Shown: piece after piece, positions 1-64,000 of the stretch | How the letters are laid out: every line of letters starts with the position of its first letter | Position numbering within the stretch: position 1 is the stretch's first letter | Assembly: GCA_944390115.1 (NCBI GenBank) | Contig: CALXOW010000009.1 | Span: 1-64,000 of the forward strand | Length of the DNA: 64,000 nucleotides | Reading direction: 5' to 3' | Source: an uncultured Anaerobiospirillum sp. | Lineage (GTDB): Bacteria > Pseudomonadota > Gammaproteobacteria > Enterobacterales > Succinivibrionaceae | Program-made: the position numbers and the translations under genes | The notes under the pieces: generated by a model | What the model saw: only the letters and a program-made list of their open reading frames with translations | What the model was told of the DNA's origin: nothing | Database searches by the model: none

Positions 1-64
1 AATCTCCTATTGTGATCGAACAGTGATGCTGTTATTATACACCAAATGAAAAAATTTATGTTAA

Positions 65-247
65 CCTGTACTAGTCAATCGCAACTTTCCCATTGCCAAG
101 TGGGAGCAGATTTACCGCGAGATTCAGAGGTACGCGGACGAGGAGGCTGATTGCAAATTCGGTCTCGTCTTTGATGACCAGATGGCCGAAGACCAGATGG
201 TAGTGACGCTGTTCGTGAGTGGTTTGGCTGAGCCGTTACAGGCTTAG
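65..247 (+). pseudogene. 3' remnant of an FtsZ-like gene
   Basis: From about position 74 one frame reads VNRNFPIAKWEQ... and runs to TAG at 245-247. It closely matches the C-terminal domain of the next gene (VNRNFPITNWEQ, then AEDQxxxT before the end), which corresponds to the end of the FtsZ C-terminal domain. An in-frame TAA at 62-64 and the lack of a start codon mean this is only the last 55-60 codons. Positions 1-70 are AT-rich and show no FtsZ similarity, so the homology starts abruptly, as at a recombination or deletion junction. The stop codon overlaps the ribosome-binding site of the next copy. Called a fragment with good confidence; how it was truncated is unknown. Confidence 0.75.
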
Positions 248-260
248 GAGAGGAATGTTT

Positions 261-1457
261 ATGCCCGAGCAATTGGTGATCGACTCAATTATGTTGAAGC
301 CCTTTAGTGAGCTACCGACTGGGACCAAGACTGATACCAGCAAAAAGTGGTATGACTGGGACTGGGAGTCCTCTGATGTGGTTCGTTTCGTGGGGGTAGG
401 GAGTGCTGCCTGTGACATTGTGCGTTACCTGAGCGAACACACGCACCATGTTTTAGTCGATTTCATTGCAGTTGATCAAGATTTGGAAGCCCTCAAACGT
501 TCGGAAGCCATGACCCAAGTGCTGTTAAAAAACGCAGGAAGTGAGCCCACAGTTGCCGCAAATGCTGTAGCGCCCTATGATTTGGATCGCTTATCGGAGT
601 CGGCCGATTTAGATGAAATCAGGCAGCCATTGGCTGGCTCTGATATGGTCTTTGTGCTCGTTGATCTTGGGGAGCGCTCTGCTTTGGGGGTAGCTCTTGA
701 CCTAGCACAGGTCGCGCGAGCTAGCGGTGCTTTGACCATTGGTATTGGGCTGCAACCATTAAGTAGCGAGGGCCAGGATCGTAGCCTGTGTGCTCAATAC
801 GGCCTTACTGAGCTTGAGGCCAAGATGGGTACGCTCTTTGCCCTTGATCCCAATCAGCTCTTGCCACAAACAGGCTGCAACCGGCGTGAGCTTCACGAGG
901 AAGTGAACTCTGTGGTGCTTCACATATTGCTTGGCTTCATTGAGCCCTGCGCAGTGCCTGGATATATTAATTTAGGCTTCTCTGATGTGCTGACCGTTTT
1001 TAAGGGCCGGGGCTTGGCTGCAATAGGCTTTGCTCAAGCCTCAGGCGAAAACTTTGTGGTTGATGCCGTGAAGCAGGCCGTGCATTATCCGCTGCTAGAG
1101 CAGGTGGACCTCAAGAAAGCATCCGGTCTGTTCGTTAACGCCCGCGTTAACCGCAACTTCCCAATTACCAATTGGGAGCAGATTAGCCGCGAGATCCAGG
1201 AATATTTCGACGAAGAGGCCTACTGCAAGTACGGAATCGTTTTTAACGACGAGATTGCAGAAGACCAGATCGCTATTACTATTCTGATCGCCGGTATTTC
1301 CGGGGACGAGGCTCCGAAGAATGAGAACCAAATGGCCGCTGTGCGTTCCAATGCTAGTGGAAGATTCGGCTTGCATAGCAAAACCTCTAGGTGCTCGACC
1401 CTTGGCAAGCCAGCTCAGAGGCTTGAGCCTTTATTCAGCACAAAGGCAAAACGGTAA
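261..1457 (+). CDS. Degenerate FtsZ-like protein, array copy A
   Basis: 398 residues with FtsZ layout end to end. The T1 loop is FVGVGSAACD (about residues 43-52) instead of a glycine run. The T4 signature GGGTGTG is replaced by LGERSALG (about 136-143). The T7 loop is NLGFSD (237-242), keeping N237 and D242 of the NxDxxD motif but with Gly for the first Asp. GTP binding is therefore unlikely, while an FtsZ-like fold and a partly preserved catalytic face are plausible. Start: ATG 261 sits about 10 nt after AGGAG (246-250) and aligns with the start of copy B (LVIDSI against LSIDSI); ATG 255 is possible but close to the Shine-Dalgarno. The last 30 residues lie inside an inverted repeat and are not FtsZ-like. 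Family assignment is firm; function is unknown. Confidence 0.8.
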   Translation: MPEQLVIDSIMLKPFSELPTGTKTDTSKKWYDWDWESSDVVRFVGVGSAACDIVRYLSEHTHHVLVDFIAVDQDLEALKRSEAMTQVLLKNAGSEPTVAANAVAPYDLDRLSESADLDEIRQPLAGSDMVFVLVDLGERSALGVALDLAQVARASGALTIGIGLQPLSSEGQDRSLCAQYGLTELEAKMGTLFALDPNQLLPQTGCNRRELHEEVNSVVLHILLGFIEPCAVPGYINLGFSDVLTVFKGRGLAAIGFAQASGENFVVDAVKQAVHYPLLEQVDLKKASGLFVNARVNRNFPITNWEQISREIQEYFDEEAYCKYGIVFNDEIAEDQIAITILIAGISGDEAPKNENQMAAVRSNASGRFGLHSKTSRCSTLGKPAQRLEPLFSTKAKR

Positions 1458-1497
1458 AGCCTCTGAGTTTTGTCATGCAAGCCGAATCTTCCACTAG
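1354..1497. repeat. Inverted repeat at the end of FtsZ-like copy A
   Basis: Positions 1354-1376 and 1475-1497 are perfect 23-nt reverse complements, followed inwards by about ten more imperfectly paired bases. The left arm encodes the non-FtsZ tail of copy A. The right arm lies in the stranded tail-coding frame downstream. The arrangement looks like an inverted duplication that replaced the original 3' end of copy A. Confidence 0.85.
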
Positions 1498-1579
1498 TAG
1501 CCGTCGCAAGGTGCCACCTCAGGTTAACGATGATTGGGACGATCCTGAGATGTCTCAGATCTTCCGCAAGAAGATCTAA
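1427..1579 (+). pseudogene. Stranded FtsZ-type C-terminal tail
   Basis: After a TGA at 1424-1426, a frame shifted by -1 relative to copy A is open to TAA at 1577-1579. It encodes a Ser/Arg-rich linker and ends DDWDDPEMSQIFRKKI. Acidic residues, a proline, then IFRKK resemble the conserved FtsZ C-terminal peptide (E. coli ends DIPAFLRKQ), which binds FtsA and ZipA. It overlaps the last codons of copy A, so a -1 shift near AAAA at 1448-1451 would fuse it to that protein. No other copy in the array carries such a tail. Identification as an FtsZ tail is inference. Confidence 0.5.
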
Positions 1580-1722
1580 GCTAAGACCCAACCTAATTCC
1601 ATCCAGGGCAAGTCTCAGGCCTGAATCGAGCTTGTGCCGTAAATCAGCAATGGCTGCTCAAGCTCAATCTAATCAATAATCGCTGCGCAGTGGAGCAAGA
1701 TAGGGCTTAAGGGAAGGATGAT

Positions 1723-2808
1723 ATGTACTGTAATTTGTCGATTGATTCAATCTTGCGCAGTCCATCTGCTGCCAATAATCCAGCGTATCAGCCGGATGAT
1801 ACGAGCGAAAACGGGATAAGAGCCTTCCGGCTAGGCATAGTGGGAGTAGGTTACGAGACCTGTGACCTACTGTACTATTTGCGGCAGCACACCTCGTGCG
1901 AAGATTGTGAGTTCCTTGTGATAGACAGGAACAGGGCAGCCTTAGAGCGTTCGGGGGCCGACACGCTAGTGCTGTTGAGTTATGACGGTCATGCCGACAC
2001 TCGAACTCCGCTTGAACACATCGCGGCGCAAGCTGATCGGGAGCAACTGCATGCTATATTGAAGCCTTACGATTTGCTCTTTGTGGTGGCGATCCTGGGG
2101 GGATATACCGCAACGGGCATTGTCACCGATATCGCGCGGGTAGCGCGTGCCACGGACGCTTTGACCATTGGTGTGGTGATCCCACCCTTTAGCTACGAGA
2201 CAATTGACCGAATTAATTGTGCCCAGTACGGCATTGCTGAGCTTGAGGCGAGTTTGGATGCGCTCTTGGTTTGTGATCCCAACAAGTTCTTGCAGCAACC
2301 TGGCTGCAAGCTGTGCGATGCCCGTGCCGCAGTTAACGACGCAGCGCTTCAGGTCGTGGATGGAGTGGTAGAGCCATTTTCCAAGCCTGGATTAATCGGC
2401 TTTGATTTTAGTGATATCGTGTCAGTTTTTAGGAATGCCGGGCGCGTTGCGGTGGGCTTTGCTCAAGCCTCAGGGGCTAACTTCGTTGGCGATGCCTTAG
2501 AGCAAGCCTTGCGTTATCCGCTGCTTGATCAAATTCCACTGAGCAAAGCGCGTAGGATCTTGGTTCATACTCGGGTGAATCGCAACTTCCCCATTACCCA
2601 GTGGGAGCCGCTTAACTGCAAGATGCAGCAGGAAGCTGACGAAGACGCCGACATCAAGTACAGCATGGCCTGGGATGACAATCTTGCTGAAGACCAGATC
2701 GTCGTTACTATTTTCACCACTGATGGCGGCACAGCGCCGCAGGATGAGCAATCCCATAACGGCCGTGCGCGCCAATTTGAGCTGAGCAGCCTTTTCCACA
2801 CGGTGTAG
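1723..2808 (+). CDS. Degenerate FtsZ-like protein, array copy B
   Basis: 361 residues, clearly related to copy A throughout (shared IDSI start, CAQYG, VGFAQASG and VNRNFPI segments). T1 is GIVGVGYETCD (about 38-48). T4 is LGGYTATG (about 125-132), retaining only part of the glycine pattern. T7 is GFDFSD (226-231), so both aspartates of NxDxxD remain and only the Asn is lost. The C-terminal domain ends AEDQIVVTIF followed by a short tail with no FtsA/ZipA-binding peptide. GGAAGG 8 nt upstream supports ATG 1723. Predicted cytoplasmic; probably poor at binding nucleotide but possibly able to contact an FtsZ subunit through the T7 face. That role is inference. Confidence 0.8.
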   Translation: MYCNLSIDSILRSPSAANNPAYQPDDTSENGIRAFRLGIVGVGYETCDLLYYLRQHTSCEDCEFLVIDRNRAALERSGADTLVLLSYDGHADTRTPLEHIAAQADREQLHAILKPYDLLFVVAILGGYTATGIVTDIARVARATDALTIGVVIPPFSYETIDRINCAQYGIAELEASLDALLVCDPNKFLQQPGCKLCDARAAVNDAALQVVDGVVEPFSKPGLIGFDFSDIVSVFRNAGRVAVGFAQASGANFVGDALEQALRYPLLDQIPLSKARRILVHTRVNRNFPITQWEPLNCKMQQEADEDADIKYSMAWDDNLAEDQIVVTIFTTDGGTAPQDEQSHNGRARQFELSSLFHTV

Positions 2809-2914
2809 GCTAAATCTTCGGACCAGCGCTCAAGCTGAGGGCAAAGATAAATGGGGTGAGAGCGCATTGGCCCTAGCACGTTCGTAGATATGGTTAATCC
2901 TTTGAGGGCGTAAC

Positions 2915-2944
2915 TGCGCGGTCTTGGGTTTTTGAAGCTCATTT
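2915..2944 (+). repeat. Duplicated upstream block of copies C and D (first unit)
   Basis: TAACTGCGCGGTCTTGGG followed by TTTTTGA before copy C matches CAACTGCACGGTCTTAGG followed by CTTTTGA at about 3955-3979 before copy D. In the second instance the block also encodes the C-terminus of copy C. It marks the junction of the tandem duplication that created C and D. Confidence 0.75.
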
Positions 2945-2965
2945 GACGAGTCATAGGGAGTGGCG

Positions 2966-3979
2966 ATGGACGTAGATCAGGCTGATGGCGACGGAGCGGG
3001 CGCTCCGGTGATCAAAGTGATTGGCGTGGGCGGCGGCGGGACTAGGATCGTGCAATTTATGAGGGAGCACGGTTTGACTGGCGTCCAGTTGGTGGTGGTT
3101 GACACCAATGCACGCGACCTTGAGCGTGCTACGGTTCCTGAAAAGGTGCAAATTGGAGCTAAGACTACCGGTGGTATGGGGACTTTCTTTAGCCACGAAA
3201 AGGGGCTGAAGGCGGTTGAGGAGAGCCGAACACAGCTTAAGTACATCGTATCTGGTGCCGATTTAGTGATCGTGGTCGCTGGTATGGGCGGAGGCACCAG
3301 CAGTGGAGCAAGTCTGGCAATAGCTCAAATCGCCCACGAATTAGGCATTGCGACAGTAGCTTTAGTGACGCTGCCTTTTGCCTTTGAGGGCAAGAAGCAT
3401 GCGCTGGTGGCGCAGTGGTTTCTGTGTGAACTAGCACCTCATGTCGACGCTCTAATTGCCTATGATAATAACGCTTGTTTGTCGCCTCGTTATGGCTCTA
3501 TCTCAATTAACAAAGCCTTTGAGCAGGTCAACGCGCGCTTGTTCCATACCATGCAGGGCATTATCGCCTCTTGGCAACAACATGCTTTTTCGTTTGAGCG
3601 ACAGCTCGCGCTGGTGACGCGGGGCGGAAAGGTATTGGTGAGCTGGGGCCAAGCTCAGGGCGAAAATGCTGTGGCTGACGCAGTGGCGCAAGCGCTCAAC
3701 TCGCCTTGGCGTGCGGCTTTAGGTGGCTCGCGTGATACTCGCCTGCAAGCGTATGCGTTGTTTGAGCACACTATCGAGGACCAAGCTGAGTTAGCTCTTC
3801 CTGAAATTCACAAATTCATTGGTCCAGACACCAATTGCCTGTGTAGTTGCAGCTGTTGTGACTCCCGATTTTTAGCACAAGGATGCGCGCTCCTCGCCTT
3901 GTTTGTGCAAATCGAGAGCTTTGAGACAACGCAAAAAAGTTCGAGAACAGGTCGCAACTGCACGGTCTTAGGCTTTTGA
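2966..3979 (+). CDS. FtsZ-like protein with GTP loops but no T7 motif, copy C
   Basis: 337 residues. The N-terminal GTPase half is well preserved: APVIKVIGVGGGGT (T1, about 13-26), GGGTSSGA (T4, 108-115) and LPFAFEGKKH (about 136-145, FtsZ-like). The T7 region (about 206-220) reads FSFERQLAL and has no NxDxxD. The C-terminal domain is shortened and Cys-rich (CLCSCSCC), and the last residues are encoded by sequence that is also repeated upstream of this gene. Start ATG 2966, five nt after GGGAG, aligns with the copy D start; an in-frame GTG at 2960 overlaps the Shine-Dalgarno. Likely binds GTP but should not complete a hydrolysing interface (inference). Confidence 0.8.
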   Translation: MDVDQADGDGAGAPVIKVIGVGGGGTRIVQFMREHGLTGVQLVVVDTNARDLERATVPEKVQIGAKTTGGMGTFFSHEKGLKAVEESRTQLKYIVSGADLVIVVAGMGGGTSSGASLAIAQIAHELGIATVALVTLPFAFEGKKHALVAQWFLCELAPHVDALIAYDNNACLSPRYGSISINKAFEQVNARLFHTMQGIIASWQQHAFSFERQLALVTRGGKVLVSWGQAQGENAVADAVAQALNSPWRAALGGSRDTRLQAYALFEHTIEDQAELALPEIHKFIGPDTNCLCSCSCCDSRFLAQGCALLALFVQIESFETTQKSSRTGRNCTVLGF

Positions 3980-4008
3980 GCCCCACTGAACCAACATAAG
4001 GAGTTTCT

Positions 4009-5049
4009 ATGACTGATGCTAAGGCTGATAGAGACGGGGCGGGCGCTCCGGTGATTAAAGTGATTGGCGTGGGCGGCGGCGGCAGTAATGCCGTGCAGCA
4101 CATGATCAACCAAGGCTTAGGTGGCGCTCAGTTCTGTGTGGTTAACACCGACCGACAAGCGCTTGCGCGCTCGACAGCTCCGGTTAAGATTGAAATTGGG
4201 TTGGATTGCTGCGGTGGTTTAGGCGCAGGCTGTGATTTCGCGCGTGGCCGCAAGGCGGCTGAAGAAAGCTACGCTGAGCTCAAGCAAGAGTTGGCGGGCG
4301 CTGACTTAGTGATCTTGGTTGCATGCTTAGGTGGTGGTACCGGTGGTGGAGCAAGTCCGGTCATTGCTCAAATCGCGCGTGAATTGGGCATTGTGACGGT
4401 TGCTCTTATGACTCTTCCTTTTGCCTTTGAGGGCAAGAAGCATCGGCTCTACGCCGAGGTTGACTTTGATTTGCTGTGCGCGCAGGTGGATGCCCTCGTC
4501 ATGGTCGACAACAATGATTGCTTGAGCCTCTTGGAAGGGGAAAATGTCTCAATTGTGAATGCCTTCAACTTGGTCAATGAGCTCTGGAGCCGTGCTGTGC
4601 GTTTCGCAATTAACTCTTGGAGTGCGAAGCATAAGACTTATTTCTCCTCAGCACAAGCGATTGAGGCGATAGGTTGTCGCTTCCAAGTCTTGCTCAGTTG
4701 CGTCCGCACTCAGGGCGAACAGGCAGTGGCAGAGGCAGTGGCGCAAGTGGTACACGCGCCATGGCGCGAGGTGTTGTCTAGGGTACCCCAGAGCAGCTTG
4801 CATCTTTATTCGCTTTGTGAGTACAGCGTCAAGGCGCAAGATAAGCTCATTGAGGGCGCGATGAGAAAGGCGCTCGGTCCAGATACGGAATGCCAGTTTC
4901 ACGGAGCTTTTGTCAGCTCTGAGCTCCTAAAGCAAGGTCAAGTGCAATTGACGCTGCTTGTCCAATTGGGCGCTATGGAGCAGGCCAAGGAAGCTCTGAA
5001 GGAAATGATTCAAGCTGGGCCGCACTTTATTGCGGGGAAGCGTAGCTGA
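4009..5049 (+). CDS. FtsZ-like protein with GTP loops but no T7 motif, copy D
   Basis: 346 residues and the best-preserved nucleotide site of the array: GVGGGGSNAV (T1, 20-29), VVNTD (44-48), GGLGAG (69-74), GGGTGGGAS (T4, 108-116) and FAFEGKKH (138-145). The T7 segment (about 208-222) is FSSAQAIEAIG, without any NxDxxD. The C-terminus ends in a basic stretch rather than an FtsZ tail peptide. Copies C and D share the segment from DGAGAPVIKVIG onward and a matching block before their starts, so they arose by tandem duplication. AAGGAG upstream supports ATG 4009. Possible GTP-binding, non-hydrolysing partner of an FtsZ outside the window. Confidence 0.82.
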   Translation: MTDAKADRDGAGAPVIKVIGVGGGGSNAVQHMINQGLGGAQFCVVNTDRQALARSTAPVKIEIGLDCCGGLGAGCDFARGRKAAEESYAELKQELAGADLVILVACLGGGTGGGASPVIAQIARELGIVTVALMTLPFAFEGKKHRLYAEVDFDLLCAQVDALVMVDNNDCLSLLEGENVSIVNAFNLVNELWSRAVRFAINSWSAKHKTYFSSAQAIEAIGCRFQVLLSCVRTQGEQAVAEAVAQVVHAPWREVLSRVPQSSLHLYSLCEYSVKAQDKLIEGAMRKALGPDTECQFHGAFVSSELLKQGQVQLTLLVQLGAMEQAKEALKEMIQAGPHFIAGKRS

Positions 5050-5082
5050 GCTTGTCTGACAGGTGCTCTTTTCTTGAGAAGA

Positions 5083-5108
5083 ATGCGCGTTTGCGCGCAT
5101 TGATCTTT
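5083..5108 (+). terminator. Terminator-like hairpin after the FtsZ-like array
   Basis: ATGCGCG TTTG CGCGCAT forms a 7-bp stem with a 4-nt loop at 5083-5100, followed by TGATCTTT. The U-tract is weak, so termination may be partial. It separates the array from lpxC. Confidence 0.45.
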
Positions 5109-5263
5109 GCGGCGTGGGGCGCGGGTGGTGCTGGGCGCAAAGTCCCGTGGAATGTGCCTTGAGCGCAAAGGGTGGTGAGCTAGGGGACTGGGATCCCAGT
5201 TTTTTGCCGACGAAATGCTGATTTTTGCACGTAAGATTTTTTTGAACTAACGCACAAATTGGG

Positions 5264-5289
5264 GCTTGACAGCGCCCTTTTGCGGTAAA
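5264..5289 (+). promoter_or_regulatory. Probable lpxC promoter
   Basis: TTGACA at 5264-5269 is followed after 14 nt by TAAAAT at 5284-5289. The hexamers are good but the spacer is short for sigma-70. It lies about 100 nt upstream of the lpxC start, in a 340-nt stretch (5050-5388) with no gene. Confidence 0.4.
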
Positions 5290-5388
5290 ATGAATGCGTT
5301 ATCAAACAGGGGCGAGCAGCAGTTGCTAAGTTGACTTGCTGTGCGTCCTGGGCTCAGGATTTTTTCGGTATTTGAGGGACCTAATTCC

Positions 5389-6336
5389 ATGATCTTCCAG
5401 CGAACCATTAAAGAAGCGGTTTCTGCTACAGGAATTGGCCTGCATTCAGGCTCCAAGGTTGAAGTCACCTTCCGCCCTGCTCCAGCCAATACCGGTATCA
5501 TCTATACCCGCACGGATCTCTCACCTAAAGTTTCGATCGAGTGCACCCCTGAGGCTGTGCGCGATACGCAGCTGTGCACCGCTTTGGTCAACCTCGAGGG
5601 CGTCCGCATCTCGACTGTCGAGCACTTAACTGCGGCTTTGAGCGCCATGGGTATTGATAACTTGTTCGTTGACGTCAACGCTCCCGAGTTACCAGTGATG
5701 GATGGCTCAGCCCAGCCTTTCATTTACCTCTTAGAGTCGGTCGGCGTCGAAGAGTTACCTGCGCTCAAGCAGTTCATCCACTTAAAGCGTCCAGTGCGCG
5801 TCGAAGACGGCGATAAGTGGGCTGAGATCCTCCCAGGTGATGGTTTTAGCCTTGATTTGACTATCGACTTTAACCACCCGGCGATGGAGCGTGAGCTGCA
5901 ACACTTCCATTTAGAGTTCTCGGGTCAGTCCTTTGTGCGCGAGCTGGCACGTGCCCGTACCTTCTGCTTTATGCGTGATGTCGAGTACATGCACAGCCAC
6001 AATCTGGCCTTAGGCGGCTCGCTTGAGAACGCCGTAGTCTTGGACGATTATCGCGTGATTAATCCAGAGGGCCTGCGTTACCCGAACGAGTTCGTTAAGC
6101 ACAAGATGTTAGATGCTATCGGTGACCTCTACATGAGCGGTCACAGCATCTTAGGTCAATTCCGTGCTTACAAGACCGGCCATAAGCTCAACAATATGCT
6201 GCTGCGTGCCGTGCTCGCTCAGCAAGAAAATTACGAGCTGGTCACGATCGGCGCTCCTCAGAACAACGAGTCGATCGATTTCCTGGGGCAAGACGTTACC
6301 CCAGCCCTGGGTGGCCACCAGCTGGTAGTTAGCTAA
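5389..6336 (+). CDS. lpxC: UDP-3-O-acyl-N-acetylglucosamine deacetylase
   Basis: LpxC catalyses the committed, zinc-dependent step of lipid A synthesis in the cytoplasm. The 315-residue product has the family start [21 protein letters not shown] and the zinc ligands H79 ([10 protein letters not shown]), H238 and D242 ([10 protein letters not shown]), matching E. coli numbering. E78 and H265 complete the active site. Start ATG 5389 follows GAGGGA at 5375-5380; in-frame codons further upstream lack family similarity. Its place after FtsZ-type genes matches the usual ftsZ-lpxC order. Length is normal (305 in E. coli). Confidence 0.97.
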
Positions 6337-6394
6337 GAGCTGCTAAGCCTTTTTGGATACCAGCTTTTATGGTATCCCAGCTTTGATTCCCTTC

Positions 6395-6436
6395 AAGACC
6401 GCTGCGCACTTGGTGTTCAGCGGTCTTTGCGTTTTG
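6395..6436 (+). terminator. Terminator after lpxC
   Basis: AAGACCGCTG (6395-6404) pairs with CAGCGGTCTT (6418-6427) around a 13-nt loop and is followed by TTGCGTTTTG. A second perfect hairpin (GGATACC/GGTATCC, 6355-6377) lies just upstream. Confidence 0.7.
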
Positions 6437-6568
6437 CTTTAGCGCCAATTTGCCGTTTTTTGATGCAGGGCGCGGCGTGTTTGGGCAAAAGTTGGTATAT
6501 TTTGCCTTACGCGTAGGATGCGCGGCTTAGTGCGACGGCTTCCGTCAGGATCTTGAGGCAAGCGGGCA

Positions 6569-8161
6569 ATGGGAAGAAAAAGAAAGGACTCGAGCAGAAC
6601 GGTCATTGACCCTAAGTTATTGCCGACCAACATCACCCCACCGCCGCCCCCCGATCTCAAACTGCAAGTGCGTGGTAATCCCACCAGCGGTTATCGCGTG
6701 TGTACCTACTTTGCCCGGTGGCGCCCGGTGGTCAAGGAGACTGACTCCACCCCTCGTAAAGAAGGCTCGTGCGTGGCTACCCACGTCAAGACCGTGGGCT
6801 ATATCGAAAAGCACAAGCGCTCGGGCAAGATTATCTTTGTGCCGGACTTCTACTTAGAGGTTCCGACCTTGCGCTATTACGACGTGTACCGCGACTACGA
6901 TCACTGCACCTATCAGCTGCGCCCTGATTGGCGCGAAACCTGGTATCTCACGGAGCGCTCTCTCTACCAGCCCCCTGAGGAAAGCCTCAATCTCAAACAA
7001 GAACTGTCGCGGCTGCGCAAACTGGTATCAGCGCAAAAGCGCGCGGCCGCTCAAGGCATTGCATTAGAGCTTGACCTTGAGACCCCAAATGACGCTCCAG
7101 AGATGGGGCCGCAAAAGGAAGCGGTACGCGGCTCATATAATCAATACATGATGGGCTCCATTCCTACCACCGATGCGCTGCAAGAGGGAGTCTACCGGGC
7201 CGGTGACAAGGAGCGCACTGAGCCATCGTGGGCGGCACAATATGCCTTAACTATGGGCGAGCCCTCAGTTGCGCCCAATATCGTGCCTGCCATTGCCAAG
7301 GCGGGCAAGCGTGCGCCAGTGCGCGCCGAGCCTCCTGGGCCTGATGCCTATTTGTCTCTAACCGATGACCCTAATTCGGAGTGGCATGTTAAGCCGCAGC
7401 ATGATGTGCTGCCGCCATCGCAGCCGCAAGAGCGCCTCCAGCGCCAGGCTGAGCTCGATAAGATCTTAGATCCACGTCAAGGCAAGGCCCCAGCGCGTAA
7501 GACGGGCACTAAATATCGCCCTCAGGCGCTAAAAGTAGAGTCATTGCCCGCTGGCGCGCCGCACAGTATGGTACAGCCGCGCCCCGCCGTGCCTGAAGCG
7601 GCGGGAGCGGCCCAACCGTCACACACCGCACAGCCTGTCGAGAACCAGGACAACGAGTTACTGCGGGGGGTAACTGAGCTCGGTACGGCTAATGGGCTCA
7701 AGGTCGGTAAGGCGCATGATGGAACCGGGATCGCTGCTGCGCTGTCCGATGGGCTCAAGGTTGATGCGCTTGATGGAGCGGGGCTCAGTGCGCGCAAGAG
7801 CGAGCAGGCGCAGCATGGTGAACCCCTGCCTGGTGCCAAGTTGCATCGTGAAACTGGGCTCGACGCGACTCAATCTGCTGGGGTGCCGTTATCTGAATCT
7901 GCTGGGGTGCCACTATCTGAGTTGTTGGTGCCTGATAAGGTGCAGCGCCGGGGCGAAGATGCTGGGGAGTCGTTGCGCCTGTCGGGCGCAGTGCGCCTGA
8001 GTGCCGCACCGTCTCAGTCCAAGGCTAAGGGCACGCTTGCTAAGTCCACGACTAAGTATCGTCCTAAGTCGTCCTTGCAGGGGGCTACCGTGGTGAATGT
8101 GGGAACTTTGCGCTTGCAGGGAACGCGCAAGCTTCAGCCTGATGATGAGGAGCAGTCATGA
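6569..8161 (+). CDS. Unrecognised protein with transposase-type N-terminal domain and low-complexity tail
   Basis: 530 residues, no signal peptide or membrane segment. The basic start (MGRKRKDSSR) and a proline run lead into an ordered domain (about 40-130) rich in aromatic and beta-type residues. Residues 75-108 (KTVGYI, SGKIIF, DVYR) match residues 58-94 of the 914-residue protein at 56589-59333 and resemble the N-terminal domain of IS1634/IS4-type transposases, but no DDE catalytic part follows. Residues 136-160 may be helical; the rest is Ala/Pro/Gly/Gln-rich with degenerate repeats (SAGVPLSE twice, variants of DGLKV). The stop overlaps the ampD start by 4 nt (ATGA), so the two are translationally coupled. 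Function unknown; the domain match is by eye. Confidence 0.75.
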   Translation: MGRKRKDSSRTVIDPKLLPTNITPPPPPDLKLQVRGNPTSGYRVCTYFARWRPVVKETDSTPRKEGSCVATHVKTVGYIEKHKRSGKIIFVPDFYLEVPTLRYYDVYRDYDHCTYQLRPDWRETWYLTERSLYQPPEESLNLKQELSRLRKLVSAQKRAAAQGIALELDLETPNDAPEMGPQKEAVRGSYNQYMMGSIPTTDALQEGVYRAGDKERTEPSWAAQYALTMGEPSVAPNIVPAIAKAGKRAPVRAEPPGPDAYLSLTDDPNSEWHVKPQHDVLPPSQPQERLQRQAELDKILDPRQGKAPARKTGTKYRPQALKVESLPAGAPHSMVQPRPAVPEAAGAAQPSHTAQPVENQDNELLRGVTELGTANGLKVGKAHDGTGIAAALSDGLKVDALDGAGLSARKSEQAQHGEPLPGAKLHRETGLDATQSAGVPLSESAGVPLSELLVPDKVQRRGEDAGESLRLSGAVRLSAAPSQSKAKGTLAKSTTKYRPKSSLQGATVVNVGTLRLQGTRKLQPDDEEQS

Positions 8162-8733
8162 GTGAATTGCGTTTAGTGGCCGGGTGGCTCAATGGCCCTG
8201 GGGTACGCCAAGTGCCGACCATGAACTTCAATGCGCGGCCGCGCCATGAGATCTCCTTGGTGGTGATCCATTGCATCTCGCTGCCGCCTTATCAGTTTGG
8301 CGGACCTTACGTCGATCAACTCTTTACCAAGACGCTGGACGGTAATGCTCATCCGTACTTTAAAGATATCGCGCCCTTGGAGCTCTCAAGCCATTTGTTT
8401 ATCAATCGCCAGGGCCTCATTACCCAGTACGTCTCCTTCTTAGATCGCGCCTGGCACGCGGGGCGTAGCTCGTATCAGGGCCAGCCGGAGTGCAATGATT
8501 TTGGCATTGGTATTGAGCTCGAGGGCACCGATGACCAAGGCTATACCGACGCCCAGTACGACGCCTTAAACGCTATCTTGCCGCTTTTGTACGCCGCCTA
8601 TCCAGAAATTGGGGATAGGGTGGCGTCCCACAGCGAAGTGGCACCGACGCGCAAGAGCGATCCGGGCCCGTACTTTGACTACACCCGCATTGGTTTGCGC
8701 CTAAAGGACGCGCCCAATAGTGCGCTCAAATAG
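8158..8733 (+). CDS. ampD: 1,6-anhydro-N-acetylmuramyl-L-alanine amidase
   Basis: AmpD cleaves the amide bond of anhydro-muropeptides in cytoplasmic murein recycling. The 191-residue protein carries the zinc ligands H38 (VVIHCIS), H158 (SHSEVAPTRKSDPG) and D168, plus E120 and K166 at the expected catalytic positions. NARP...LVVIHC is typical of the AmpD branch of amidase_2 proteins, and no signal peptide is present. ATG 8158 overlaps the previous stop. No ampE or ampG lies nearby. Confidence 0.93.
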   Translation: MSELRLVAGWLNGPGVRQVPTMNFNARPRHEISLVVIHCISLPPYQFGGPYVDQLFTKTLDGNAHPYFKDIAPLELSSHLFINRQGLITQYVSFLDRAWHAGRSSYQGQPECNDFGIGIELEGTDDQGYTDAQYDALNAILPLLYAAYPEIGDRVASHSEVAPTRKSDPGPYFDYTRIGLRLKDAPNSALK

Positions 8734-8852
8734 TGCGCCTAAATGGTGCATGGGTGCGTAAGGGTAGGCGTTGAGCCACCTTGAAGGGCATGATGGTGCA
8801 CTTGTGTGGTGCATTGAGGCCGCGCCCGCTTAAGGTCGTTACACTTAGAAAC

Positions 8853-8885
8853 TTAGATCCGAACTTGGGATCTGTAATTTTCTTG
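8853..8885 (+). terminator. Hairpin between ampD and acnB
   Basis: AGATCC and GGATCT pair across a short loop and are followed by GTAATTTTC. It lies 20-30 nt upstream of acnB, so it may be a weak terminator or a leader hairpin. Confidence 0.35.
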
Positions 8886-8904
8886 GTTTCGGTGTGAGGT
8901 CCTT

Positions 8905-11457
8905 ATGGCACAAGATTACCTGTCAGACTATTTCCTCAAAGCAAATGAGCGCACGCGTCAGCACGTGGAGCCTCTGCCGTTAACGGCCGCAGAGGTAACG
9001 GAGCTCACCGAGCTCTTGCTCGATCCTCCGGCAGGAAGCGAGGCTGTGCTGTTTAACCTCATCGCCAACCGCGTGCCACCTGGGGTGGATGAAGCGGCAC
9101 AAGTTAAGGCGGCCTTCCTCTATGACTTGGCCACTGGCGCCAAGGACAGCCCAGTGATCGCCGCTGATCAAGCGGTCGAGCTCTTAGGCCAAATGAAGGG
9201 TGGTTACAACGTCGCCCCATTGATCGAGCTGCTTAAAGACTCCGAGCTCGCCGCTGACGCCGTAGCCGCGCTTGAGCACACCTTGATGGTGTATGACGCT
9301 TTTGATCAGGTGGCACAACTTGCTCAGTCGGGTAATGCTAAGGCTCAAGATTTAATCGGGCGCTGGGCCGCTGCCACTTGGTTTACCTCACGTCTGGCCT
9401 TGCCTGAGAGCCAAGACTACACCGTCTTTAAGGTCACCGGTGAAATCACCACCGATGACTTATCCCCAGCTTCTGATGCTTGGTCGCGTCCTGACATCGC
9501 GCTGCATGCCCGCGCCATGTTCAAGAACTCCCGTGAGGGCTTGAGTGCTGATGAAGAGGGCGTTACCGGCCCAATGAAGCTTATTGCCGAGCTTAAGGCT
9601 AAGGAGCTGCCGGTCACCTTTGTCGGTGATGTGGTCGGTACTGGCTCCTCGCGTAAGTCCGCTACCAACTCCGTGCTCTACCACTTCGGTGCCGAGATCG
9701 AGGGTGTACCAAACAAGAAGGCCGGTGGTCTGGTCTTAGGCGGCAAGATTGCCCCAATCTTCTACAACACCTTAGAGGACTCGGGCGCGCTGCCAGTTGA
9801 GCTTGATGTCACTCAGATGAATATGGGCGACACCATTACGGTCAACTATGCCCAAGGTATTGTGACTAAAGATGGCGCTCAGATCGCCAGCTTCAAGCTG
9901 CGCCCAAGCTTAGTGGATGAAGTGCGCGCTGGGGGTCGTATTCCGCTCATCATTGGCCGTGCCTTAACCGCGCGTGCTTGTGCCTTCTTAGGACAAGAGA
10001 TTCCGCCAGTCTTTGCCGCAACTGATAGCGCTCCTGCCTCCACTCAGGGCTATACCCGTGCCCAAAAGATCGTGGGCCAGGCTTGTGGCCGGGTCGGTGT
10101 ACGCCCAGGTGAGTACGTCGAGGTTAAGGTCACCACTGTGGGCTCGCAAGACACTACCGGTCCTATGACCCGCGATGAGCTCAAGGACTTAGCCTGCCTC
10201 AAGTTCACCGCACCGCTCGTGATGCAGTCGTTCTGCCACACCTGCGCTTATCCACGCCCAGTGGATGTGGCCAACCACCACAGCCTGCCTAAGTTTATGA
10301 TTGAGCGCGGTGGTGTTGCCTTACGCCCAGGCGATGGTGTTATCCACTCTTGGCTCAACCGCATGTGCTTGCCTGATACCGTCGGCACCGGTGGCGATAG
10401 CCACACCCGTATGCCATTGGGTATCTCCTTCCCAGCAGGCTCAGGTTTAGTCGCCTTTGCCGCTGCAACCGGTATGATGCCACTTGATATGCCGGAGTCG
10501 GTCTTAGTGCGCTTTACCGGCACGCGCCGTGCTGGCATCACCTTACGTGATTTAGTCCACGCCATTCCTTACTTTGCGCGCAAGCAAGGCCTGCTGACCT
10601 TGGATAAGACCAATAAGATCAATGTGTTCTCAGGTCGTATCCTCGAAATTGAAGGCCTTGAGGACTTAAGCGTCGAGCACGCCTTTGAGCTGGCTGATGC
10701 TTCAGCTGAGCGCTCGGCCGCAGCCTGCGCCATTGCCTTAAACGAGGAGTCGGTCTGCACCTACTTAAAGAGCAATAGTGCCCTGCTCAAGAAGATGGCC
10801 CAGGAAGGCTATGAGTCGAAGGAGGCACTGCTTGCCCGCGCGGCCGCTATGGATGAATTTGTGACCCACCCAACTCAGATCACGGCAGATCCTGATTGCA
10901 GCTATGCGGCGGTGCTTGAGATCAATATGGATGAGATCACTGAGCCAATCTTATGTGTGCCGAACGATCCTGATGCCGCCTATCTCTTAAGCGAGTGCCA
11001 AGGCACCAAGTTAGATGAGATCTTTGTTGGCTCGTGCATGACCAATATCGGTCACTATCGTGCCGTCGCCTCGATCTTAGCGGACTTAAAGCAAGAGAGC
11101 CCATGCCGCTTCTGGATGGCCCCGCCAACCCGCATGGATCGCGATGAGCTGGTCGCCGAAGGCCTGTACGCAACCTTTGCTAAGGCCGGTGCCCGCATGG
11201 AGATGCCAGGCTGCTCGCTGTGCATGGGTAATCAAGCCCATGTCGCCGAGAACGCCACCGTGATCTCGACCTCGACCCGCAACTTCCCGAACCGCTTAGG
11301 TAAGGGCTCGCAGGTTTATCTGGGCAGTGCTGAGCTGTGCGCGGTCTGTGCCCGCTTAGGCCAGATTCCAACGGTTGAGGAGTACTTTAAGTACACTGCC
11401 TGCTTATCCGGCCACGAAGGTCAGCTCTATCAGCTCTTAAACTTCGCTGCGGTCTAA
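8905..11457 (+). CDS. acnB: Aconitate hydratase B
   Basis: AcnB isomerises citrate and isocitrate with a [4Fe-4S] cluster. At 850 residues it has family length (865 in E. coli) and the B-type order: N-terminal HEAT-like domain, swivel domain (SRKSATNSVLYHFG near 250), then the catalytic domains. Cluster cysteines occur in VGSCMTN (about 711) and CSLCMGNQAHVAEN (about 770). ATG 8905 follows GTGAGG. It is monocistronic by spacing. Leucine is mostly TTA, CTG or CTC, as in other strongly expressed genes of this window. Confidence 0.97.
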   Translation: MAQDYLSDYFLKANERTRQHVEPLPLTAAEVTELTELLLDPPAGSEAVLFNLIANRVPPGVDEAAQVKAAFLYDLATGAKDSPVIAADQAVELLGQMKGGYNVAPLIELLKDSELAADAVAALEHTLMVYDAFDQVAQLAQSGNAKAQDLIGRWAAATWFTSRLALPESQDYTVFKVTGEITTDDLSPASDAWSRPDIALHARAMFKNSREGLSADEEGVTGPMKLIAELKAKELPVTFVGDVVGTGSSRKSATNSVLYHFGAEIEGVPNKKAGGLVLGGKIAPIFYNTLEDSGALPVELDVTQMNMGDTITVNYAQGIVTKDGAQIASFKLRPSLVDEVRAGGRIPLIIGRALTARACAFLGQEIPPVFAATDSAPASTQGYTRAQKIVGQACGRVGVRPGEYVEVKVTTVGSQDTTGPMTRDELKDLACLKFTAPLVMQSFCHTCAYPRPVDVANHHSLPKFMIERGGVALRPGDGVIHSWLNRMCLPDTVGTGGDSHTRMPLGISFPAGSGLVAFAAATGMMPLDMPESVLVRFTGTRRAGITLRDLVHAIPYFARKQGLLTLDKTNKINVFSGRILEIEGLEDLSVEHAFELADASAERSAAACAIALNEESVCTYLKSNSALLKKMAQEGYESKEALLARAAAMDEFVTHPTQITADPDCSYAAVLEINMDEITEPILCVPNDPDAAYLLSECQGTKLDEIFVGSCMTNIGHYRAVASILADLKQESPCRFWMAPPTRMDRDELVAEGLYATFAKAGARMEMPGCSLCMGNQAHVAENATVISTSTRNFPNRLGKGSQVYLGSAELCAVCARLGQIPTVEEYFKYTACLSGHEGQLYQLLNFAAV

Positions 11458-11508
11458 GTCCTTAAGTCCTTAAGTCCTTAAGCCCTTAAGTTCTTAAGCC
11501 CTTAAGAG
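11457..11508 (+). repeat. Tandem 9-nt CTTAAG repeat
   Basis: Six units of about 9 nt with core CCTTAAGT/C follow the acnB stop. Each contains the palindrome CTTAAG, so the block could fold in several registers. No U-tract follows. Confidence 0.85.
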
Positions 11509-11925
11509 TTGCCAACCAAGCCCATGGGCCCTGGTTTTAGTGGGGTACCATGGGTTTGTGGTCTCTGGGGCTAGGATTGTTGGGAGTGTCTGGAGAGCGC
11601 CGCTTGAAGCCTTTTGGTGCTGCCCTAAATTAATTCTTGGGGCTGCGGCAGAATCATTTGAAAAGCGCCATTTTTTGCGGCGGGGCAGGCAAAGTCGAAA
11701 TTTCGTGAGCCAAGCTTGCCCTTGCTCTGTAGTCTTTTGCTACAATGCGACCATCATAGGTTATTTTAGAGTCCGACCTGAGCTGATGTTTGGTGTAATC
11801 AAGCTTGCCTCGGCAAGTGCGATTGCGATAGGCACTTAAAGTCAGTGAGGGGTGCTCACAAAGTAGGGAGTGACTTAGGTTGCGCCGTGCTTTGTGTGTG
11901 GGCTGTACGCATGAGGATATATTTT
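11509..11925 (+). promoter_or_regulatory. Intergenic region and mdh promoter
   Basis: No convincing gene is present. TACAAT at 11741-11746, preceded by TGC, gives an extended -10; TTGCCC at 11716-11721 is a possible -35 with a long 19-nt spacer. This implies an mdh leader of about 175 nt, which contains a small hairpin (CTTGCC/GGCAAG near 11803-11818). Confidence 0.45.
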
Positions 11926-12885
11926 ATGAAGGTTGCAGTTTTAGGTGCAGCAGGTGGTATTGGCCAGCCATTATCTTTAATCTTAAAGACTAACTTACCA
12001 GCTGGCTCGAGCCTCTCTCTTTATGACGTGGCTCCATTCACCCCTGGTGTTGCCAAGGACTTAAGCCACATCCCAACTGATGTATGCGTAGACGGCTTCA
12101 CTGGTGACGACCTGCCTAAGGCTTTAGAAGGCGCTGACGTCGTTGTTATCCCAGCAGGTGTTGCTCGTAAGCCAGGCATGACCCGTGATGACTTATTCAA
12201 TATCAACGCTGGCATCATCGCTAACTTAGTCAAGAACTGCGCTAAGACCTGCCCTAAGGCCTGCATCTGCATCATCACCAACCCAGTTAACTCCACTGTA
12301 CCTATCGCAGCTGAAGTTTTAAAGGCTGAGGGTGTTTACGATCCACACCGTCTGTTCGGCGTATCGGCTTTAGACGTTCTGCGCTCTGAGACCTTCTTAG
12401 GCGAGGAGTTAGGTCTGTCCAAGGCTTACATGCAGGTTCCAGTTATCGGCGGCCACTCGGGCACCACCATCCTGCCATTACTGTCCAAGGTTGTTGGCTC
12501 TGAGGTTATCTCCGCTGAGCGCATTGAGCAGTTAACCAAGCGTATCCAAGAGGCTGGCACTGAGGTCGTTGAGGCTAAGGCCGGTGCTGGTAGCGCCACC
12601 TTATCGATGGCTGCTGCTGGTGCTCGTTTTGCTCTCAAGGTCGTACGTGGCTTAATGGGCGAGCCAGGTGTAACCGAGTACGGTTATGTCGAGGGCGGCT
12701 CCAAGTATGGTCAGTTCTTTGCTCAGCGCCTCGAGTTTGGTACTGAGGGCTGGAAGCGCACCATCGACTTTGGCCCAATCTCCGCTTACGAGCAGAAGTG
12801 CTTAGACGAGCTGCAATCCGTTCTTGCTGGCAACATCAAGAAGGGTGTTGAGTTCGGCCAGAAGTGGGTAGCCGAGAACAAGTAA
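11926..12885 (+). CDS. mdh: Malate dehydrogenase
   Basis: NAD-dependent interconversion of malate and oxaloacetate; in a succinate-producing fermenter it would work reductively from oxaloacetate. The 319-residue product starts [14 protein letters not shown] (Rossmann motif 7-14) and has [18 protein letters not shown] and [12 protein letters not shown]. The catalytic His is in [11 protein letters not shown]. Start ATG 11926 follows AGGATATATTTT; upstream in-frame codons lack homology. Codon use is strongly biased, indicating high expression. Confidence 0.97.
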
Positions 12886-12910
12886 GACTAAGGCTACAAC
12901 CTAAGTCTTA
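12883..12910 (+). other. Hairpin overlapping the mdh stop
   Basis: TAAGACTAAGG pairs with CCTAAGTCTTA (one mismatch) across 6 nt. No U-tract follows; it may protect the mRNA 3' end ahead of the terminator downstream. Confidence 0.45.
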
Positions 12911-12949
12911 TGGCGCCACGCGTTGACGAGTAAGTCCGCGTGCTAAAAG

Positions 12950-12994
12950 GGGCTTGTGAGTACGACCAGAAGGTACGACTGACAAGCCCTTTTT
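12950..12994 (+). terminator. Terminator after mdh
   Basis: GGGCTTGT (12950-12957) pairs with ACAAGCCC (12982-12989) and is followed by five T. A second stem inside the loop (GTACGACC region) extends the structure. Confidence 0.75.
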
Positions 12995-13275
12995 CTCACT
13001 AAGCACCGCGCACCCCGTGCCACGCCCAGCTGGGGCGCGTTCCAGCAGCGCCGCCTGGGCAGCCAGGTGTTTGCGTGCACCGCCAGGTCCTGCCGTGCGC
13101 CGCTCAGGGCAGCCGCTTGCCGCGAGGCGGGCATAAATTGTGCTTAGAAATGCCATTTAGTGGGTGTTTTGTTTCCATTGAGCGCCCCAACTAGGTAAGT
13201 TCTCAGTGCTAGTTGGAGCTTCGTTCACTCAGGAGGCGGCAGAGCCAGCGCAGCTGGAAGGCCGGTTTGAGCGTC
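12995..13275 (+). other. motX leader region
   Basis: GC-rich stretch without a gene. CCAACTAG (13187-13194) and CTAGTTGG (13209-13216) form an 8-bp inverted repeat about 60 nt before motX, a possible operator or leader hairpin. No clear promoter hexamers were found. Confidence 0.4.
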
Positions 13276-14013
13276 ATGTATCGATTGTTATCTTTAGCCT
13301 TAGCCGTGGTGCTGGGCGCTACTGTCAGCACTGCTTTTAACAGTGCTCAGGCTGCCGTGTCCTCAACCTATGACAAGGTAACCGATGCCCAAGCCTTAGC
13401 GGCACGCAAGGCCATTGAGAGCTCCTTGGAGCGTTACGCCGATGATAATTCCTCGGTTAACGTGTACACCGTGGACGAGCTCAACACCTATGTGGAAAAT
13501 CGCATTCACCTCAAGATTATCCATGATCGCGACAAGTGCCAGTTCACGCCTGATATCGAAGATCGTGCCCGTATCGTGGGCATGCCCGCCTTTGAATTTG
13601 CCTGGGGCGATATGTTGATTAGAGGCGTATGCGTCAAGCAGGACACGGAGCTTGGCCTTGACTACTTAAAAAAGGCGGTGGATCACGCCTATGCTCCGGC
13701 CATGATGCAGATGGCCGACTACTATGAGCGCGGTTACTTAGTGCCACAGAACAAGGACACGGCCATTTCCTTAATGCGCGCCGCTGCAGCGGTCGGTTCG
13801 CCTCATGCGCGTCTTGAGTGGGCCAATATGTTAGTGCGCGGCCTGGGCGCTCCAGCCTACTATGAAGAGGCCTTAAGCTGGCTTTATCACTCGCTCTACC
13901 TCAATCAAGAGGACATCTTAAAGAGCCAGTATCTGCAAAATGAAATGAAGAAGATGATGCCTCCGAACATCGTAGCCCGTGCCATGAGTAACGGCTATTA
14001 CGATATGCGCTAA
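13276..14013 (+). CDS. motX: MotX-like flagellar motor protein (Sel1 repeats)
   Basis: MotX forms, with MotY, the periplasmic T-ring that anchors PomA/PomB stators of sodium-driven polar flagella. The 245-residue protein begins with a signal peptide (MYRLLSLALAVVLG...AQA). Its body matches the MotX pattern: DKCQFTPDIEDRA, AFEFAWGDMLIRGVCV, TELGLDYLKKAVDHAYAPAM, GYLVPQNKDTAI, then two Sel1-type repeats to YYEEALSWLYHSLY. ATG 13276 fits the signal peptide; TTG at 13267 is better spaced from GGAAGG and cannot be excluded. motY is not nearby. Flagellin at 51369 supports a motile host. Confidence 0.8.
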   Translation: MYRLLSLALAVVLGATVSTAFNSAQAAVSSTYDKVTDAQALAARKAIESSLERYADDNSSVNVYTVDELNTYVENRIHLKIIHDRDKCQFTPDIEDRARIVGMPAFEFAWGDMLIRGVCVKQDTELGLDYLKKAVDHAYAPAMMQMADYYERGYLVPQNKDTAISLMRAAAAVGSPHARLEWANMLVRGLGAPAYYEEALSWLYHSLYLNQEDILKSQYLQNEMKKMMPPNIVARAMSNGYYDMR

Positions 14014-14023
14014 TTGAACCAAG

Positions 14024-14046
14024 TCCCGGCAGAGCCGGGATTTTTT
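14024..14046 (+). terminator. Terminator after motX
   Basis: TCCCGGC AGA GCCGGGA followed by TTTTTT is a compact, canonical rho-independent terminator. Confidence 0.9.
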
Positions 14047-14191
14047 GTGCCTGTCTGGCCGCCACCTCCGCCCTAACGCGCCCTCAGGCGGTCCCGCGCC
14101 TAGCAGCGCACAGGCCCGTGCGCTCCCAGCGCCAGCCGCGCCCGGTGCATGGGCCGGGCCGCGCGCTCAGCGGCTGAGTTTTGTGGTCGTG

Positions 14192-14197
14192 TATAAT
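14192..14197 (+). promoter_or_regulatory. ffh promoter -10 element
   Basis: A perfect TATAAT at 14192-14197 lies about 60 nt before ffh. The -35 region is weak, with no TTGACA-like hexamer at 16-18 nt. Confidence 0.4.
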
Positions 14198-14258
14198 GGG
14201 GCTTTAGGTTGTGGGGCTAGGCTTACCGCTTGCCCAGGTAGTGGGAACGAGACCCTCG

Positions 14259-15653
14259 ATGTTTGAGAATTTAAGCGAAAGATTAAATCGTACCCTGAAG
14301 AATATTTCAGGTCAGGGTCGAATTACCGAGGATAACATCAAGGACACGCTGCGCGAAGTGCGCACGGCCCTGTTAGAAGCTGATGTTGCCTTAAGTGTCG
14401 TTAAAGACTTTACCAGCAAGGTCAAAGAGCAAGCCTTAGGTACGATCGTCAGCACCAGTCTGACCCCAGGCCAAGAGTTTATCCGCATCGTCCACGACCA
14501 ATTGGTCGAGACTATGGGCGCGCAAAACGCGGCATTAAATGTGGCCCACCAGCCACCAGCCGTGATCTTGCTCGCGGGCCTGCAAGGTGCTGGTAAGACC
14601 ACTTCGGCCGCCAAGCTCGGCCTCTATATTAAGGAGCGCCTCAAGAAGTCGGTCTTAATGTGCTCGGTTGATACCTACCGCCCAGCGGCGATCGAGCAGT
14701 TACACACCTTAGGCCGTGAGACCGGGATTCCGACCTTCCCATCGGATCCTAAGAGCACGCCGCTTGAGATTGCGCGCGCTGCCTTAGATGATGCCCAAAA
14801 GCACTTTACTGATGTGCTCATCATCGATACCGCCGGTCGTTTAGCGGTCGATGAGGCCATGATGCAAGAGGTCAAGCAGCTCCATGAGCTGTTAGACCCA
14901 ACCGAGACCATGTTCGTGGTCGACGCCATGACCGGTCAAGACGCGGCCAATACCGCTAAGGCCTTTGCCGATGCCCTGCCGTTAACCGGCGTGATCTTAA
15001 CCAAGGCCGATGGTGACGCCCGTGGTGGTGCTGCCTTATCGGTCCGTCAGATCACCGGCCAGCCGATCAAGTTCATCGGTATGGGCGAGAAGATCGAGGT
15101 CTTAGAGCCGTTCCATCCGGATCGTATCGCCTCGCGTATCTTAGGCATGGGTGATGTGCTCTCCTTAGTAGAAGAGCTCCAGCGTAAGACCGATACCCAA
15201 AAGGCCGAGAAGTTTGCCCAGAAGATCAAGAAGGGTGAGACCTTCACCTTAGAGGACTTCTTAGAGCAGATGCGCGAAATGAAGAAGATGGGCGGTATGG
15301 CGGGCCTGCTCGACAAGCTCCCAGGCGGTGCGCAGCTGATGGCGCAGGTCAACACCAAGGCCGGTGATAAGAAGATGGCCCATGTCGAGGCGATCATCTT
15401 GGCCATGACCCCTAAGGAACGCCGCAATCCAGAGATCATCAAGGCCACGCGCAAGAAGCGTATTGCCGCTGGTGCCGGTGTCACGGTCACCGAGATCAAT
15501 CAGATGCTCAACCAATTTGGCATGATGCAGAAGATGATGAAGAAGGTGGGCAAGAAGGGCGGCATGCGCGGCATGATGAACGCGATGCGCGCGATCCCAG
15601 CAATGCGTGGCATGATGAATGGCGCCGGTATGGGCGGCATGATGCGCAAGTAA
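14259..15653 (+). CDS. ffh: Signal recognition particle GTPase Ffh
   Basis: Ffh binds 4.5S RNA and nascent inner-membrane proteins and docks at FtsY. The 464-residue product has the N domain (MFENLSERLNRTL), the G domain (GLQGAGKTTSAAKL near 108, DTAGR near 190, TKADGDARGG near 248) and a methionine-rich M domain ending in GMM repeats. ATG 14259 matches the family start. ffh next to rpsP-rimM-trmD-rplS is the common gammaproteobacterial order. Confidence 0.97.
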   Translation: MFENLSERLNRTLKNISGQGRITEDNIKDTLREVRTALLEADVALSVVKDFTSKVKEQALGTIVSTSLTPGQEFIRIVHDQLVETMGAQNAALNVAHQPPAVILLAGLQGAGKTTSAAKLGLYIKERLKKSVLMCSVDTYRPAAIEQLHTLGRETGIPTFPSDPKSTPLEIARAALDDAQKHFTDVLIIDTAGRLAVDEAMMQEVKQLHELLDPTETMFVVDAMTGQDAANTAKAFADALPLTGVILTKADGDARGGAALSVRQITGQPIKFIGMGEKIEVLEPFHPDRIASRILGMGDVLSLVEELQRKTDTQKAEKFAQKIKKGETFTLEDFLEQMREMKKMGGMAGLLDKLPGGAQLMAQVNTKAGDKKMAHVEAIILAMTPKERRNPEIIKATRKKRIAAGAGVTVTEINQMLNQFGMMQKMMKKVGKKGGMRGMMNAMRAIPAMRGMMNGAGMGGMMRK

Positions 15654-15677
15654 GCACACACCAGAACACCACGCAAC

Positions 15678-15738
15678 CAAGGCGGGAGTAGGGCTAAGCC
15701 AGAAGCGGCTGAGTCTTGCTCGCGCCTTGTGTGTTTTT
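15678..15738 (+). terminator. Terminator after ffh
   Basis: CAAGGCGGGAG (15678-15688) pairs with CTCGCGCCTTG (15719-15729) with one mismatch; the loop has its own AGCC/GGCT stem. TGTGTTTTT follows. Confidence 0.65.
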
Positions 15739-15828
15739 AGGCCAGCACCAAGATGCTCAGGCAAGAAAAAGCTATAGCAGCGGCGCGGTCAAGGTCTTAA
15801 CTTCGGAGCGCGTCTTAATAGCTGGGCT

Positions 15829-15962
15829 TAACTGAGGGCAGCGCTCAGCTGAGATGAGCGTAGAGGACGCAGCTGAGGGCAGGGCTTGATTGAGGAAAGG
15901 ACTAAGAGGGAAGAGCTCGACTAAGAGCAGAGTTCGACTGAGGGTAGGGCTCGGCTGAGCCG
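15829..15962 (+). repeat. Degenerate tandem repeat upstream of rpsP
   Basis: About five imperfect units of 22-28 nt around ACTGAGGGCAGGGCTC...CTGAG. It lies in the 524-nt gene-free stretch 15654-16177. No coding potential. Confidence 0.6.
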
Positions 15963-16059
15963 GAGGCGGGACTTGCGCTCAGGCAAGTTATCTTCAAAAG
16001 CGTACCACATGCGATCGGTACTTGGCTAGCCTCACGGGGCAAAAAATGCGCCCTGCGTC

Positions 16060-16087
16060 TTGCTTTTTTTCAAGAAAACTGTAAAAT
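16060..16087 (+). promoter_or_regulatory. Promoter of the rpsP operon
   Basis: TTGCTT (16060-16065), 16-nt spacer, TAAAAT (16082-16087), about 90 nt before rpsP. This is the best sigma-70 match in the region and fits a ribosomal-protein operon. Confidence 0.65.
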
Positions 16088-16177
16088 CGCCTGTCTGTAT
16101 TGATATCTTAGTTGATGTGCGTGAGGGCTTTGGCTGGACGCACCTCTCAGCTACCAATGAAATAGGTAATAAACGAA

Positions 16178-16549
16178 ATGGTAGTCATACGTTTACGTCG
16201 TGCTGGCGCTAAGAAGCGTCCTTTCTATCATGTTGTAGTTGCTGATTCCCGTTTTGCAGCAACTGGCCGCTTCATTGAGGAAGTTGGCTTCTTCAACCCT
16301 ATCGCTCGCGGTAAGGAAGTTCGCCTGAGCTTAAACCTTGAGCGCGTAAACTACTGGAAGAGCGTTGGCGCACAGCCATCCGAGCGCGTTGAGCGTCTGA
16401 TCAAGGATCAGGAGATGGGTGCTGAGGCTGTTGCTGCTTACAAGGCTGCTAAGTACGAGAAGGCTGTAGCTGCCCGTAAGGCTAAGGCTGAGGCCGAGGC
16501 TGCTGCCGCTGCTGCTGAAGCTGCTGGCCAAGAAGCCGCTCAAGCTTAA
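16178..16549 (+). CDS. rpsP: 30S ribosomal protein S16
   Basis: Assembly protein of the 30S body. [25 protein letters not shown] and the downstream GFFNP are diagnostic. At 123 residues it is about 40 longer than E. coli S16 (82); the extra C-terminus is an Ala/Glu/Lys-rich tail ([20 protein letters not shown]). First gene of rpsP-rimM-trmD-rplS, 16 nt before rimM. Confidence 0.97.
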
Positions 16550-16565
16550 TAAGCTCCGCTAGCTT

Positions 16566-17099
16566 ATGGCTGATGATGCACCACGCTCCATGGGTAGACT
16601 GGGCTCTACTTATGGGTTAAAGGGCTTTTTAAAAGTTCAGTCCTTTACCGAGCAACCTGAAAACCTCTTTTCGTACGCTCCTTGGTATTTAAAACGCCGA
16701 GGTCAAGATTGGCGTGAGGTTGAGGTTGAAGCTTGGAAGCCGCATGGTGACGGCTTTATCGTTAAGCTCAAGGCGGTCGATGTCAAAGAAGAGGCTGCTC
16801 TTCTTACTGGCATGGATATCGGGATCAAGCGCTCAAGCTTGCCCGCACTATCAGGCGATGAGATTTATTTAGTGGATCTGGAAGGATGCACGGTCTTAGG
16901 CCTTGGTGGTGTTAACCTCGGTGTTGTATCGAGGGTTATGGATCAAGGAGCTGCTCCCATTATGGTGGTATCTCCCTCTGACCAACCTAAGGGTGGACCT
17001 CGTGAGGAGAGGCTCATTCCTTATGTGAGAGGCCCAATTGTCAGCAAGGTTGACCTTGAAGCAAAGACAATTTGGGTTGAGTGGGGCGAAGATTACTAA
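16566..17099 (+). CDS. rimM: Ribosome maturation factor RimM
   Basis: RimM binds S19 and assists maturation of the 30S head. 177 residues with the N-terminal GRLGSTYGLKGFLKVQSFTE motif, a central beta-barrel, and the C-terminal PRC domain ending RLIPYVRGPIVSKVDLEAKTI. Second gene of the operon; normal length. Confidence 0.95.
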   Translation: MADDAPRSMGRLGSTYGLKGFLKVQSFTEQPENLFSYAPWYLKRRGQDWREVEVEAWKPHGDGFIVKLKAVDVKEEAALLTGMDIGIKRSSLPALSGDEIYLVDLEGCTVLGLGGVNLGVVSRVMDQGAAPIMVVSPSDQPKGGPREERLIPYVRGPIVSKVDLEAKTIWVEWGEDY

Positions 17100-17195
17100 G
17101 CCGTCCGTGCACAGGAACTAAGTTCTGGTAACAGCAAATCAGCTGTTAGGACCTAAGTTCTGTCAACAGGAACTGAGTTTAGCTCAGACAGATTT

Positions 17196-17969
17196 ATGTG
17201 GTTTGGTGTTATTTCGCTCTTCCCTGAGATGTTTTCGGCGCTGACCAATTCCGGGGTAACGTCGCGTGCGGTCAAGAATGGCTTGATTGAAATCGAGCTG
17301 TGGAACCCGCGCAATTTTACCCACGACAAGTACCAGACGGTCGATGACAAGCCCTACGGGGGCGGCCCTGGTATGTTGATGAAGGTTCAGCCGCTGCGTG
17401 ATGCCATTACGGCGGCACGACAAAAAGCACCTGAGGGAACCAAAGTCGTTTATATGTCTCCGCAAGGAGAGCGTCTTAGCCACTCACTGGTCACGCGATT
17501 CCATGACTGGGGTTCGTTAATCCTGATAGCCGGGCGCTATGAGGGTATCGATGAGCGTATCCTTCAGAGAGAAGTCGATCTGGAGGTTTCAATCGGTGAC
17601 TACGTGCTCTCAGGTGGCGAAATACCTGCAATGTGTGTCATCGATGCAGTATCGCGGATGGTTCCGGGCGTGCTCGGAAATATTCGCAATGCTCAAGAGG
17701 ATTCCTTTGCCGATGGGTTACTGCACTTTCCGCAGTACACCAGGCCTGAAGAGATTGAAGGTCTGAGCGTACCGCAGATTTTAATGAGCGGTAATCACCA
17801 AAAGATCCGGCGTTGGCGACTGCAGCAGGCATTAGCTAGAACCTATGAGCGACGTCCTGATTTATTGCAGTCAAGGTTACTAAATCGCGAAGAGCAAGAG
17901 CTCTTGCGTGAATACCTTGAGCTCAAGGCACAGGGGCAAGTCAAAGACCCCAGTGACCTTATAGGCTAG
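17196..17969 (+). CDS. trmD: tRNA (guanine-37-N1)-methyltransferase
   Basis: TrmD methylates G37 of tRNAs with SAM, preventing +1 frameshifts. 257 residues starting [20 protein letters not shown], with [18 protein letters not shown], the trefoil-knot SAM site ([16 protein letters not shown], then [12 protein letters not shown]) and the C-terminal [10 protein letters not shown]. The 96-nt gap after rimM contains two partial repeats around AACTAAGTTCTG/AACTGAGTTTAG, which may fold as a leader. Confidence 0.96.
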
Positions 17970-18056
17970 AAGGGCACAGCTAAAGCGGGAATTGAAAGCC
18001 GCAGCCATCTAGCATGAGTCAAGGTACGAACAGATTTTATTTAGGGTAGGTACAAC

Positions 18057-18407
18057 ATGGCTAGCCATCCAATTATTGACCAGCTCGAGAAAGAGCAGCT
18101 CCGTCAAGACATTCCACAGTTCAACCCAGGCGACACCGTTCGCGTTGAGGTTCGTGTTGTTGAAGGCGACAAGTCCCGTTTACAGGCTTTCGAGGGCAAC
18201 GTTATTGCCAAGCGTAACCGTGGCTTAAACTCTTCCTTCACCGTTCGCAAGATTTCCTCGGGCGAGGGTGTTGAGCGTGTATTCCAGACCCACTCGCCAC
18301 TGATCGCTTCGATCAAGGTTACCCGTCGTGGTGACGTACGTCGCGCTAAGCTCTACTACTTACGCAACCGTACTGGTAAGGCTGCTCGCATCCGCGAGAA
18401 GGTCTAA
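18057..18407 (+). CDS. rplS: 50S ribosomal protein L19
   Basis: L19 lies at the 30S-50S interface. 116 residues with [40 protein letters not shown] and [18 protein letters not shown], all diagnostic. Last gene of the operon, followed by a strong terminator. Confidence 0.97.
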
Positions 18408-18507
18408 AGATCGTCTGATCTTAAGATCTAGGCGTGTAATATTCGTGGTGAGCACGACCACCACCTGACACGCTGCCGCCTGCAGATAGGCGGCCCATTT
18501 GACAAAG

Positions 18508-18538
18508 CCTCAAATCTTAAGCAAGATTTGGGGTTTTT
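18508..18538 (+). terminator. Terminator of the rpsP operon
   Basis: CCTCAAATCTT pairs with AAGATTTGGGG around AAGC and is followed by TTTTTG. Confidence 0.85.
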
Positions 18539-18694
18539 GTGTATGTGGATCTGTGAAAAAAAAAATCTCGTGAGTTGGTCGCCTGCGCGCGGGCAAGCTG
18601 CCCTCTTTCCATGAGCCGCAGCCTCATCCTTAGTGCTGCGCTCATAACGCCAAAGCGCATATAGACGAGCTGCAGCTAAGGCCAAACCATTGAG

Positions 18695-20131
18695 ATGAGC
18701 ACAGGGCTATCGACTCTTTGGCTGAGAAATCGTATGGAATCAGTATTAGAAAACAACGCCGCACCGAGCGCTGTTCCAAGTTCCACCGAGCCACTACCTG
18801 ATCTGGTGGCGCAGCATTTAGCTAAGTTGCAGGATATTGCGACCAAATGTGACCGTGAGAACCAGCTGGAGCTTATCGCCTGCACGCCGGTGACCTTGCA
18901 AGAAGAAGGCAACTTAATTTGCGCTTACTGCTGGGAGCAGGATAAATGTGATGGTTTCGAGCGTGATTACGCTCCGGACGAAATCTTTGACACCCCAGCA
19001 GCAGCCCAAACCAAGCTAAACCAGGTGCAAGCAGAGGAAAATAGGGATCACGCCAACGTTTTCGACTTTTGTTCTGAACTGAAATTGCTTGCTGAGCAAG
19101 ACCGGGCTAAACTCGCCAAATTTATTAACAAATATCACTCTAAGAGAGTGATAGCTCAATTCGATTATGGGGTGAACGTCCATTGCCCGTCTTGCAAGGG
19201 TAAAGGTATCCAAAAATGTCCTGATTGCAAGGGCGCGGGCGTCATTAAATGCCCTAACTGCAATGGGCGCGGCAAGGTAACTAAGACCCGCACCGAGAAT
19301 TACACCAAGCGCACCTACAGCAAGGCGCAACACAAGACTTTGAGCCGTGATATTAGTCGGCAGGTGAAATACCAAGTTGACTGCGACAAGTGCCGTGGCT
19401 CGGGTAAAATCAAGTGCAACACCTGTCATGGAGAAGGTTTGGTCAAATGCCGTAGTTGCTCAGGTTCTGGATTAGTAAAGCAATCGGTTGTGCTAAAACT
19501 CAATGCCAGTCTGAAATTTGGTTTAGGACAATCGTCTGCAGTGGGCTATGATTTTGCTAAGTTGCAAAAAGTGCTTAATAACGCAGGATTGAAAAAAGTA
19601 CGTGACCTGGCGCAGCTGAAGCTTGACTTCGACGCAAGTCACTTTGACCAAGAGCAATGCCTGATTCCGTATAACATGAGCGCTGACTTGTTGCTGATTG
19701 AGTATCGCTGCTCCGGCCAAAACTTTGTTGATGTCTTAATGGCAGGCGATGGTACGGTGGTGCAAGCTGCTCCTTTTGTTGATGCAGTTTGCGCCTCATA
19801 CGTAGCACTGCTTGAGGAGGCGGCTGCTCGTAAATTTGCGAATGTCACCACACTGATAGATAAGCTCAAGAGTAGTGACCTGATCGGTGCGTGCTTGCAA
19901 GCAAAGCTGAACCACAGTGCCGATGAATCAAGTGCTATCTTGAAAAAGGGTACCGAGGATCATATCAGCTCGGATCTTAGAAAAAAGATCAATAGTCTGT
20001 TCCAAGATTGGCAAGAGCTTGATGAGCGGCGCATGCGCTTAAAACGCAATCTGAAGATAGGCGCGGGCGCACTGTTAGTCATTGTGGCTGCCGGTGCTTT
20101 TGCTTGGCTCAAGCTCAGTGGGCAGCTATAA
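18695..20131 (+). CDS. Tail-anchored protein with six CxxCxGxG zinc-finger motifs
   Basis: 478 residues. Two blocks of DnaJ-type motifs are separated by about 36 basic residues: CPSCKGKG, CPDCKGAG, CPNCNGRG (164-193) and CDKCRGSG, CNTCHGEG, CRSCSGSG (230-259). DnaJ normally has four such motifs and a J domain; here there are six and no HPD-bearing J domain. An N-terminal CAYC (76-79) plus C85 could add a metal site. The C-terminus has one hydrophobic segment (about 455-474) after RRMRLKRNLK, suggesting a tail anchor with the bulk in the cytoplasm. ATG 18734 is an alternative start; neither has a strong Shine-Dalgarno. Function not recognised; a substrate-binding or redox role would be inference. 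Confidence 0.75.
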   Translation: MSTGLSTLWLRNRMESVLENNAAPSAVPSSTEPLPDLVAQHLAKLQDIATKCDRENQLELIACTPVTLQEEGNLICAYCWEQDKCDGFERDYAPDEIFDTPAAAQTKLNQVQAEENRDHANVFDFCSELKLLAEQDRAKLAKFINKYHSKRVIAQFDYGVNVHCPSCKGKGIQKCPDCKGAGVIKCPNCNGRGKVTKTRTENYTKRTYSKAQHKTLSRDISRQVKYQVDCDKCRGSGKIKCNTCHGEGLVKCRSCSGSGLVKQSVVLKLNASLKFGLGQSSAVGYDFAKLQKVLNNAGLKKVRDLAQLKLDFDASHFDQEQCLIPYNMSADLLLIEYRCSGQNFVDVLMAGDGTVVQAAPFVDAVCASYVALLEEAAARKFANVTTLIDKLKSSDLIGACLQAKLNHSADESSAILKKGTEDHISSDLRKKINSLFQDWQELDERRMRLKRNLKIGAGALLVIVAAGAFAWLKLSGQL

Positions 20132-20453
20132 GACCTCCAAGACAGATGAGGCTTGCGTGGGGAGTTTGGCCTCACGTGAGCGTGAGGTTAGCGCGGCTAC
20201 CGGTTCTGGGGCCGCGCTTTGAGTCTTAGCGCTAGACTTAGAGCGTGGCTTGTTGCTGCTCGAGTGAGTGCAGCTCCAGCTTAGGCATAGCCTGCCTGAG
20301 CTGTAGAGTCTCAAGCGAGACCGTGATGATGCGCAAGATCAGGTTCAGGATTTAGCTAACGGATAGGGCGGCAGAGTGCCATGGCAATTAGGGATGATGG
20401 CCAGAAGGAGGGCCAGGATGATGTGGGCTTTTGGTTTTGCGGAGCCCAGATAC
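20132..20453. other. Intergenic region without a gene
   Basis: A 7-bp hairpin CCTCACG TGAG CGTGAGG lies at 20170-20187, about 40 nt after the previous stop, without a U-tract. Nothing else was recognised. Confidence 0.4.
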
Positions 20454-20478
20454 AAAAAAAGTAGCCTAAAGCTACTTT
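20454..20478 (-). terminator. Terminator downstream of tRNA-fMet
   Basis: On the minus strand AGTAGC TTTAG GCTACT is followed by seven T. On the plus strand the same hairpin is followed by TTCTC, so it could also act weakly for the zinc-finger gene. A second hairpin, CCAACTC AAAA GAGTTGG, lies between it and the tRNA. Confidence 0.8.
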
Positions 20479-20511
20479 CTCTGATTCATTGGAGCGCCAA
20501 CTCAAAAGAGT

Positions 20512-20588
<77 letters not shown>

Positions 20589-20794
20589 ATTCGATGGGTG
20601 CATTATAGTGAGCCCGATCACGTCTGTCAACAAAAATGTTAGAAAAATTTTAAGATTTTATGTTGAGCCCGACGCTCCGGGCGCACAAGCGCTTATTTAA
20701 GCCGATCGTGTCCCAAACGGGGGGTACGACGGCAAAATTGCAGTGCAGCTCCGCACCTTGGGGCTGCTTACGGCCAGGCCGGGGCTGGCCTTAA

Positions 20795-21136
20795 TTACTT
20801 CTTGCTCTTTGGTGCTAACTCGACGGAGAAAACCGAGTTGTCGCCACCAAAGGAGTTGGCGCAGTAGGACTCAGCCTTCCAATCGTTGTCAAACTTGACC
20901 GAGCCATCAGGCATGATGTACTTGAAGCGGTATTGGTAGCTTGGCTGTAAGTCGGTTGGCACCGTGATCGAGCCGCAGTAAGTGCCATTGTGCTGAGGCT
21001 TCATGGCAACGGGCTCCCAGCCATTGTGCTCGCAGATTAAGTAAATCTGCGCAGCTCCTTGGACTGCTTCTTTAGTGATGTAGAAGGTAATAGTGATCTT
21101 CTTACCGTTCTTACTTAAGGTCTTAGAGACGCTCAT
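20795..21136 (-). CDS. Small CBM48-like (early-set) carbohydrate-binding protein
   Basis: 113 residues forming one beta-sandwich domain: KITITFYITKEAVQGAAQIYLICEHNGWEPVAMKPQ, then SYQYRFKYIMPDGSVKFDND. The pattern VxLxGxFNxW...YxYRFxxDG typical of CBM48/isoamylase N-terminal and AMPK glycogen-binding domains is visible (HNGW, YQYRFKY, DNDW). No catalytic domain and no signal peptide. AGGAG 7 nt before the ATG supports the start. Stand-alone versions are known from glycogen- or starch-using bacteria; glgC and glgA are elsewhere in the window. A role in binding glycogen is inference. Confidence 0.65.
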   Translation of the reverse strand: MSVSKTLSKNGKKITITFYITKEAVQGAAQIYLICEHNGWEPVAMKPQHNGTYCGSITVPTDLQPSYQYRFKYIMPDGSVKFDNDWKAESYCANSFGGDNSVFSVELAPKSKK

Positions 21137-21229
21137 GACAAGCTCCTTGCTGTAACCTCAGAGCCGAGGTGACTTACCCAGGGGTACCACCTAGAGGTGA
21201 CTTACCGCTTGGTAAAACCTGGAGGTGAG

Positions 21230-21731
21230 ATCGAAAAAAGAGAGGCGACCGGGCATAGGACGTCCTGTCCTATGCGGGCGCAAGGGGCATCCTACCCCTT
21301 GGTCGGCCTTGGCGGCCTCAACTTCCCTGTTGGGGCATACCAAGACAAACATTGTGTGGCCCTAAGACTAGGCTCAGCTCGCACAAGAAAATCCTGTTCT
21401 TGGAGACGGGCCTACCTCAGCCTTAGAGGGGGCTACCCTCACTAGGCCATAGGATTAGCTATATCCCACCTGCAGTCCCCTCTGATGAGGACTGTCCTAG
21501 GACCCTAATTACCGACGGGGGTACTAGGACAGGTCTCTTCAGAGGGTAAGGTATGCGGCTCGACCCTAGGCATTAGCACAGAAGTGAGGACGTTAGCCTT
21601 GCTTCTGTAGTAAGTTAAGCGCACAGATAAGATTACAACCTAGGGGGCTATCCTTTACCTTGGGACAGGCCGGTAATGGGGGCCTGCTTGGGGTGGAACA
21701 GCACCGAGCTTAAGCTATACCCGTACAATTG
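21230..21731 (-). ncRNA. Candidate large structured RNA
   Basis: This stretch has no credible protein gene but many strong local hairpins: GCATAGGAC/GTCCTATGC (21253-21275), AAGGGG/CCCCTT, CCTCAAC/GTTGGGG, CAGTCC/GGACTG, GTCCTAG/CTAGGAC and ACAGAAG/CTTCTGT. A minus-strand promoter lies just upstream. The far end has the strongest hairpin, then six T after about 13 nt. It does not match RNase P, tmRNA, 6S or SRP RNA signatures that I can recognise. Strand is inferred from the promoter; boundaries are approximate. Confidence 0.4.
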
Positions 21732-21736
21732 CACGA

Positions 21737-21764
21737 TATATACAGCGATTATCCTATGTTGCAA
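21737..21764 (-). promoter_or_regulatory. Putative minus-strand promoter of the structured region
   Basis: On the minus strand TTGCAA (21759-21764), 16-nt spacer, TATATA (21737-21742). It reads into the structured region and onwards to the CBM48-like gene at 21136. Confidence 0.45.
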
Positions 21765-22211
21765 TTATAAGCCACTTAAACCCATCAGGAAAGGCTTAAA
21801 TTTCCCATTTTTGTGATCAAGTCGACTTAGTTGGCACTAGGGGGTGGGAACTTGGGCTAGGATAGCCCCACCAAGTGGGCTTGGCGCGAGGGTAAGCCCC
21901 CTTGGCGTGAATTTATCTAGCCGCACTAAACGGCTTAACTCTGCCTTATTTTGAGGCAAAGAGCCCCTGGTGGTGGCCCTAATGTGGCCTCTTATTACGG
22001 CCTCAAGTAAGCCCCTGACTGCGAGGAGCCCCCTTGACTGTGACCTAGGTAGGCCCCGGCTTACGCTCTAGGTAGGCCCCTGGCGGAGCCCGCGCAAGCC
22101 CCTTGGTAGGGGCCTTTAGGAACGTCCTAATGGGGGCTTTATAACCCTAAGTAGGCTGAGAGAAGCCCCCTTTGCGGGGGGCCTTTAGGAAGGCCATGTT
22201 AAGGGGCGGGC
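21765..22211. other. Gene-free region rich in AGCCCC/GGGGCT motifs
   Basis: About 450 nt downstream of mutH without an open frame of note. Short motifs such as AAGCCCC, GTAGGCCCC and GGAGCCCC recur roughly every 20-30 nt and can pair with GGGGC runs in the same stretch (AAGCCCC with GGGGGCTT, and GGCCTTTAGGAAGGCC near 22180-22196). Function unknown; possibly decayed sequence or structured mRNA 3' region of mutH. Confidence 0.45.
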
Positions 22212-23027
22212 CTAGGTCCGCTTAAAGTGGGCAGAAAGCTGGGCTAGGTGGGCTGCGTTCAGGCCTTGTTCCTGTATGAATTGCGCGATGAGCTTGCGGG
22301 TGACTTCGGCCCTTAAGTAATAGCCCTTAGGGGTGGTGGCGATGAAGTTGCCACGCTCGTCGCGAACCTGGGTCGTGACCTGGGAGTTGAGGGCCTTAGG
22401 GCGCAGCTGAATGATGGTACCCATGGCCCCGGTGATCTGCGCGCTGCGGCCAGTGCAGATCAACTCATTGAACTCGTTATAGTCAGCTTCAATCTGGGCG
22501 AGCTCTTGGGGGTTAGGCTGGTAAAAGCAAAAGCCTAGGATGGGGCGCTGCTCCAGGGGCAAGTCACTGGGGGCGAGCACCAGTACCCAAAGTAGGGAGC
22601 TTAGCTTGTGATAGAGCGGTGATTGCTGAAAGGGGATAAAGCGCTCGGCCTTGAGGTCAGCCATGCAGATGAAGGTCGAGTCTTTGAGACTTAGGTCGTA
22701 GCTTAAGGATACGGTCTTAAGCTCGATTCCTAATTCCATAAAATCAGGCACCGGCAGATTCTTGGCATTGGCCCCTAAAAAGAGCTCGATGAGCTGCCCA
22801 GCAAAGCCCTTGGCCCCCATCATGCCCGTGGGTACGGGCACTTGGGCTAGGGCCGCCAGCTCCCCTAAGCTGCGCCCGAGCAGGCGCTGTAAACGCTTTT
22901 TGAGTTCGGCTTTCGTGGTGGGTGGAGTAAAGCTCAAGGGGCTTAAGAGCTCCTTGCGATAGCTCAGCTCAGGGCGCAGGGGCTCTAAGGTAAAAGGTAC
23001 GGCGTCTTGATTGTGGTTATCGGGCAT
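22212..23027 (-). CDS. mutH: DNA mismatch repair endonuclease MutH
   Basis: MutH nicks the unmethylated strand at hemimethylated GATC after activation by MutL. 271 residues; the catalytic triad D95, E102, K104 in DFMELGIELKT has the E. coli spacing (D70, E77, K79). Also LGELAAL, GFAGQLIELFLGA, IQLRPKALNSQ and PKGYYLRAEVTRKLI. An extra 25-30 N-terminal residues precede the core. AGGAGGGAG lies just before the ATG. MutH implies Dam methylation in the host. rppH is divergent, as in related genomes. Confidence 0.95.
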   Translation of the reverse strand: MPDNHNQDAVPFTLEPLRPELSYRKELLSPLSFTPPTTKAELKKRLQRLLGRSLGELAALAQVPVPTGMMGAKGFAGQLIELFLGANAKNLPVPDFMELGIELKTVSLSYDLSLKDSTFICMADLKAERFIPFQQSPLYHKLSSLLWVLVLAPSDLPLEQRPILGFCFYQPNPQELAQIEADYNEFNELICTGRSAQITGAMGTIIQLRPKALNSQVTTQVRDERGNFIATTPKGYYLRAEVTRKLIAQFIQEQGLNAAHLAQLSAHFKRT

Positions 23028-23082
23028 GGCGCTCCCTCCTAAGCTGACACTGAGCCATTTTTGCTAAAACAGGGCCTAATTG

Positions 23083-23128
23083 AGCCGACCTAATTTAGCC
23101 GACCTAATTTAGCCGACCTAATTTAGCC
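23083..23128. repeat. Three tandem copies of a 14-nt unit
   Basis: GCCGACCTAATTTA is repeated three times, with a partial fourth unit upstream, between mutH and rppH. It lies in a 340-nt region (23028-23371) with no gene; no clear promoter hexamers were found. Confidence 0.85.
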
Positions 23129-23371
23129 TATGAGCCTAAAAAAGCCAAACAGTTGGGCAGATCAGACTTTCTTTGCAAAGTGAGACTTGGGCGCACCCCT
23201 CAAAAATGGGGCTGTGGGATAATTGAGGCGGTGCTTTAGGTGGAGTGAGCTTAGGGGCCTAAGCTTAGGAACTTAGCGCGCGTTTTTTGCTCTATTGGAT
23301 AGTGTGAGCCGTAAGGCTCGGGTCAAAGCCCCGAACTTGGTCGCGGGCTTGGGTGTAAGTGGATTGATGCG

Positions 23372-23893
23372 ATGTTAGATCTTGATGGCTATCGGCCCAA
23401 TGTGGGAATGGTGATCTTCAATCGCAAGGGTCAGGTGCTCTGGGCGCGGCGGGTGCGCCAAAACTCCTGGCAGTTCCCGCAAGGTGGGGTCAAGGAAGAT
23501 GAAAGTGAAGAGCAAGCGATGTATCGTGAGCTCTACGAGGAGATGGGCTTGCGCGAGCAGGACGTCTACATCGTCCAAACTTCCCGGCATCATTATCGCT
23601 ATCGCATCCCTAAGCGTATGCTCGAGAGCCGCAAAGATAATAGCTACCAAGGGCAAAAACAACGTTGGTTTCTTTTGGCCTTGGATGACGATGTTGAGCT
23701 TGATGCGGTCATCCGCTTCAACCAAGGACGCCATCCGGAGTTCGATGGCTGGCGTTGGGTCAGCTATTGGTATCCGGTGCGCAACGCTGTGCCGTTTAAG
23801 CGTGATGTCTACCGCAAGATCTTAACGGAATTTGCCCCGGCCGCCTTGGGCTTGGATTTAAATGCCAATTATGGCCCCACTATGGTGATTTAG
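23372..23893 (+). CDS. rppH: RNA pyrophosphohydrolase
   Basis: RppH removes pyrophosphate from mRNA 5' ends and triggers RNase E decay. 173 residues; [23 protein letters not shown], the Nudix box [20 protein letters not shown] (about 38-57), GQKQRWFLL and [15 protein letters not shown] match E. coli RppH closely. rppH-ptsP-thyA order is conserved with Enterobacteria except that lgt is absent here. Confidence 0.96.
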
Positions 23894-24157
23894 CGGGACT
23901 AATGCGCGCTATGGCAAAAGGCACGCAATTTTCAGCCAGCTCAAGTGAGCTTGGCTATACTTAGAGCGTAGGCTCTAAGCTTATAGGGCGTAAGCTCTGC
24001 GCTTACGCACAGTTGAGGGCACTAGGAGCGCAAGGCTTTAAGGCCGCTCAAGCGGCACTTGGTCTTAAATAAGCTTCTAGGCAATCAAACCTCGGGATCG
24101 CCCATGGTGACCATGGAGCCTGAGGAAACAGACTTGTGAAATGTGAGGAGAGTCTGG

Positions 24158-26470
24158 ATGGACGGAAAAATTTTTTTGCAAGCTTTGCGTCAGATTACGC
24201 AGGAGGTAGCAAGCGAGCCTGATCTGAGCAAGGCTATGGCTTTGTTAGTGCAGCATATCCGTCGTACCACTGAAGCCGACTGCTGCTCCTTGTACTTATA
24301 TGACGACTTTCGTAAGCGCTATCGCTTGATGGCCTCCGATGGCTTAGCCCAGTCGGCGGTTGGTAAGGCGACTTTGCGCTTCGATGAGGGCTTGGTCGGC
24401 GTAGTGGGTTCGACCAATGAAATCTTGAATTTGGCCGATGCCTCGTCGCACCCTAATTTCAAGTACCTGCCGGACGTAGGCGAGGATGAGTACTTATCCT
24501 TCCTGGGCGTCCCGATCTTAAATCAAGGTACGACCTTAGGTGTCTTGGTCATTCAAAGCAAGATTAAGCAGCTCTTTGGCGAACAAGAAGAGTCCTTTAT
24601 GGTGACCTTGGCCGCTCAGATCGGCTCGATCATCGTCTCCAGTAAGGAACGCAATAGCGTCGAGGACGATTTGTTGCGCCGCGTTAAGGGCTTTGCCTCA
24701 ACCGGCGATGTCGCCATTGCCCGCGCCTTAGTCTGGCAGCCTGAGACCGCCCTTGAGGACATCAAGGTCCAGACCTGCGATGATGCCCTGATGCAAGTCG
24801 AGCTCTTCCAACAAGTCATGTTCCAGCTCCAAATCGAGATGGATCGCGCCACCTTAAAGCGTCAAGAAGAGTCCCAAAGCGCCCCTGGCTATCATTATGT
24901 CTCGGGCTATAGCCGCATGCTCGATGATGCTACGCTCCAAGATGAGATCGTGGCCGCCATTGAGGCCAATAACTACCTCGCCACGGCCGCCACTAAGGTC
25001 GTGATTGAGCGTCGTATGGGTGAGGCGCAGGCTCAAGGCAAGAATGAGCTCGCCTTTGACTTAAAGGACTTAGGCCAAGTTATCGTTTCGCGCCTGGTAC
25101 ACGCTTATAACCGTGAGGTCGATGTCTCCGAGCCCGTGGTGCTCATCATGGAGAATATTCCATCGTCGATGCTCACTGAGCTGCCGGGCGATAAGGTGGT
25201 CGGCTTAATTGCCACCTCGCAAGTGGCCAGCTCCCATGATTCCATCTTAGCGCGCGATTTTGGTATCCCAGCGGTCTTAGGTGTTAACCTCAACACCGCT
25301 GATATCGATGGTCATATGGTGATCGTCGATGGCCGCAACTGCGAGGTGATCTTGGACCCACCTGAGTCGGTGGTTGATGAGTTCAAGCAGCTCTTAGCCC
25401 AAAGCAAGGAGCAGATGGACCTCTTTGCCCGCGAGAGCGGCACCGCTGTCACCTGCCTTGATGGCCGTCATATCAGCATTGGCCTCAATGCCGGTCTCAA
25501 GCAAAACAGCTTAGAGGTGGTCAACGCCAGTGACAATATTGGCCTGTTCCGCACTGAGATCGCCTTTATGCTGTGCCAGGCTTTCCCTAGCGAGCAACAG
25601 CAATACGAGTGGTATGCGCGCCTGTTAGAGCAATTTGCGCCCAAGCCGGTATGCATGCGCACCTTGGATGTGGGCTCTGATAAGGGCCTGTCCTATCTGC
25701 CATCGAAGGAGGCCAATCCTGCCTTAGGTTGGCGTGGTGTGCGCGTCACAATGGATATGCCTAATATCCTGTACACGCAATTGCGCGCCATGCTGCGAGC
25801 CCACCAAAAGTACGGCAACTTAGAGCTGATGATCCCAATGGTCTCGCGTCTTGAGGAAGTACGCTTCGTCAAGAAGGCCATTATTGAGGTGGCCAATGAG
25901 CTGCGCGTCAAGACGGGCCAAGAGGTCACGCTGCCACGCTTTGGCGTCATGATTGAGGTGCCTTCGTGCATTTATCTCATGGACGAGTTAGCTCGCGAGG
26001 TTGATTTCTTCTCGATTGGTAGCAATGACTTAATCCAGTACTTGCTGGCGGTCGACCGCTCTAACCCTAAGGTCAAGCGCTTCTTTGATTGCTTCCACCC
26101 AGCGGTAGTGCGCTGTTTACATGAGCTGTGCGCCAAGTCCGATGCTATGGGCAAGCGCATTACGGTCTGCGGTGAAAGTGCCGGTGACCCATTGTCAGCG
26201 CTGCTCTTACTGTCCTTGGGTTACACTTCGCTTAGCATGAACTACTCCTACATTGCGCGTATCAAGTACATCTTGCGCCGCGTCAATTTCAGTGAGTTAC
26301 GGGAGTTAGGCAAGCAGGCCCTGAGCTTAACGGATAGCACGGCGATCCGGGCACTCTATGAGCAATACGCGGCCCAGCAAGGCTTAGGCAAGATTATCGC
26401 GCTCTACCAGCAAGAGCATGGTGACCCTAATGCCGTGCACGCTGCGACCGACGAGCCCGCTGCCGAATAG
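24158..26470 (+). CDS. ptsP: Nitrogen-PTS enzyme I (PtsP)
   Basis: Phosphoenolpyruvate-dependent kinase of NPr in the regulatory nitrogen PTS. 770 residues: N-terminal GAF domain (about 1-160, sensing glutamine and 2-oxoglutarate in characterised relatives), then the enzyme I body. Phospho-His is in SSHDSILARDFGIPAVLG. The PEP-binding domain has DVGSDKGLSYLP, GLFRTEIAFM, SIGSNDLIQYLLAVDR and VCGESAGD with the catalytic Cys. Start ATG 24158 lies 8 nt after GGAG; an in-frame GTG at 24143 is less likely. NPr and EIIA-Ntr genes are not in the window. Confidence 0.95.
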   Translation: MDGKIFLQALRQITQEVASEPDLSKAMALLVQHIRRTTEADCCSLYLYDDFRKRYRLMASDGLAQSAVGKATLRFDEGLVGVVGSTNEILNLADASSHPNFKYLPDVGEDEYLSFLGVPILNQGTTLGVLVIQSKIKQLFGEQEESFMVTLAAQIGSIIVSSKERNSVEDDLLRRVKGFASTGDVAIARALVWQPETALEDIKVQTCDDALMQVELFQQVMFQLQIEMDRATLKRQEESQSAPGYHYVSGYSRMLDDATLQDEIVAAIEANNYLATAATKVVIERRMGEAQAQGKNELAFDLKDLGQVIVSRLVHAYNREVDVSEPVVLIMENIPSSMLTELPGDKVVGLIATSQVASSHDSILARDFGIPAVLGVNLNTADIDGHMVIVDGRNCEVILDPPESVVDEFKQLLAQSKEQMDLFARESGTAVTCLDGRHISIGLNAGLKQNSLEVVNASDNIGLFRTEIAFMLCQAFPSEQQQYEWYARLLEQFAPKPVCMRTLDVGSDKGLSYLPSKEANPALGWRGVRVTMDMPNILYTQLRAMLRAHQKYGNLELMIPMVSRLEEVRFVKKAIIEVANELRVKTGQEVTLPRFGVMIEVPSCIYLMDELAREVDFFSIGSNDLIQYLLAVDRSNPKVKRFFDCFHPAVVRCLHELCAKSDAMGKRITVCGESAGDPLSALLLLSLGYTSLSMNYSYIARIKYILRRVNFSELRELGKQALSLTDSTAIRALYEQYAAQQGLGKIIALYQQEHGDPNAVHAATDEPAAE

Positions 26471-26516
26471 TAGGCTAGCGCCGAGCAAGTAGCCAATATT
26501 TGCTGTTTTCTAATAA

Positions 26517-26562
26517 CGAAACCGTCCTTAAGTCGTGTGCTTAAGGTCGGTTTCGTTTTTTT
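26517..26562 (+). terminator. Terminator after ptsP
   Basis: CGAAACCGTCCTTAAG pairs with CTTAAGGTCGGTTTCG, followed by seven T. Long, near-perfect stem. Confidence 0.9.
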
Positions 26563-26605
26563 ATGGCACAATGAGGCAAGTTTTCATTGTTTTAAGAGGT
26601 GAGGC

Positions 26606-27400
26606 GTGAAGGTTTATCTTGATTTGATGCAGCGCATTTTGAATGAGGGCGTAGAGCGTGGGGATCGTACCGGTACGGGCACGCTGTCCTTGTTTGGCAC
26701 GCAGATGCGCTTTGACTTGAGCCAAGGCTTTCCGCTCTTGACCACCAAGAAGGTGCACCTGCGCTCGATTATCTACGAGCTGCTCTGGTTCTTACAGGGC
26801 GACACCAACATCAAGTACCTGCATGACCACAAGGTCACCATTTGGGATGAGTGGGCCGATGAAAACGGTGACTTAGGCCCAGTCTACGGCAAGCAATGGC
26901 GCCGCTGGGAGTGCGCTGACGGCCGCGTAATCGACCAGGTGGCCAATGTGGTGGAGCAAATCAAGCACAACCCCAACAGCCGCCGTCTCATTGTCAGCGC
27001 CTGGAATGTCGCTGATGTTGACAGCATGGCGCTGCCTCCATGCCACATGATGTTCCAGTTCTATGTGGCGCAGGGCAAGTTAAGCTGCATGCTCTACCAG
27101 CGCAGCTGCGATTTCTTCTTGGGCGTACCGTTTAACATCGCCTCCTACTCCTTGCTCACCATGATGATGGCTCAGCAATGCGATTTGCAGCCGGGTGAGT
27201 TTGTTTGGACCGGTGGTGACACCCACCTGTACTTAAACCACTTAGAGCAGGCCAAGGAGCAATTGTCACGCACCCCACGCGCCCTGCCGCAGATGCTGAT
27301 CAAGCGTCGTCCGGACTCCATCTTCGACTACCAATTTGAAGACTTCGAGTTAGTCAATTACGACCCATACCCAGTCATCAAGGCCCCGATTGCGGTATAG
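26606..27400 (+). CDS. thyA: Thymidylate synthase
   Basis: Converts dUMP to dTMP with methylene-tetrahydrofolate. 264 residues (the E. coli length) with [24 protein letters not shown], the nucleophile in [29 protein letters not shown] and HLYLNHLEQ. Start is GTG 26606 after GAGGTGAGG. A strong terminator separates it from ptsP. Confidence 0.97.
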
Positions 27401-27563
27401 GCCCAGCAGGGAAAAGCTCAAGCAGGGAAGCCCCTAGCTGAGCCCGGCCGGGCCTGAACCATTTTGGGGACCAGGCCCAAAAAGGGCCATATCGGGGCAG
27501 TGAAAGGCGCCGGGCGCGGCGTTTGCGTACCCACAGTGGGTTTGACAGGTGTGAGGAGTGATT

Positions 27564-29438
27564 ATGTGTGGAATTGTCGGCGCGATTGCGCAGCGTCCGA
27601 TTGCGGCCCTGCTCTTAGAGGGGCTCAAGGCTTTAGAGTATCGCGGCTATGACTCGGCGGGCGTGGCCCTGTTAGAAAACGGGGTGGCGCAAGTGGTCAA
27701 GACCGCAGGCAAGGTCGCAGCACTGGAGGCCAAGGTCAAGGAATCTGGCTGTGATGGGCATTTAGGTATTGCCCACACCCGCTGGGCGACCCACGGCAAG
27801 GCCACTGAGGTCAATGCGCACCCGCATCAGGTGGGCAATGTCATCTTGGTGCACAATGGCATTATTGAGAATTACCAAGAGCTCAAGAAAAAGCTTAGTG
27901 CCGAGGGTTACACCTTTAAGTCCGAGACCGACACCGAGGTGCTGGCAGCCCTGATTCATTACTATCAGCATCGCGATTTAAAGCCTGATTCCAGCCTGAA
28001 GATCCACACCAGTAAGTTTAACGCCTTCAACCAGGCCTTAAATGAGGTTCAGGGCACCTACGGCGTAGCCATGATCGATAGTGAGAACCCCGACACCCTC
28101 TATGTGGCGCGCTCGGGCTCGCCCTTAGTGGTGGGCTGCGGCATCGGTGAGAACTTTGTGGCCTCAGATATCATCGCCCTGCTCCCGGTCACCTCGAAGT
28201 TTATTTACTTAGAGGATGGCGATCGCGGCATCATTGGGCGCGATCACATCATGCTCTTTGACCGCGACCAAGTGCAGGTGAAGCGCGCGGTGCAAAGCAT
28301 TCAGGTCAACCCTGAGATCTTGGGCAAGGGCCAGTACAAGCATTACATGCAAAAGGAGATCTTTGAGCAGCCTGAGGCGTTGCGCAATACTCTGATGGGG
28401 CGCTTAGCGGACGATAATGTCAGCGCAGAGGCCTTTGTGGCGCAAGGCCAGAACCACCCTCAAGATTTCCTGGAGGTACTCAAGGACATCGAGCATATTG
28501 AGATGGTGGCCTGCGGTACCTCGTATCACGCTGCCTTAGTGGGCAAGTACCTGCTAGAAGAGCATGCGGGCGTCAGCACCAACGTCACCATTGCCTCGGA
28601 GTATCGCTACAAGCGTACCATCGTGCCGCCAAAGAGCCTCTTTGTGACCTTGTCGCAATCAGGTGAGACCGCCGATACCATTGCGGCCTTGGAGCTGGCG
28701 CAATCCCAAGGTTATAGCCAGACCCTGGCCATCTGCAATGTCGATAACTCGAGCTTGGTGCGTATGTCCCAGTACGTGTTCTTAACCCGTGCGGGCCGTG
28801 AGATCGGTGTGGCTTCGACCAAGGCCTTTACCACCCAGCTCTTAGCCTTGATGCTCCTTACGATCGCCTTAGGGCGCGGACGCGGCGAGATCGATGCCAA
28901 TACCGGCGCCAGCCTGATCAACGCCTTGCATCAGAGCCCAGCGGTGGTGCAATCCGTGCTCAAGCTCGACGCTAAGCTTGAACAGCTGTCCTTGGATTTT
29001 GTGGGCAAGGAGCACACCTTATTCTTAGGGCGGGGTCCGATGTACCCGATTGCCTTAGAGGGGGCCTTAAAGCTCAAGGAAATCAGCTATATCCACGCTG
29101 AGGGCTATGCCTCAGGCGAGCTCAAGCATGGCCCAATTGCCTTGATCGACAGCAAGATGCCGGTGATTGTGGTGGCCCCAGATAATATCTGGCTGCCTAA
29201 GCTCATCTCCAATATCGAAGAGGTCAAGGCCCGTGGCGGCAAGCTCTACATCTTCTCGGGCAAAAACTTTGGGCACTCAGACGAGGCCACGATGTTTGAC
29301 TTAGGCACGATCAGCCCATTTATCGCGCCGATTGCCTTTACCATTCCGCTCCAGCTCTTGGCCTACCATGTGGCGGTGATCAACGGCACCGACGTCGATC
29401 AGCCGCGCAACCTGGCCAAGTCGGTCACGGTCGAGTAG
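27564..29438 (+). CDS. glmS: Glutamine-fructose-6-phosphate aminotransferase
   Basis: First committed step to UDP-GlcNAc for peptidoglycan and LPS. 624 residues. Cys2 of MCGIVGAI is the glutaminase nucleophile, which fixes the start at ATG 27564 (in-frame GTG 27558 would add two residues before it); GAGGAG lies upstream. The glutaminase half has RGYDSAG and HTRWATHG; two SIS domains follow (GTSYHAALVGKY, SQSGETADT) and it ends AKSVTVE as usual. nagA lies downstream. The glmS mRNA leader is too short here for glmZ-type control to be judged. Confidence 0.97.
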   Translation: MCGIVGAIAQRPIAALLLEGLKALEYRGYDSAGVALLENGVAQVVKTAGKVAALEAKVKESGCDGHLGIAHTRWATHGKATEVNAHPHQVGNVILVHNGIIENYQELKKKLSAEGYTFKSETDTEVLAALIHYYQHRDLKPDSSLKIHTSKFNAFNQALNEVQGTYGVAMIDSENPDTLYVARSGSPLVVGCGIGENFVASDIIALLPVTSKFIYLEDGDRGIIGRDHIMLFDRDQVQVKRAVQSIQVNPEILGKGQYKHYMQKEIFEQPEALRNTLMGRLADDNVSAEAFVAQGQNHPQDFLEVLKDIEHIEMVACGTSYHAALVGKYLLEEHAGVSTNVTIASEYRYKRTIVPPKSLFVTLSQSGETADTIAALELAQSQGYSQTLAICNVDNSSLVRMSQYVFLTRAGREIGVASTKAFTTQLLALMLLTIALGRGRGEIDANTGASLINALHQSPAVVQSVLKLDAKLEQLSLDFVGKEHTLFLGRGPMYPIALEGALKLKEISYIHAEGYASGELKHGPIALIDSKMPVIVVAPDNIWLPKLISNIEEVKARGGKLYIFSGKNFGHSDEATMFDLGTISPFIAPIAFTIPLQLLAYHVAVINGTDVDQPRNLAKSVTVE

Positions 29439-29533
29439 CACAACTCTGGGGTGGCTCAGGCCGCCCCTTGTTCTGCGCTACAATGACAGCGCAAAAACCA
29501 AAACAAAACTTTAAGGCGCTAAGGGAGGTCCCA

Positions 29534-29803
29534 ATGAGCGAAGTTAACTGGGGTAAGATTAAGTGGCAGTCGCGCCGGGGCATGCGTGAGCTGGATTTGA
29601 TGCTCCTGCCTTTTGTCGAGCATGACCTGCCTCAGATGGGCGAGGAGGTCTTAGCCGACTATATGGATTTACTGGACGCCTCCGATTTGGAGCTGTTCCG
29701 CTGGCTCCATCAGACCGCCGAGCCTAATAGCGAGCGCCGCCGCAAGATGGTTGAGACCATCATCAAGTGCCACGCCGGGCGCGCCGGCCGCGAAGGCGTC
29801 TAA
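29534..29803 (+). CDS. sdhE: FAD assembly factor SdhE
   Basis: Small protein that promotes covalent FAD attachment to SdhA/FrdA flavoproteins. 89 residues with the defining RGMRELD motif (15-21), DLMLLPFVE and LADYMDLLDASDLELFRWL. ATG 29534 follows GGGAGG. In a fermenter the likely client is fumarate reductase (inference); no sdh or frd genes are in the window. Confidence 0.93.
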   Translation: MSEVNWGKIKWQSRRGMRELDLMLLPFVEHDLPQMGEEVLADYMDLLDASDLELFRWLHQTAEPNSERRRKMVETIIKCHAGRAGREGV

Positions 29804-29853
29804 GCAGACCAGAACAGAAAACGAAACAGATTTTTTAGGGGTGAAAAGCAGCA

Positions 29854-31296
29854 GTGTTATTTGAAGATTTTGCCTTACAGGGCTTTCTCTTAGAGGCCAT
29901 GGTCGATTTGGGCTGGGAAGCCCCAACCGCCATTCAAAGCTTGGTCTTACCGCAAGCCTTACAAGGCGCCGATATCTTAGGTAGTGCTCCCACCGGTACT
30001 GGTAAGAGTGCGGCCTTCTTGCTGCCGATCATTGCCCGTTTAGCCCAAAGACCACGTAAGGGCGTGCAGTGCATTATCTTAGAGCCAACGCGCGAGCTGG
30101 CCGAGCAGGTCAAAAACGATGCCTTAGACCTGTTAAAGTTGCAGCAAGAGTCGCTGGAGGCTGGGGATGGCGAGCTCAAGGAGGCCATTACCTGCTCGAG
30201 TGTGGTCGGCGGCGCCGATCGCAAGGAGCAGCGCGAGAGCCTGGCCACCATCGTGACCGCAACTCCAGGCCGCCTGCAAGAGTTTTTACAAAAGGGCTGG
30301 CTCGACCCAAAGACGGTGGAGCTCTTGGTCATCGACGAGGCCGATCGCATGCTCGATCTGGGCTTTCGTGATGACATCGCGGCGATCACGCGCAAGCTCG
30401 ACTCCCGCTACCAGACGATGCTCTTCTCGGCGACCTTAGAGGGCTTTGGGGTACGCGACTTTGCGCGCAACGTGCTCAACAACCCAGTTGAGGTCCGTGC
30501 CACCTCCTTTAGCGCTGAGGGTGCGGAGGGCGAGAATGAAGGCACCAGCAGCACCTTACCGCAGCTGCCTGAGACTCTAAGCGCACGCGCCTATTACGCG
30601 GCGCACGATGCCCAGAAGGTGAAGATTCTCTTGCACCTGATGAAGACGATGCAGGGCAAGGCGATCGTCTTTGTGCGCACCAAGGATAATCTGGCGCGCC
30701 TGTGCGCTGTGCTCAAAAGGCAAGGCATGAGCTTTGCAAGCCTGATGGGCGATAGTTCACAGCAAGAACGCAAGGCAGCGCTACGTCGCTTTAGTGACGG
30801 GAGTGTGCCCTTATTAATCGCTACGGACGTGGCGGCGCGTGGACTTGATATCGATGATGTAGCCTATGTCTACAACTACGATTTGCCAAGTCAGGCCGAG
30901 ATTTACGTCCATCGTGCTGGTCGTACCGCGCGTGCCGGGCAAAAGGGCGTAGTCATCAGCTTGGTTAAGGCCGATGAAATTGCGACCTTAGAGCGCATTG
31001 AGCGCTACACGCAGCGCCCGATCGAGCGTCGTGCCATCAAGGATGTGTGCGAGAGCTTTGAGCGCATTGGTACGTCGAGCAAGAGCGAAGCAAAGCCAAG
31101 CCGCGCCAAGGTGGGTGGTGGCTTTGCCAAGAAGGGCCCTAAGAACCCCAAGGATAGTGCTAAGCCTCATAAGAAAGTGCGCTTGCGTGACAAGAAGAAT
31201 AAGGGTAAGCCTGACTTTGCCGCTAAGCGCGCCAAGAAGGCCGCACGGGCTGCGAGTGCTGCACCAAGCACCGAGCCTAGCGCTGATAAGGCCTAA
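29854..31296 (+). CDS. srmB: DEAD-box RNA helicase, SrmB type
   Basis: SrmB helps early 50S assembly. 480 residues: Q motif (APTAIQSLVLPQAL), Walker A GSAPTGTGKSAAF, PTRELAEQV, TPGRL, VIDEADRMLDLGF, SATLEGFGVRDFA (SrmB-like), then helicase C with VARGLD-type ARGLDIDDV and HRAGRTAR, and a Lys/Arg-rich tail. SATLEG and the tail favour SrmB over RhlE/DeaD. Start is GTG 29854 after AGGGGTGAA. Confidence 0.85.
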   Translation: MLFEDFALQGFLLEAMVDLGWEAPTAIQSLVLPQALQGADILGSAPTGTGKSAAFLLPIIARLAQRPRKGVQCIILEPTRELAEQVKNDALDLLKLQQESLEAGDGELKEAITCSSVVGGADRKEQRESLATIVTATPGRLQEFLQKGWLDPKTVELLVIDEADRMLDLGFRDDIAAITRKLDSRYQTMLFSATLEGFGVRDFARNVLNNPVEVRATSFSAEGAEGENEGTSSTLPQLPETLSARAYYAAHDAQKVKILLHLMKTMQGKAIVFVRTKDNLARLCAVLKRQGMSFASLMGDSSQQERKAALRRFSDGSVPLLIATDVAARGLDIDDVAYVYNYDLPSQAEIYVHRAGRTARAGQKGVVISLVKADEIATLERIERYTQRPIERRAIKDVCESFERIGTSSKSEAKPSRAKVGGGFAKKGPKNPKDSAKPHKKVRLRDKKNKGKPDFAAKRAKKAARAASAAPSTEPSADKA

Positions 31297-31443
31297 GGCC
31301 CAGTGCAAGACCAAGGCTCTAAGCTTTGGCTCAGGGCTAAGGCCAGGGCCGCTGCGCTCAGTCCCAAGTCAGTACCCATGCGTTCAGGTTTAGTCCCACG
31401 ATAGTGGGCAGCGCCTCTGGCTTTAGACTTTGGAAGGTTCAAA

Positions 31444-32610
31444 ATGGGAGCAACCATCTTACGTAATGCCAAGTTACACCTGGCTAAAGGTGTGCTTGAG
31501 GGCGCTGACAGCTTAGCGGTGCAAAACCACCGCATCATTCCTTTGGATCCGGTGCTGTTAGAGGATGGTGCCTCCGAAGAAATCGACCTTAACGGCATGC
31601 ATATCGCCCCAGGCTTTATTGACCTCTTGGTCAATGGCTGCGCGGGCGTTACCTTTGCCTCCGATTTAAGCTTAGATGGCTTAGAGCGCATGCGCCGCTG
31701 GCAGGCGCTGCATGGCACCTTAACCTTTGTGCCGACCTTGGTGTCAGGCCCACGTGAGAACATGACCCGCGCTTTGAGCACGGTGCGCAAGTTCATGGAC
31801 AAGCACCCTGGCGTCTGCCCAGGCCTGCACTTAGAAGGTCCATTCATCAACCCTGAGCGCAAGGGCTTCCACGGCAGTGGCTATATCCGTGGCATCAGTA
31901 GCTCGGATATCACCTATCTGCGTGAGAACTTAGATAACATCGCCTATATGACCATTGCCCCAGAGGTGGTGCGCGGTAAGTTCTTGGTTGAGCTCTTAGG
32001 TATGGGCCTTAAGCTCTCCTTAGGCCACACCAACGCTTCCTTCAACGACACGGTCGACGCCTTCAAGATGGGCGTCACCAATGTCACCCACCTGTTCAAC
32101 GCGATGCGTCCATTAAACGGCCGTGAGCCAGGCATTATCGGTGCGGTCTTAAACGCTCAGACGGTAACGGCCGGTGTCATTGCCGATGGCCGTCACGTGC
32201 ACCCAGCGATTGTGCGCATCATCCACGCGATGTTAAAGGATCGCATGTACATCGTCTCGGACTCGCAGGCGGTCGCAGGCTCTCCTGAGATGATGAGCAG
32301 CTTCACCATCGCCGGTACCGAAGTCTTCAACGACTCCAAGCGCGGCCTGATCGACGCCAAGGGCTCCTTAGTGGGCACCAATATCTGCATGATGGACGGC
32401 GTCAAGTTCCTAGTTAAGACCTGCGGTATCCCACTTGAAGACGCGCTGCGTGCCGCCTCGGCGGTCCCAGCCCGCGTCATGGGTATCGACCATGAGTCCG
32501 GCTACATCGACTCGGGCTATCGTGCCGACCTCATCGTCTTCAACGACGACTTCAAGATCCGCTACGTCATCCAAAACGGCTTCCTCAAGACCACGGCCGA
32601 GCTGATCTAA
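31444..32610 (+). CDS. nagA: N-acetylglucosamine-6-phosphate deacetylase
   Basis: Removes acetate from GlcNAc-6-P in amino-sugar recycling. 388 residues, amidohydrolase fold: PGFIDLLVNGC, metal Glu in HLEGPFINPERKG, metal His in LSLGHTNA and THLFNAMRPL, substrate region GVIADGRHVHP and catalytic Asp in VSDSQAVAG. nagB is not adjacent. Downstream is a poly-A run and a large hairpin. Confidence 0.95.
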   Translation: MGATILRNAKLHLAKGVLEGADSLAVQNHRIIPLDPVLLEDGASEEIDLNGMHIAPGFIDLLVNGCAGVTFASDLSLDGLERMRRWQALHGTLTFVPTLVSGPRENMTRALSTVRKFMDKHPGVCPGLHLEGPFINPERKGFHGSGYIRGISSSDITYLRENLDNIAYMTIAPEVVRGKFLVELLGMGLKLSLGHTNASFNDTVDAFKMGVTNVTHLFNAMRPLNGREPGIIGAVLNAQTVTAGVIADGRHVHPAIVRIIHAMLKDRMYIVSDSQAVAGSPEMMSSFTIAGTEVFNDSKRGLIDAKGSLVGTNICMMDGVKFLVKTCGIPLEDALRAASAVPARVMGIDHESGYIDSGYRADLIVFNDDFKIRYVIQNGFLKTTAELI

Positions 32611-32639
32611 AAAAAAAACAACAAAAAGCTCCGCTTTGC

Positions 32640-32676
32640 CAACGCGCCCCAGAGCCCCCAGCTCCGGGGCGCGTTG
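32640..32676. other. 11-bp hairpin after nagA
   Basis: CAACGCGCCCC pairs perfectly with GGGGCGCGTTG across 15 nt. There is no U-tract on the plus strand; a run of about ten A lies upstream, so on the minus strand it looks like a terminator although no minus-strand gene precedes it. Confidence 0.5.
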
Positions 32677-32773
32677 CGCTTAACGCGCGCTCGACTTAGT
32701 TCGCCCTTCCGGGCCGGAGTAGGCTAAACTGCTTCTTAACACTTCGTCCTTGTGGTAGAAAAGGTGGTTAGAA

Positions 32774-33412
32774 ATGCCGGCGTCTAAGAATTTGGATGAT
32801 ATTTATTTGGAGCTGATGGAGCATCCCAGCTTCCGCGCGGCCTATGCCGATGCCAAGGTCGAGCATGCGATCAGCGACCAAATTGATGCAGCTAAGGCTG
32901 CGGCCGGTATCTCCTATGATGACTTCCCAGCTCAATTGGGCTTGCCTCCAGATAAAGTTGAACGCATCGAAGATAGAATCATGTGGGGCGATCTGCCCAT
33001 GGAATCCTTGCTCAGACGCTACAGCGCCGCATTAGGCCGAGACTTGCAAGTCTCACTGGTCAAAGCGCAAGCAGTTAGGCATGGCACTGAACCTGATATC
33101 AGGCTGGTTTATGAGACGTCGGCGTTACATCAAGAGGACAGCCAATCTGCTCAAGTAGGGCCTAAGTCCCGGCAGCGTACAGAGCAGCGCGCCCAAGTCC
33201 TAGGCCTTGATACGGTGCTGGCAACACGCGTCAAGCAAGGTCTAACGCAGCAAGACATGGCTCGGAGAATGGGAGTTCCTAAGGCTAAGATTGTGCGCCT
33301 GGAAAGCCGCCTGAGCCGAGGAATTGCGCCACGCGGCACCATCTTAAAGCGCTATATCAAGGCCTTAGGCTACCGTATGATGCTTTCCTTGGTTGACCCG
33401 GAGCGCGATTAG
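32774..33412 (+). CDS. Double HTH (XRE/HigA-like) regulator
   Basis: 212 residues made of two related halves. The C-terminal half has a clear XRE helix-turn-helix (ATRVKQGLTQQDMARRMGVPKAKIVRLES, about 148-176) followed by GTILKRYIKALGYRMMLSLV. The N-terminal half repeats that plan in divergent form (IDAAKAAAGISYDDFPAQLGLPPDKVERIED, then ESLLRRYSAALGRDLQVSLV). This helix plan occurs in HigA/HipB-type antitoxins, but no toxin gene is adjacent on either side. Both halves could bind DNA, making a monomer with two sites (inference). Confidence 0.8.
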   Translation: MPASKNLDDIYLELMEHPSFRAAYADAKVEHAISDQIDAAKAAAGISYDDFPAQLGLPPDKVERIEDRIMWGDLPMESLLRRYSAALGRDLQVSLVKAQAVRHGTEPDIRLVYETSALHQEDSQSAQVGPKSRQRTEQRAQVLGLDTVLATRVKQGLTQQDMARRMGVPKAKIVRLESRLSRGIAPRGTILKRYIKALGYRMMLSLVDPERD

Positions 33413-33576
33413 CGACCAATCCTGATCTGGCGAGCAGTTTGATGACGGCATCAGCTGCTCGTGATGAGGACAAAGCTTTCTTTCCCTAAAACAGATAATT
33501 ATGTTTAATTTTGCTGCAGGCGCTAACAGTTGAGCTGTGTTTGCAAAGTTGGGAAAGGGGAAAAAGAGAGAGAGGT

Positions 33577-33650
33577 TGGAGCGACCTACGGGAATCGAAC
33601 CCGCGCCAAAAGCTTGGGAAGCTTTTGTTCTACCATTAAACTAAGGTCGC
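33577..33650 (-). tRNA. tRNA-Gly (anticodon CCC)
   Basis: 74 nt with encoded CCA; minus strand starts GCGACCTTAGTTTAATGG. The anticodon loop is TTCCCAA on a GC-capped stem (AAAGC/GCTTT), the T-arm GGTTCGATTCC. Closest familiar relative is E. coli glyU. Confidence 0.96.
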
Positions 33651-33844
33651 AACGGTGCTCATTATATGCAAAGCCGGGCAAAAAGCAAGCCCGGCGCGGC
33701 TTCGCGTCGCCCCAGTGCAGCGCTCAGCGCCATTCCTTAAGTCACGGCGCCAGCGCCCCACCTGCAACCGGCCTATGCCAAGGCGCGGGCGCAGGCGGCT
33801 GCGGCTGCGTAGCGGTCGCGCCGCTTGGGGCGTGCTGCGGGCGC

Positions 33845-35170
33845 TTAGAGGGCCAGCTTGCGCTTTAAGTACTGGATGCTCTCCACCAGGGTGTTCGGGT
33901 CGGTTGCCGACGAGGCCGAGGTGACGTACTTGAGCTTATCGTACGGACCACCAATGAGCTCACCGTAGGCCGAGAGTGGCAACACTTGGCCTTGCAGGTT
34001 GAGGCCTAAGGACTTGAGCTCACGGCAGATGGCGAGGGTGTACTCGGCACCGGTGGAGTAGATGGCCTTGAAATCAGGGCAGCGCTCCAGTACTTGGTGC
34101 GTGATTTGGCCATAGGCGGTGGAGATGATGTCCATTGCCTCGACGCGGCTGCGATTGGTCTCCTCGAGCTTTTGGTCAAATTGCATCAAGATCTGGGCGT
34201 TGGCACCTAAGTGGTCGGACACCACGATCACCGTGGTATAGCCGTTGGCACGGGCGACCACATTGCTGACCACGCGCTCGATTTCTGCCGCGCGCTTTTG
34301 CTCATTGCCAATGAGGTCGATGTTCTTGACCGGGACAAAGAGCACGTTGTCCTCAAGGCGCAGCATCTCAACCTGGGCGGCGACCAATGGGTTGGAGCCA
34401 CCGACCAGACCAAAGATCTTTTGGTTGGAGAGAGCGGCACTGGTGGCGCTCTCAGCGCGCATCACCTTGCGCGCCATGGTGGCGGTGAATGGACCTGGGT
34501 CGACTGCTAAGAACTTGATGCCCGACTTTAAGACCGCATCGGCGATGGTGTTGATGTCTTGCTGCGAGGTGCAGTCAAAGACAATGGCACGGGTACCGTT
34601 CTCAGCTAAGGCCTTGATCTTGTGGGCCAGATAGTCGCTACCGTGGAATAAGTCCTTAAGATAGACCGGCTCGGTGCGGTAGTTAAACTTCTCGGTGAAG
34701 AGGTCGGCCACACGGCCGCTCGCGGCTGGGCGCAGATCGTCTAAGCCCACTAAGGACTTTTGGATCGGCTTGCCGTCGATCAGAATATAGCCGCCGACAT
34801 TGGAGCGCTTTAAGGCTGGGAAGGCTGGGACCACAATCGCGACGCGATCCGGGTCGCCTAAGGCGTCCAAGAAAGCCTGGGTCTCGGTGCAGGTATTGCC
34901 GCGCATCGACGGGTCAATGCGCTTAGCGTAGAGCTTAACGTCATTGGACTTTAAGAGCTTACCGGCGTAGAAGACCATTTGATAGCTTTGATTGGCCATC
35001 AAGTAGCGGCTGTTGGTGGAGTAAACCAAGCAATCAAAGTCCTTAATGGCTGGGTCTTTGATTCCGCGCGAGCTCACCAGGGAGCATACGCTGGAGCGGT
35101 TTTTTTGTAGTAACGAACCAACCGCGCTGGCTCCGGTAATCTCATCTGCAATGACAACACATTTAGCCAT
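33845..35170 (-). CDS. Four-carbon acid sugar kinase family protein
   Basis: 441 residues from ATG 35170 (AGGAC upstream). The N-terminal domain opens with CVVIADEITGASAVGSLL, the family pattern VIADDLTGA with Glu for the second Asp. The C-terminal nucleotide-binding domain has FGLVGGSNPLVAAQVE and the glycine-rich AYGELIGG. Family members (DtnK, OtnK, DenD-linked kinases) phosphorylate threonate, erythronate or 3-oxo-tetronate in the cytoplasm. The usual partner genes (PdxA2-like dehydrogenase, OtnC aldolase) are absent, so the substrate cannot be named. It lies downstream of ptsI on the same strand, 230 nt away. Confidence 0.8.
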   Translation of the reverse strand: MAKCVVIADEITGASAVGSLLQKNRSSVCSLVSSRGIKDPAIKDFDCLVYSTNSRYLMANQSYQMVFYAGKLLKSNDVKLYAKRIDPSMRGNTCTETQAFLDALGDPDRVAIVVPAFPALKRSNVGGYILIDGKPIQKSLVGLDDLRPAASGRVADLFTEKFNYRTEPVYLKDLFHGSDYLAHKIKALAENGTRAIVFDCTSQQDINTIADAVLKSGIKFLAVDPGPFTATMARKVMRAESATSAALSNQKIFGLVGGSNPLVAAQVEMLRLEDNVLFVPVKNIDLIGNEQKRAAEIERVVSNVVARANGYTTVIVVSDHLGANAQILMQFDQKLEETNRSRVEAMDIISTAYGQITHQVLERCPDFKAIYSTGAEYTLAICRELKSLGLNLQGQVLPLSAYGELIGGPYDKLKYVTSASSATDPNTLVESIQYLKRKLAL

Positions 35171-35279
35171 ATCTTGTCCTTTGAGGCTTAGAGGAAAATC
35201 CTGGAACAAAGTCCACCCTATAGACTAACACACCTGGCACTCACAGCATAGCTTAGGCCGAGTGCGGCTTTATACGCTT

Positions 35280-35302
35280 GCCCGCCCCATGCGGGCGGGG
35301 CC
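35280..35302 (-). terminator. GC hairpin between ptsI and the sugar-acid kinase
   Basis: GCCCGC/GCGGGC with further G-C pairing (35280-35300). There is no U-tract; attenuation between the two genes is possible. Confidence 0.35.
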
Positions 35303-35396
35303 TGCCCGGTTAAGGGGAGCCCGTCAGAACCTGGCAGGCGCTCAGACGCACTTAGGTCGGCCTGTCAGGTTGGGCGCTGTGGTAGGCGCTTAGTGC

Positions 35397-37490
35397 TTAG
35401 CCCAAGGTGGAGATGCGGGCGCGCAGCATCAAGATCGAGGATGGGACCACGGAGATCTCATCGACCCCGATGCGAATCAGCTCTTGGGTAAAGCCCTCGT
35501 CGGCGGCTAACTCGCCGCAGACACCGACCCAAATGCCGTGCTCGTGGGCATTCTTCACTGTCATCTCAATGAGGCGGATGACCGCGCGATGGTATGGATT
35601 TAAGAAACGACCCACTTCCGCGTTTTGGCGGTCGACCGCCAAGGTGAACTGGGTCAGGTCGTTGGTGCCGATACTAAAGAAATCAACGTGCTCGGCTAAT
35701 AAGTCCGAAATAATGGCCGAGGCAGGGGTCTCAATCATGATACCCAGCTCAACCTTATCGGAGTATGGCTTGCCTTCAGCTTTGAGCTCAGCTTTGACCT
35801 CTTCGCAGATGCGGCGGCATTCCTTGACCTCCTCGACCGAGGAAATCATCGGGAACATGATGGCTAAGGTGCCGTAAACCGAGGCACGGAACAGGGCACG
35901 AAGCTGGGTCTTAAAGATATGTGGGCGCGAGAGGCAAATGCGAATAGCGCGCATGCCCATCGCCGGATTCTCCTCGGGCTTTAACATGAAGTAGTCGGCC
36001 GTCTTGTCCGCGCCGATATCTAAGGTGCGGATGACGACTTTCTTACCTTCCATGCCCTGCAAGGTTTCCTTGTAGATCTCAAACTGCGTCTCTTCCGTTG
36101 GGAAGTCTTGCGAGGAGAGGTAGATGTACTCCGAGCGGAACAGGCCAATACCCTCAGCATCTGAGGACTTGACCAAGTCGAGGTCGGAAACCGCACCGAT
36201 ATTGGCGTACAGGTTGATCTTGCGCCCCGACAGGGTGAGGGTTTCCTTACCTCTAAATTGCTCTAAGCGCGCGCGTAAGGCATCTTCGGTGCGCTTGCGC
36301 TCGGTGTAGGTGGCAATGGTGTGCTCATCTGGGTCGATGATGACGATACCGGCACCGCCATCGACGATTGCCATCTTGCCCTCAAGCTCTGGGCTTAAGG
36401 CTTGACCGATATTGATGACCGCAGGCAGGCCCAAGGTGCGGGCGAAGATTACGGTGTGCGAGCGCGAGGAGCCCTCAGAGGTGAGGATAGCGCGCACCAG
36501 GTCTTGGTCGAGCTGCACCGTCTCCGATGGCGCTAAGTCATCGGTGGCGAGGATAATCGGCTCATTGGAGTTGAGCGGATAAGGGCCCTTGAGGCGGGTA
36601 CCGTTACTTAAGATATCGCATAAGCGGCGCGAAACATCGATCACATCGGAGGCACGACCTTGCATGTAATCGTTGTCCATCTTGCTGAACATATCAGCAA
36701 AGCGGGCACCGGTGACGTCGATCGCGTACTCGGCGTTGGTCTTTTCCTCGCGGATCGTGCTCTCAATGGCCTCAACGTAGTCTGGGTCATCGAGCATCAT
36801 TTGGTGAATTTGGAACACGACCGCGTTTTGCTCACCGAGCTTCTCGACCGTAGCGTCATAGAGCGAGCCTAACTGGGCGATCGCAATCGAGCGGGCGTTC
36901 TCAAAGCGTGCCACTTCCGCTTCGACATCCTCGACGCTTTGCTTAGCCGAAGGAGGCGCACTGCGCTGCAAGAACGAGATGCGACCCATGGCGATACCAC
37001 GGCTTGCCGGATTGCCACGCAGTAGCAAGTGGTTGTCACCAAGCTCGCTGTCGAGCGTGCCACTGCTCTCTTCAGAGGCTAGAGTAAAAGCGCTGTCAGC
37101 GGCAGTTGAATCTTCTTTCTTAGCAGCATTAGCAGTGGGATCGAGTTTGCCGTGATCGAGTTCTTGCTCGACCTTAGCATCGCTCGAGTTGTAGCTGAGA
37201 CCTGAGATGGCAAAGGCACTGGCGGGCGGCTCGTGCGGAGGCTCGGGAGCGGGCTTGATCTCAGGGCCATCGTTATTGGTTAAAGCGGAGGCTAAGGCTG
37301 CGACATCGGCAGCGGCGGCAGCTGCTTGTTGGGCCGCAGCGGCGGCGACTTGGGCGGCAGTTTCGGCTTGCTGCAAGGTCTGGGCTACCACAGCTTCTTG
37401 CGGGGTGTCGACCGGCTGGGAGGTCGCGGCGGCTGGGTTTTGATTTGCTTTAAGGTCGCTCAATTTTCGGTGTCCTTTGAGACGGCACAA
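35397..37490 (-). CDS. ptsI: PTS enzyme I with long N-terminal extension
   Basis: Enzyme I passes phosphate from PEP to HPr. The core (about 545 residues) starts at HLLLRGNPASRGIAMGRISFL and has the phospho-His in SSRSHTVIFARTLGLPAV, GLFRSEYIYL, DIGADKTADY, SIGTNDLTQFTLAVDRQN and VCGELAADE with the catalytic Cys. About 150 residues precede it: an Ala/Gln-rich stretch (AAQVAAAAAQQAAAAAADVAA) then an acidic Ser-rich linker. Enzyme I normally has none of this (575 residues). No ATG fits: AGGAGG is 6 nt before TTG 37490; TTG 37463 after AGGAC is the alternative. ptsH and crr are not adjacent. Confidence 0.88.
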   Translation of the reverse strand: MCRLKGHRKLSDLKANQNPAAATSQPVDTPQEAVVAQTLQQAETAAQVAAAAAQQAAAAAADVAALASALTNNDGPEIKPAPEPPHEPPASAFAISGLSYNSSDAKVEQELDHGKLDPTANAAKKEDSTAADSAFTLASEESSGTLDSELGDNHLLLRGNPASRGIAMGRISFLQRSAPPSAKQSVEDVEAEVARFENARSIAIAQLGSLYDATVEKLGEQNAVVFQIHQMMLDDPDYVEAIESTIREEKTNAEYAIDVTGARFADMFSKMDNDYMQGRASDVIDVSRRLCDILSNGTRLKGPYPLNSNEPIILATDDLAPSETVQLDQDLVRAILTSEGSSRSHTVIFARTLGLPAVINIGQALSPELEGKMAIVDGGAGIVIIDPDEHTIATYTERKRTEDALRARLEQFRGKETLTLSGRKINLYANIGAVSDLDLVKSSDAEGIGLFRSEYIYLSSQDFPTEETQFEIYKETLQGMEGKKVVIRTLDIGADKTADYFMLKPEENPAMGMRAIRICLSRPHIFKTQLRALFRASVYGTLAIMFPMISSVEEVKECRRICEEVKAELKAEGKPYSDKVELGIMIETPASAIISDLLAEHVDFFSIGTNDLTQFTLAVDRQNAEVGRFLNPYHRAVIRLIEMTVKNAHEHGIWVGVCGELAADEGFTQELIRIGVDEISVVPSSILMLRARISTLG

Positions 37491-37649
37491 GGTCAACCTC
37501 CTAATCTTAACTGAAAAAATGTAAGCCGTGCGCAAGACCTGATGGCCAAAATGCCAAAGCTTGACCTAGGATCACTTTTGCCGAAATCCTTGCCCCAAAA
37601 ATGACGGCCAGGCCTCGGCGCGCCTCAGGCCCGCGCCGCAGCGTCACGG

Positions 37650-38033
37650 CAAACTTGGTGGCTGCTTCATGATTTTCCTGTGTGCCTGCCCACGCACGCA
37701 GTGGCCCGCCCACCCACCCATGAGGCTGGGTGCTGGCTTCCCGGCGCCCTAGGTGACTCAATCTGGGCTGGCACGGCGCGCTGAGCGACCGCTCGCGCTG
37801 GGCTGCCCGTTCGCAGTCTTTAAGGCCACTACAGGACCCGGCTCCAAGCGCTGGGGCAGACCGTGGTGCTTAGCATCATGCGGCGCTGCAGAACGGGCCC
37901 AGCTTGGTGGTTACTTCGTAATTTGTCAGTGTGAATGCCCTCGTACAGAGTGGCCCACCCTCCCACCCTTGAGGCTGAGTGCTGGCTTCCTTGCGCCCTG
38001 TGGTGACTCAATCTGGGTTATGGTGGCGCGCTG
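37650..38033. repeat. Diverged direct repeat of about 135 nt upstream of gltX
   Basis: Units at 37650-37786 and 37899-38033 share CTTGGTGGCTGCTTC/CTTGGTGGTTACTTC, AGTGGCCC, TGAGGCTG, GTGCTGGCTTCC, GCGCCCT and GGTGACTCAATCTGGG in the same order and spacing. Neither unit has a convincing reading frame. They occupy the 760-nt gap between ptsI and gltX. Confidence 0.85.
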
Positions 38034-38139
38034 GGCTGAGCGCACCAGCTTCGGGGCGGGCGCCGTTAAGAGGCAAGGCTGAGGGGTGCCAAGATCAGGT
38101 ATGGACGGCGCAGCGGCGGGCGCAAAGTCAGGCACAAAG

Positions 38140-38148
38140 TGCTAAAAT
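38140..38148 (+). promoter_or_regulatory. gltX extended -10 promoter element
   Basis: TGCTAAAAT gives an extended -10 (TAAAAT 38143-38148) about 100 nt before gltX. No good -35 was seen, as expected for an extended -10 promoter. Confidence 0.45.
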
Positions 38149-38248
38149 TGGGCAAATTTTTAGGCTGCACTCCATTATGGTGTGGCTTTGTTCTTGGGTG
38201 CTGGCACTTCCTACTCGGCACCTTGCGTTATAGGACTCCTTTATTACC

Positions 38249-39658
38249 ATGGAAAAAGTTAAGACCCGTTTTGCGCCATCGCCTACCGGTTACTTACACG
38301 TCGGCGGTGCCCGTACCGCTCTGTTCTCGTGGCTCTATGCCCGCCACTGCAACGGCACTTTCGTCTTACGTATTGAAGACACCGATCGCGAGCGCTCAAC
38401 GCAACCTGCTATCGACGCCATCTTAGAGTCGATGCAATGGCTGAATTTAAACTGGGATGAGGGTCCTTACTACCAGACCAAGCGCTTTGACCGCTACAAG
38501 GAAGTGATCGACCAGCTGATCAAGGAAGGCAAGGCTTATAAGTGCTACTGCTCCAAGGAACGCTTAGAGCAAATGCGCGCCGACCAGATGGCTCAGGGCT
38601 TAAAGCCACGCTATGACGGCCACTGCCGCGACGATCACTCCGAGCACAGCCCAGATGAGCCTTACGTTGTCCGCTTCCGCAATCCAGATAGCGGCGTGGT
38701 TGCCTTTGATGATATGGTCAAGGGCCACTTAGAGTTCCAAAACAGCGAGCTCGATGACTTCATCATTCAGCGCTCCGATGGCACCCCAACCTACAACTTC
38801 TGCGTGGTCGTTGACGACTACGATATGGGCATCACCCACGTTATCCGTGGTGACGATCACGTCAACAATACCCCACGTCAGATCAACCTCTACCGCGCCT
38901 TAGGGGCCAAGGAGCCAACCTTTGGTCACGTCGCCATGATCTTAGGCGATGACGGCAACAAGCTCTCCAAGCGTCACGGCGCCGTTTCGGTGATGCAGTA
39001 TCGCGAGGACGGCTATCTGCCAGAGGCGCTGCTCAACTACTTAGTCCGCTTAGGCTGGAGCCACGGTGACCAAGAGATCTTCTCGGTGCCTGAGATGATC
39101 GAGCTCTTTACTCCAGAGCAGATCAACAAGTCCGCTTCGAGCTTTAACACCAAGAAGCTTGAGTGGCTCAATGCCCACTATATGAAGACGCTGCCACGCG
39201 CCGAAGTCGCCGCTGAGCTCAAGTGGCACTTAGCCCGTATCGGCATCGACACCGATCAGGTTCAAGGCCCAGATTTAGAGCTGGTCGTGCAAAACTACTG
39301 CGAGCGCACCCACACCTTAAAGGAAATGGCCGAGAAGGTTCGTTGCTACTTTGAGGATATCACTAGCTACGATGCCGCTGGCGTGAAGAAGTGGATCAAG
39401 GAAGGCTCGGTTGACATCCTCAAGGACAGCTTATCGGTCTTACAAGAGCTGCCAAATTGGGATGCTGCTGCCATCGATCAGGCCTTAGAGGGCGTGGCGC
39501 AAAAGCATGAGGTCGGTATGGGTAAGGTCGGCCAGCCGCTGCGTCTTGCCATGACTGGTACCCCAACCTCCCCAGGTATCGGTGACACCATGGTCTTAGT
39601 CGGCCGCGAACGCTGCTTCAAGCGCATCGAGGATGCGATCGCCGCCTTCTCGAAGTAA
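38249..39658 (+). CDS. gltX: Glutamyl-tRNA synthetase
   Basis: Charges tRNA-Glu. 469 residues (471 in E. coli). [20 protein letters not shown] carries the HIGH-type motif and KLSKRHG the KMSKS motif. The zinc-site region reads [10 protein letters not shown] and RYDGHCRD, close to the E. coli zinc-binding sequence. ATG 38249 agrees with the family start. Confidence 0.98.
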
Positions 39659-39701
39659 TTAGGCCTCACGGCCTCAGGCCCAATTAGGCCGCAAAGCAAC
39701 G

Positions 39702-39735
39702 AGCCCCAAAGTCTCACGACGGCGGGGCTTTTTTC
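39702..39735 (+). terminator. Terminator after gltX
   Basis: AGCCCC (39702-39707) pairs with GGGGCT (39724-39729), followed by TTTTTT. Confidence 0.75.
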
Positions 39736-39895
39736 TGGCAGCGATAGGGAGCAAGAAAAAAGAAAGCTAGATGTTGCGCTAGATATAGGAAAAAAAGGTG
39801 GGGTGCTCAGTGCTTGGGGCTTAGAACCTGAGTGTGCGCGGGGCGGGGCGCAGTGCTACGGGCACGGGGATACAGGCCCTCTTGTCACGCAAGAG

Positions 39896-39956
39896 AGCCT
39901 GCTAGATACTATATAATGCTCAAACGGTTTCATTATAGACTAAATCTAGGCAGGCT
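39896..39956. repeat. 61-bp palindromic element
   Basis: The two halves are reverse complements about a central G at 39926, with a few small gaps. Outer arms are AGCCTGCTAGAT and ATCTAGGCAGGCT, inner arms TATAATG and CATTATA, centre AAACGGTTT. The AT-rich core contains divergent TATAAT-like boxes. It lies in the 530-nt gene-free gap between gltX (+) and yjaB (-). It could be a miniature mobile element or a large operator. Confidence 0.75.
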
Positions 39957-40094
39957 GCATTTGCGCCCCAGTAAATGCACGCCAGCTCACAAAAATCTGC
40001 CATTCTAGCTACATCTAGAGCCTAATTTGCGCGGATTGAGCCCGGCAGATGAGTGCACTAAAAGAGAGCGTTAGCGGGCACAGAGCTAAGCCCC

Positions 40095-40170
40095 GCGTTT
40101 AGGCCTAGGCCCTGTGCTTAGGCCTGGGCCCCGTGCTTAGGCCTGGGCCCCGACTTAGGCAGGGCCCTGC
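40095..40170. repeat. Three tandem copies of a 19-nt GCTTAGGCCTGGGCCCCGT unit
   Basis: Three units at about 40100-40160, the outer ones diverged, just downstream of the yjaB stop on the minus strand. GGGCCC and AGGCCT palindromes lie inside each unit. Confidence 0.75.
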
Positions 40171-40191
40171 GGTACGGCGCCTAGGGCCGCC

Positions 40192-40632
40192 TTAGGCGCG
40201 GCGCAGGTGGAGCACTGGATAAGGCTGGCCTTGCTCGTCGAGTTCGCTGCGCGACTCCACCTTAAAGCCCATGTGGTCGTAGAAGCCACAGGCCTCTGGG
40301 TTTTGCTCGTTGACCGTGGTGGTGGTGACGTCGTAGTGCTCGATGCCATACTGCATTAAGGCACGGCCCAAGCCCTGACCACGGGCACTTGGCTCTAAAA
40401 AGAGCATCTCTAAATGCTTTTCGGCAATACCCAAAAAGCCTAAGGCCTTGCCTTGGTCATCTTGGGCGACGATGAGGTGCGGTACGCCTAATAAGGCCTG
40501 CGGGACGTATTCCTTGATGGCAGTGATCTCGGCGTCAGACAGGAAGTGGTGGGAGGCGCGTACCGAGCGCTCCCACAGCTCCAGGAGCTCAGAGGTCAGA
40601 GGTTCGCGTTCGGTAAGTTCGTGAATGTGCAT
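40192..40632 (-). CDS. GNAT acetyltransferase, YjaB-like
   Basis: 146 residues. W-x-RSVRASHHFLSDAEI, LGFLGIAEKHLEMLFLEPSARGQGLGRALM (acetyl-CoA pyrophosphate loop RGQGLG) and TTTTVNEQNPEACGFYDHMGFKVESRSELDEQGQPYPVLHL match E. coli YjaB in order. Start ATG 40632 fits; the upstream in-frame extension overlaps glgA and lacks homology. Lies 97 nt downstream of glgA on the same strand, with a terminator between. Substrate unknown. Confidence 0.8.
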   Translation of the reverse strand: MHIHELTEREPLTSELLELWERSVRASHHFLSDAEITAIKEYVPQALLGVPHLIVAQDDQGKALGFLGIAEKHLEMLFLEPSARGQGLGRALMQYGIEHYDVTTTTVNEQNPEACGFYDHMGFKVESRSELDEQGQPYPVLHLRRA

Positions 40633-40647
40633 AGTGGCCTCAAAAAC

Positions 40648-40680
40648 ACACAAGGGAGCGCTGTGGCAGCGGCTCCCTTG
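40648..40680 (-). terminator. Terminator after glgA
   Basis: On the minus strand CAAGGGAGC pairs with GCTCCCTTG around an inner GCTG/CAGC stem, followed by TGTGTTTTTG. Confidence 0.7.
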
Positions 40681-40729
40681 TGGAGAGCGGGCCGAGGCCC
40701 GCTCAGTTAAGAAAATAGGGTGGGTGATT

Positions 40730-42184
40730 TTACCACCACTTTGGCTTAGCCAAGGCTTCCTTGTAGAGATCTTCGTACTTCTTGCACGACTCATCCCAAT
40801 TGAAGCGGACGCGCATGGCGTTCTGGCGGATACGCTGCATCTCAACTGGATCCTCGAGGTAGAAGATCAAGGTACGACGCAGGCAGCTTAACAGCTCTTC
40901 AGGATTTGGATCCCAGAAGATAAAGCCGTTGCCCATCTCGTGGTTGTCGTCGTAGTTGGTGACGGTATCACGTAAGCCACCGACGCCACGGACGATTGGC
41001 AGGGTGCCGTAAGCCAGCGAGTACATCTGATTTAAGCCGCATGGCTCGAAGATCGATGGCATCAAGAAGAAGTCCGAGGCAGCTTCGATCTGGTGGGCCA
41101 GGGCATTGTCATAGACCGAGCGGAAGATCATCTTGTCTGGGTGGCGGGCGGCAATCTCGTGCATTTGCTTCTCGAGATTTGGATCGCCCGTGCCCTCAAC
41201 GATAATCTGGACGCGGTGGCGTAAGAATTGTTCTAAGATTGGGATTAAGATGCCGACACCCTTTTGATCGGTTAAGCGGGCGACCATACCGTAGATTGGG
41301 TCATCGCACATAGGCAGGCCCAGATCCTTTTGCAAGAGGTACTTGCCTAAGATCTTTTCCTCTAAGGTATTGATGTCGTACTGGATCTTAAGGTGCTTAT
41401 CGGTAGCTGGATCCCAGTCGGTGTAATCGCAGCCGTTGATGATACCCACTAAGTCAGCGGCGCGGTTTTGGAAGTTAACCGTCATGCCGTGGCCACCTAA
41501 GTAGGTGGTAAGCTCATTGGCGTAGCCTGGGGATACGGCCGTGATCTTGTCGGCGTAGAAGACGCCGCACTTTAAGAAGTTGATATAGGTGCCCTGGGAG
41601 ATCATGTCGTTATAGACTTGGCAGATCTCAGGGATCATATAAATCTGGCTGCGGTCAAAGACGCCTTGGAAGGCGCCGTTGTGCACGGTGATGATCGAGC
41701 GGGTCTTATCAAAGAACTTATCCCCACCGTACTTGATACGCAGGATCATTGGGGTTAAACCGGCATGCCAGTCATTGCAGTGGACGATGTCTGGGCAGAA
41801 GTTTAACGCCTTGCAGCAATCTAAGGCAGCAGCGGCTAAGAAGCCATAGCGCTCGCCGTTATCCCAATAAGCTTGGTTGTTATCGCCGTAAATCGAGGTG
41901 CGATTGTAGTAGCGTGGGCACTCTAAGAGCCAGACCTCTAAGTCGTTGGCGATCTTGGTGCTACGGATAGTGTAGTCGATTTGGCGATCGGTGCCAGGAT
42001 TGAGGCTGGAATGGCCAATGACAGGGAAGTTTTCAACTCCCTTGATGATGCTATAGCAAGGCATGATCACACGGACATTATGACCATTAGCCTTAAGTTG
42101 AGCTGGCAGAGCCTTGGCCACGTCAGACAAACCACCGGTCTTGATGATGTCTGCAACCTCGGACGAGATAAATATGATGTTCAA
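40730..42184 (-). CDS. glgA: Glycogen synthase
   Basis: Adds glucose from ADP-glucose to glycogen (GT5). 484 residues: FISSEVADIIKTGGLSDV with the KTGGL ADP-glucose site (15-19), HCNDWHAGLTP, and C-terminal EPCGLNQMYSLAYGTLPIVRGVGGLRDTV. The start codon is TTG 42184, preceded by AAGGTG, so translation may be limited. glgC lies upstream on the same strand, 468 nt away; glgB, glgP and glgX are not in the window. Confidence 0.95.
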   Translation of the reverse strand: MNIIFISSEVADIIKTGGLSDVAKALPAQLKANGHNVRVIMPCYSIIKGVENFPVIGHSSLNPGTDRQIDYTIRSTKIANDLEVWLLECPRYYNRTSIYGDNNQAYWDNGERYGFLAAAALDCCKALNFCPDIVHCNDWHAGLTPMILRIKYGGDKFFDKTRSIITVHNGAFQGVFDRSQIYMIPEICQVYNDMISQGTYINFLKCGVFYADKITAVSPGYANELTTYLGGHGMTVNFQNRAADLVGIINGCDYTDWDPATDKHLKIQYDINTLEEKILGKYLLQKDLGLPMCDDPIYGMVARLTDQKGVGILIPILEQFLRHRVQIIVEGTGDPNLEKQMHEIAARHPDKMIFRSVYDNALAHQIEAASDFFLMPSIFEPCGLNQMYSLAYGTLPIVRGVGGLRDTVTNYDDNHEMGNGFIFWDPNPEELLSCLRRTLIFYLEDPVEMQRIRQNAMRVRFNWDESCKKYEDLYKEALAKPKWW

Positions 42185-42549
42185 AAAAGTTCACCTTCTG
42201 CTAACGCGCTCAAGCCTTTGTCTATAGGCTCAAGGGCTGACTGACTAGCCCCAGTCCGGACGCCCCAGCGTTCCGAAGTAGCATGGAGGTCCACCAAACA
42301 GTAGGATGGAACCCCATAAAGCAGCGCGGTAACGCCGCTTGGCAAGTCAGAAGAAAACTTATAGTGCGCGGGCACGGGCCCGCTGGGCTAAAGTACCACG
42401 TGCTCGGAAAGCGTGTGCTCCAAACCACGCGGTTAGGGGTACCACGCATGCAAGTTGGTTTAACCTACCAACTACCAACTAAGGGCAAACCAAATCACAC
42501 GCGCTATTGCTTAGAGTACCGAAATTTAGCCCCCAATGGAAAACCTTAA
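42185..42549 (-). other. glgA leader region
   Basis: About 365 nt without a gene between the glgC terminator and glgA. It includes AGTTGG/CCAACT inverted and direct repeats at 42459-42481 and several GC hairpins. No clear promoter was found. Confidence 0.4.
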
Positions 42550-42583
42550 GTGAGGCAAGGGCACAAAGCATGCCCTGCCTCAC
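42550..42583 (-). terminator. Hairpin after glgC
   Basis: GTGAGGC-AAGGGCA pairs with TGCCCT-GCCTCAC (13 bp, one bulge). T-rich tracts flank it on both strands (CATTTT on plus, AAGGTTTT on minus), so it may act bidirectionally. Confidence 0.65.
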
Positions 42584-42652
42584 ATTTTGCTGAGTTAGTG
42601 CCCCATCGGGGCGCTTTAGACCCAAGCTAGAAGCTCAGCTAGCAGCCTGAGC

Positions 42653-43897
42653 TTAGAAGCCTAAGCGCATGCCCTTAGGGATAACAATGATGCCGCCCTT
42701 GGAGATTTGTGGGCCGCTCTTGTCATCTGGGTTGACCAGCTTCATATCGGCCTCGTGGTCATAGCCTAAGGTGAAGCCTGGGGCTAAGACCGTGTCACGG
42801 TCGATGATGGCACGGCGGATCTTGCAGCCGGCACCAATCTTAACGTCACCGATTAAGACCGACTCCTCAACTAAGGCGCCGTCATCAGCCTCGCAGCGGA
42901 AGCCCAAGACGCTCTTTTGAATGGTGGCACCCTCGATGTTGCAGCCAGCGGAGATCATCGACTGCGAAACGATCGACTTGTTGTCCTTGGTGTCGGAGAA
43001 GTGAGCAGGTGGAAGAGGTGGGTAGAAGGTGTGCAGGGCCCACTTGACGTTCATCAAGGAGAATGGAGCATCCTCCTTTAACAGATCCATGTGGGCATCC
43101 CAGTAAGCGTCGATGCTACCAACATCACGCCAGTAAACTTCGTTTGGCTCACCCTCGATGACGTTGTTGGAGAGGTCATAGACGTAGACGTTGCCGCGTG
43201 GGAAGAGCTTAGGGATGATGTCCTTACCGAAGTCGTGCGAGGAATTGTCGTCCTCAGCATCAAGGCGCAGCTCGTGGCTTAAGACATCAGCCTTGAAGAT
43301 GTAGTTACCCATAGAGACTAAGGAGTAGCCTGGATCGCCTGGGATCTCCTTTGGATGCTCTGGCTTCTCTTCAAAGCCGATCATGCGGCCAGATTGGTCG
43401 ACCTCGATTACGCCGAAGGCCTTAGCGCATAAGTGCGATGGCAGGCGGATAGCGGCGACGGTGAGGCCGGCCTTATTGGCATTGTGATAGTGGAGCATCT
43501 GGCGGATATCCATCTTGTAGATGTGATCCGAGCCGAAGACGCAGACATCATCTGGGTATTGATCTTCGATGAAGGTCAGGTTTTGGTAAATGGCGTCAGC
43601 GGTGCCGCGATACCAGTCTTTGCCGGTACGCATCTGAGCTGGGATTGGGTCAATGAAGCAGCCTGGAATGCCCGAAACCGTCCAGCCGTTCTTTAAGTGC
43701 ATATACAGCGACTGGGACTTGTATTGGGTAATCACGAACAGACGTAAGATGCCTGAGTTGACAAAGTTATTAAGTACGAAATCGATTAAACGATAGCTAC
43801 CGCCAAATGGCACCGATGGTTTGGAACGGGATTTGGTCAGTGGCATTAATCGCGTGCCCTCGCCACCAGCGAGGATCATAGCCATTACACCTGACAT
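42653..43897 (-). CDS. glgC: Glucose-1-phosphate adenylyltransferase
   Basis: Makes ADP-glucose, the committed precursor of glycogen. 414 residues: MAMILAGGEGTRLMPLT, KPSVPFGGSYRLIDF, WYRGTADAIYQNL, FGSDHIYKMD, FEEKPEHPK, VYWRDVGSIDAYW, then the left-handed beta-helix (ISAGCNIEGATI, SVLIGDVKIGAGCKI). GAAGAGG upstream supports ATG 43897. A LacI-type palindrome lies 88 nt upstream. Confidence 0.96.
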   Translation of the reverse strand: MSGVMAMILAGGEGTRLMPLTKSRSKPSVPFGGSYRLIDFVLNNFVNSGILRLFVITQYKSQSLYMHLKNGWTVSGIPGCFIDPIPAQMRTGKDWYRGTADAIYQNLTFIEDQYPDDVCVFGSDHIYKMDIRQMLHYHNANKAGLTVAAIRLPSHLCAKAFGVIEVDQSGRMIGFEEKPEHPKEIPGDPGYSLVSMGNYIFKADVLSHELRLDAEDDNSSHDFGKDIIPKLFPRGNVYVYDLSNNVIEGEPNEVYWRDVGSIDAYWDAHMDLLKEDAPFSLMNVKWALHTFYPPLPPAHFSDTKDNKSIVSQSMISAGCNIEGATIQKSVLGFRCEADDGALVEESVLIGDVKIGAGCKIRRAIIDRDTVLAPGFTLGYDHEADMKLVNPDDKSGPQISKGGIIVIPKGMRLGF

Positions 43898-43948
43898 AAC
43901 GATGTACCTCTTCTCAGCTCAGGATGTCCATACACGCCCTCCAAGTAA

Positions 43949-43969
43949 GGGCAGCCAATTGCCCTTTGA
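43949..43969. other. Small hairpin in the glgC leader
   Basis: AAGGGCA and TGCCCTT form a 7-bp perfect hairpin with a 6-nt loop between the operator-like palindrome and the glgC start. Confidence 0.5.
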
Positions 43970-43984
43970 GTGTAATTTCAGCCC

Positions 43985-43998
43985 TGTGAGCGCTCACA
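43985..43998. promoter_or_regulatory. LacI/GalR-type operator upstream of glgC
   Basis: TGTGAGCGCTCACA is a perfect 14-bp palindrome with central CG, the core of the ideal symmetric lac operator. A CRP site would need six, not four, bases between TGTGA and TCACA. It is placed for control of glgC; no LacI-family gene is in the window. Confidence 0.55.
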
Positions 43999-44036
43999 TG
44001 TAAGAGCGTGGGCGTGAAGCTTGGAGCGGGTGCCCT

Positions 44037-44078
44037 GTGATCGCGCGCGGCGATCATATGACCGCGCGCGGCGATCAA
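44037..44078. repeat. Direct repeat of CGCGCGCGGCGATCA
   Basis: Two nearly identical units (GCGCGCGGCGATCA) are separated by 7-8 nt in the glgC-rcsF intergenic region; each contains GATC and a GCGCGC core. The rest of 43999-44338 shows no gene. Confidence 0.7.
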
Positions 44079-44338
44079 AGGCTAGGATACGCAAAATGAC
44101 CTGAGCCGATTTTGATACAAGACGCACTTTTAACAATCACCACCGAAGATCAGTGGGGCCACTGTAAGAAATGTGCCCTATTTCTCATTTTCAAGAAAAA
44201 GATCAGAGGCCCAAGCTCGCGGCCTCGGGGCCAAAAACCTCGTCTTAGCACCCCACATTTCGGAAACAGCCCTCAGATCAGTACGCACGCCCTGTTTTTG
44301 GGTAAAATTTGACCCTAATGTTTCTGGAGAAATTGATC

Positions 44339-44725
44339 ATGACTTTATGCAAGGGGATGGTGAGCGCGGCCTTGTTGGCTGTGCTCTTGGGCGGCTGCCA
44401 AGATGTGGCCTTTGAGACCAATCTCGATCCTGACAACTTTACCGAGTACTTCAAGCCATCGAGCGTTGAGGTTTACACCAACGAAAGCATCTTGCAGCAC
44501 CGCTTTAAGTCCTTAGGCTTGGTCACGGGCCTGGCGTGCCAAGAGACCGAGGATGACTTCATCGCCCGTGAAAGTGAAGCGCGCACTGATGCCAAGCTCA
44601 AGGCGGCCGACTTAGGCGCCAACGGCATCGTCTTTGGCAAGTGCATCCGCTTAGAGAAGACTGCCGCCTGCGTGGTTTCAGTCACCTGCTATGGCGAGGC
44701 CTTCCAGGTAGCGCAGGACAAGTAG
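44339..44725 (+). CDS. rcsF: RcsF outer-membrane stress-sensor lipoprotein
   Basis: RcsF signals envelope damage to IgaA and the Rcs phosphorelay. 128 residues with lipobox LLGGC (Cys20). Four later cysteines C67, C102, C111, C117 have spacings 35, 9, 6, identical to E. coli C74, C109, C118, C124, which form its two disulfides. VEVYTN and LGLVTGLACQ also match. ATG 44339 follows GGAG. As in E. coli, trmO is the next gene (1 nt gap). The linker before the globular domain is shorter than in E. coli. Confidence 0.88.
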   Translation: MTLCKGMVSAALLAVLLGGCQDVAFETNLDPDNFTEYFKPSSVEVYTNESILQHRFKSLGLVTGLACQETEDDFIARESEARTDAKLKAADLGANGIVFGKCIRLEKTAACVVSVTCYGEAFQVAQDK

Positions 44726-44726
44726 C

Positions 44727-45443
44727 GTGAGCGAATTTGTCCTCAAGCCCATTGGGCGGATTCGCACACCCTATGGCCAGAAGTTTGCGGTGCCCCGCCA
44801 GCCGGGCCTGGCGCCTGCGGCCTGTGAAATCGAGCTCTTTAAGCCGTATTGCGATCCGCAGGCGGTGGTCGGGCTTGAGGGTTTTTCCCACCTCCACGTC
44901 ATCTTTGTCTTCGACCAAGAGCCTGAGCAGGACACTTTTCGCCCTATGGTGCGGCCACCGCGCCTGGGGGGCAATCAGCGCGTGGGAGTCTTTGCCTGTC
45001 GCAGCCCCAACCGCCCTAATCGCTTAGGGCTTTCGGTGCTCAAGCTCAACCAGATTGAAAACAGAAACGGGCGCATTGTGCTGCACGTCGAAGGCGCGGA
45101 TATGGTCGATAACACCCCGATTATCGACATCAAGCCGTACATCCCCTTTGTCGATGCTATCCCTGAGGCCCAAGGCGGCTTTGCCCAGCAGCCTCCGGTT
45201 CAAAAGCAGGTGGTCTTCAGTCCCAAGGCGCAGGAGCAATTAGCTGAGCCCACCTGGGTTCACCTGAACGAACAGCGCGCCCTGCTCGAGAGCATCTTGG
45301 CGCAAGACCCGCGTCCTGCTTATAAGCAAAAGGAAGCAGATGGCAAGGACTATGCGGCGCTCATCCTAGGCGTCAATGTGCGCTTTAGCGTGAACACCGA
45401 TACGGTCACGGTGCTGAACTTTGAGGCCCCGCCCCAAGACTAG
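44727..45443 (+). CDS. trmO: tRNA N6-threonylcarbamoyladenosine methyltransferase TrmO
   Basis: Methylates t6A37 of tRNA-Thr with SAM. 238 residues: IGRIRTPYGQKFAVPRQPGLAP, LEGFSHLHVIFVFDQ, RPPRLGGNQRVGVFACRSPNRPNRLGLS and GADMVDNTPIIDIKPYIPFVDA are the TsaA/TrmO core. Start is GTG 44727, immediately after the rcsF stop, so the pair is likely cotranscribed. Confidence 0.93.
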   Translation: MSEFVLKPIGRIRTPYGQKFAVPRQPGLAPAACEIELFKPYCDPQAVVGLEGFSHLHVIFVFDQEPEQDTFRPMVRPPRLGGNQRVGVFACRSPNRPNRLGLSVLKLNQIENRNGRIVLHVEGADMVDNTPIIDIKPYIPFVDAIPEAQGGFAQQPPVQKQVVFSPKAQEQLAEPTWVHLNEQRALLESILAQDPRPAYKQKEADGKDYAALILGVNVRFSVNTDTVTVLNFEAPPQD

Positions 45444-45492
45444 ACCCAAGGATCTCTCCTCAAGCTTGCCGCAAGGGCGCTCCGCCCTAAGA

Positions 45493-45650
45493 TCGCTCCA
45501 GGGTGAGGGCGTCCCGGCGAGAGGGCGTCCCTGCGTGAGCGCTCCAGGGTGAGGGCGTCCCTGCGTGAGCGCTCCAAGGTGAGGGCGTCCCTGCGTGAGG
45601 GCGTCCCTGCGTGAGCGCTCTAGGGTGAGGGCGTCCCTGCGTGAGCGCGC
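45493..45650. repeat. Tandem 30-nt repeat, about five units
   Basis: Unit GCGCTCCAGGGTGAGGGCGT followed by CCCTGCGTGA, repeated head to tail with partial 14-nt duplications (GGGCGTCCCTGCGTGA). GTGAGCGCTC and GGGCGTCCC give local dyads. It fills most of the 373-nt gap between trmO and the next gene. The unit is a multiple of three but no conserved gene reads through it. Confidence 0.9.
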
Positions 45651-45816
45651 TCGAGCTCAGCAGGAGAGACGGGCGCCCTAGGGCGCGCAAAGTGTGAGCT
45701 GGCGCGGGCGGCGCTAATATTTCCAGCAAGGGATCTTGGGGGCTCTAAAGGGGGCGCTATAATCACCAAAGACTGTGCCTTGGGCGCGCGTTAGGGAGCT
45801 TTCTTTAGGTGAGCGT

Positions 45817-47106
45817 ATGAGCAAATACAAACATCTTCTCTGGGATATCGACGGTACTTTGATCGATACCTACATGGCCAATATCGTCAGCATCATTGAG
45901 CTGCTCGATCGTTATCAGCCAGGGCATAACTATACTATCGAGAACTTATCCTATATCTTCGGCTTACCGGGCAAGGAAGCGCTGCGTGAGCTGGGCGTGC
46001 CTGAGGACAAGATGGCTTCAGTCATGGACGAGTGGGAAGGCTTAGTACGCGCGCGCTGCGCTATGTGCAAGGTCTTTGACGGCATTATCCCTGTCTTAGC
46101 CTTCTTAAAGAACCAGGGCTATCACATGGCCTTAGTGACCTCGCGTACGCGCAACGCCAATATGGGTGGACCTTTAGGCGGCTATTTGCCGGAGCCGGTG
46201 GCCCCATATATCGAGCGCTGCGTCTGCGCTGGTGATACCCCACGCCCAAAGCCATTCCCTGATCCTTTACTTCACTATATGGAGATCACCGGGGCAAGCC
46301 GTGATGAGGTGCTCTACATCGGTGATACCGCGACCGACTTACAGGCCGCCCAGAGTGCGGGGGTCGATTTTGCGTTGGCCTTATGGGGCTATCGCGGCAA
46401 GCAATTCTTACGTTGTGCCCACTACGTACGCAGCCCATGGGAAGTGGTCTCGGTGGTAAGCGCCAAGGAGCCAGATCTCAGCGTTGCTGGGCAAATGCAC
46501 CGCTGGGCCCGTGAGATCAACGCGATCGGCCAAAATGGTCTTGCTTACGTGAAGGATGTCTTTGACAAGGAGCGCTATGAGCGCCTGTGCGACCTGGCTG
46601 CCGAGATGGCCAGCTACTACATCGATGAAGATGTAAAGGTCATCCGCAAGGAGTGGCTGGTCGACGGCTACAAGACACCGCAGGTTGATACCCGTGCCGC
46701 GATCTTCGATGAGCAGGGCCGCATCTTGATGGTCAAGGAGAAGCGCACTGGTAAGTGGAATCTGCCTGGCGGTTGGTGCGATGAGAACCTCTCGATTGTC
46801 CAGAATGCCTTAAAGGAAGTGCGGGAAGAGGCGAGCATGGAGGCCGTGGCGCTGCGCCTGATTGCGGTGCATGATCGCAACCGTCACAACAATCCTGATA
46901 CCATTTGCGGCTGTCTCAAGGTCTTTATCGAGTGCGCCCCAGGACCAGGCTCCTTTGAGAACAATGTTGAGACCGACGAACGCCGCTACTTTGCGCGCGA
47001 CGAAATTGCCGGGCTCAATTTGCGCACCACGACGTGCAGCTTAGATCAGATTGAGATGTGCTTTGCCTGCCATCAAGACCCTAACTGGCGCACCGTGATC
47101 GAATAA
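45817..47106 (+). CDS. HAD phosphatase-Nudix hydrolase fusion
   Basis: 429 residues in two domains. Residues 1-215 are a HAD hydrolase of the phosphoglycolate-phosphatase type: WDIDGTLIDT with nucleophile D10 and D12, VTSRTRNANMG (motif II), KPFPDP (motif III Lys) and YIGDTATDLQAA (motif IV). Residues about 225-429 are a Nudix module with the helical N-terminal part RWAREINAIGQNGLAYVKDVFDKER seen in some ADP-sugar pyrophosphatases. Its Nudix box, GGWCDENLSIVQNALKEVREE, keeps the EVREE metal site but replaces the usual first Glu with Leu. AGGTGAG precedes ATG 45817. Together they could hydrolyse a nucleotide-sugar and then the released phosphate (inference). Substrate unknown. Confidence 0.85.
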   Translation: MSKYKHLLWDIDGTLIDTYMANIVSIIELLDRYQPGHNYTIENLSYIFGLPGKEALRELGVPEDKMASVMDEWEGLVRARCAMCKVFDGIIPVLAFLKNQGYHMALVTSRTRNANMGGPLGGYLPEPVAPYIERCVCAGDTPRPKPFPDPLLHYMEITGASRDEVLYIGDTATDLQAAQSAGVDFALALWGYRGKQFLRCAHYVRSPWEVVSVVSAKEPDLSVAGQMHRWAREINAIGQNGLAYVKDVFDKERYERLCDLAAEMASYYIDEDVKVIRKEWLVDGYKTPQVDTRAAIFDEQGRILMVKEKRTGKWNLPGGWCDENLSIVQNALKEVREEASMEAVALRLIAVHDRNRHNNPDTICGCLKVFIECAPGPGSFENNVETDERRYFARDEIAGLNLRTTTCSLDQIEMCFACHQDPNWRTVIE

Positions 47107-47139
47107 CAAGAAGAAAAACGAGATAAGGAGGCCAAAATC

Positions 47140-47886
47140 ATGCGCTTTCTCGTAGATTTGCATACCCACACGCTGGCCAGCCAGCACGCCTACAGCACCA
47201 TCAAGGAATACGTCGAGGCGGCTGATGACAAGGGCATTGCCATGTTCGCCACTACCGATCATGGCCCTGATCTCGAAGATGGCTGCCATCCATGGCATTT
47301 TGGTAACCTGCGTACTATTCCGCACATCATCGATAAGATTGCGATCTTGCATGGCGTCGAGTGCAATATCCGCAAGGATGGCAGCGTGGATCTTGATGAC
47401 CACTACTTAAAGCGCATGGATATCGTGCTGGCGGGCTTTCACGAGTCCTTAGCTCCGACCACCAAGGAAGAGCACACCGCGATCTTAAAGCGCGTGATTG
47501 AGTCAGGTCAGGTCGACGTCTTAACCCACTTGGGCAATCCCGCCTATCCTTTTGACATCCAGGAAGTCTTAACTTGCGCCAAGGAGCACAATGTCGCCAT
47601 TGAGCTCAACAGCTCCTCGGGCATCAACACCCGCCGGGGCAGCCACCCTAATTGCGTGGTTATCGCCAAGATGGCCCAACAGCTGGGCAATACCATTGCC
47701 TTAGGCTCGGACGCGCACATCTGCTATCGCTTAGGTGATTTCCGCGAGGTCGAGAGTGTCTTGGAGGAGTCGGGGATTGGCTATGATCACATCATCAACA
47801 CCAGCCCAACCAAGGTCTTAGACTTCTTAGAGAGCCGTGGCCACGCCCCAATCGAGTCCCTGCGCAAGTTTTTTACTCCGTTCTAA
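47140..47886 (+). CDS. ycdX: PHP-domain phosphatase YcdX
   Basis: Metal-dependent phosphatase of the PHP superfamily. 248 residues: DLHTHTLASQHAYSTIKEY, FATTDHGPDLEDGCHPWHF, HGVECNIR, VLTHLGNPAYPFD, ELNSSSG and ALGSDAHICYRLG supply the metal-binding His/Asp/Glu residues in the YcdX order. AAGGAGG precedes ATG 47140; the 33-nt gap suggests cotranscription with the HAD-Nudix gene. Physiological substrate not established. Confidence 0.9.
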   Translation: MRFLVDLHTHTLASQHAYSTIKEYVEAADDKGIAMFATTDHGPDLEDGCHPWHFGNLRTIPHIIDKIAILHGVECNIRKDGSVDLDDHYLKRMDIVLAGFHESLAPTTKEEHTAILKRVIESGQVDVLTHLGNPAYPFDIQEVLTCAKEHNVAIELNSSSGINTRRGSHPNCVVIAKMAQQLGNTIALGSDAHICYRLGDFREVESVLEESGIGYDHIINTSPTKVLDFLESRGHAPIESLRKFFTPF

Positions 47887-47930
47887 GCCCTGGCGCAATC
47901 ACAATCAGCGCACAGCGGTAAGGGCGCCCA

Positions 47931-47971
47931 CCAAGGCCAGCAAGCTCAACTTGCTGGCCTTGGTGTGTTTG
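47931..47971 (+). terminator. Terminator after ycdX
   Basis: CCAAGGCCAGCAAG and CTTGCTGGCCTTGG form a perfect 14-bp stem with loop CTCAA, followed by TGTGTTTG. Confidence 0.8.
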
Positions 47972-48076
47972 CCCGCTCGGGGGAGGCTGAGTGAGCGCTC
48001 AGCGCAAAGTGAGCGCAAGGATTGCATGGAGCTGCCGTTGTAATAGATAAAGAACCCCCAGATAAGGAGGCCCGCC

Positions 48077-48625
48077 ATGGAATTGCATCACCTAAAAGAG
48101 CATCTGCGCCTGTGGCAGATGAATCAGCTCTGCGCGCGCCGCGTGGTGCGTAAGCACAACACCGAGCAATTTGGTGAGCTGACCTTTTGCACGGGGCAAG
48201 TGAAGCACTTAAAGGAAATCCAAGCCTTACATCTGCGCCTGTTTAAGGTACCGATGCTCAATTGGCTCGTGTGGCTTTATCGCTTCAGAAGCCCGCAGCT
48301 CGTGTCCTTAGCCTTAAATCAAGAGGGCAATGTCGTCGGCTACGAGTGCTTTATGATTAACGAAAGCGAGGTGAGCGATAACATCCTGCACAGCGTCTAT
48401 GTGGGCGTGGATGAGGCCTATCAGGGCAAGGGTGTCGCGACCGCGCTGCGTAGCTACTCCATTCGCACCTACGACTTTGGCAATCTCACGGCGCTCTCGA
48501 CCGTGGCCGGAACCCATGACATCAAGGCCTTACGCTGCGCCCAAAAGGCCGGTTACGCCATTGAGAAGGCGTCCTTAAAGCCACCGGGGCACTACTTAGT
48601 GCGCCACCTGACCTTGGGCCGTTAA
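48077..48625 (+). CDS. GNAT-family acetyltransferase
   Basis: 182 residues. VGYECFMINESEVSDNILHSVYVGVDEAYQGKGVATALRSYSIR is the acetyl-CoA-binding core (motif A, QGKGVA). ALRCAQKAGYAIEKA is motif B. The first 45 residues form an extra basic N-terminal helix region. AAGGAGG 8 nt before ATG 48077. The downstream bidirectional terminator ends it against ettA. Substrate not recognised. Confidence 0.8.
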   Translation: MELHHLKEHLRLWQMNQLCARRVVRKHNTEQFGELTFCTGQVKHLKEIQALHLRLFKVPMLNWLVWLYRFRSPQLVSLALNQEGNVVGYECFMINESEVSDNILHSVYVGVDEAYQGKGVATALRSYSIRTYDFGNLTALSTVAGTHDIKALRCAQKAGYAIEKASLKPPGHYLVRHLTLGR

Positions 48626-48861
48626 GACCCAGCGGGCCCTGTGCCCGTGGCGCCTGAGACAGAACCCACAACGCATATTTGGCACCAGAGCTAACGAATT
48701 AAGTAAAGCCCCTTATTTTCGCGGTTTTACCACATGCATCCATGGGGTGGAGGTTATGCTTTTATGGGCAGTACACCGCCATGACGCGTTAAGATTGGCT
48801 TGTAATGGCCATTCCTAGAAAATCGATTTTCTTGGTGCCAAATGTGCGCCACAAGATCCCA
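48626..48861. other. Intergenic region without a gene
   Basis: Includes AAAATCGATTTT, a 12-bp palindrome near 48820-48833, and CATGCATCCATGGGG. No gene or clear promoter recognised. Confidence 0.4.
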
Positions 48862-48893
48862 AAGAAAAAAGCGCCGTACGGCGCTTTTTTCTT
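48862..48893. terminator. Bidirectional terminator
   Basis: AAGAAAAAAGCGCC GTAC GGCGCTTTTTTCTT is a perfect 32-nt palindrome with A- and T-tracts on both sides. It serves the GNAT gene (+) and ettA (-), which converge on it. Confidence 0.92.
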
Positions 48894-48935
48894 GAGTTAG
48901 AAGGGCAAGTAGAGGCTACTTGTTCAAAGTAGATA

Positions 48936-50600
48936 CTACTTGGCGACTTTCTTGAACTTCATGCGGTGCGGTTGAGCTTCTTCGCCTAATTCCTTCTTCT
49001 TCCAGGCCTCGTACTCAGTGTAGTTGCCCTCGAAGAAGCGGACCTTGCCCTCATCACCGTAGTCTAAGATGTGGGTGGCGATACGGTCTAAGAACCAGCG
49101 ATCGTGCGAGATCACCATAGCCGAGCCTGGGAACTCGAGTAAGGCGTTTTCCAGCGCACGTAAGGTCTCAACGTCTAAGTCGTTGGTCGGCTCGTCTAAT
49201 AACAGCAGGTTGCCGCCAACTTGTAACAGCTTGGCCAGTTGCAGACGACCGCGCTCACCTCCGGAGAGATCGCCCACGCGCTTTTGCTGATCGGTGCTCT
49301 TGAAGTTGAAGCGACCGATGTAAGCACGCGATGGGATCTCGTAGTTGCCGATGCGCAGAATGTCTTGGCCGTGGGCGATTTCCTCAAAGACGGTGTTGTC
49401 GTCCTTCATATCATCGCGGAACTGCTCGACGTAAGCGGTAACTACGGTATCGCCTAACTTAATCTCGCCTGAATCCGGCTTCTCAATACCGGTGATCATG
49501 CGGAATAAGGTCGACTTACCAGCACCGTTCGGGCCGATAATACCGACGATGGCACCCTTAGGCAGGGTGAAGGAGAGATCGTCGATCAGCACTTGGTCAT
49601 CATAGGCCTTGCACAGATTCTTGACCTCTAATACCGAGTCACCTAAACGTGGCCCAGGTGGAATGTACAGCTCGTTGGTTTCGTTACGACGCTGGTACTC
49701 AACCGAGGACAGCTCTTCAAAGCGGTTTAAACGCGCCTTGGACTTGGCTTGACGGCCACGGGCACCGGAGCGTACCCACTCTAATTCGCGCTCAATCGAG
49801 CGGCGGCGGGCGCTTTCGGTATTCTCTTCAATCTGGAGGCGTTGATCCTTTTGCTCAAGCCAGCTGGAGTAATTGCCCTGCCAAGGGATACCCTCGCCAC
49901 GGTCTAACTCTAAGATCCAGCCTGCGACGTTATCTAAGAAGTAACGATCGTGGGTGACTGCGACCACAGTGCCTGGGTACTGATGTAAGAACTGCTCTAA
50001 CCAGTCTACCGACTCAGCGTCTAAGTGGTTAGTTGGCTCGTCGAGCAGGAGCATATCAGGGCGCTCTAGGAGCAGGCGGCACAGGGCGACACGACGGCGC
50101 TCACCACCAGAGAGGACCTTAATCTTACGCTCGAAGTTAGGCAGACGCAGGGCATCAGCAGCGCGCTCGATTTGGCTGTCGAGGTTGTGGCCATCATGGG
50201 CTTGGATTACGGCTTCAAGCTGAGCTTGCTCCTTGGCTAAGGCGTCGAAGTCAGCGTTTTCATCGGCGTAAGCGGCATAGACTTCATCTAAGCGCTTTAA
50301 GGCTGCGGTGACTTCACCGAAGGCCTCTTCGATGACCTCTTTGACGCTCTTCTCAGGATCGAGTTTTGGCTCCTGAGGCAGATAGCCAATCTTGATACCA
50401 GGTTGTGGCCGGGCTTCGCCTTCATACTCTTGATCCACACCCGCCATGATCTTGATCAGGGTGGACTTACCGGCACCATTTAAACCTAACACACCGATCT
50501 TGGCCCCTGGGAAGAAGGACAAGGAGATGTTGTTTAGGATTTGTCGCTTCGGTGGGACAACTTTGCCCACGCGATTCATAGTAAAGATGAATTGAGCCAT
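48936..50600 (-). CDS. ettA: Energy-dependent translational throttle protein EttA
   Basis: ABC-F ATPase that binds the ribosomal E site and gates entry into elongation according to ADP/ATP. 554 residues: MAQFIFTMNRVGKVVPPKRQIL is the EttA start. Two ABC domains have GLNGAGKST and GPNGAGKST, LSGGERRR and LSGGERGR, LLLDEPTNHLD and LLLDEPTNDLD; the arm lies in the first domain and a basic linker (SGARGRQAKSKARL) between them. ATG 50600 follows GAGG; upstream in-frame sequence lacks homology. Confidence 0.96.
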   Translation of the reverse strand: MAQFIFTMNRVGKVVPPKRQILNNISLSFFPGAKIGVLGLNGAGKSTLIKIMAGVDQEYEGEARPQPGIKIGYLPQEPKLDPEKSVKEVIEEAFGEVTAALKRLDEVYAAYADENADFDALAKEQAQLEAVIQAHDGHNLDSQIERAADALRLPNFERKIKVLSGGERRRVALCRLLLERPDMLLLDEPTNHLDAESVDWLEQFLHQYPGTVVAVTHDRYFLDNVAGWILELDRGEGIPWQGNYSSWLEQKDQRLQIEENTESARRRSIERELEWVRSGARGRQAKSKARLNRFEELSSVEYQRRNETNELYIPPGPRLGDSVLEVKNLCKAYDDQVLIDDLSFTLPKGAIVGIIGPNGAGKSTLFRMITGIEKPDSGEIKLGDTVVTAYVEQFRDDMKDDNTVFEEIAHGQDILRIGNYEIPSRAYIGRFNFKSTDQQKRVGDLSGGERGRLQLAKLLQVGGNLLLLDEPTNDLDVETLRALENALLEFPGSAMVISHDRWFLDRIATHILDYGDEGKVRFFEGNYTEYEAWKKKELGEEAQPHRMKFKKVAK

Positions 50601-50973
50601 GAAATCCTCAGGGAAAAAATTCTGGGGCAATTTTAGCAATTTTAGGCCACTAAAGCCATGAAAAAAGCCCGATTTGGCGCCATTTTTCCCCGAAAACAAA
50701 GCAAAAACCGAGAACCTCAGCAAGCAGGGCGCAAGGCACAATAAAAGGGCGCCTTCATCCTAGCAGCAGGCCGCCACAACGGCCGCTCTGCTCAGCTCCA
50801 AAGGGAGGCCTAAGCAGAGGAAATAGGGCCGTGAACTGACGGCACAGGATAGGCCCGAAGCCTGGCCCAAAGTCAGGCCAACCCCAGGCCTAAAGCAGGT
50901 CAAAAGGCGGGGCCATGGGCGGCCGAGCGTGGCCAGATCTTGCCGCTTGGGCCGCGCCCATGGGCCTAAATTC
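50601..50973. other. Gene-free region upstream of the flagellin promoter
   Basis: GC-rich, with scattered AGGCC/GGCCT motifs (AGGCCTAAGCAG, CAGGCCAACC, CAGGCCTAAAGC) that can pair with one another. Would hold the minus-strand ettA promoter and any activator sites for the sigma-54 promoter; none could be assigned. Confidence 0.35.
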
Positions 50974-50974
50974 T

Positions 50975-50989
50975 TGGCATATTCCTTGC
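50975..50989 (+). promoter_or_regulatory. Sigma-54 promoter for flagellin
   Basis: TGGCATATTCCTTGC has the -24 GG and -12 GC exactly 10 nt apart, matching TGGCAC-N5-TTGC at nine of ten consensus positions. It lies about 380 nt upstream of the flagellin start, which gives an unusually long leader. Sigma-54 control of flagellin is usual in polar flagellates (FlrC-type activation). Confidence 0.65.
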
Positions 50990-51368
50990 GTTGCTTGAGC
51001 GGTCAGTCTTTGCTACAAAGCTGACTTAAGAACTTGCAAGAGGGCTATAGGGGGCCCGACTGTAAGCCTGCTCTGAACCTGAGCCGTCTACCTAAGATGA
51101 CCAGAATTTTGTTTCGGGATGGCAGGTGCCTTACGCAAACTTGGGCCTTGTCAGAGCATTGTGACTGAAGTGTTCGCGCTTAAGGGAAATGAGAGAATCC
51201 CACAGGCGGTGCCGCAAGGTGCCAGAGCACGTAAGTTGTAAAGCTCTCGACAAGAGGGCTAGAGCCGTACCTCAAAGCAAACTCTAACCGAGGGCGCCCA
51301 AAAGGACGGCTCGACCTCCCCTAACCTAAGAGAGCGCTCTTAGGGTCACCCACATTGGGAGTTTGACG

Positions 51369-52352
51369 ATGTCGCTTTTTATCAACACTAACATCTCTTC
51401 GCTCACCGCACAGCGCGCAGCCCAGCGTGCTAACGATAAGTTAGATGCTGTCTTTGAGCGTTTAGCCTCCGGCAACCGCATTAACTCGGCCAAGGATGAT
51501 GCGGCGGGCATTCAGGTCGCCAACAACCTGACCACCCAGTTAAACGGCTTAAACCAAGGCAATCGTAACGCCCAAGACGCGATTGCGTTTGCGCAGACGG
51601 TAGAAGGTGCCTTAGATGAAGTCACCAATATGCTCCAGCGCATCCGCACCTTAGCCATTCAGGCTGCTACCGCCACCACCACGAGTGCTGATCGCGGTAG
51701 TATCCAAGCCGAGGTCGACGCCTTAACCGACGAGATTTGCCGTATCTCCGACGAGACCACCTTTGCCGGTGCCGATATGTTAAACGGCAATGCCAGCATC
51801 GTGCGCTTCCAATGCGGCCCAGATCCATCGTCGATCATCGAATTTGATTTAAGCAACCCATACGATGTCGATGGCCTCTCTGATTTAGCTGAAGCATTTG
51901 CTCCAAGTCAGACTTTGCCGCAAGGCACTGTGGTCGATGGTAAAGCTTTGACTGCCGCCACTGAAGTTAAAGGCATTATTAAGGGCGAGGATGGCTCCAT
52001 TCATACCTTAGATGCTTTATTTAAAAATCTTGGCGCAAACTCCGGCATTAGCTTAACCACAGCAGAGAATGCTGAGTTAGTCTTAGGTGGTATTGATTAC
52101 TTGATCTCGGCCGTCGATCGCACTCGTGCCGATTTAGGTGCGATGCAGAACCGCTTAGAGTCGACGGTGCGCAACCAAGACTCGATCAAGGAAAACGTCA
52201 TGGACTCGCGCTCGCGTATCCAAGACACGGACTTTGCTGAGGATACGGCCAACTTAACGCAGTTCCAGATTATCCAGCAGGCGACTGCAACTATTCTGAC
52301 CCAGGCCAACCAGCGTCCACAGATTGCGCTGTCCTTAATCAGCGGCAACTAA
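51369..52352 (+). CDS. Flagellin
   Basis: Filament subunit. 327 residues. The D0/D1 N-terminus (SLFINTNISSLTAQRAAQRA, RLASGNRINSAKDDAAGIQVANNL) and C-terminus (MQNRLESTVRNQDSIKENVMDSRSRIQDTDFAEDTANLTQFQIIQQA) are canonical. The variable middle is short (about 140-230). The terminal helix ends LSLISGN rather than the usual LSLLR/LLG. GGGAG 8 nt before ATG 51369. No neighbouring flagellar genes, so this copy stands alone. fliC/flaA naming cannot be decided. Confidence 0.95.
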   Translation: MSLFINTNISSLTAQRAAQRANDKLDAVFERLASGNRINSAKDDAAGIQVANNLTTQLNGLNQGNRNAQDAIAFAQTVEGALDEVTNMLQRIRTLAIQAATATTTSADRGSIQAEVDALTDEICRISDETTFAGADMLNGNASIVRFQCGPDPSSIIEFDLSNPYDVDGLSDLAEAFAPSQTLPQGTVVDGKALTAATEVKGIIKGEDGSIHTLDALFKNLGANSGISLTTAENAELVLGGIDYLISAVDRTRADLGAMQNRLESTVRNQDSIKENVMDSRSRIQDTDFAEDTANLTQFQIIQQATATILTQANQRPQIALSLISGN

Positions 52353-52450
52353 CAGAATTCGAGGCTTCCAGCCTCATTCCGGCCAGAGCGTGAGCGTGCT
52401 CCTCGCAAGAGAAAAACGCTCGACATACAAACTCCTTTTTGTTGAGACCA

Positions 52451-52491
52451 AAAACCATCACTTGCACTTTTAGGCGCGGTGATGGTTTTTT
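52451..52491 (+). terminator. Terminator after flagellin
   Basis: AAAACCATCAC pairs with GTGATGGTTTT across 17 nt, followed by further T. Confidence 0.85.
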
Positions 52492-52596
52492 ATTTGGGTG
52501 CTGGTGGCCATTAAGTTGGGGCATCACGAGCCCGGTGGGCCCAAGGGCGGCGGAGAGATTTGGGGCGTTGTAGGTGATGCTGGGCCCAAAAACGCG

Positions 52597-52618
52597 AAAA
52601 GAGCCATGCGGCTCTTTT
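52597..52618 (-). terminator. Terminator after tmRNA
   Basis: AAAAGAGCC GCAT GGCTCTTTT on the minus strand, perfect 9-bp stem running into T, 28 nt past the tmRNA 3' end. Confidence 0.85.
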
Positions 52619-52645
52619 CTCGGTGGCAGCTTACTGCCTGAAATC

Positions 52646-53008
52646 TGGTGGAGGTGGTGGGATTTGAACCCACGTCCCAAGAGACTCTACCATCAGTACT
52701 ACATGCTTAGACATCTCTTTAATCTTAATACCAGCTGCGGAGAGTCACGCCACTGAGTATCCAGCTTGAAAAAATCTTTAATGCTTCCACCTCAAGCGGG
52801 GCTTCCACACGAGCTAGTGAGAAACTGACACCGGATTTGCTAGACGACACTAGCAGGGCCTAACACCGATGGCTTTACGCAGGTTATTAAGCTGCTAAAG
52901 CGTAGTTTTCGTCGTTTGCGACTATTTTAATGGACTTTTAACGAGGCAATCCGCCCTCGACATGCACCTCAGGCTCGGTAACTCCCGGTCGAATCCAGAA
53001 TCACCCCC
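52646..53008 (-). ncRNA. ssrA: tmRNA (SsrA)
   Basis: 363 nt with encoded CCA. The minus strand starts GGGGGTGATTCTGGATTCGA and ends in the tRNA-like T-arm GTTCAAATCCCACCACC. Acceptor strands GGGGGTG and CACCTCC pair. The tag frame at 52890-52919 encodes ANDENYALAA followed by TAATAA, identical to the E. coli tag. It rescues stalled ribosomes with SmpB (gene not in the window). Confidence 0.98.
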
Positions 53009-53095
53009 AAAGCTCGTAACAATCTAACACACTTGATAGGTAAGATTCAACTATTTTTTCCTTTATTTTTTTCTCTTAGCAGGCGGTTGTCTGGT

Positions 53096-54274
53096 TTAGT
53101 GCTGCTGGGCCGCTGCTGGGACTTCCGGCTGGTAGAGCTCGGGCACGGTCGGATTGGTCATGACTGGGGCGGGTTCAGGCTCGACGTCGAGGTGCATCTC
53201 CTCAAAGAACTTGTGGCCTTCCTCGGCTTGCTTGTTCAAGAACTCGAGGCGTTGCTCTTGCTGGCGATTGGCCAGGGCCTCGGCTTTTGCCACCTGCTCC
53301 ATCCGCTGGTAGCGGGCAATCTCCAGCTGGGCATAACGGTACTCCAGATAGCCCGTGACCCCGGTGGTGATGCACAGATGATACAGGTCGTAGGCGCGCT
53401 TGTAGTCGCCCTCGTAGTCGGCTTGCTTGCCTAAATAGAAGTAAGCCTCACACAGACGGCGGGCGCGCTCATCGTTGTCAATCTTGGCGCTGCGAATCGA
53501 CTCAATCACGTCCTGCTCATCGCACTTCCCTAAGTAATAGTCCAAGACCGCAAGGCCCCATGGTACTTCGGGGTCGATCTTGGCGCGGCGCTCGCTTAAG
53601 TTTTGTAGCGCCAGCTTTGGATCCTTAACCTCGCGCTCTAAGAGATAAATCCAGAGACTGCGGAAGGGATCGTCCTTATTCTTCTCATAGAAAAATTCGA
53701 GATCGGGAATGCCCAGCTGCGGGCGATTGCCGTAGTACAGCGCGATACCACGATTGAAGTGGGCGTACTCGTCCTCAGGGCTTAACTCTAAGACCGCATC
53801 GTAGGCGTCATAGGCTTCGGCAAAACGCTCGGCGCCGGTGAGGTAGATACCTAAGAAGTTGTAGGCGGGAGCGTAGTCAGGCACCTCTACCAAGGCACTC
53901 ATAAACATCGAGCGCGCCATCGCCTCAAGACCTAAGCGGTCATAGAGGATACCGAGCTGATAAAAGATTTGGGCACGCTGTTCGGAGGTCGCCGAGGGCT
54001 CTGATAAGAGCTTAGTGAGGTAGGTCAGCATGACCTGACTTTCCTCGCGTTCCTTGTTATTAGGCGTGACTAAGAAGATCTCTTCTTGGTCGATGGAGAA
54101 GGTGGAGTTTAAGGGTGGATCAAACTCAATGGCGTTAGGGGCCAAGCTTGAGTCGATGCTGGCATTGGATTGATTTAAGCTACAGCCTGAGAGTAGGGCT
54201 GCACCCAATACGGTCGTAGCTAATATTCCCAGCGGAGCAAGCTTTAGTTCGCCCCATTTTAAATTCTTAGCCAT
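53096..54274 (-). CDS. nlpI: NlpI-like TPR lipoprotein
   Basis: Outer-membrane lipoprotein that scaffolds murein hydrolases and targets MepS to Prc. 392 residues, about 100 longer than E. coli NlpI (294). Signal peptide with lipobox LLSGC (Cys near 31). Core: RAQIFYQLGILYDRLGLEAMARSMFMSALVEVPDYAPAYNFLGIYLTGAERFAEAYDAYDAVLELSPEDEYAHFNRGIALYYGNR, then YLLEREVKDPKLALQNL, WGLAVLDYYLGK, EAYFYLGKQADYEGDYKRAYDLYHLCITTGVTGYLEYRYAQLE. The extra C-terminus is Gln/Glu- then Pro-rich. ATG 54274 chosen over in-frame TTG 54295. Confidence 0.9.
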   Translation of the reverse strand: MAKNLKWGELKLAPLGILATTVLGAALLSGCSLNQSNASIDSSLAPNAIEFDPPLNSTFSIDQEEIFLVTPNNKEREESQVMLTYLTKLLSEPSATSEQRAQIFYQLGILYDRLGLEAMARSMFMSALVEVPDYAPAYNFLGIYLTGAERFAEAYDAYDAVLELSPEDEYAHFNRGIALYYGNRPQLGIPDLEFFYEKNKDDPFRSLWIYLLEREVKDPKLALQNLSERRAKIDPEVPWGLAVLDYYLGKCDEQDVIESIRSAKIDNDERARRLCEAYFYLGKQADYEGDYKRAYDLYHLCITTGVTGYLEYRYAQLEIARYQRMEQVAKAEALANRQQEQRLEFLNKQAEEGHKFFEEMHLDVEPEPAPVMTNPTVPELYQPEVPAAAQQH

Positions 54275-54684
54275 AGTAAAACCCCATTGCGCCAAAACCC
54301 TGGCCGCACCAGCTTATCCCGAGCTGTGTCGGCTCTTCCTTATCTCGTCGCTGCCTTACGCAAACGCCGCGCCACGCGCCCAATCTAGCAAAATTCGTTT
54401 AGGTCGAGCTTAGGCGGGATGTCGCGCATCGTTAGATTTTAGCAACAAAATAATGTCCCGCTCAATGCGCTTAGAGCTAACAAATGCCTTGGGGCACGAT
54501 GGTTTTTATCGGGCACGTTAGGGAGCTCAGCTAAGACTTGGCTTGCCCTCAAGCGCGGGGCGCTACCAGCTTAGTTGAGCTCAGATATCTTAGGGCGGGC
54601 AGTGGGCAGAGTTTGGGGAGGTTGTTGCTTTGGGAAAAGCTATGGCGCGTGCGGCTAGCCCCGGAGCGCGGGCTCGGGGGCTGC
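54275..54684. other. Intergenic region without a gene
   Basis: Holds the upstream region of nlpI (-). No gene, strong promoter match or repeat recognised. Confidence 0.35.
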
Positions 54685-54715
54685 TTAAGGCCTGCTCGGT
54701 CTATCAAGCGGGCCT
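54685..54715 (-). terminator. Hairpin after the cupin gene
   Basis: On the minus strand AAGGCC-GC-T pairs with AGC-GGCCTT across the loop, just past the cupin stop. The U-tract is weak. Confidence 0.4.
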
Positions 54716-54720
54716 TTGCG

Positions 54721-55044
54721 TTAGAGGAAGTCTTCGCGGATTGGGGTGAAGATATCGATCAAGGTGCCCGCTTCCAGGCAGGTGCAGCCATGCACCACGT
54801 TTGGGTTCTTGTGCAGGCTATCGCCAGGGCCGACTTCGTGCTGCTCGTCACCAATGGTGAAGAGAAAACGCCCTGATTGAACATAGGTGGTTTGCTCGTG
54901 AGGGTGGCTGTGCAAAGCGCCGACCGCGCCCTTTTCAAAGTCATTTTGCACGATCATCATGCCGCCTTCGTGGCCTAAGACCTTGCGCACTACCCATTGG
55001 CCGTTGTCAAAAACCGACTCAGGCTGGTTGGCAAAAAAGAACAT
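54721..55044 (-). CDS. Cupin-domain protein, KdgF-like
   Basis: 107 residues, one cupin: GALHSHPHEQTTYVQSGRFLFTIGDEQHEVGPGDS supplies the HxHxxxx metal-binding motif 1 and PNVVHGCTCLEAGTLIDIFTPIREDFL motif 2. HSHPHEQ and the C-terminal FTPxREDFL are typical of KdgF, which opens unsaturated uronates. Those genes (kdgR, kdu, eda) are absent, so the substrate stays open. Stands alone. Confidence 0.75.
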   Translation of the reverse strand: MFFFANQPESVFDNGQWVVRKVLGHEGGMMIVQNDFEKGAVGALHSHPHEQTTYVQSGRFLFTIGDEQHEVGPGDSLHKNPNVVHGCTCLEAGTLIDIFTPIREDFL

Positions 55045-55178
55045 GTAGCTCTCCTTAATTTCTAAACAGTGATGGTGCCATTGTACGACGGGGCGGGCGC
55101 TTGAGTGGGAAGTGGCTTGAGGCAGCTGCTTGAGCGAACCACTGCTTGAGTGCTCTGTGGCTTTAGCAGGCGGCAGCT

Positions 55179-56174
55179 TTAGTGGGCGGCAGCCATGGTG
55201 GGGGCTGCTTGGGGGATTGAGCTGACCATGGATTTAGGGGTTGGTAGGGGCGTTGCCGGGACGGCAAGTTCAGCGCGGGGTTTGGCGGCAGTTGGCTGTT
55301 GGCTGACCATTGTGGTTGGATTGCGACGCTGCATCTGCGCCAGCTCTTGGCGCACAATGGCTAAGCGGCGCTTGACCAAGGACATCTCGTCGTGCGTGAA
55401 ATAGTGCTCCGAGCCAAAAAGCATCATGATTTTTTTGTTGCCAGAGTAGCCACTGAACTTGATATAGGCGTAATTGTCACCGACCTGATGCCAAGAGGTT
55501 TGGGAGTGATACTGATTGCGCGAGAGCTCGACCATCAAGCGATTGAGCTCAGAGATATAGCTGGCAACTTGAGCCAATGGGGTACGAGGAGGCTCAATTT
55601 TGGGATAGCGCAGGTTGATGAGCTGGCGTAATTGATCGAGGATCGTTTCGTTCTCGAAGTCGAGCACTAATAAGATCGAGCTGAGGAGACCGGCCTCATC
55701 AAATTTAGCGTCCACGCGCTCAAAGCCGATCACCGGCAGGCAGGTTGAACCATGAACAGTGAGCCCCGATTCGGTAATCAGGAGGTTGCATGGTTTAGTG
55801 ATGTTCTCACCCATCAGCTTTAAGTGGGCGGCGCGTGCGTTAAAGAAGCGTTCCCAAGCTTGTTGGTATTCGTGGAGGGTCACTTTGCCAATAAAGGAAT
55901 AGCCTAAATCTAACGGCACGACGCGATGCTTGCGCATTGACGCGTAAGCGGGATCGACACCCGGATCAACGCGAATAGCGACACCTGGGAGCTTACTGAC
56001 CGTATCTTCGTAGCGTTGGCAGGCTTCACAGCGATTAGTCGTGTTGCTCTGCAAAGCTTCATTGATCGTAGCAGCTTGCACTCCAGGCACAATCAGGCCT
56101 AAGAGCACAGCAACTGTCCAGCGTAGACAGCGATCAGATTTGATGGTTGCAAGAAAGCGCGAAATCAAGGTCAT
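55179..56174 (-). CDS. Unrecognised secreted protein
   Basis: 331 residues. A signal peptide (RWTVAVLLGLIVPGVQA, cleavage about residue 34) leads to a periplasmic domain. CEACQRYED provides a CxxC near 50; two further cysteines (KPCNLL and STCLPV) could form a disulfide. The middle (LLSSILLVLDFENETILDQLRQLINLRYPK, then YAYIKFSGYSGNKKIMMLFGSEHYFT) looks alpha/beta. The last 50 residues are Pro/Ala/Gln-rich. ATG 56174 lies 9 nt after GGGGG; TTG 56180 is an alternative. No family recognised. Confidence 0.7.
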   Translation of the reverse strand: MTLISRFLATIKSDRCLRWTVAVLLGLIVPGVQAATINEALQSNTTNRCEACQRYEDTVSKLPGVAIRVDPGVDPAYASMRKHRVVPLDLGYSFIGKVTLHEYQQAWERFFNARAAHLKLMGENITKPCNLLITESGLTVHGSTCLPVIGFERVDAKFDEAGLLSSILLVLDFENETILDQLRQLINLRYPKIEPPRTPLAQVASYISELNRLMVELSRNQYHSQTSWHQVGDNYAYIKFSGYSGNKKIMMLFGSEHYFTHDEMSLVKRRLAIVRQELAQMQRRNPTTMVSQQPTAAKPRAELAVPATPLPTPKSMVSSIPQAAPTMAAAH

Positions 56175-56504
56175 ATCCAACTGCCCCCAAATTCCACCAG
56201 CTCTAACGGGCTTGCCCCTATTAGTCTGGGCCTAAAGGACTCAGGCTGGGGCGCAGATAGCAAACGTTACACCCACAGGCTCTACTTGCAACAAATTTTC
56301 AAGTAGCACTGGGATGCGTCGATCTGATTGAACCGGATTGAGTCATTATACCCATTTTGTGGAAGTAAGTTGTAACTAGCTTGATGAAAGAAAGCTCAAA
56401 TAAAAGCTTCCGGTTAATTTGCGATGAGCTTTGGGTGAGGACAAGAGAGCAGCTCAGGTGGGGAAATAAGGGCCTGAGCAAGTCAGGCCCGAGGGAATTG
56501 TCCC

Positions 56505-56600
56505 TAAGACTTAGGGTTGCGTTTCTACAACTTAGGGTTGCGCTCCTAAAACTTAGGGCCGCGCTTCTAAGGCTTAGGGCTATGCCGTTTAGGCCTTAGG
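56505..56600. repeat. Tandem 21-nt repeat, four to five units
   Basis: Unit close to ACTTAGGGTTGCGCTTCTAA, four clear copies at 56507-56590 with drift, reaching into the stop of the minus-strand gene at 56589. The rest of the 56175-56588 gap shows no gene; on the plus strand the repeat would encode heptads like LRVALLK, but no start or ribosome site supports translation. Confidence 0.85.
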
Positions 56601-59333
56601 GCCTAAGGTGGAGGCGACATCGAGGCCTAAGAGTTCTAAGAACTTGCGCTCGGCTGGGATCAAGGTGCGATTGAGCTCAGCTTTGAGGCTGAACTTGGCC
56701 TTTGGATCCTTGACCTTGAGCGAGGCTAAGCTCAAGAGCATTAAGGCGACACTCTTATCCGGCATCGTGATCTGATTGCGCAGATGGTGGGCGTGGTAGT
56801 CTGCGACCGACTGCTCGATCGACTCATAGAGCTCTTGACCTAAGAGTGCTACCAAGCTGCCCAGCTGCGGCCATGGGGTCAGCGTCGTGGTGGTGCTGTG
56901 GTCAAGATGGACCGTGCACTGCGCGCGGACACGCTGCTCAAGCTGATGGCGCTGCTCCAAGGCGGCAAAGACTAAGTCCTCTGGTAAGTCTTCGCTGGAG
57001 AGCACGACCTTGAAGGAATGCTCGGCGCAATACAGATCGAAGTTCTCGTTTAGCTCGGTGGAGTGGTCGCTGAAGCACTGGAACATCTGATCCTTAAGTG
57101 GCGTCTTCAGACCAGCGTTGACGTGCTGCTCGACTTGCTCTAATTCGGTCGTAGCCCCCTCATCGGTAGCGACGATCAGATCAAGCTGCGACTTCTCGTG
57201 CTGCTCATTAACCTTAGCGGTATTGAGCATCATGATCTGCTTTAAGCGCTCGTAGTGCTCGCTGTTAAAGTAGAGGTAGAGATACCAGTTAGGCTCCTTG
57301 CTGGTGGCCGGTTCGTTATCTGCTGCTGGCTTGTAATTGGTTGGATCTAAGCCATAGAGATCGTGCCACGACACATTGAGCTTTAAAGCCGTAATGGTCA
57401 TGCCATGGTAACGGACCTTGGTGCCCTGTTCATTAATGGTCCCATCCATGAAGTGATTGCCGCAGATCTGACGGATCTTAGTATTTAAGGGATCGAGTTC
57501 CATCAACATGCGCTGGCCTTGAGCCCGCCACGTGCGCATCTTGCTTAAGATCATGGAGTAGGTCAGATCAGGGCGCGCCATCACCATCAATGGGGCGGCT
57601 ACGCTCATCGCGTCATCAGGCAAGGCCTCTTGCGGGCATAAGCTCGCGCCCTTGACGTAGAGCACGGAGCTGGCGCCGGTTAAGTCACCCTCATAAGGCG
57701 AGCTGTAGCACAGCGCACCCTCTTGCGGTAAGGCTAAGGCGGCCAGTTGCAGCGCTGGGCTTGGTACCGGTGGCGTGGTCAGGGTCGCGGCGATATTGGA
57801 GGCAAGATGCGCCGCTTGCGCGTCGAGCTCTCTTAAGGCGTCGGTAGCATCAGTGCCCTTGGTGTCGGCCTCATTTAAGACCGCCAGCAGCATCTCAGCG
57901 GTGTGCTGAGCCAGTAAGCGGCGCTTGGCGGACTCCAGCGCAGGATCGATGGCAGCGGCTAAGCGGATGTCATAGAGCATTGGGGTGAGCGCAGTGCTGC
58001 TCTCGCCACTGCGCTTCTTGCCCTTGTCGCCGGTGCGCTCCGCGATCTGCGCAAAGACCGCCTCATTGTGGCTGCGCCAGAAACAATCAAGCTCCGGCTC
58101 GGTCAGGCTGGCGTTTAACAGATGCAGCTGCTTGGCGTTGACGCTGCCGTCATAAGGCAGCTCGTATGAGTCGAGCACCTCGTTGAAGTCGACGATCTTA
58201 AAGTTCGGGCTTAAGGCCGAGGTGATGATAAGCGAGGCTAACAGCTGGCTATCTTCCTCGGTTGGCACCAGCTCAGGCATCGCCTTATCGATTGGGTGCT
58301 GCGAGAGCAGGACATCTAAGCTTAAGGTTGCACCGATGCTGCGGCCATTAACTGGGGCCAAAGATACATTCTTAGGCTCAGCTTTGACCTCTTTGCCGCC
58401 TTGGGCTAAGTCCTCTAAGCTTGGGGCGGACGCCTTAGGCGCGCCCTGAGGTAAGTTCGGCAGCGGCAGAATCGAGGTGATTTGCCATGGCAGCTTGAGG
58501 AAGTTGCAATCAGGACCGGCGAGCTGAGCTAAGATTGGCTTGAGCTCTTCCTTGAGCTCAGGGAAGTTCTCGCAGTACTTATCGGCCAAGTATTGGCTTA
58601 AGTCAAAATTGCGCTCTAAGGTTAAGCCATGCTTAGCTAAGAAGCTCTTGAGGGCCTCTTGGCGCCCTAAGATTGGCTCAAAGGCCTCGCGATCGCTTGG
58701 TTGCTCTAAGACTTCGAGCAGCTGACGATTTTGCTGGCCTAAGGCGTGGATCTTAAGTTTGAGATCACTCCCAAAGTTCTGCGGATACGAGCTATTGCGC
58801 GCTGGGCGGGCTTGCTCGGTGACAGTGGAGCGACGGCGATGATAGAGCTGGTTGCGCTCCTTGATCTCTTCGGTATCCACGTTGGTGGTCGCGTGATCTA
58901 AGATCGCCGAGAGCTTGGTTTGATCGCGTGGGCTAATGTATTGATCTTCCGTCGAATTGCGAATTTCGTCGTAGACCGCTTGGGCCAAATCCTGCGGGCT
59001 CACTGGGGTGCCCTTAGGTACGACTAAGACACCGGCCGGGCGGTTGTTTAAGCGATAGACATCAACGTCCGCATACTCAGGATGCTCGCGCAAGAAGCGG
59101 TCGTTAAATTCAATCTTACCCACGCCATTAGGTTGATCGCCGTAGATACGGCCAATCGTCACGGTATTGAGACGGGTGGAATAGCCCGTGGTAGGACTTT
59201 TACCATACTCGCAGGTGCCAACTAAATGGATAAAGTCCGTGCACTCAGGATCTTTGATTCTTAAGCGGCGCCGATTGGCGTAGATGGCAGGGAAGTTGGC
59301 TTTGAGAACGGCACAATCAGGAGCAGAAGACAT
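56589..59333 (-). CDS. Large transposase-like protein, probably domesticated or decayed
   Basis: 914 residues, no signal or membrane segment. Residues 58-94 (VTIGRIYG...GKIEFNDRFLREHPEYADVDVYR) look like the N-terminal domain of IS1634/IS4-type transposases. Near 660-720, DLYGLDPTNY...NWYLYLYFNSEHYERLKQI resembles the insertion typical of those enzymes. Near 788-805, FAALEQRHQLEQRV recalls the YRxRDxxE signature but lacks the Tyr and the following Lys. The end (LNRTLIPAERKFLELLGLD) resembles their terminal TKxQRELLEALGL. A DDE triad could not be traced, and the 200-500 region is unfamiliar. No terminal inverted repeats or target duplication seen at the ends. Start ATG 59333 (GTG 59345 possible). 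Homology by eye only. Confidence 0.6.
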   Translation of the reverse strand: MSSAPDCAVLKANFPAIYANRRRLRIKDPECTDFIHLVGTCEYGKSPTTGYSTRLNTVTIGRIYGDQPNGVGKIEFNDRFLREHPEYADVDVYRLNNRPAGVLVVPKGTPVSPQDLAQAVYDEIRNSTEDQYISPRDQTKLSAILDHATTNVDTEEIKERNQLYHRRRSTVTEQARPARNSSYPQNFGSDLKLKIHALGQQNRQLLEVLEQPSDREAFEPILGRQEALKSFLAKHGLTLERNFDLSQYLADKYCENFPELKEELKPILAQLAGPDCNFLKLPWQITSILPLPNLPQGAPKASAPSLEDLAQGGKEVKAEPKNVSLAPVNGRSIGATLSLDVLLSQHPIDKAMPELVPTEEDSQLLASLIITSALSPNFKIVDFNEVLDSYELPYDGSVNAKQLHLLNASLTEPELDCFWRSHNEAVFAQIAERTGDKGKKRSGESSTALTPMLYDIRLAAAIDPALESAKRRLLAQHTAEMLLAVLNEADTKGTDATDALRELDAQAAHLASNIAATLTTPPVPSPALQLAALALPQEGALCYSSPYEGDLTGASSVLYVKGASLCPQEALPDDAMSVAAPLMVMARPDLTYSMILSKMRTWRAQGQRMLMELDPLNTKIRQICGNHFMDGTINEQGTKVRYHGMTITALKLNVSWHDLYGLDPTNYKPAADNEPATSKEPNWYLYLYFNSEHYERLKQIMMLNTAKVNEQHEKSQLDLIVATDEGATTELEQVEQHVNAGLKTPLKDQMFQCFSDHSTELNENFDLYCAEHSFKVVLSSEDLPEDLVFAALEQRHQLEQRVRAQCTVHLDHSTTTTLTPWPQLGSLVALLGQELYESIEQSVADYHAHHLRNQITMPDKSVALMLLSLASLKVKDPKAKFSLKAELNRTLIPAERKFLELLGLDVASTLGPKA

Positions 59334-59933
59334 CAGGCGCACCACTACTAGTTAAGACAAAAGAAATCAATAAAAAAAGACAGACAGCCCTAAGCGGACG
59401 ACGCCCTCTCAAGTGCCGCGCTTGAGCCGGTGAAGTCGCCGACTGCAACCGAGGTAGCCGCTTGATGAAACCGAGGGAGTCGCCGCGCTGGAGTGCCTAA
59501 AGCTAGGCCCAGCTGTGTGTATTTTTAGAGTTAACCACGAAAAGTAATGCTAGTCAGTTTAGCAAAGTTTGCCCAAGAAATTTCAGAAAAATACTGCCGA
59601 CGACCACAAATTCGGCAAGGCGCAGCACATGGTGGAAGCACACAGATAAAGGCTCAAGACCACAGCCAAAGACGGCACTGGGGCGACCTCTGAGCTCAGT
59701 TGCGGGCGCTGGGAGTAGATGAGCTGTGTTGCGGGCATAGAGCGCGGCGCCGGTCTTAATAGGAAGTAGTGGCCGGGCGCGGTGGCCTTACGTGAAATGG
59801 CCGGGAAGGAAGGCTGGGCCTGAAAGGGGGCGGCCTTGCAATGGCGGCCTGGGCGAGCGGCATTTTTGGCGGGCCCAAAAACAAAAAAAGCCAGCGCTTG
59901 CGCGTTGACTTCCGTTGTTCTCTTTGCGTTACA
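59334..59933. other. 600-nt gene-free region
   Basis: Contains two near-copies of GTGAAGTCGCCGACTG/GGGAGTCGCCGCGCTG around 59431 and 59477. Just beside tRNA-Leu, the minus strand has seven T at about 59883-59889 after a GC-rich CGCAAGCG segment, a plausible tRNA terminator. Nothing else recognised. Confidence 0.4.
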
Positions 59934-60016
59934 TGGTGCCCAGGGCGGGACTCGAACCCGCACTCTCGCGAACTACCCCCTCAAAGTAGCGTGTCTACCA
60001 GTTCCACCACCTGGGC
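59934..60016 (-). tRNA. tRNA-Leu (anticodon GAG)
   Basis: 83 nt with encoded CCA. Minus strand starts GCCCAGGTGGTGGAAC. Anticodon loop TTGAGGG on stem CTACT/GGTAG; long variable arm (TTCGCGAGAGT); T-arm GGTTCGAGTCC; acceptor GCCCAGG/CCTGGGC. Confidence 0.95.
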
Positions 60017-60288
60017 ATGTAACAAATTGTCGTCACAACAACGCGGTGCGTCGTTTTGACAGCGCCCATTATAAGGAAATTTATCTGACTGTAAAGAACT
60101 TTTTACGCTTTTTCGTGATGTGGCACGCTAACGCGATAGATAAGCCATTTTTAGAGCTACGTCACAAATTAGACAAAAACCTCCCCAGTTCCCAGGCGGC
60201 GCGTCCCAGCCCGCTGAAGTCACTGTCAGGGGCCAAACTGAGCGCAAAAGGGTGCGCCTAGTTACATTTTTGTCATAACGGTGGGGTT

Positions 60289-60294
60289 TATAAT
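60289..60294 (+). promoter_or_regulatory. -10 element of the candidate small RNA
   Basis: TATAAT at 60289-60294, with TTGTCA at 60270-60275 (13-nt spacer, short) in an AT-rich stretch. Lies 240 nt before a terminator-type hairpin. Confidence 0.4.
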
Positions 60295-60299
60295 ATCTA

Positions 60300-60536
60300 G
60301 GAAAACGTTTTCAGCTGCGCGTTTAAGCAAGGTTAAGCTTAGCGGGTTTGCGCCCGCCGAGAGCTGATGGAAAAGCGCGCGGGGGCTAGGTTGCGCCTGC
60401 ACAGGTAGGTTAATCCTAGGAGGTGCCCTCGCCTTACTGCCGTGCTTTGGCATGAAAGGCGCTAATAATGAGGACTTGCGCGCGTGGCGCTAGGGATCCC
60501 AAGGCAAGAAGGACCAACCGTGGTCTTTTTGCTTGG
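60300..60536 (+). ncRNA. Candidate small RNA or long leader
   Basis: About 235 nt between a TATAAT box and a strong terminator-like hairpin (60499-60536), without an open frame. Predicted stems: TTTTCAGCT/AGCTGAtggAAAA enclosing GCGGG/CCCGC, and CTAGG/CCTAG enclosing CCTGC/GGTAGG. It precedes the long gene at 60634, so it may be an independent RNA or an attenuator leader for that gene. No known RNA family recognised. Confidence 0.35.
60499..60536 (+). terminator. Terminator or attenuator hairpin
   Basis: GGACCA ACCG TGGTC followed by TTTTT, with outer CCAAG(GCAA)/(TTGC)TTGG pairing that extends the stem past the U-tract. About 100 nt before the next start codon. Confidence 0.6.
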
Positions 60537-60633
60537 GGGCGTAATGTTCAATCGTTTCTTTTTCTTTTTTGTTGGAGGCTAGCGGCACAAGGAGAGAGTC
60601 CCGGTAGCCTGAGGTTCGTCATTAAGGTTTGCT

Positions 60634-63600
60634 ATGGCTAGTTTCTCTGACAGCTCACATCAGCATGCAGCGCCGGGCGCAGCAGCTCAGGCTACAGCCG
60701 ATGAGTGGTATGACCAAGGCTTTGACCTCAATGATGAGACCCAAATCTTTGATTACGCGCAAAGCGGCATCAACCCTGATTTAATCCCGTCGGCCGAGCA
60801 AAAACTCGAGGCCTCTGAGTACAATCAAGTACGCTCAGATGCCCAGGAATCGCTGCAATCAGGCAATCTCAAGCTCGATATCACCCAAGTAGGTCAGATC
60901 GCCTCAGGCAAAACCACCCATGAGCACGGCCCACGCCGGGGCGCCATTATGGTCGGCGGCCAAGGCAAGATCGAAGATATCCCGCTGTCCTTAGATGTGG
61001 CGCGCGAGCATGAGGGTATCTACACCGACGAGTACAAGGAAAAGGCGCGCAAAGAAGAGGCCGCCGCTGCGGCTAAGGCTCAGGCTGAGGCCCACGAGAG
61101 CGTCTACAGCGACGCCTATCTCGAGCAAAAGGACCACGCGGAGCATGACGCACATGCCAGTGGGACTGATTATGGGACTGATTATGCTGATGCCGACAAT
61201 GATGAATTTTCCACGCGCGTGCACCACGAAGGCGGCCTGAGCGAGGCCGATCTGCGCTTTTTGCAGGCACAGCGTATCAGAGAAAGCCAAAACAAAGCTG
61301 AGCCTCAAGCCGTTAAGCCACGGAGCACGGCTCACCACAGTTCAGCTCACAACCCGCCCAAGGCGGTAGCCCCGCGCAATAGCGCTGAGATTAATGAGCG
61401 CATGGGGCACCAAGGGCCGAAAATGGTTCAGCCTCGTGCGAAAACGGTTCAGCCTCGTGATAGTGCCGCGCTCAATGAGCGCCGTAGCTCTACCGCTCCA
61501 GTGCGCAGTTCACGTACTGAGCGCGTCGAGCGCAGCCAGCAATTGGCTCAGGCTCGGCGCGATGAGCAACGCGCCGCGCGTTTACGCCGTCAGCAGCAGC
61601 TGCAAGAACAACAAGAGCGCCAAGCCGCCCAACAGGCCGCGCAGCAAGCGCGCACCGAGGCCGCCGCCTCTCGCCTGCAACGGGCCCAAGTACACCGCGC
61701 CGCGCAAGATGCGCAAGCGGCCCGCGCCGCCCGTCCTGACGATAACTTTTTACAGCATCAGGCGGCAGCCATGCTCCATGAGCAAGAGCGCTCCTTAAAG
61801 CAATTAAGCCCGCTTGAACGCCAACAGGCGCAACGTCGCTCCCATAATATGGAGGTGCTGGCCCAGCATAAGGCACAGCGTGCCGCCGAGCAGGCGCAGC
61901 GCGAGCAAGAGCAACGTGAGCAAGAGCAACGCGCGCGCCCCGCCATTTATGCCCAGAGCGAGCACGATCAGGCTCAGGTTAAGGCGGCCAATGCCGCTCA
62001 TCACGGCTCCTATCAATTTGAACCGCTCGAGGAAAAGAAGCGCAATTCAGCGCTCGACTCCTTACAGGCCCAAGGCGAGTCCTTAGTGCCTCAGGCCCGT
62101 GCTTCGGCCTTAGATGCCATTGGCTCAGGCGCGGACTTAATGGAGCAAGAACCGGTCGATCCCGATGCCCCAAGCTCGGCCTTTAACGCCTTACAAGACG
62201 GTTCTTTTGCCGCTGAGCAAGCGCTTCAAGAGCAGGAACGCGCCCGTGCCCGCGCCCAATATGAGGCCGAGGTCGCCGCGCGCGCCGGTGACGTGCAAGC
62301 GCGTTTGGCGCAAATTGACGCCGATAAGGCCCAGCGCGCCGCCGCACAGGCCCTAGAGGAGCAGGCGCTGGCCGACGAATTTGATGCTTGGGCCCATGAA
62401 AAGGGCGGGGCGGTCAATCCGCATCTGACCGGACCGCAGCCAACGCGCAGCCTCGATGACTACGCTTCGTTAACTCCGGTACATCAGCGCACCAAGAGCC
62501 TAGATGATTTTCAAGATCTGCGCACCAGAGAGCCGCTGCGCGCCCGAGATCCGCAGCACTCGATCGATGAGTACCAGGATCTGCGTACCAGCGCAACTCA
62601 GCCGACTAAGAGTATCTACGACTTTAAAGATCTGCGCACCGCCGAGCATCACCGCACCAAGAGTCTAGATGACTTTGAGGATATTTCTGGCACCACGCAC
62701 AGCTTTACTAGCCGCAAAGAGCAAAAGTTTTTTGCCGCGCCTCAGGGTAAGGCCTTACCCCAAGGGGGCTTGGTCGCAACCTCGGGGAGCAATAAAGCCC
62801 CAAATCAGGCTAGTGGTGCTACCATAGAAGAGCATGATTACGCCACTTATCTCTACGGCTCGTCCATTGGTGACAGCGCCTTAGAGCAAGATGCTAATAT
62901 GCAGGAATATGCCGACACGGCGCATGCCTTTGAGGTGCTAGAGCGCAAAGGCGCGCGCATGGCCTATGGGCGCAATGATGCGCGCGTGGCCAATGGCATC
63001 ACCGCCGCAGGCGGGGCGGGCTTGAGCACGGGGAAGGGTACGCCTTCGCTTGAGTTCACGCCTAAGCAAAAGGGCACAGGGGGCTTAGGCCACTCTGATT
63101 ACCTAGGATCAGCACAACGAGGAGCAAGTGTGGCTAACCCAACGCAACCTAAGGCCGGCGGCAGCGCTCCGCACCAGGTTAGGGGCACCGTTTCGGTCCA
63201 AGAACAGCTCGCTGATATGAGCACGGCCGGACATCGTGCCCGTGGCGGGCAAGAGAAGTCGCTCGAGGAATTAGCGCGCGAGTATCCGGGACTGTCGATG
63301 GAGCACTTGGTCAAGCTCAAGCGCTCGTCCAATCGCTGCCACTTGGTCTCGCGTACGCCGATCTTTGACGCGGCCTCCAATATCTCCATGTACGAACTGA
63401 AGTTCACCGCCGGTAAGGTGTTCCAAGTCAACGCCTTAAAGAGCGAGCATGTCTATCACGTGCTCTTTGGTTACTTCATTCGCCGTGGTATTTCCTGCTT
63501 CATCGGCCGTAACCGCCATGTCTTGGTCATGATGCCGCTCACCTACGATTTAGTCGACTACCTTGAGCGTTACTCAGTGAGCCGCGTGGTGCTGCGCATT

Positions 63601-64000
63601 TGCCCTGAGCAGCCAGTCACGCCATCGGCCCTGCACTTGCTCACTCAGCTGCGCCGCAACGGGATGAGCTTTGCCATCGACCTTATGCTCCTGATCAAGA
63701 AGGAGTGGAATAAGGCCATATTGTCGATCGAATACGTCATGATCGACATGTCCGGCAAGGTCAACGAGCAGCTCAACGTATTCCAGCGCTTAAAGAGCAA
63801 GGCCCCATGGTTAAAGACGATTGGCTTTAACGACACCAAGGGCGACGGCTATGCATATCTTGCCAAGCGCATGATCGATTTCTTGGATGGCCCGCTGTGG
63901 AGCCCGAATATCGTGCTCAACCAAGATCTCAAGAACTTTGCTCCGGCGCAAAACGAGGTCTTGACCTTGATCCGCGAGCTGTTCAAAGATCAGCCGAACT
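60634..64000 (+). CDS. Large repeat-rich protein with EAL/HDOD-like C-terminal region (truncated by window)
   Basis: One frame is open from ATG 60634 to the window end, 1122 codons without a stop. Residues 1-300 are charged with repeats such as IYTDEYKEKARKEE / VYSDAYLEQKDHAE. About 300-580 is Gln/Ala/Arg-rich and probably coiled coil. About 605-686 holds five repeats of the type TKSLDDFQDLRT. From about 900 the sequence becomes ordered: VSRTPIFDAASNISMYELKF, VVLRICPEQP, LRRNGMSFAIDLML, IEYVMIDMSG and LDGPLWSPNIVLNQDLKNFAPAQNEVLTLIREL. This follows the plan of YuxH/CdgJ-type proteins (degenerate EAL then HDOD). Catalytic EAL residues are not preserved, so a signalling or scaffold role is likelier than c-di-GMP hydrolysis. 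AAGG 7 nt before ATG. Gene continues beyond 64000. Confidence 0.75.
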   Translation, partial: MASFSDSSHQHAAPGAAAQATADEWYDQGFDLNDETQIFDYAQSGINPDLIPSAEQKLEASEYNQVRSDAQESLQSGNLKLDITQVGQIASGKTTHEHGPRRGAIMVGGQGKIEDIPLSLDVAREHEGIYTDEYKEKARKEEAAAAAKAQAEAHESVYSDAYLEQKDHAEHDAHASGTDYGTDYADADNDEFSTRVHHEGGLSEADLRFLQAQRIRESQNKAEPQAVKPRSTAHHSSAHNPPKAVAPRNSAEINERMGHQGPKMVQPRAKTVQPRDSAALNERRSSTAPVRSSRTERVERSQQLAQARRDEQRAARLRRQQQLQEQQERQAAQQAAQQARTEAAASRLQRAQVHRAAQDAQAARAARPDDNFLQHQAAAMLHEQERSLKQLSPLERQQAQRRSHNMEVLAQHKAQRAAEQAQREQEQREQEQRARPAIYAQSEHDQAQVKAANAAHHGSYQFEPLEEKKRNSALDSLQAQGESLVPQARASALDAIGSGADLMEQEPVDPDAPSSAFNALQDGSFAAEQALQEQERARARAQYEAEVAARAGDVQARLAQIDADKAQRAAAQALEEQALADEFDAWAHEKGGAVNPHLTGPQPTRSLDDYASLTPVHQRTKSLDDFQDLRTREPLRARDPQHSIDEYQDLRTSATQPTKSIYDFKDLRTAEHHRTKSLDDFEDISGTTHSFTSRKEQKFFAAPQGKALPQGGLVATSGSNKAPNQASGATIEEHDYATYLYGSSIGDSALEQDANMQEYADTAHAFEVLERKGARMAYGRNDARVANGITAAGGAGLSTGKGTPSLEFTPKQKGTGGLGHSDYLGSAQRGASVANPTQPKAGGSAPHQVRGTVSVQEQLADMSTAGHRARGGQEKSLEELAREYPGLSMEHLVKLKRSSNRCHLVSRTPIFDAASNISMYELKFTAGKVFQVNALKSEHVYHVLFGYFIRRGISCFIGRNRHVLVMMPLTYDLVDYLERYSVSRVVLRICPEQPVTPSALHLLTQLRRNGMSFAIDLMLLIKKEWNKAILSIEYVMIDMSGKVNEQLNVFQRLKSKAPWLKTIGFNDTKGDGYAYLAKRMIDFLDGPLWSPNIVLNQDLKNFAPAQNEVLTLIRELFKDQPN

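Follow-up and report, generated by a model that had tools for sequence, protein, structure and literature searches.

The chloroplast protein ARC3, itself derived from FtsZ, is described as an FtsZ-binding inhibitor of FtsZ assembly (PMC5855766, PMC4593956), and MciZ, MinC, and SulA are described as targeting one polymerization face of FtsZ (PMC11938149). Three FtsZ homologues are reported for Agrobacterium tumefaciens, with a linker and a C-terminal peptide in one only (PMC13170164). In archaea, the published accounts include FtsZ1 and FtsZ2 and Halo.Tub copies in a quasi-tandem arrangement (PMC9871819, PMC12583498), and both Odinarchaeal FtsZs are described as retaining the GTP-binding and hydrolysis motifs (PMC12583498). 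In the few bacteria reported to have two ftsZ genes, the extra gene lies outside the dcw cluster (PMC9871819).

Here, we analyzed a stretch of 64,000 nucleotides (the window) from a gut bacterium, an uncultured Anaerobiospirillum sp., in which a tandem array of divergent FtsZ paralogues precedes lpxC. Compared by description, the array proteins are FtsZ derived, as is the inhibitor ARC3, and we propose inhibition for them as well. However, ARC3 includes a MORN domain and takes the place of MinC, whereas the array has no listed MORN match, MinC is present, and several copies of two kinds occupy one locus. MciZ, MinC, and SulA are separate inhibitor proteins that are not known to be homologous to FtsZ; the array, in contrast, consists of FtsZ copies. 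Set against the three FtsZs of A. tumefaciens, again by description, there are five to nine here, and the cited description mentions no array and no complementary halves. Like the archaeal FtsZ/tubulin paralogues, the array means more than one such protein per genome, but its copies do not keep both motifs as the Odinarchaeal FtsZs do. In other genera of the family, a second ftsZ occupies the array's place between ftsZ and lpxC in eight loci (L141, L142, L144, and L150-L154); unlike the array copies, these eight genes retain the pocket, T7, and C-domain signatures. Among the matches listed in a search of titles and abstract openings in the open-licence literature, none described extra FtsZs in Succinivibrionaceae or Anaerobiospirillum.

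Four open FtsZ-like genes lie upstream of lpxC

The original prediction placed four open FtsZ-like genes in tandem upstream of lpxC, and both the reading frames and the profile matches confirmed this arrangement. The four frames, copies A to D, run head to tail on the plus strand (Table 1) and are followed by lpxC, which in the loci of relatives is the gene after ftsZ or after the array. By eye, a Shine-Dalgarno-like purine run was seen 5' of every A to D start. Promoter-like sites (5, with a mean of 4.8 expected) and terminator-like sites (12, with 7.9 expected; standard deviation, 2.8) were near chance.

Table 1. Coordinates of the genes and other parts of the locus in the window
Feature	Coordinates	Strand	Remarks
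End of mobile-element-like repeat (not FtsZ)	1..73		Contig edge
Fifth FtsZ-like gene, 3' end alone	74..247	+	Counterpart of 322-aa copy G in G003
Copy A, class II FtsZ-like	255..1457 (start 255 or 261)	+	Retains the C-terminal domain; eroded GTP pocket
144-bp insertion	1354..1497		31-nt inverted ends, 94%; cuts the C-terminal peptide off from A
C-terminal peptide region cut off from copy A	1498..1579	+	Out of A's frame
Copy B, class II FtsZ-like	1723..2808	+	Retains the C-terminal domain; eroded pocket; C-terminal peptide absent
Copy C, class I FtsZ-like	2966..3979 (or GTG 2960)	+	Retains most of the pocket; has lost T7 loop and C-domain signature
Copy D, class I FtsZ-like	4009..5049	+	Retains the pocket; has lost T7 loop and C-domain signature; predicted fold is FtsZ-like
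lpxC	5389..6336	+	TIGR00325, 414 bits (cut-off, 187); position in relatives

Membership in the FtsZ family was upheld for all of the copies, including A and B, by Pfam and TIGR00065 matches. Each of the four passed the 33-bit cut-off of PF00091 (Tubulin/FtsZ), with 37.3 bits for A, 42.9 for B, 112 for C, and 121.6 for D. The TIGR00065 matches had E values of 5e-42 to 2e-59 (144 to 202 bits), and none reached the equivalog cut-off of 295.2 bits. PF12327 (FtsZ_C) was matched above its cut-off by A and B, with no match listed for C and D. Tubulin_2 (PF13809) gave 16.1 bits for C and 12.3 for D, under the 27-bit cut-off, with no match listed for A and B. A MORN match was not seen in A to D among Pfam hits at an E value of ≤1, a level at which the HMMER filters drop most weak matches. 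In the predicted model of D, a C-terminal domain of at least seven elements follows the T7 region; the AF2 alignments included canonical FtsZ rows, which favors an FtsZ fold. Foldseek gave a whole-length rmsd of 15 to 18 Å between D and known FtsZ in nearly all rows, a bad fit.

The exact GTP-binding motif, in the form GGGTG[T/S]G (PMC12583498), was found in none of the four copies: C reads GGGTSSG, D reads GGGTGGG, and A and B are far off. The exact T7 hydrolysis motif, NxDxx[D/E], was also absent from all four. Copy A (NLGFSD) has lost one catalytic aspartate, B (GFDFSD) has lost the asparagine and kept both aspartates, and the T7 loops of C and D are unrecognizable. By pattern search, an in-frame C-terminal tether-binding peptide was absent from A to D (0/4) and present in the canonical FtsZ and in copies A and E of the sister genome, G003.

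Canonical ftsZ and distribution of the array

The canonical ftsZ, predicted to lie outside the window, was traced to contig C105 of this genome, which also carries ftsA; TIGR00065 identified ftsZ, and TIGR01174 identified ftsA. The 462-aa canonical FtsZ scores 383 bits with TIGR00065. No contig of this assembly spans the interval from ftsZ to the array. In G003, ftsA, ftsZ, and the copies up to C share a single contig, and in G004 one contig carries ftsZ, the array, and lpxC. Arrays occur in two other genomes of the genus, that of G004 with ftsZ and lpxC on the same contig, and we therefore rejected an assembly artefact as the main cause.

Conservation of the array was examined in relatives. 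In the sister genome G003, by inference an Anaerobiospirillum, each of the five copies has a counterpart, and the FtsZ domains add up to nine; five were counted in another species of the genus, and the number of FtsZ matches per genome in the genus ranges from 1 to 9. In a sample of the class (n = 184), 173 genomes had one FtsZ match, and only the window's genome had more than two. Among 57 genomes of the wider family, 18 had two matches and 5 had three or more. The array adjoins ftsZ or lpxC in the window's genome (G000), G003, and G004. In G009, the FtsZ-like genes, one of which is split, come after three AAA_5 genes in tandem that partly match restriction-enzyme models (E values down to 7e-18). 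A wider tendency toward tandem arrays was not seen among 48 non-overlapping open reading frames of the window, where the sole other paralogous pair is non-adjacent.

Two other explanations were considered and rejected within the range of the searches. For replacement of a missing regulator, three profiles were searched, and all three (MinC_C, ZipA_C, and ZapA) were matched in 11 of 11 genomes. For phage origin, a single viral-contig scan, run with copy A, found no relative.

Relatives also carry fused double-FtsZ genes. These genes, the second ftsZ common in the family, and the complementary active-site loss described below had been overlooked in the original prediction.

The copies form two classes with complementary losses

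In class II (A and B), much of the GTP pocket is lost, and the T7 loop and the C-terminal domain signature are mostly kept. In class I (C and D), the pocket is mostly kept, and the T7 loop and C-domain signature are lost; the C-domain count of D is partly limited by its alignment, and its orthologue D2, aligned further, scored 8/38. The full-length G003 counterpart of the stranded tail copy also belongs to class II. Loss was confined mainly to one half of the protein in 15 of 18 array domains, with one G009 entry covering just the C-terminal part of a split gene, so that its pocket score is zero by construction. The other three domains (F of G003 and two of G004) had no asymmetry. The FtsZ active site is composed of the pocket of one subunit and the T7 loop of its neighbor. 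Since it spans the faces of two subunits, each class retains one filament face: class I most motifs of the top, GTP-binding face, and class II most of the signature of the bottom face, which comprises the T7 loop and the C domain.

Phylogenetic trees supported the two predicted subfamilies, A/B and C/D, as well as a history of at least two duplication rounds. Each class formed a clade of its own, moderately supported in the case of class II: 95 with F and 52 without it in the first tree, and 93/89 and 91/82 in the second, whose bootstrap had not settled. The groups for the AU test were chosen after inspection of the trees. Both classes were found in G000 and G003, class I only in G004, and class II only in G009; the last two are drafts (90% and 95% complete), so the missing class may be unassembled.

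Selection on the copies is relaxed

A relative-free array with dN/dS near 1, which the prediction had named as a sign of recent decay, was not what we observed: the sister genome conserves the array, and dN/dS against it was below 1 in all four copies (maximum likelihood, 0.32 to 0.63), marginally so in D. Copies B and D are weakly constrained (omega, 0.63; P = 0.011 for B and P = 0.049 for D). The omega values are about 3.5 to 8 times that of the canonical ftsZ. Synonymous divergence from the sister (dS) is 0.16 to 0.44, and the frames remain open and in the same order in both genomes. Judged from these substitution patterns, selection on A to D is relaxed, and the copies are not dead. The kept half of class II showed no stronger recent selection than the lost half, with omega of 0.316 (first half) and 0.314 (second half) in A and of 0.482 and 0.686 in B.

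A C-domain patch at canonical residues 290 to 340 had lower pS values (A, 0.54; B, 0.41), and residues 20 to 80 had a pS of 0.20 between copies E and G, suggesting that some gene conversion is likely in these patches. Gene conversion alone as the source of the C-domain similarity of class II was rejected for most segments, given pS values of 0.57 to 0.90 at canonical residues 240 to 290.

Proposed role of the array and alternative explanations

We propose, with a probability of roughly 40%, that the array products are half-site FtsZ paralogues, each of which enters canonical FtsZ filaments by a single face. The pattern of losses suggests that the locus is a home-grown set of filament blockers, which may tune cell division. 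A GTP-charged class I subunit would be incorporated at the growing end of a canonical FtsZ filament, where T7 is exposed, and, presenting no bottom face, would end the chain. A class II subunit would use its bottom face to bind an FtsZ subunit at the GTP-bound top face, so that the other end would be capped or subunits would be sequestered. Because they lack an in-frame tether-binding C-terminal peptide, the window copies would reach the Z ring solely via FtsZ, and the ratio of copies to FtsZ would adjust the length or turnover of filaments or the timing of the ring. It is more doubtful that two independently derived paralogue sets, with one polymerization face each, make up a control kit for FtsZ filaments within the division cluster, combining GTP-charged growing-end terminators with nucleotide-free caps for the other end. 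In a bolder form, classes I and II may also pair, splitting GTP binding and hydrolysis like alpha- and beta-tubulin.

We know of no previous filament-capping regulator made from a bacterium's own FtsZ. If capping is indeed their role, these copies would, to our knowledge, be the first examples, and FtsZ polarity, treadmilling, and end capping would become directly testable. With up to eight extra FtsZ domains per genome around ftsZ and lpxC, in two clades with opposite losses, the genus offers a dissection of the filament interface by naturally occurring mutations.

An unlikely alternative is the slow decay of tandem duplicates, in which copies produced by unequal recombination drift under weak leftover constraint and have no dedicated function. 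The elevated omega relative to canonical ftsZ agrees with decay, as do the repeat at the tail copy, the insertion severing A's tail, the transposase gene by copy C in G003, the variation from 1 to 9 FtsZ matches across the genus, and the split G009 copy. Decay is harder to reconcile with ordered, open frames in two genomes despite their synonymous divergence and with omega below 1 in four of four copies, and decay spread evenly over the protein would not predict the one-sided loss in 15 of 18 domains. That the copies are instead decoys, which absorb or sense FtsZ-attacking phage proteins or toxins and diversify in an arms race, seems improbable. Such attackers are described: phage T7 Gp0.4 sequesters FtsZ, and a defence protein senses the complex (PMC13423816), while CbtA of E. 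coli targets FtsZ (PMC5624674). Faster change than canonical ftsZ, variable copy number, and the AAA_5 neighbors with their partial restriction-enzyme-model matches in G009 would also fit. Yet no PADLOC match at an E value of ≤0.001 was seen for the three proteins scanned (A, D, and an FtsZ-like protein of G009), ftsZ or lpxC adjoins the array in three genomes, and gene-wide omega is not above 1.

Complementary losses, the co-occurrence of both classes in G000 and G003, and the two T7 aspartates kept in B might also point to a separate heteropolymer, in which the class II T7 loop would act on the GTP of class I to give a second, alpha/beta-tubulin-like filament beside the Z ring. We regard this reading as improbable too. 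The single-class draft genomes G004 (class I) and G009 (class II) suggest that each class can do without its counterpart, and one catalytic aspartate is missing in A and the asparagine in B.

The contig edge and the insertion in copy A

The original prediction included a stranded tail and a separate 3' fragment. The stranded copy stood, with its start moved from 65 to 74, but the fragment proved to be the tail of A itself rather than an independent remnant. The stranded tail comprises 57 codons, with 89.5% protein identity to its G003 counterpart and a PF12327 match under the cut-off (E = 0.0013). At the DNA level, window positions 74 to 260 are 91% identical to copy G of locus L037, at the 3' end of the sister's 322-aa copy. 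Bases 1 to 74 are a repeat; stretches of 65 to 77 bases recur at 100% identity within the first 142 bases of six other contigs (C34, C88, C87, C28, C4, and C36) and at C90:6377-6450, and at 88% at C115:4377-4450. As it recurs at the starts of other contigs, the left edge of the window is probably a repeat-caused contig break.

The final in-frame residues of copy A are encoded by the 144-bp insertion, for which no second copy was found in the assembled genome. Beyond it, positions 1499 to 1594 are 86% identical in DNA to the tail of A in G003, and positions 1509 to 1590 are 88% identical to the tail of canonical ftsZ. In G003, a transposase gene adjoins copy C.

Organization of the array

Contig C9, whose opening 64 kb make up the window, belongs to a draft genome of 3.64 Mb that comprises 123 contigs and is 92.9% complete; canonical ftsZ and ftsA are located on contig C105. 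The FtsZ sequence of the fifth, partial copy that precedes gene A begins at the end of a repeat. Since this repeat recurs near the start of six other contigs, within 142 bases, and at two additional sites, the contig break at the window start probably falls in a mobile element. The palindromic-ended insertion that severs the C-terminal peptide from the frame of A is single-copy in the assembled genome and is not present in copy A of the sister genome, G003.

Features of the FtsZ-like array in the window
Feature	Position	Strand	Remarks
Tail	74-247		3' end of fifth FtsZ-like copy; precedes A
A	255/261-1457	+	FtsZ family, open frame, upstream of lpxC
Insertion	1354-1497		144-bp, 31-nt inverted ends; between A and its C-terminal peptide
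C-terminal peptide of A	1498-1579		severed from A's frame by insertion
B	1723-2808	+	FtsZ family, open frame, upstream of lpxC
C	2966-3979	+	FtsZ family, open frame, upstream of lpxC
D	4009-5049	+	FtsZ family, open frame, upstream of lpxC

Complementary loss of FtsZ motifs

The copies were compared by motif alignment and by a count of residues kept at columns with at least 94% conservation among 35 canonical FtsZs. In A and B, in copies G and E of G003, and in the copies of G009, a genome of the same genus, much of the nucleotide-binding motifs T1 to T5 is lost, while T7 and the C-terminal domain signature are mostly kept (class II). Conversely, C, D, their G003 counterparts D1 and D2, and two of the four domains of the congeneric G004 display the opposite pattern (class I). 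Conserved columns kept in the pocket and in T7 plus the C-domain, respectively, were 10/38 and 28/38 in A, 14/38 and 24/38 in B, 25/38 and 8/38 in C, and 34/38 and 3/38 in D. The asymmetry reached p<0.05, uncorrected, in 15 of 18 array domains, which are not independent because orthologous copies were counted in both genomes. The 15 include the C-terminal piece of a split G009 gene, with zero pocket by construction; leaving this piece out gives 14 of 17. Among the 18, F of G003 and two G004 domains did not show it. In a further set of 20 extra FtsZs from the family, only 1 was asymmetric (at locus L143, with its N-terminal part unaligned); two of the 20 come from this genus, and several are near-identical. 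L143 (G074:C26, 1616-2497) is a lone, very divergent FtsZ-like gene of another genus, encoding 293 aa with the T7/C-domain half alone recognizable. An in-frame tether peptide, searched for by pattern, was found in none of the four window copies. The array copies are clearly FtsZ family; judged by motif, they are not competent FtsZs.

Trees and gene conversion

In a careful 40-row tree, C, D, and the G004 copies formed one clade (99/95; 98/98 on adding the second FtsZ of G001), and A, B, E, G, and the G009 copy formed the other (91/82; 93/89 with F). A 71-row tree gave support of 100 for the first clade and of 95 for the second with F (only 52 without F). A single common clade of both classes was rejected (p-AU 0.029), with the groups named after tree inspection and long branches present. 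Synonymous differences from canonical ftsZ are high in most segments of the copies, which argues that the retained half did not simply arise as a recent copy of that gene. In one C-domain patch these differences are lower, suggesting some gene conversion there.

Selection on the copies

We estimated dN/dS between the window's genome and G003 by the Nei-Gojobori method with bootstrap intervals and, separately, by codon-model fit. The former gave 0.32 (0.24-0.42) for A, 0.57 (0.42-0.79) for B, 0.25 (0.16-0.40) for C, 0.51 (0.33-0.72) for D versus D2, and 0.17 (0.04-0.39) for the tail; canonical ftsZ, ftsA, and lpxC gave 0.07, 0.02, and 0.05. Codon-model omega was 0.37, 0.63, 0.32, and 0.63 for A to D, and omega=1 was rejected for each (p=4e-9, 0.011, 4e-6, and 0.049), indicating that all four are under constraint, weakly for B and D. 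Comparing the pocket-bearing first half with the second, C (0.20 versus 0.33) and D (0.39 versus 0.59) fit the half-site reading; the halves of A do not differ (0.316, 0.314), and those of B run counter to it (0.48 versus 0.69).

Downstream of lpxC, and followed by ampD and acnB, lies a gene for a 530-aa protein (6569-8161) with no match in NCBIfam; its omega of 0.32 is about the rate of A. For lpxC itself (5389-6336 versus 2505-3452 of the G003 locus L038), dS was 0.05, as against 0.16-0.44 for the other genes compared, reflecting either local exchange or strong codon constraint.

Proposed mechanism and precedents

In FtsZ, the GTP of one subunit is hydrolyzed with the adjacent subunit's T7 loop; new subunits are thought to join the T7-exposing end via their GTP-bound top face, a polarity called tentative (PMC8936486). 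Class I copies would thus be able to arrive at a filament but lack what extension requires. Class II copies, their GTP-binding motifs gone, would retain most of the face that rests on the GTP of another subunit. From these properties, we infer that the copies may cap the ends of canonical FtsZ filaments or sequester FtsZ. Because G004 shows class I alone and G009 class II alone (both draft genomes), canonical FtsZ would be a likelier partner than the other class.

ARC3 is the best functional precedent, and the three Agrobacterium FtsZ homologues are the nearest bacterial one; the few bacteria described with two ftsZ genes carry the extra gene outside the dcw cluster (PMC9871819). No earlier description of the array, its layout, or its loss pattern was found among the matches listed in open-licence literature.

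Distribution

In all 11 genomes of the genus, a match exceeded the equivalog cut-off for FtsZ. FtsZ-family matches totaled 9 in G003, 5 each in the window's genome and G004, 3 in G009, 2 each in G001 and G006, and one in the remaining five. One G003 contig carries, in order, ftsA, ftsZ, an 834-aa gene comprising two FtsZ domains (E and F), G (322 aa), A, B, C, and a transposase gene; another carries D1, D2, and lpxC. On a single contig, G004 has ftsZ, a 326-aa copy, a 731-aa double copy, a 369-aa copy, and lpxC. The double proteins lie at 7207-9711 of the G003 locus L037 and 6762-8957 of the G004 locus L039; the former has, between its domains, a stretch resembling a tether peptide and another, short and recognized by eye, that resembles a helix-turn-helix.

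Across the family (57 genomes), three or more matches were found in 5, two in 18, one in 32, and none in 2. In a class sample of 184 genomes at 90% completeness or above, including the window's own, only that genome exceeded two; one had two, 173 had one, and nine had none. In other genera of the family, a second ftsZ lies between ftsZ and lpxC at L141, L142, L144, and L150-L154.

At the G009 locus (L140, C27, 241-7685), three tandem AAA_5 genes with partial matches to restriction-enzyme models, which we take to be McrB-like, directly precede class II FtsZ-like genes of very high divergence, including one split over two frames; a defence link is possible. The class census also reported an ftsZ (G114:C31:80032-80505) inside a 24,386-aa open frame, which may reflect a masked stretch or faulty assembly.
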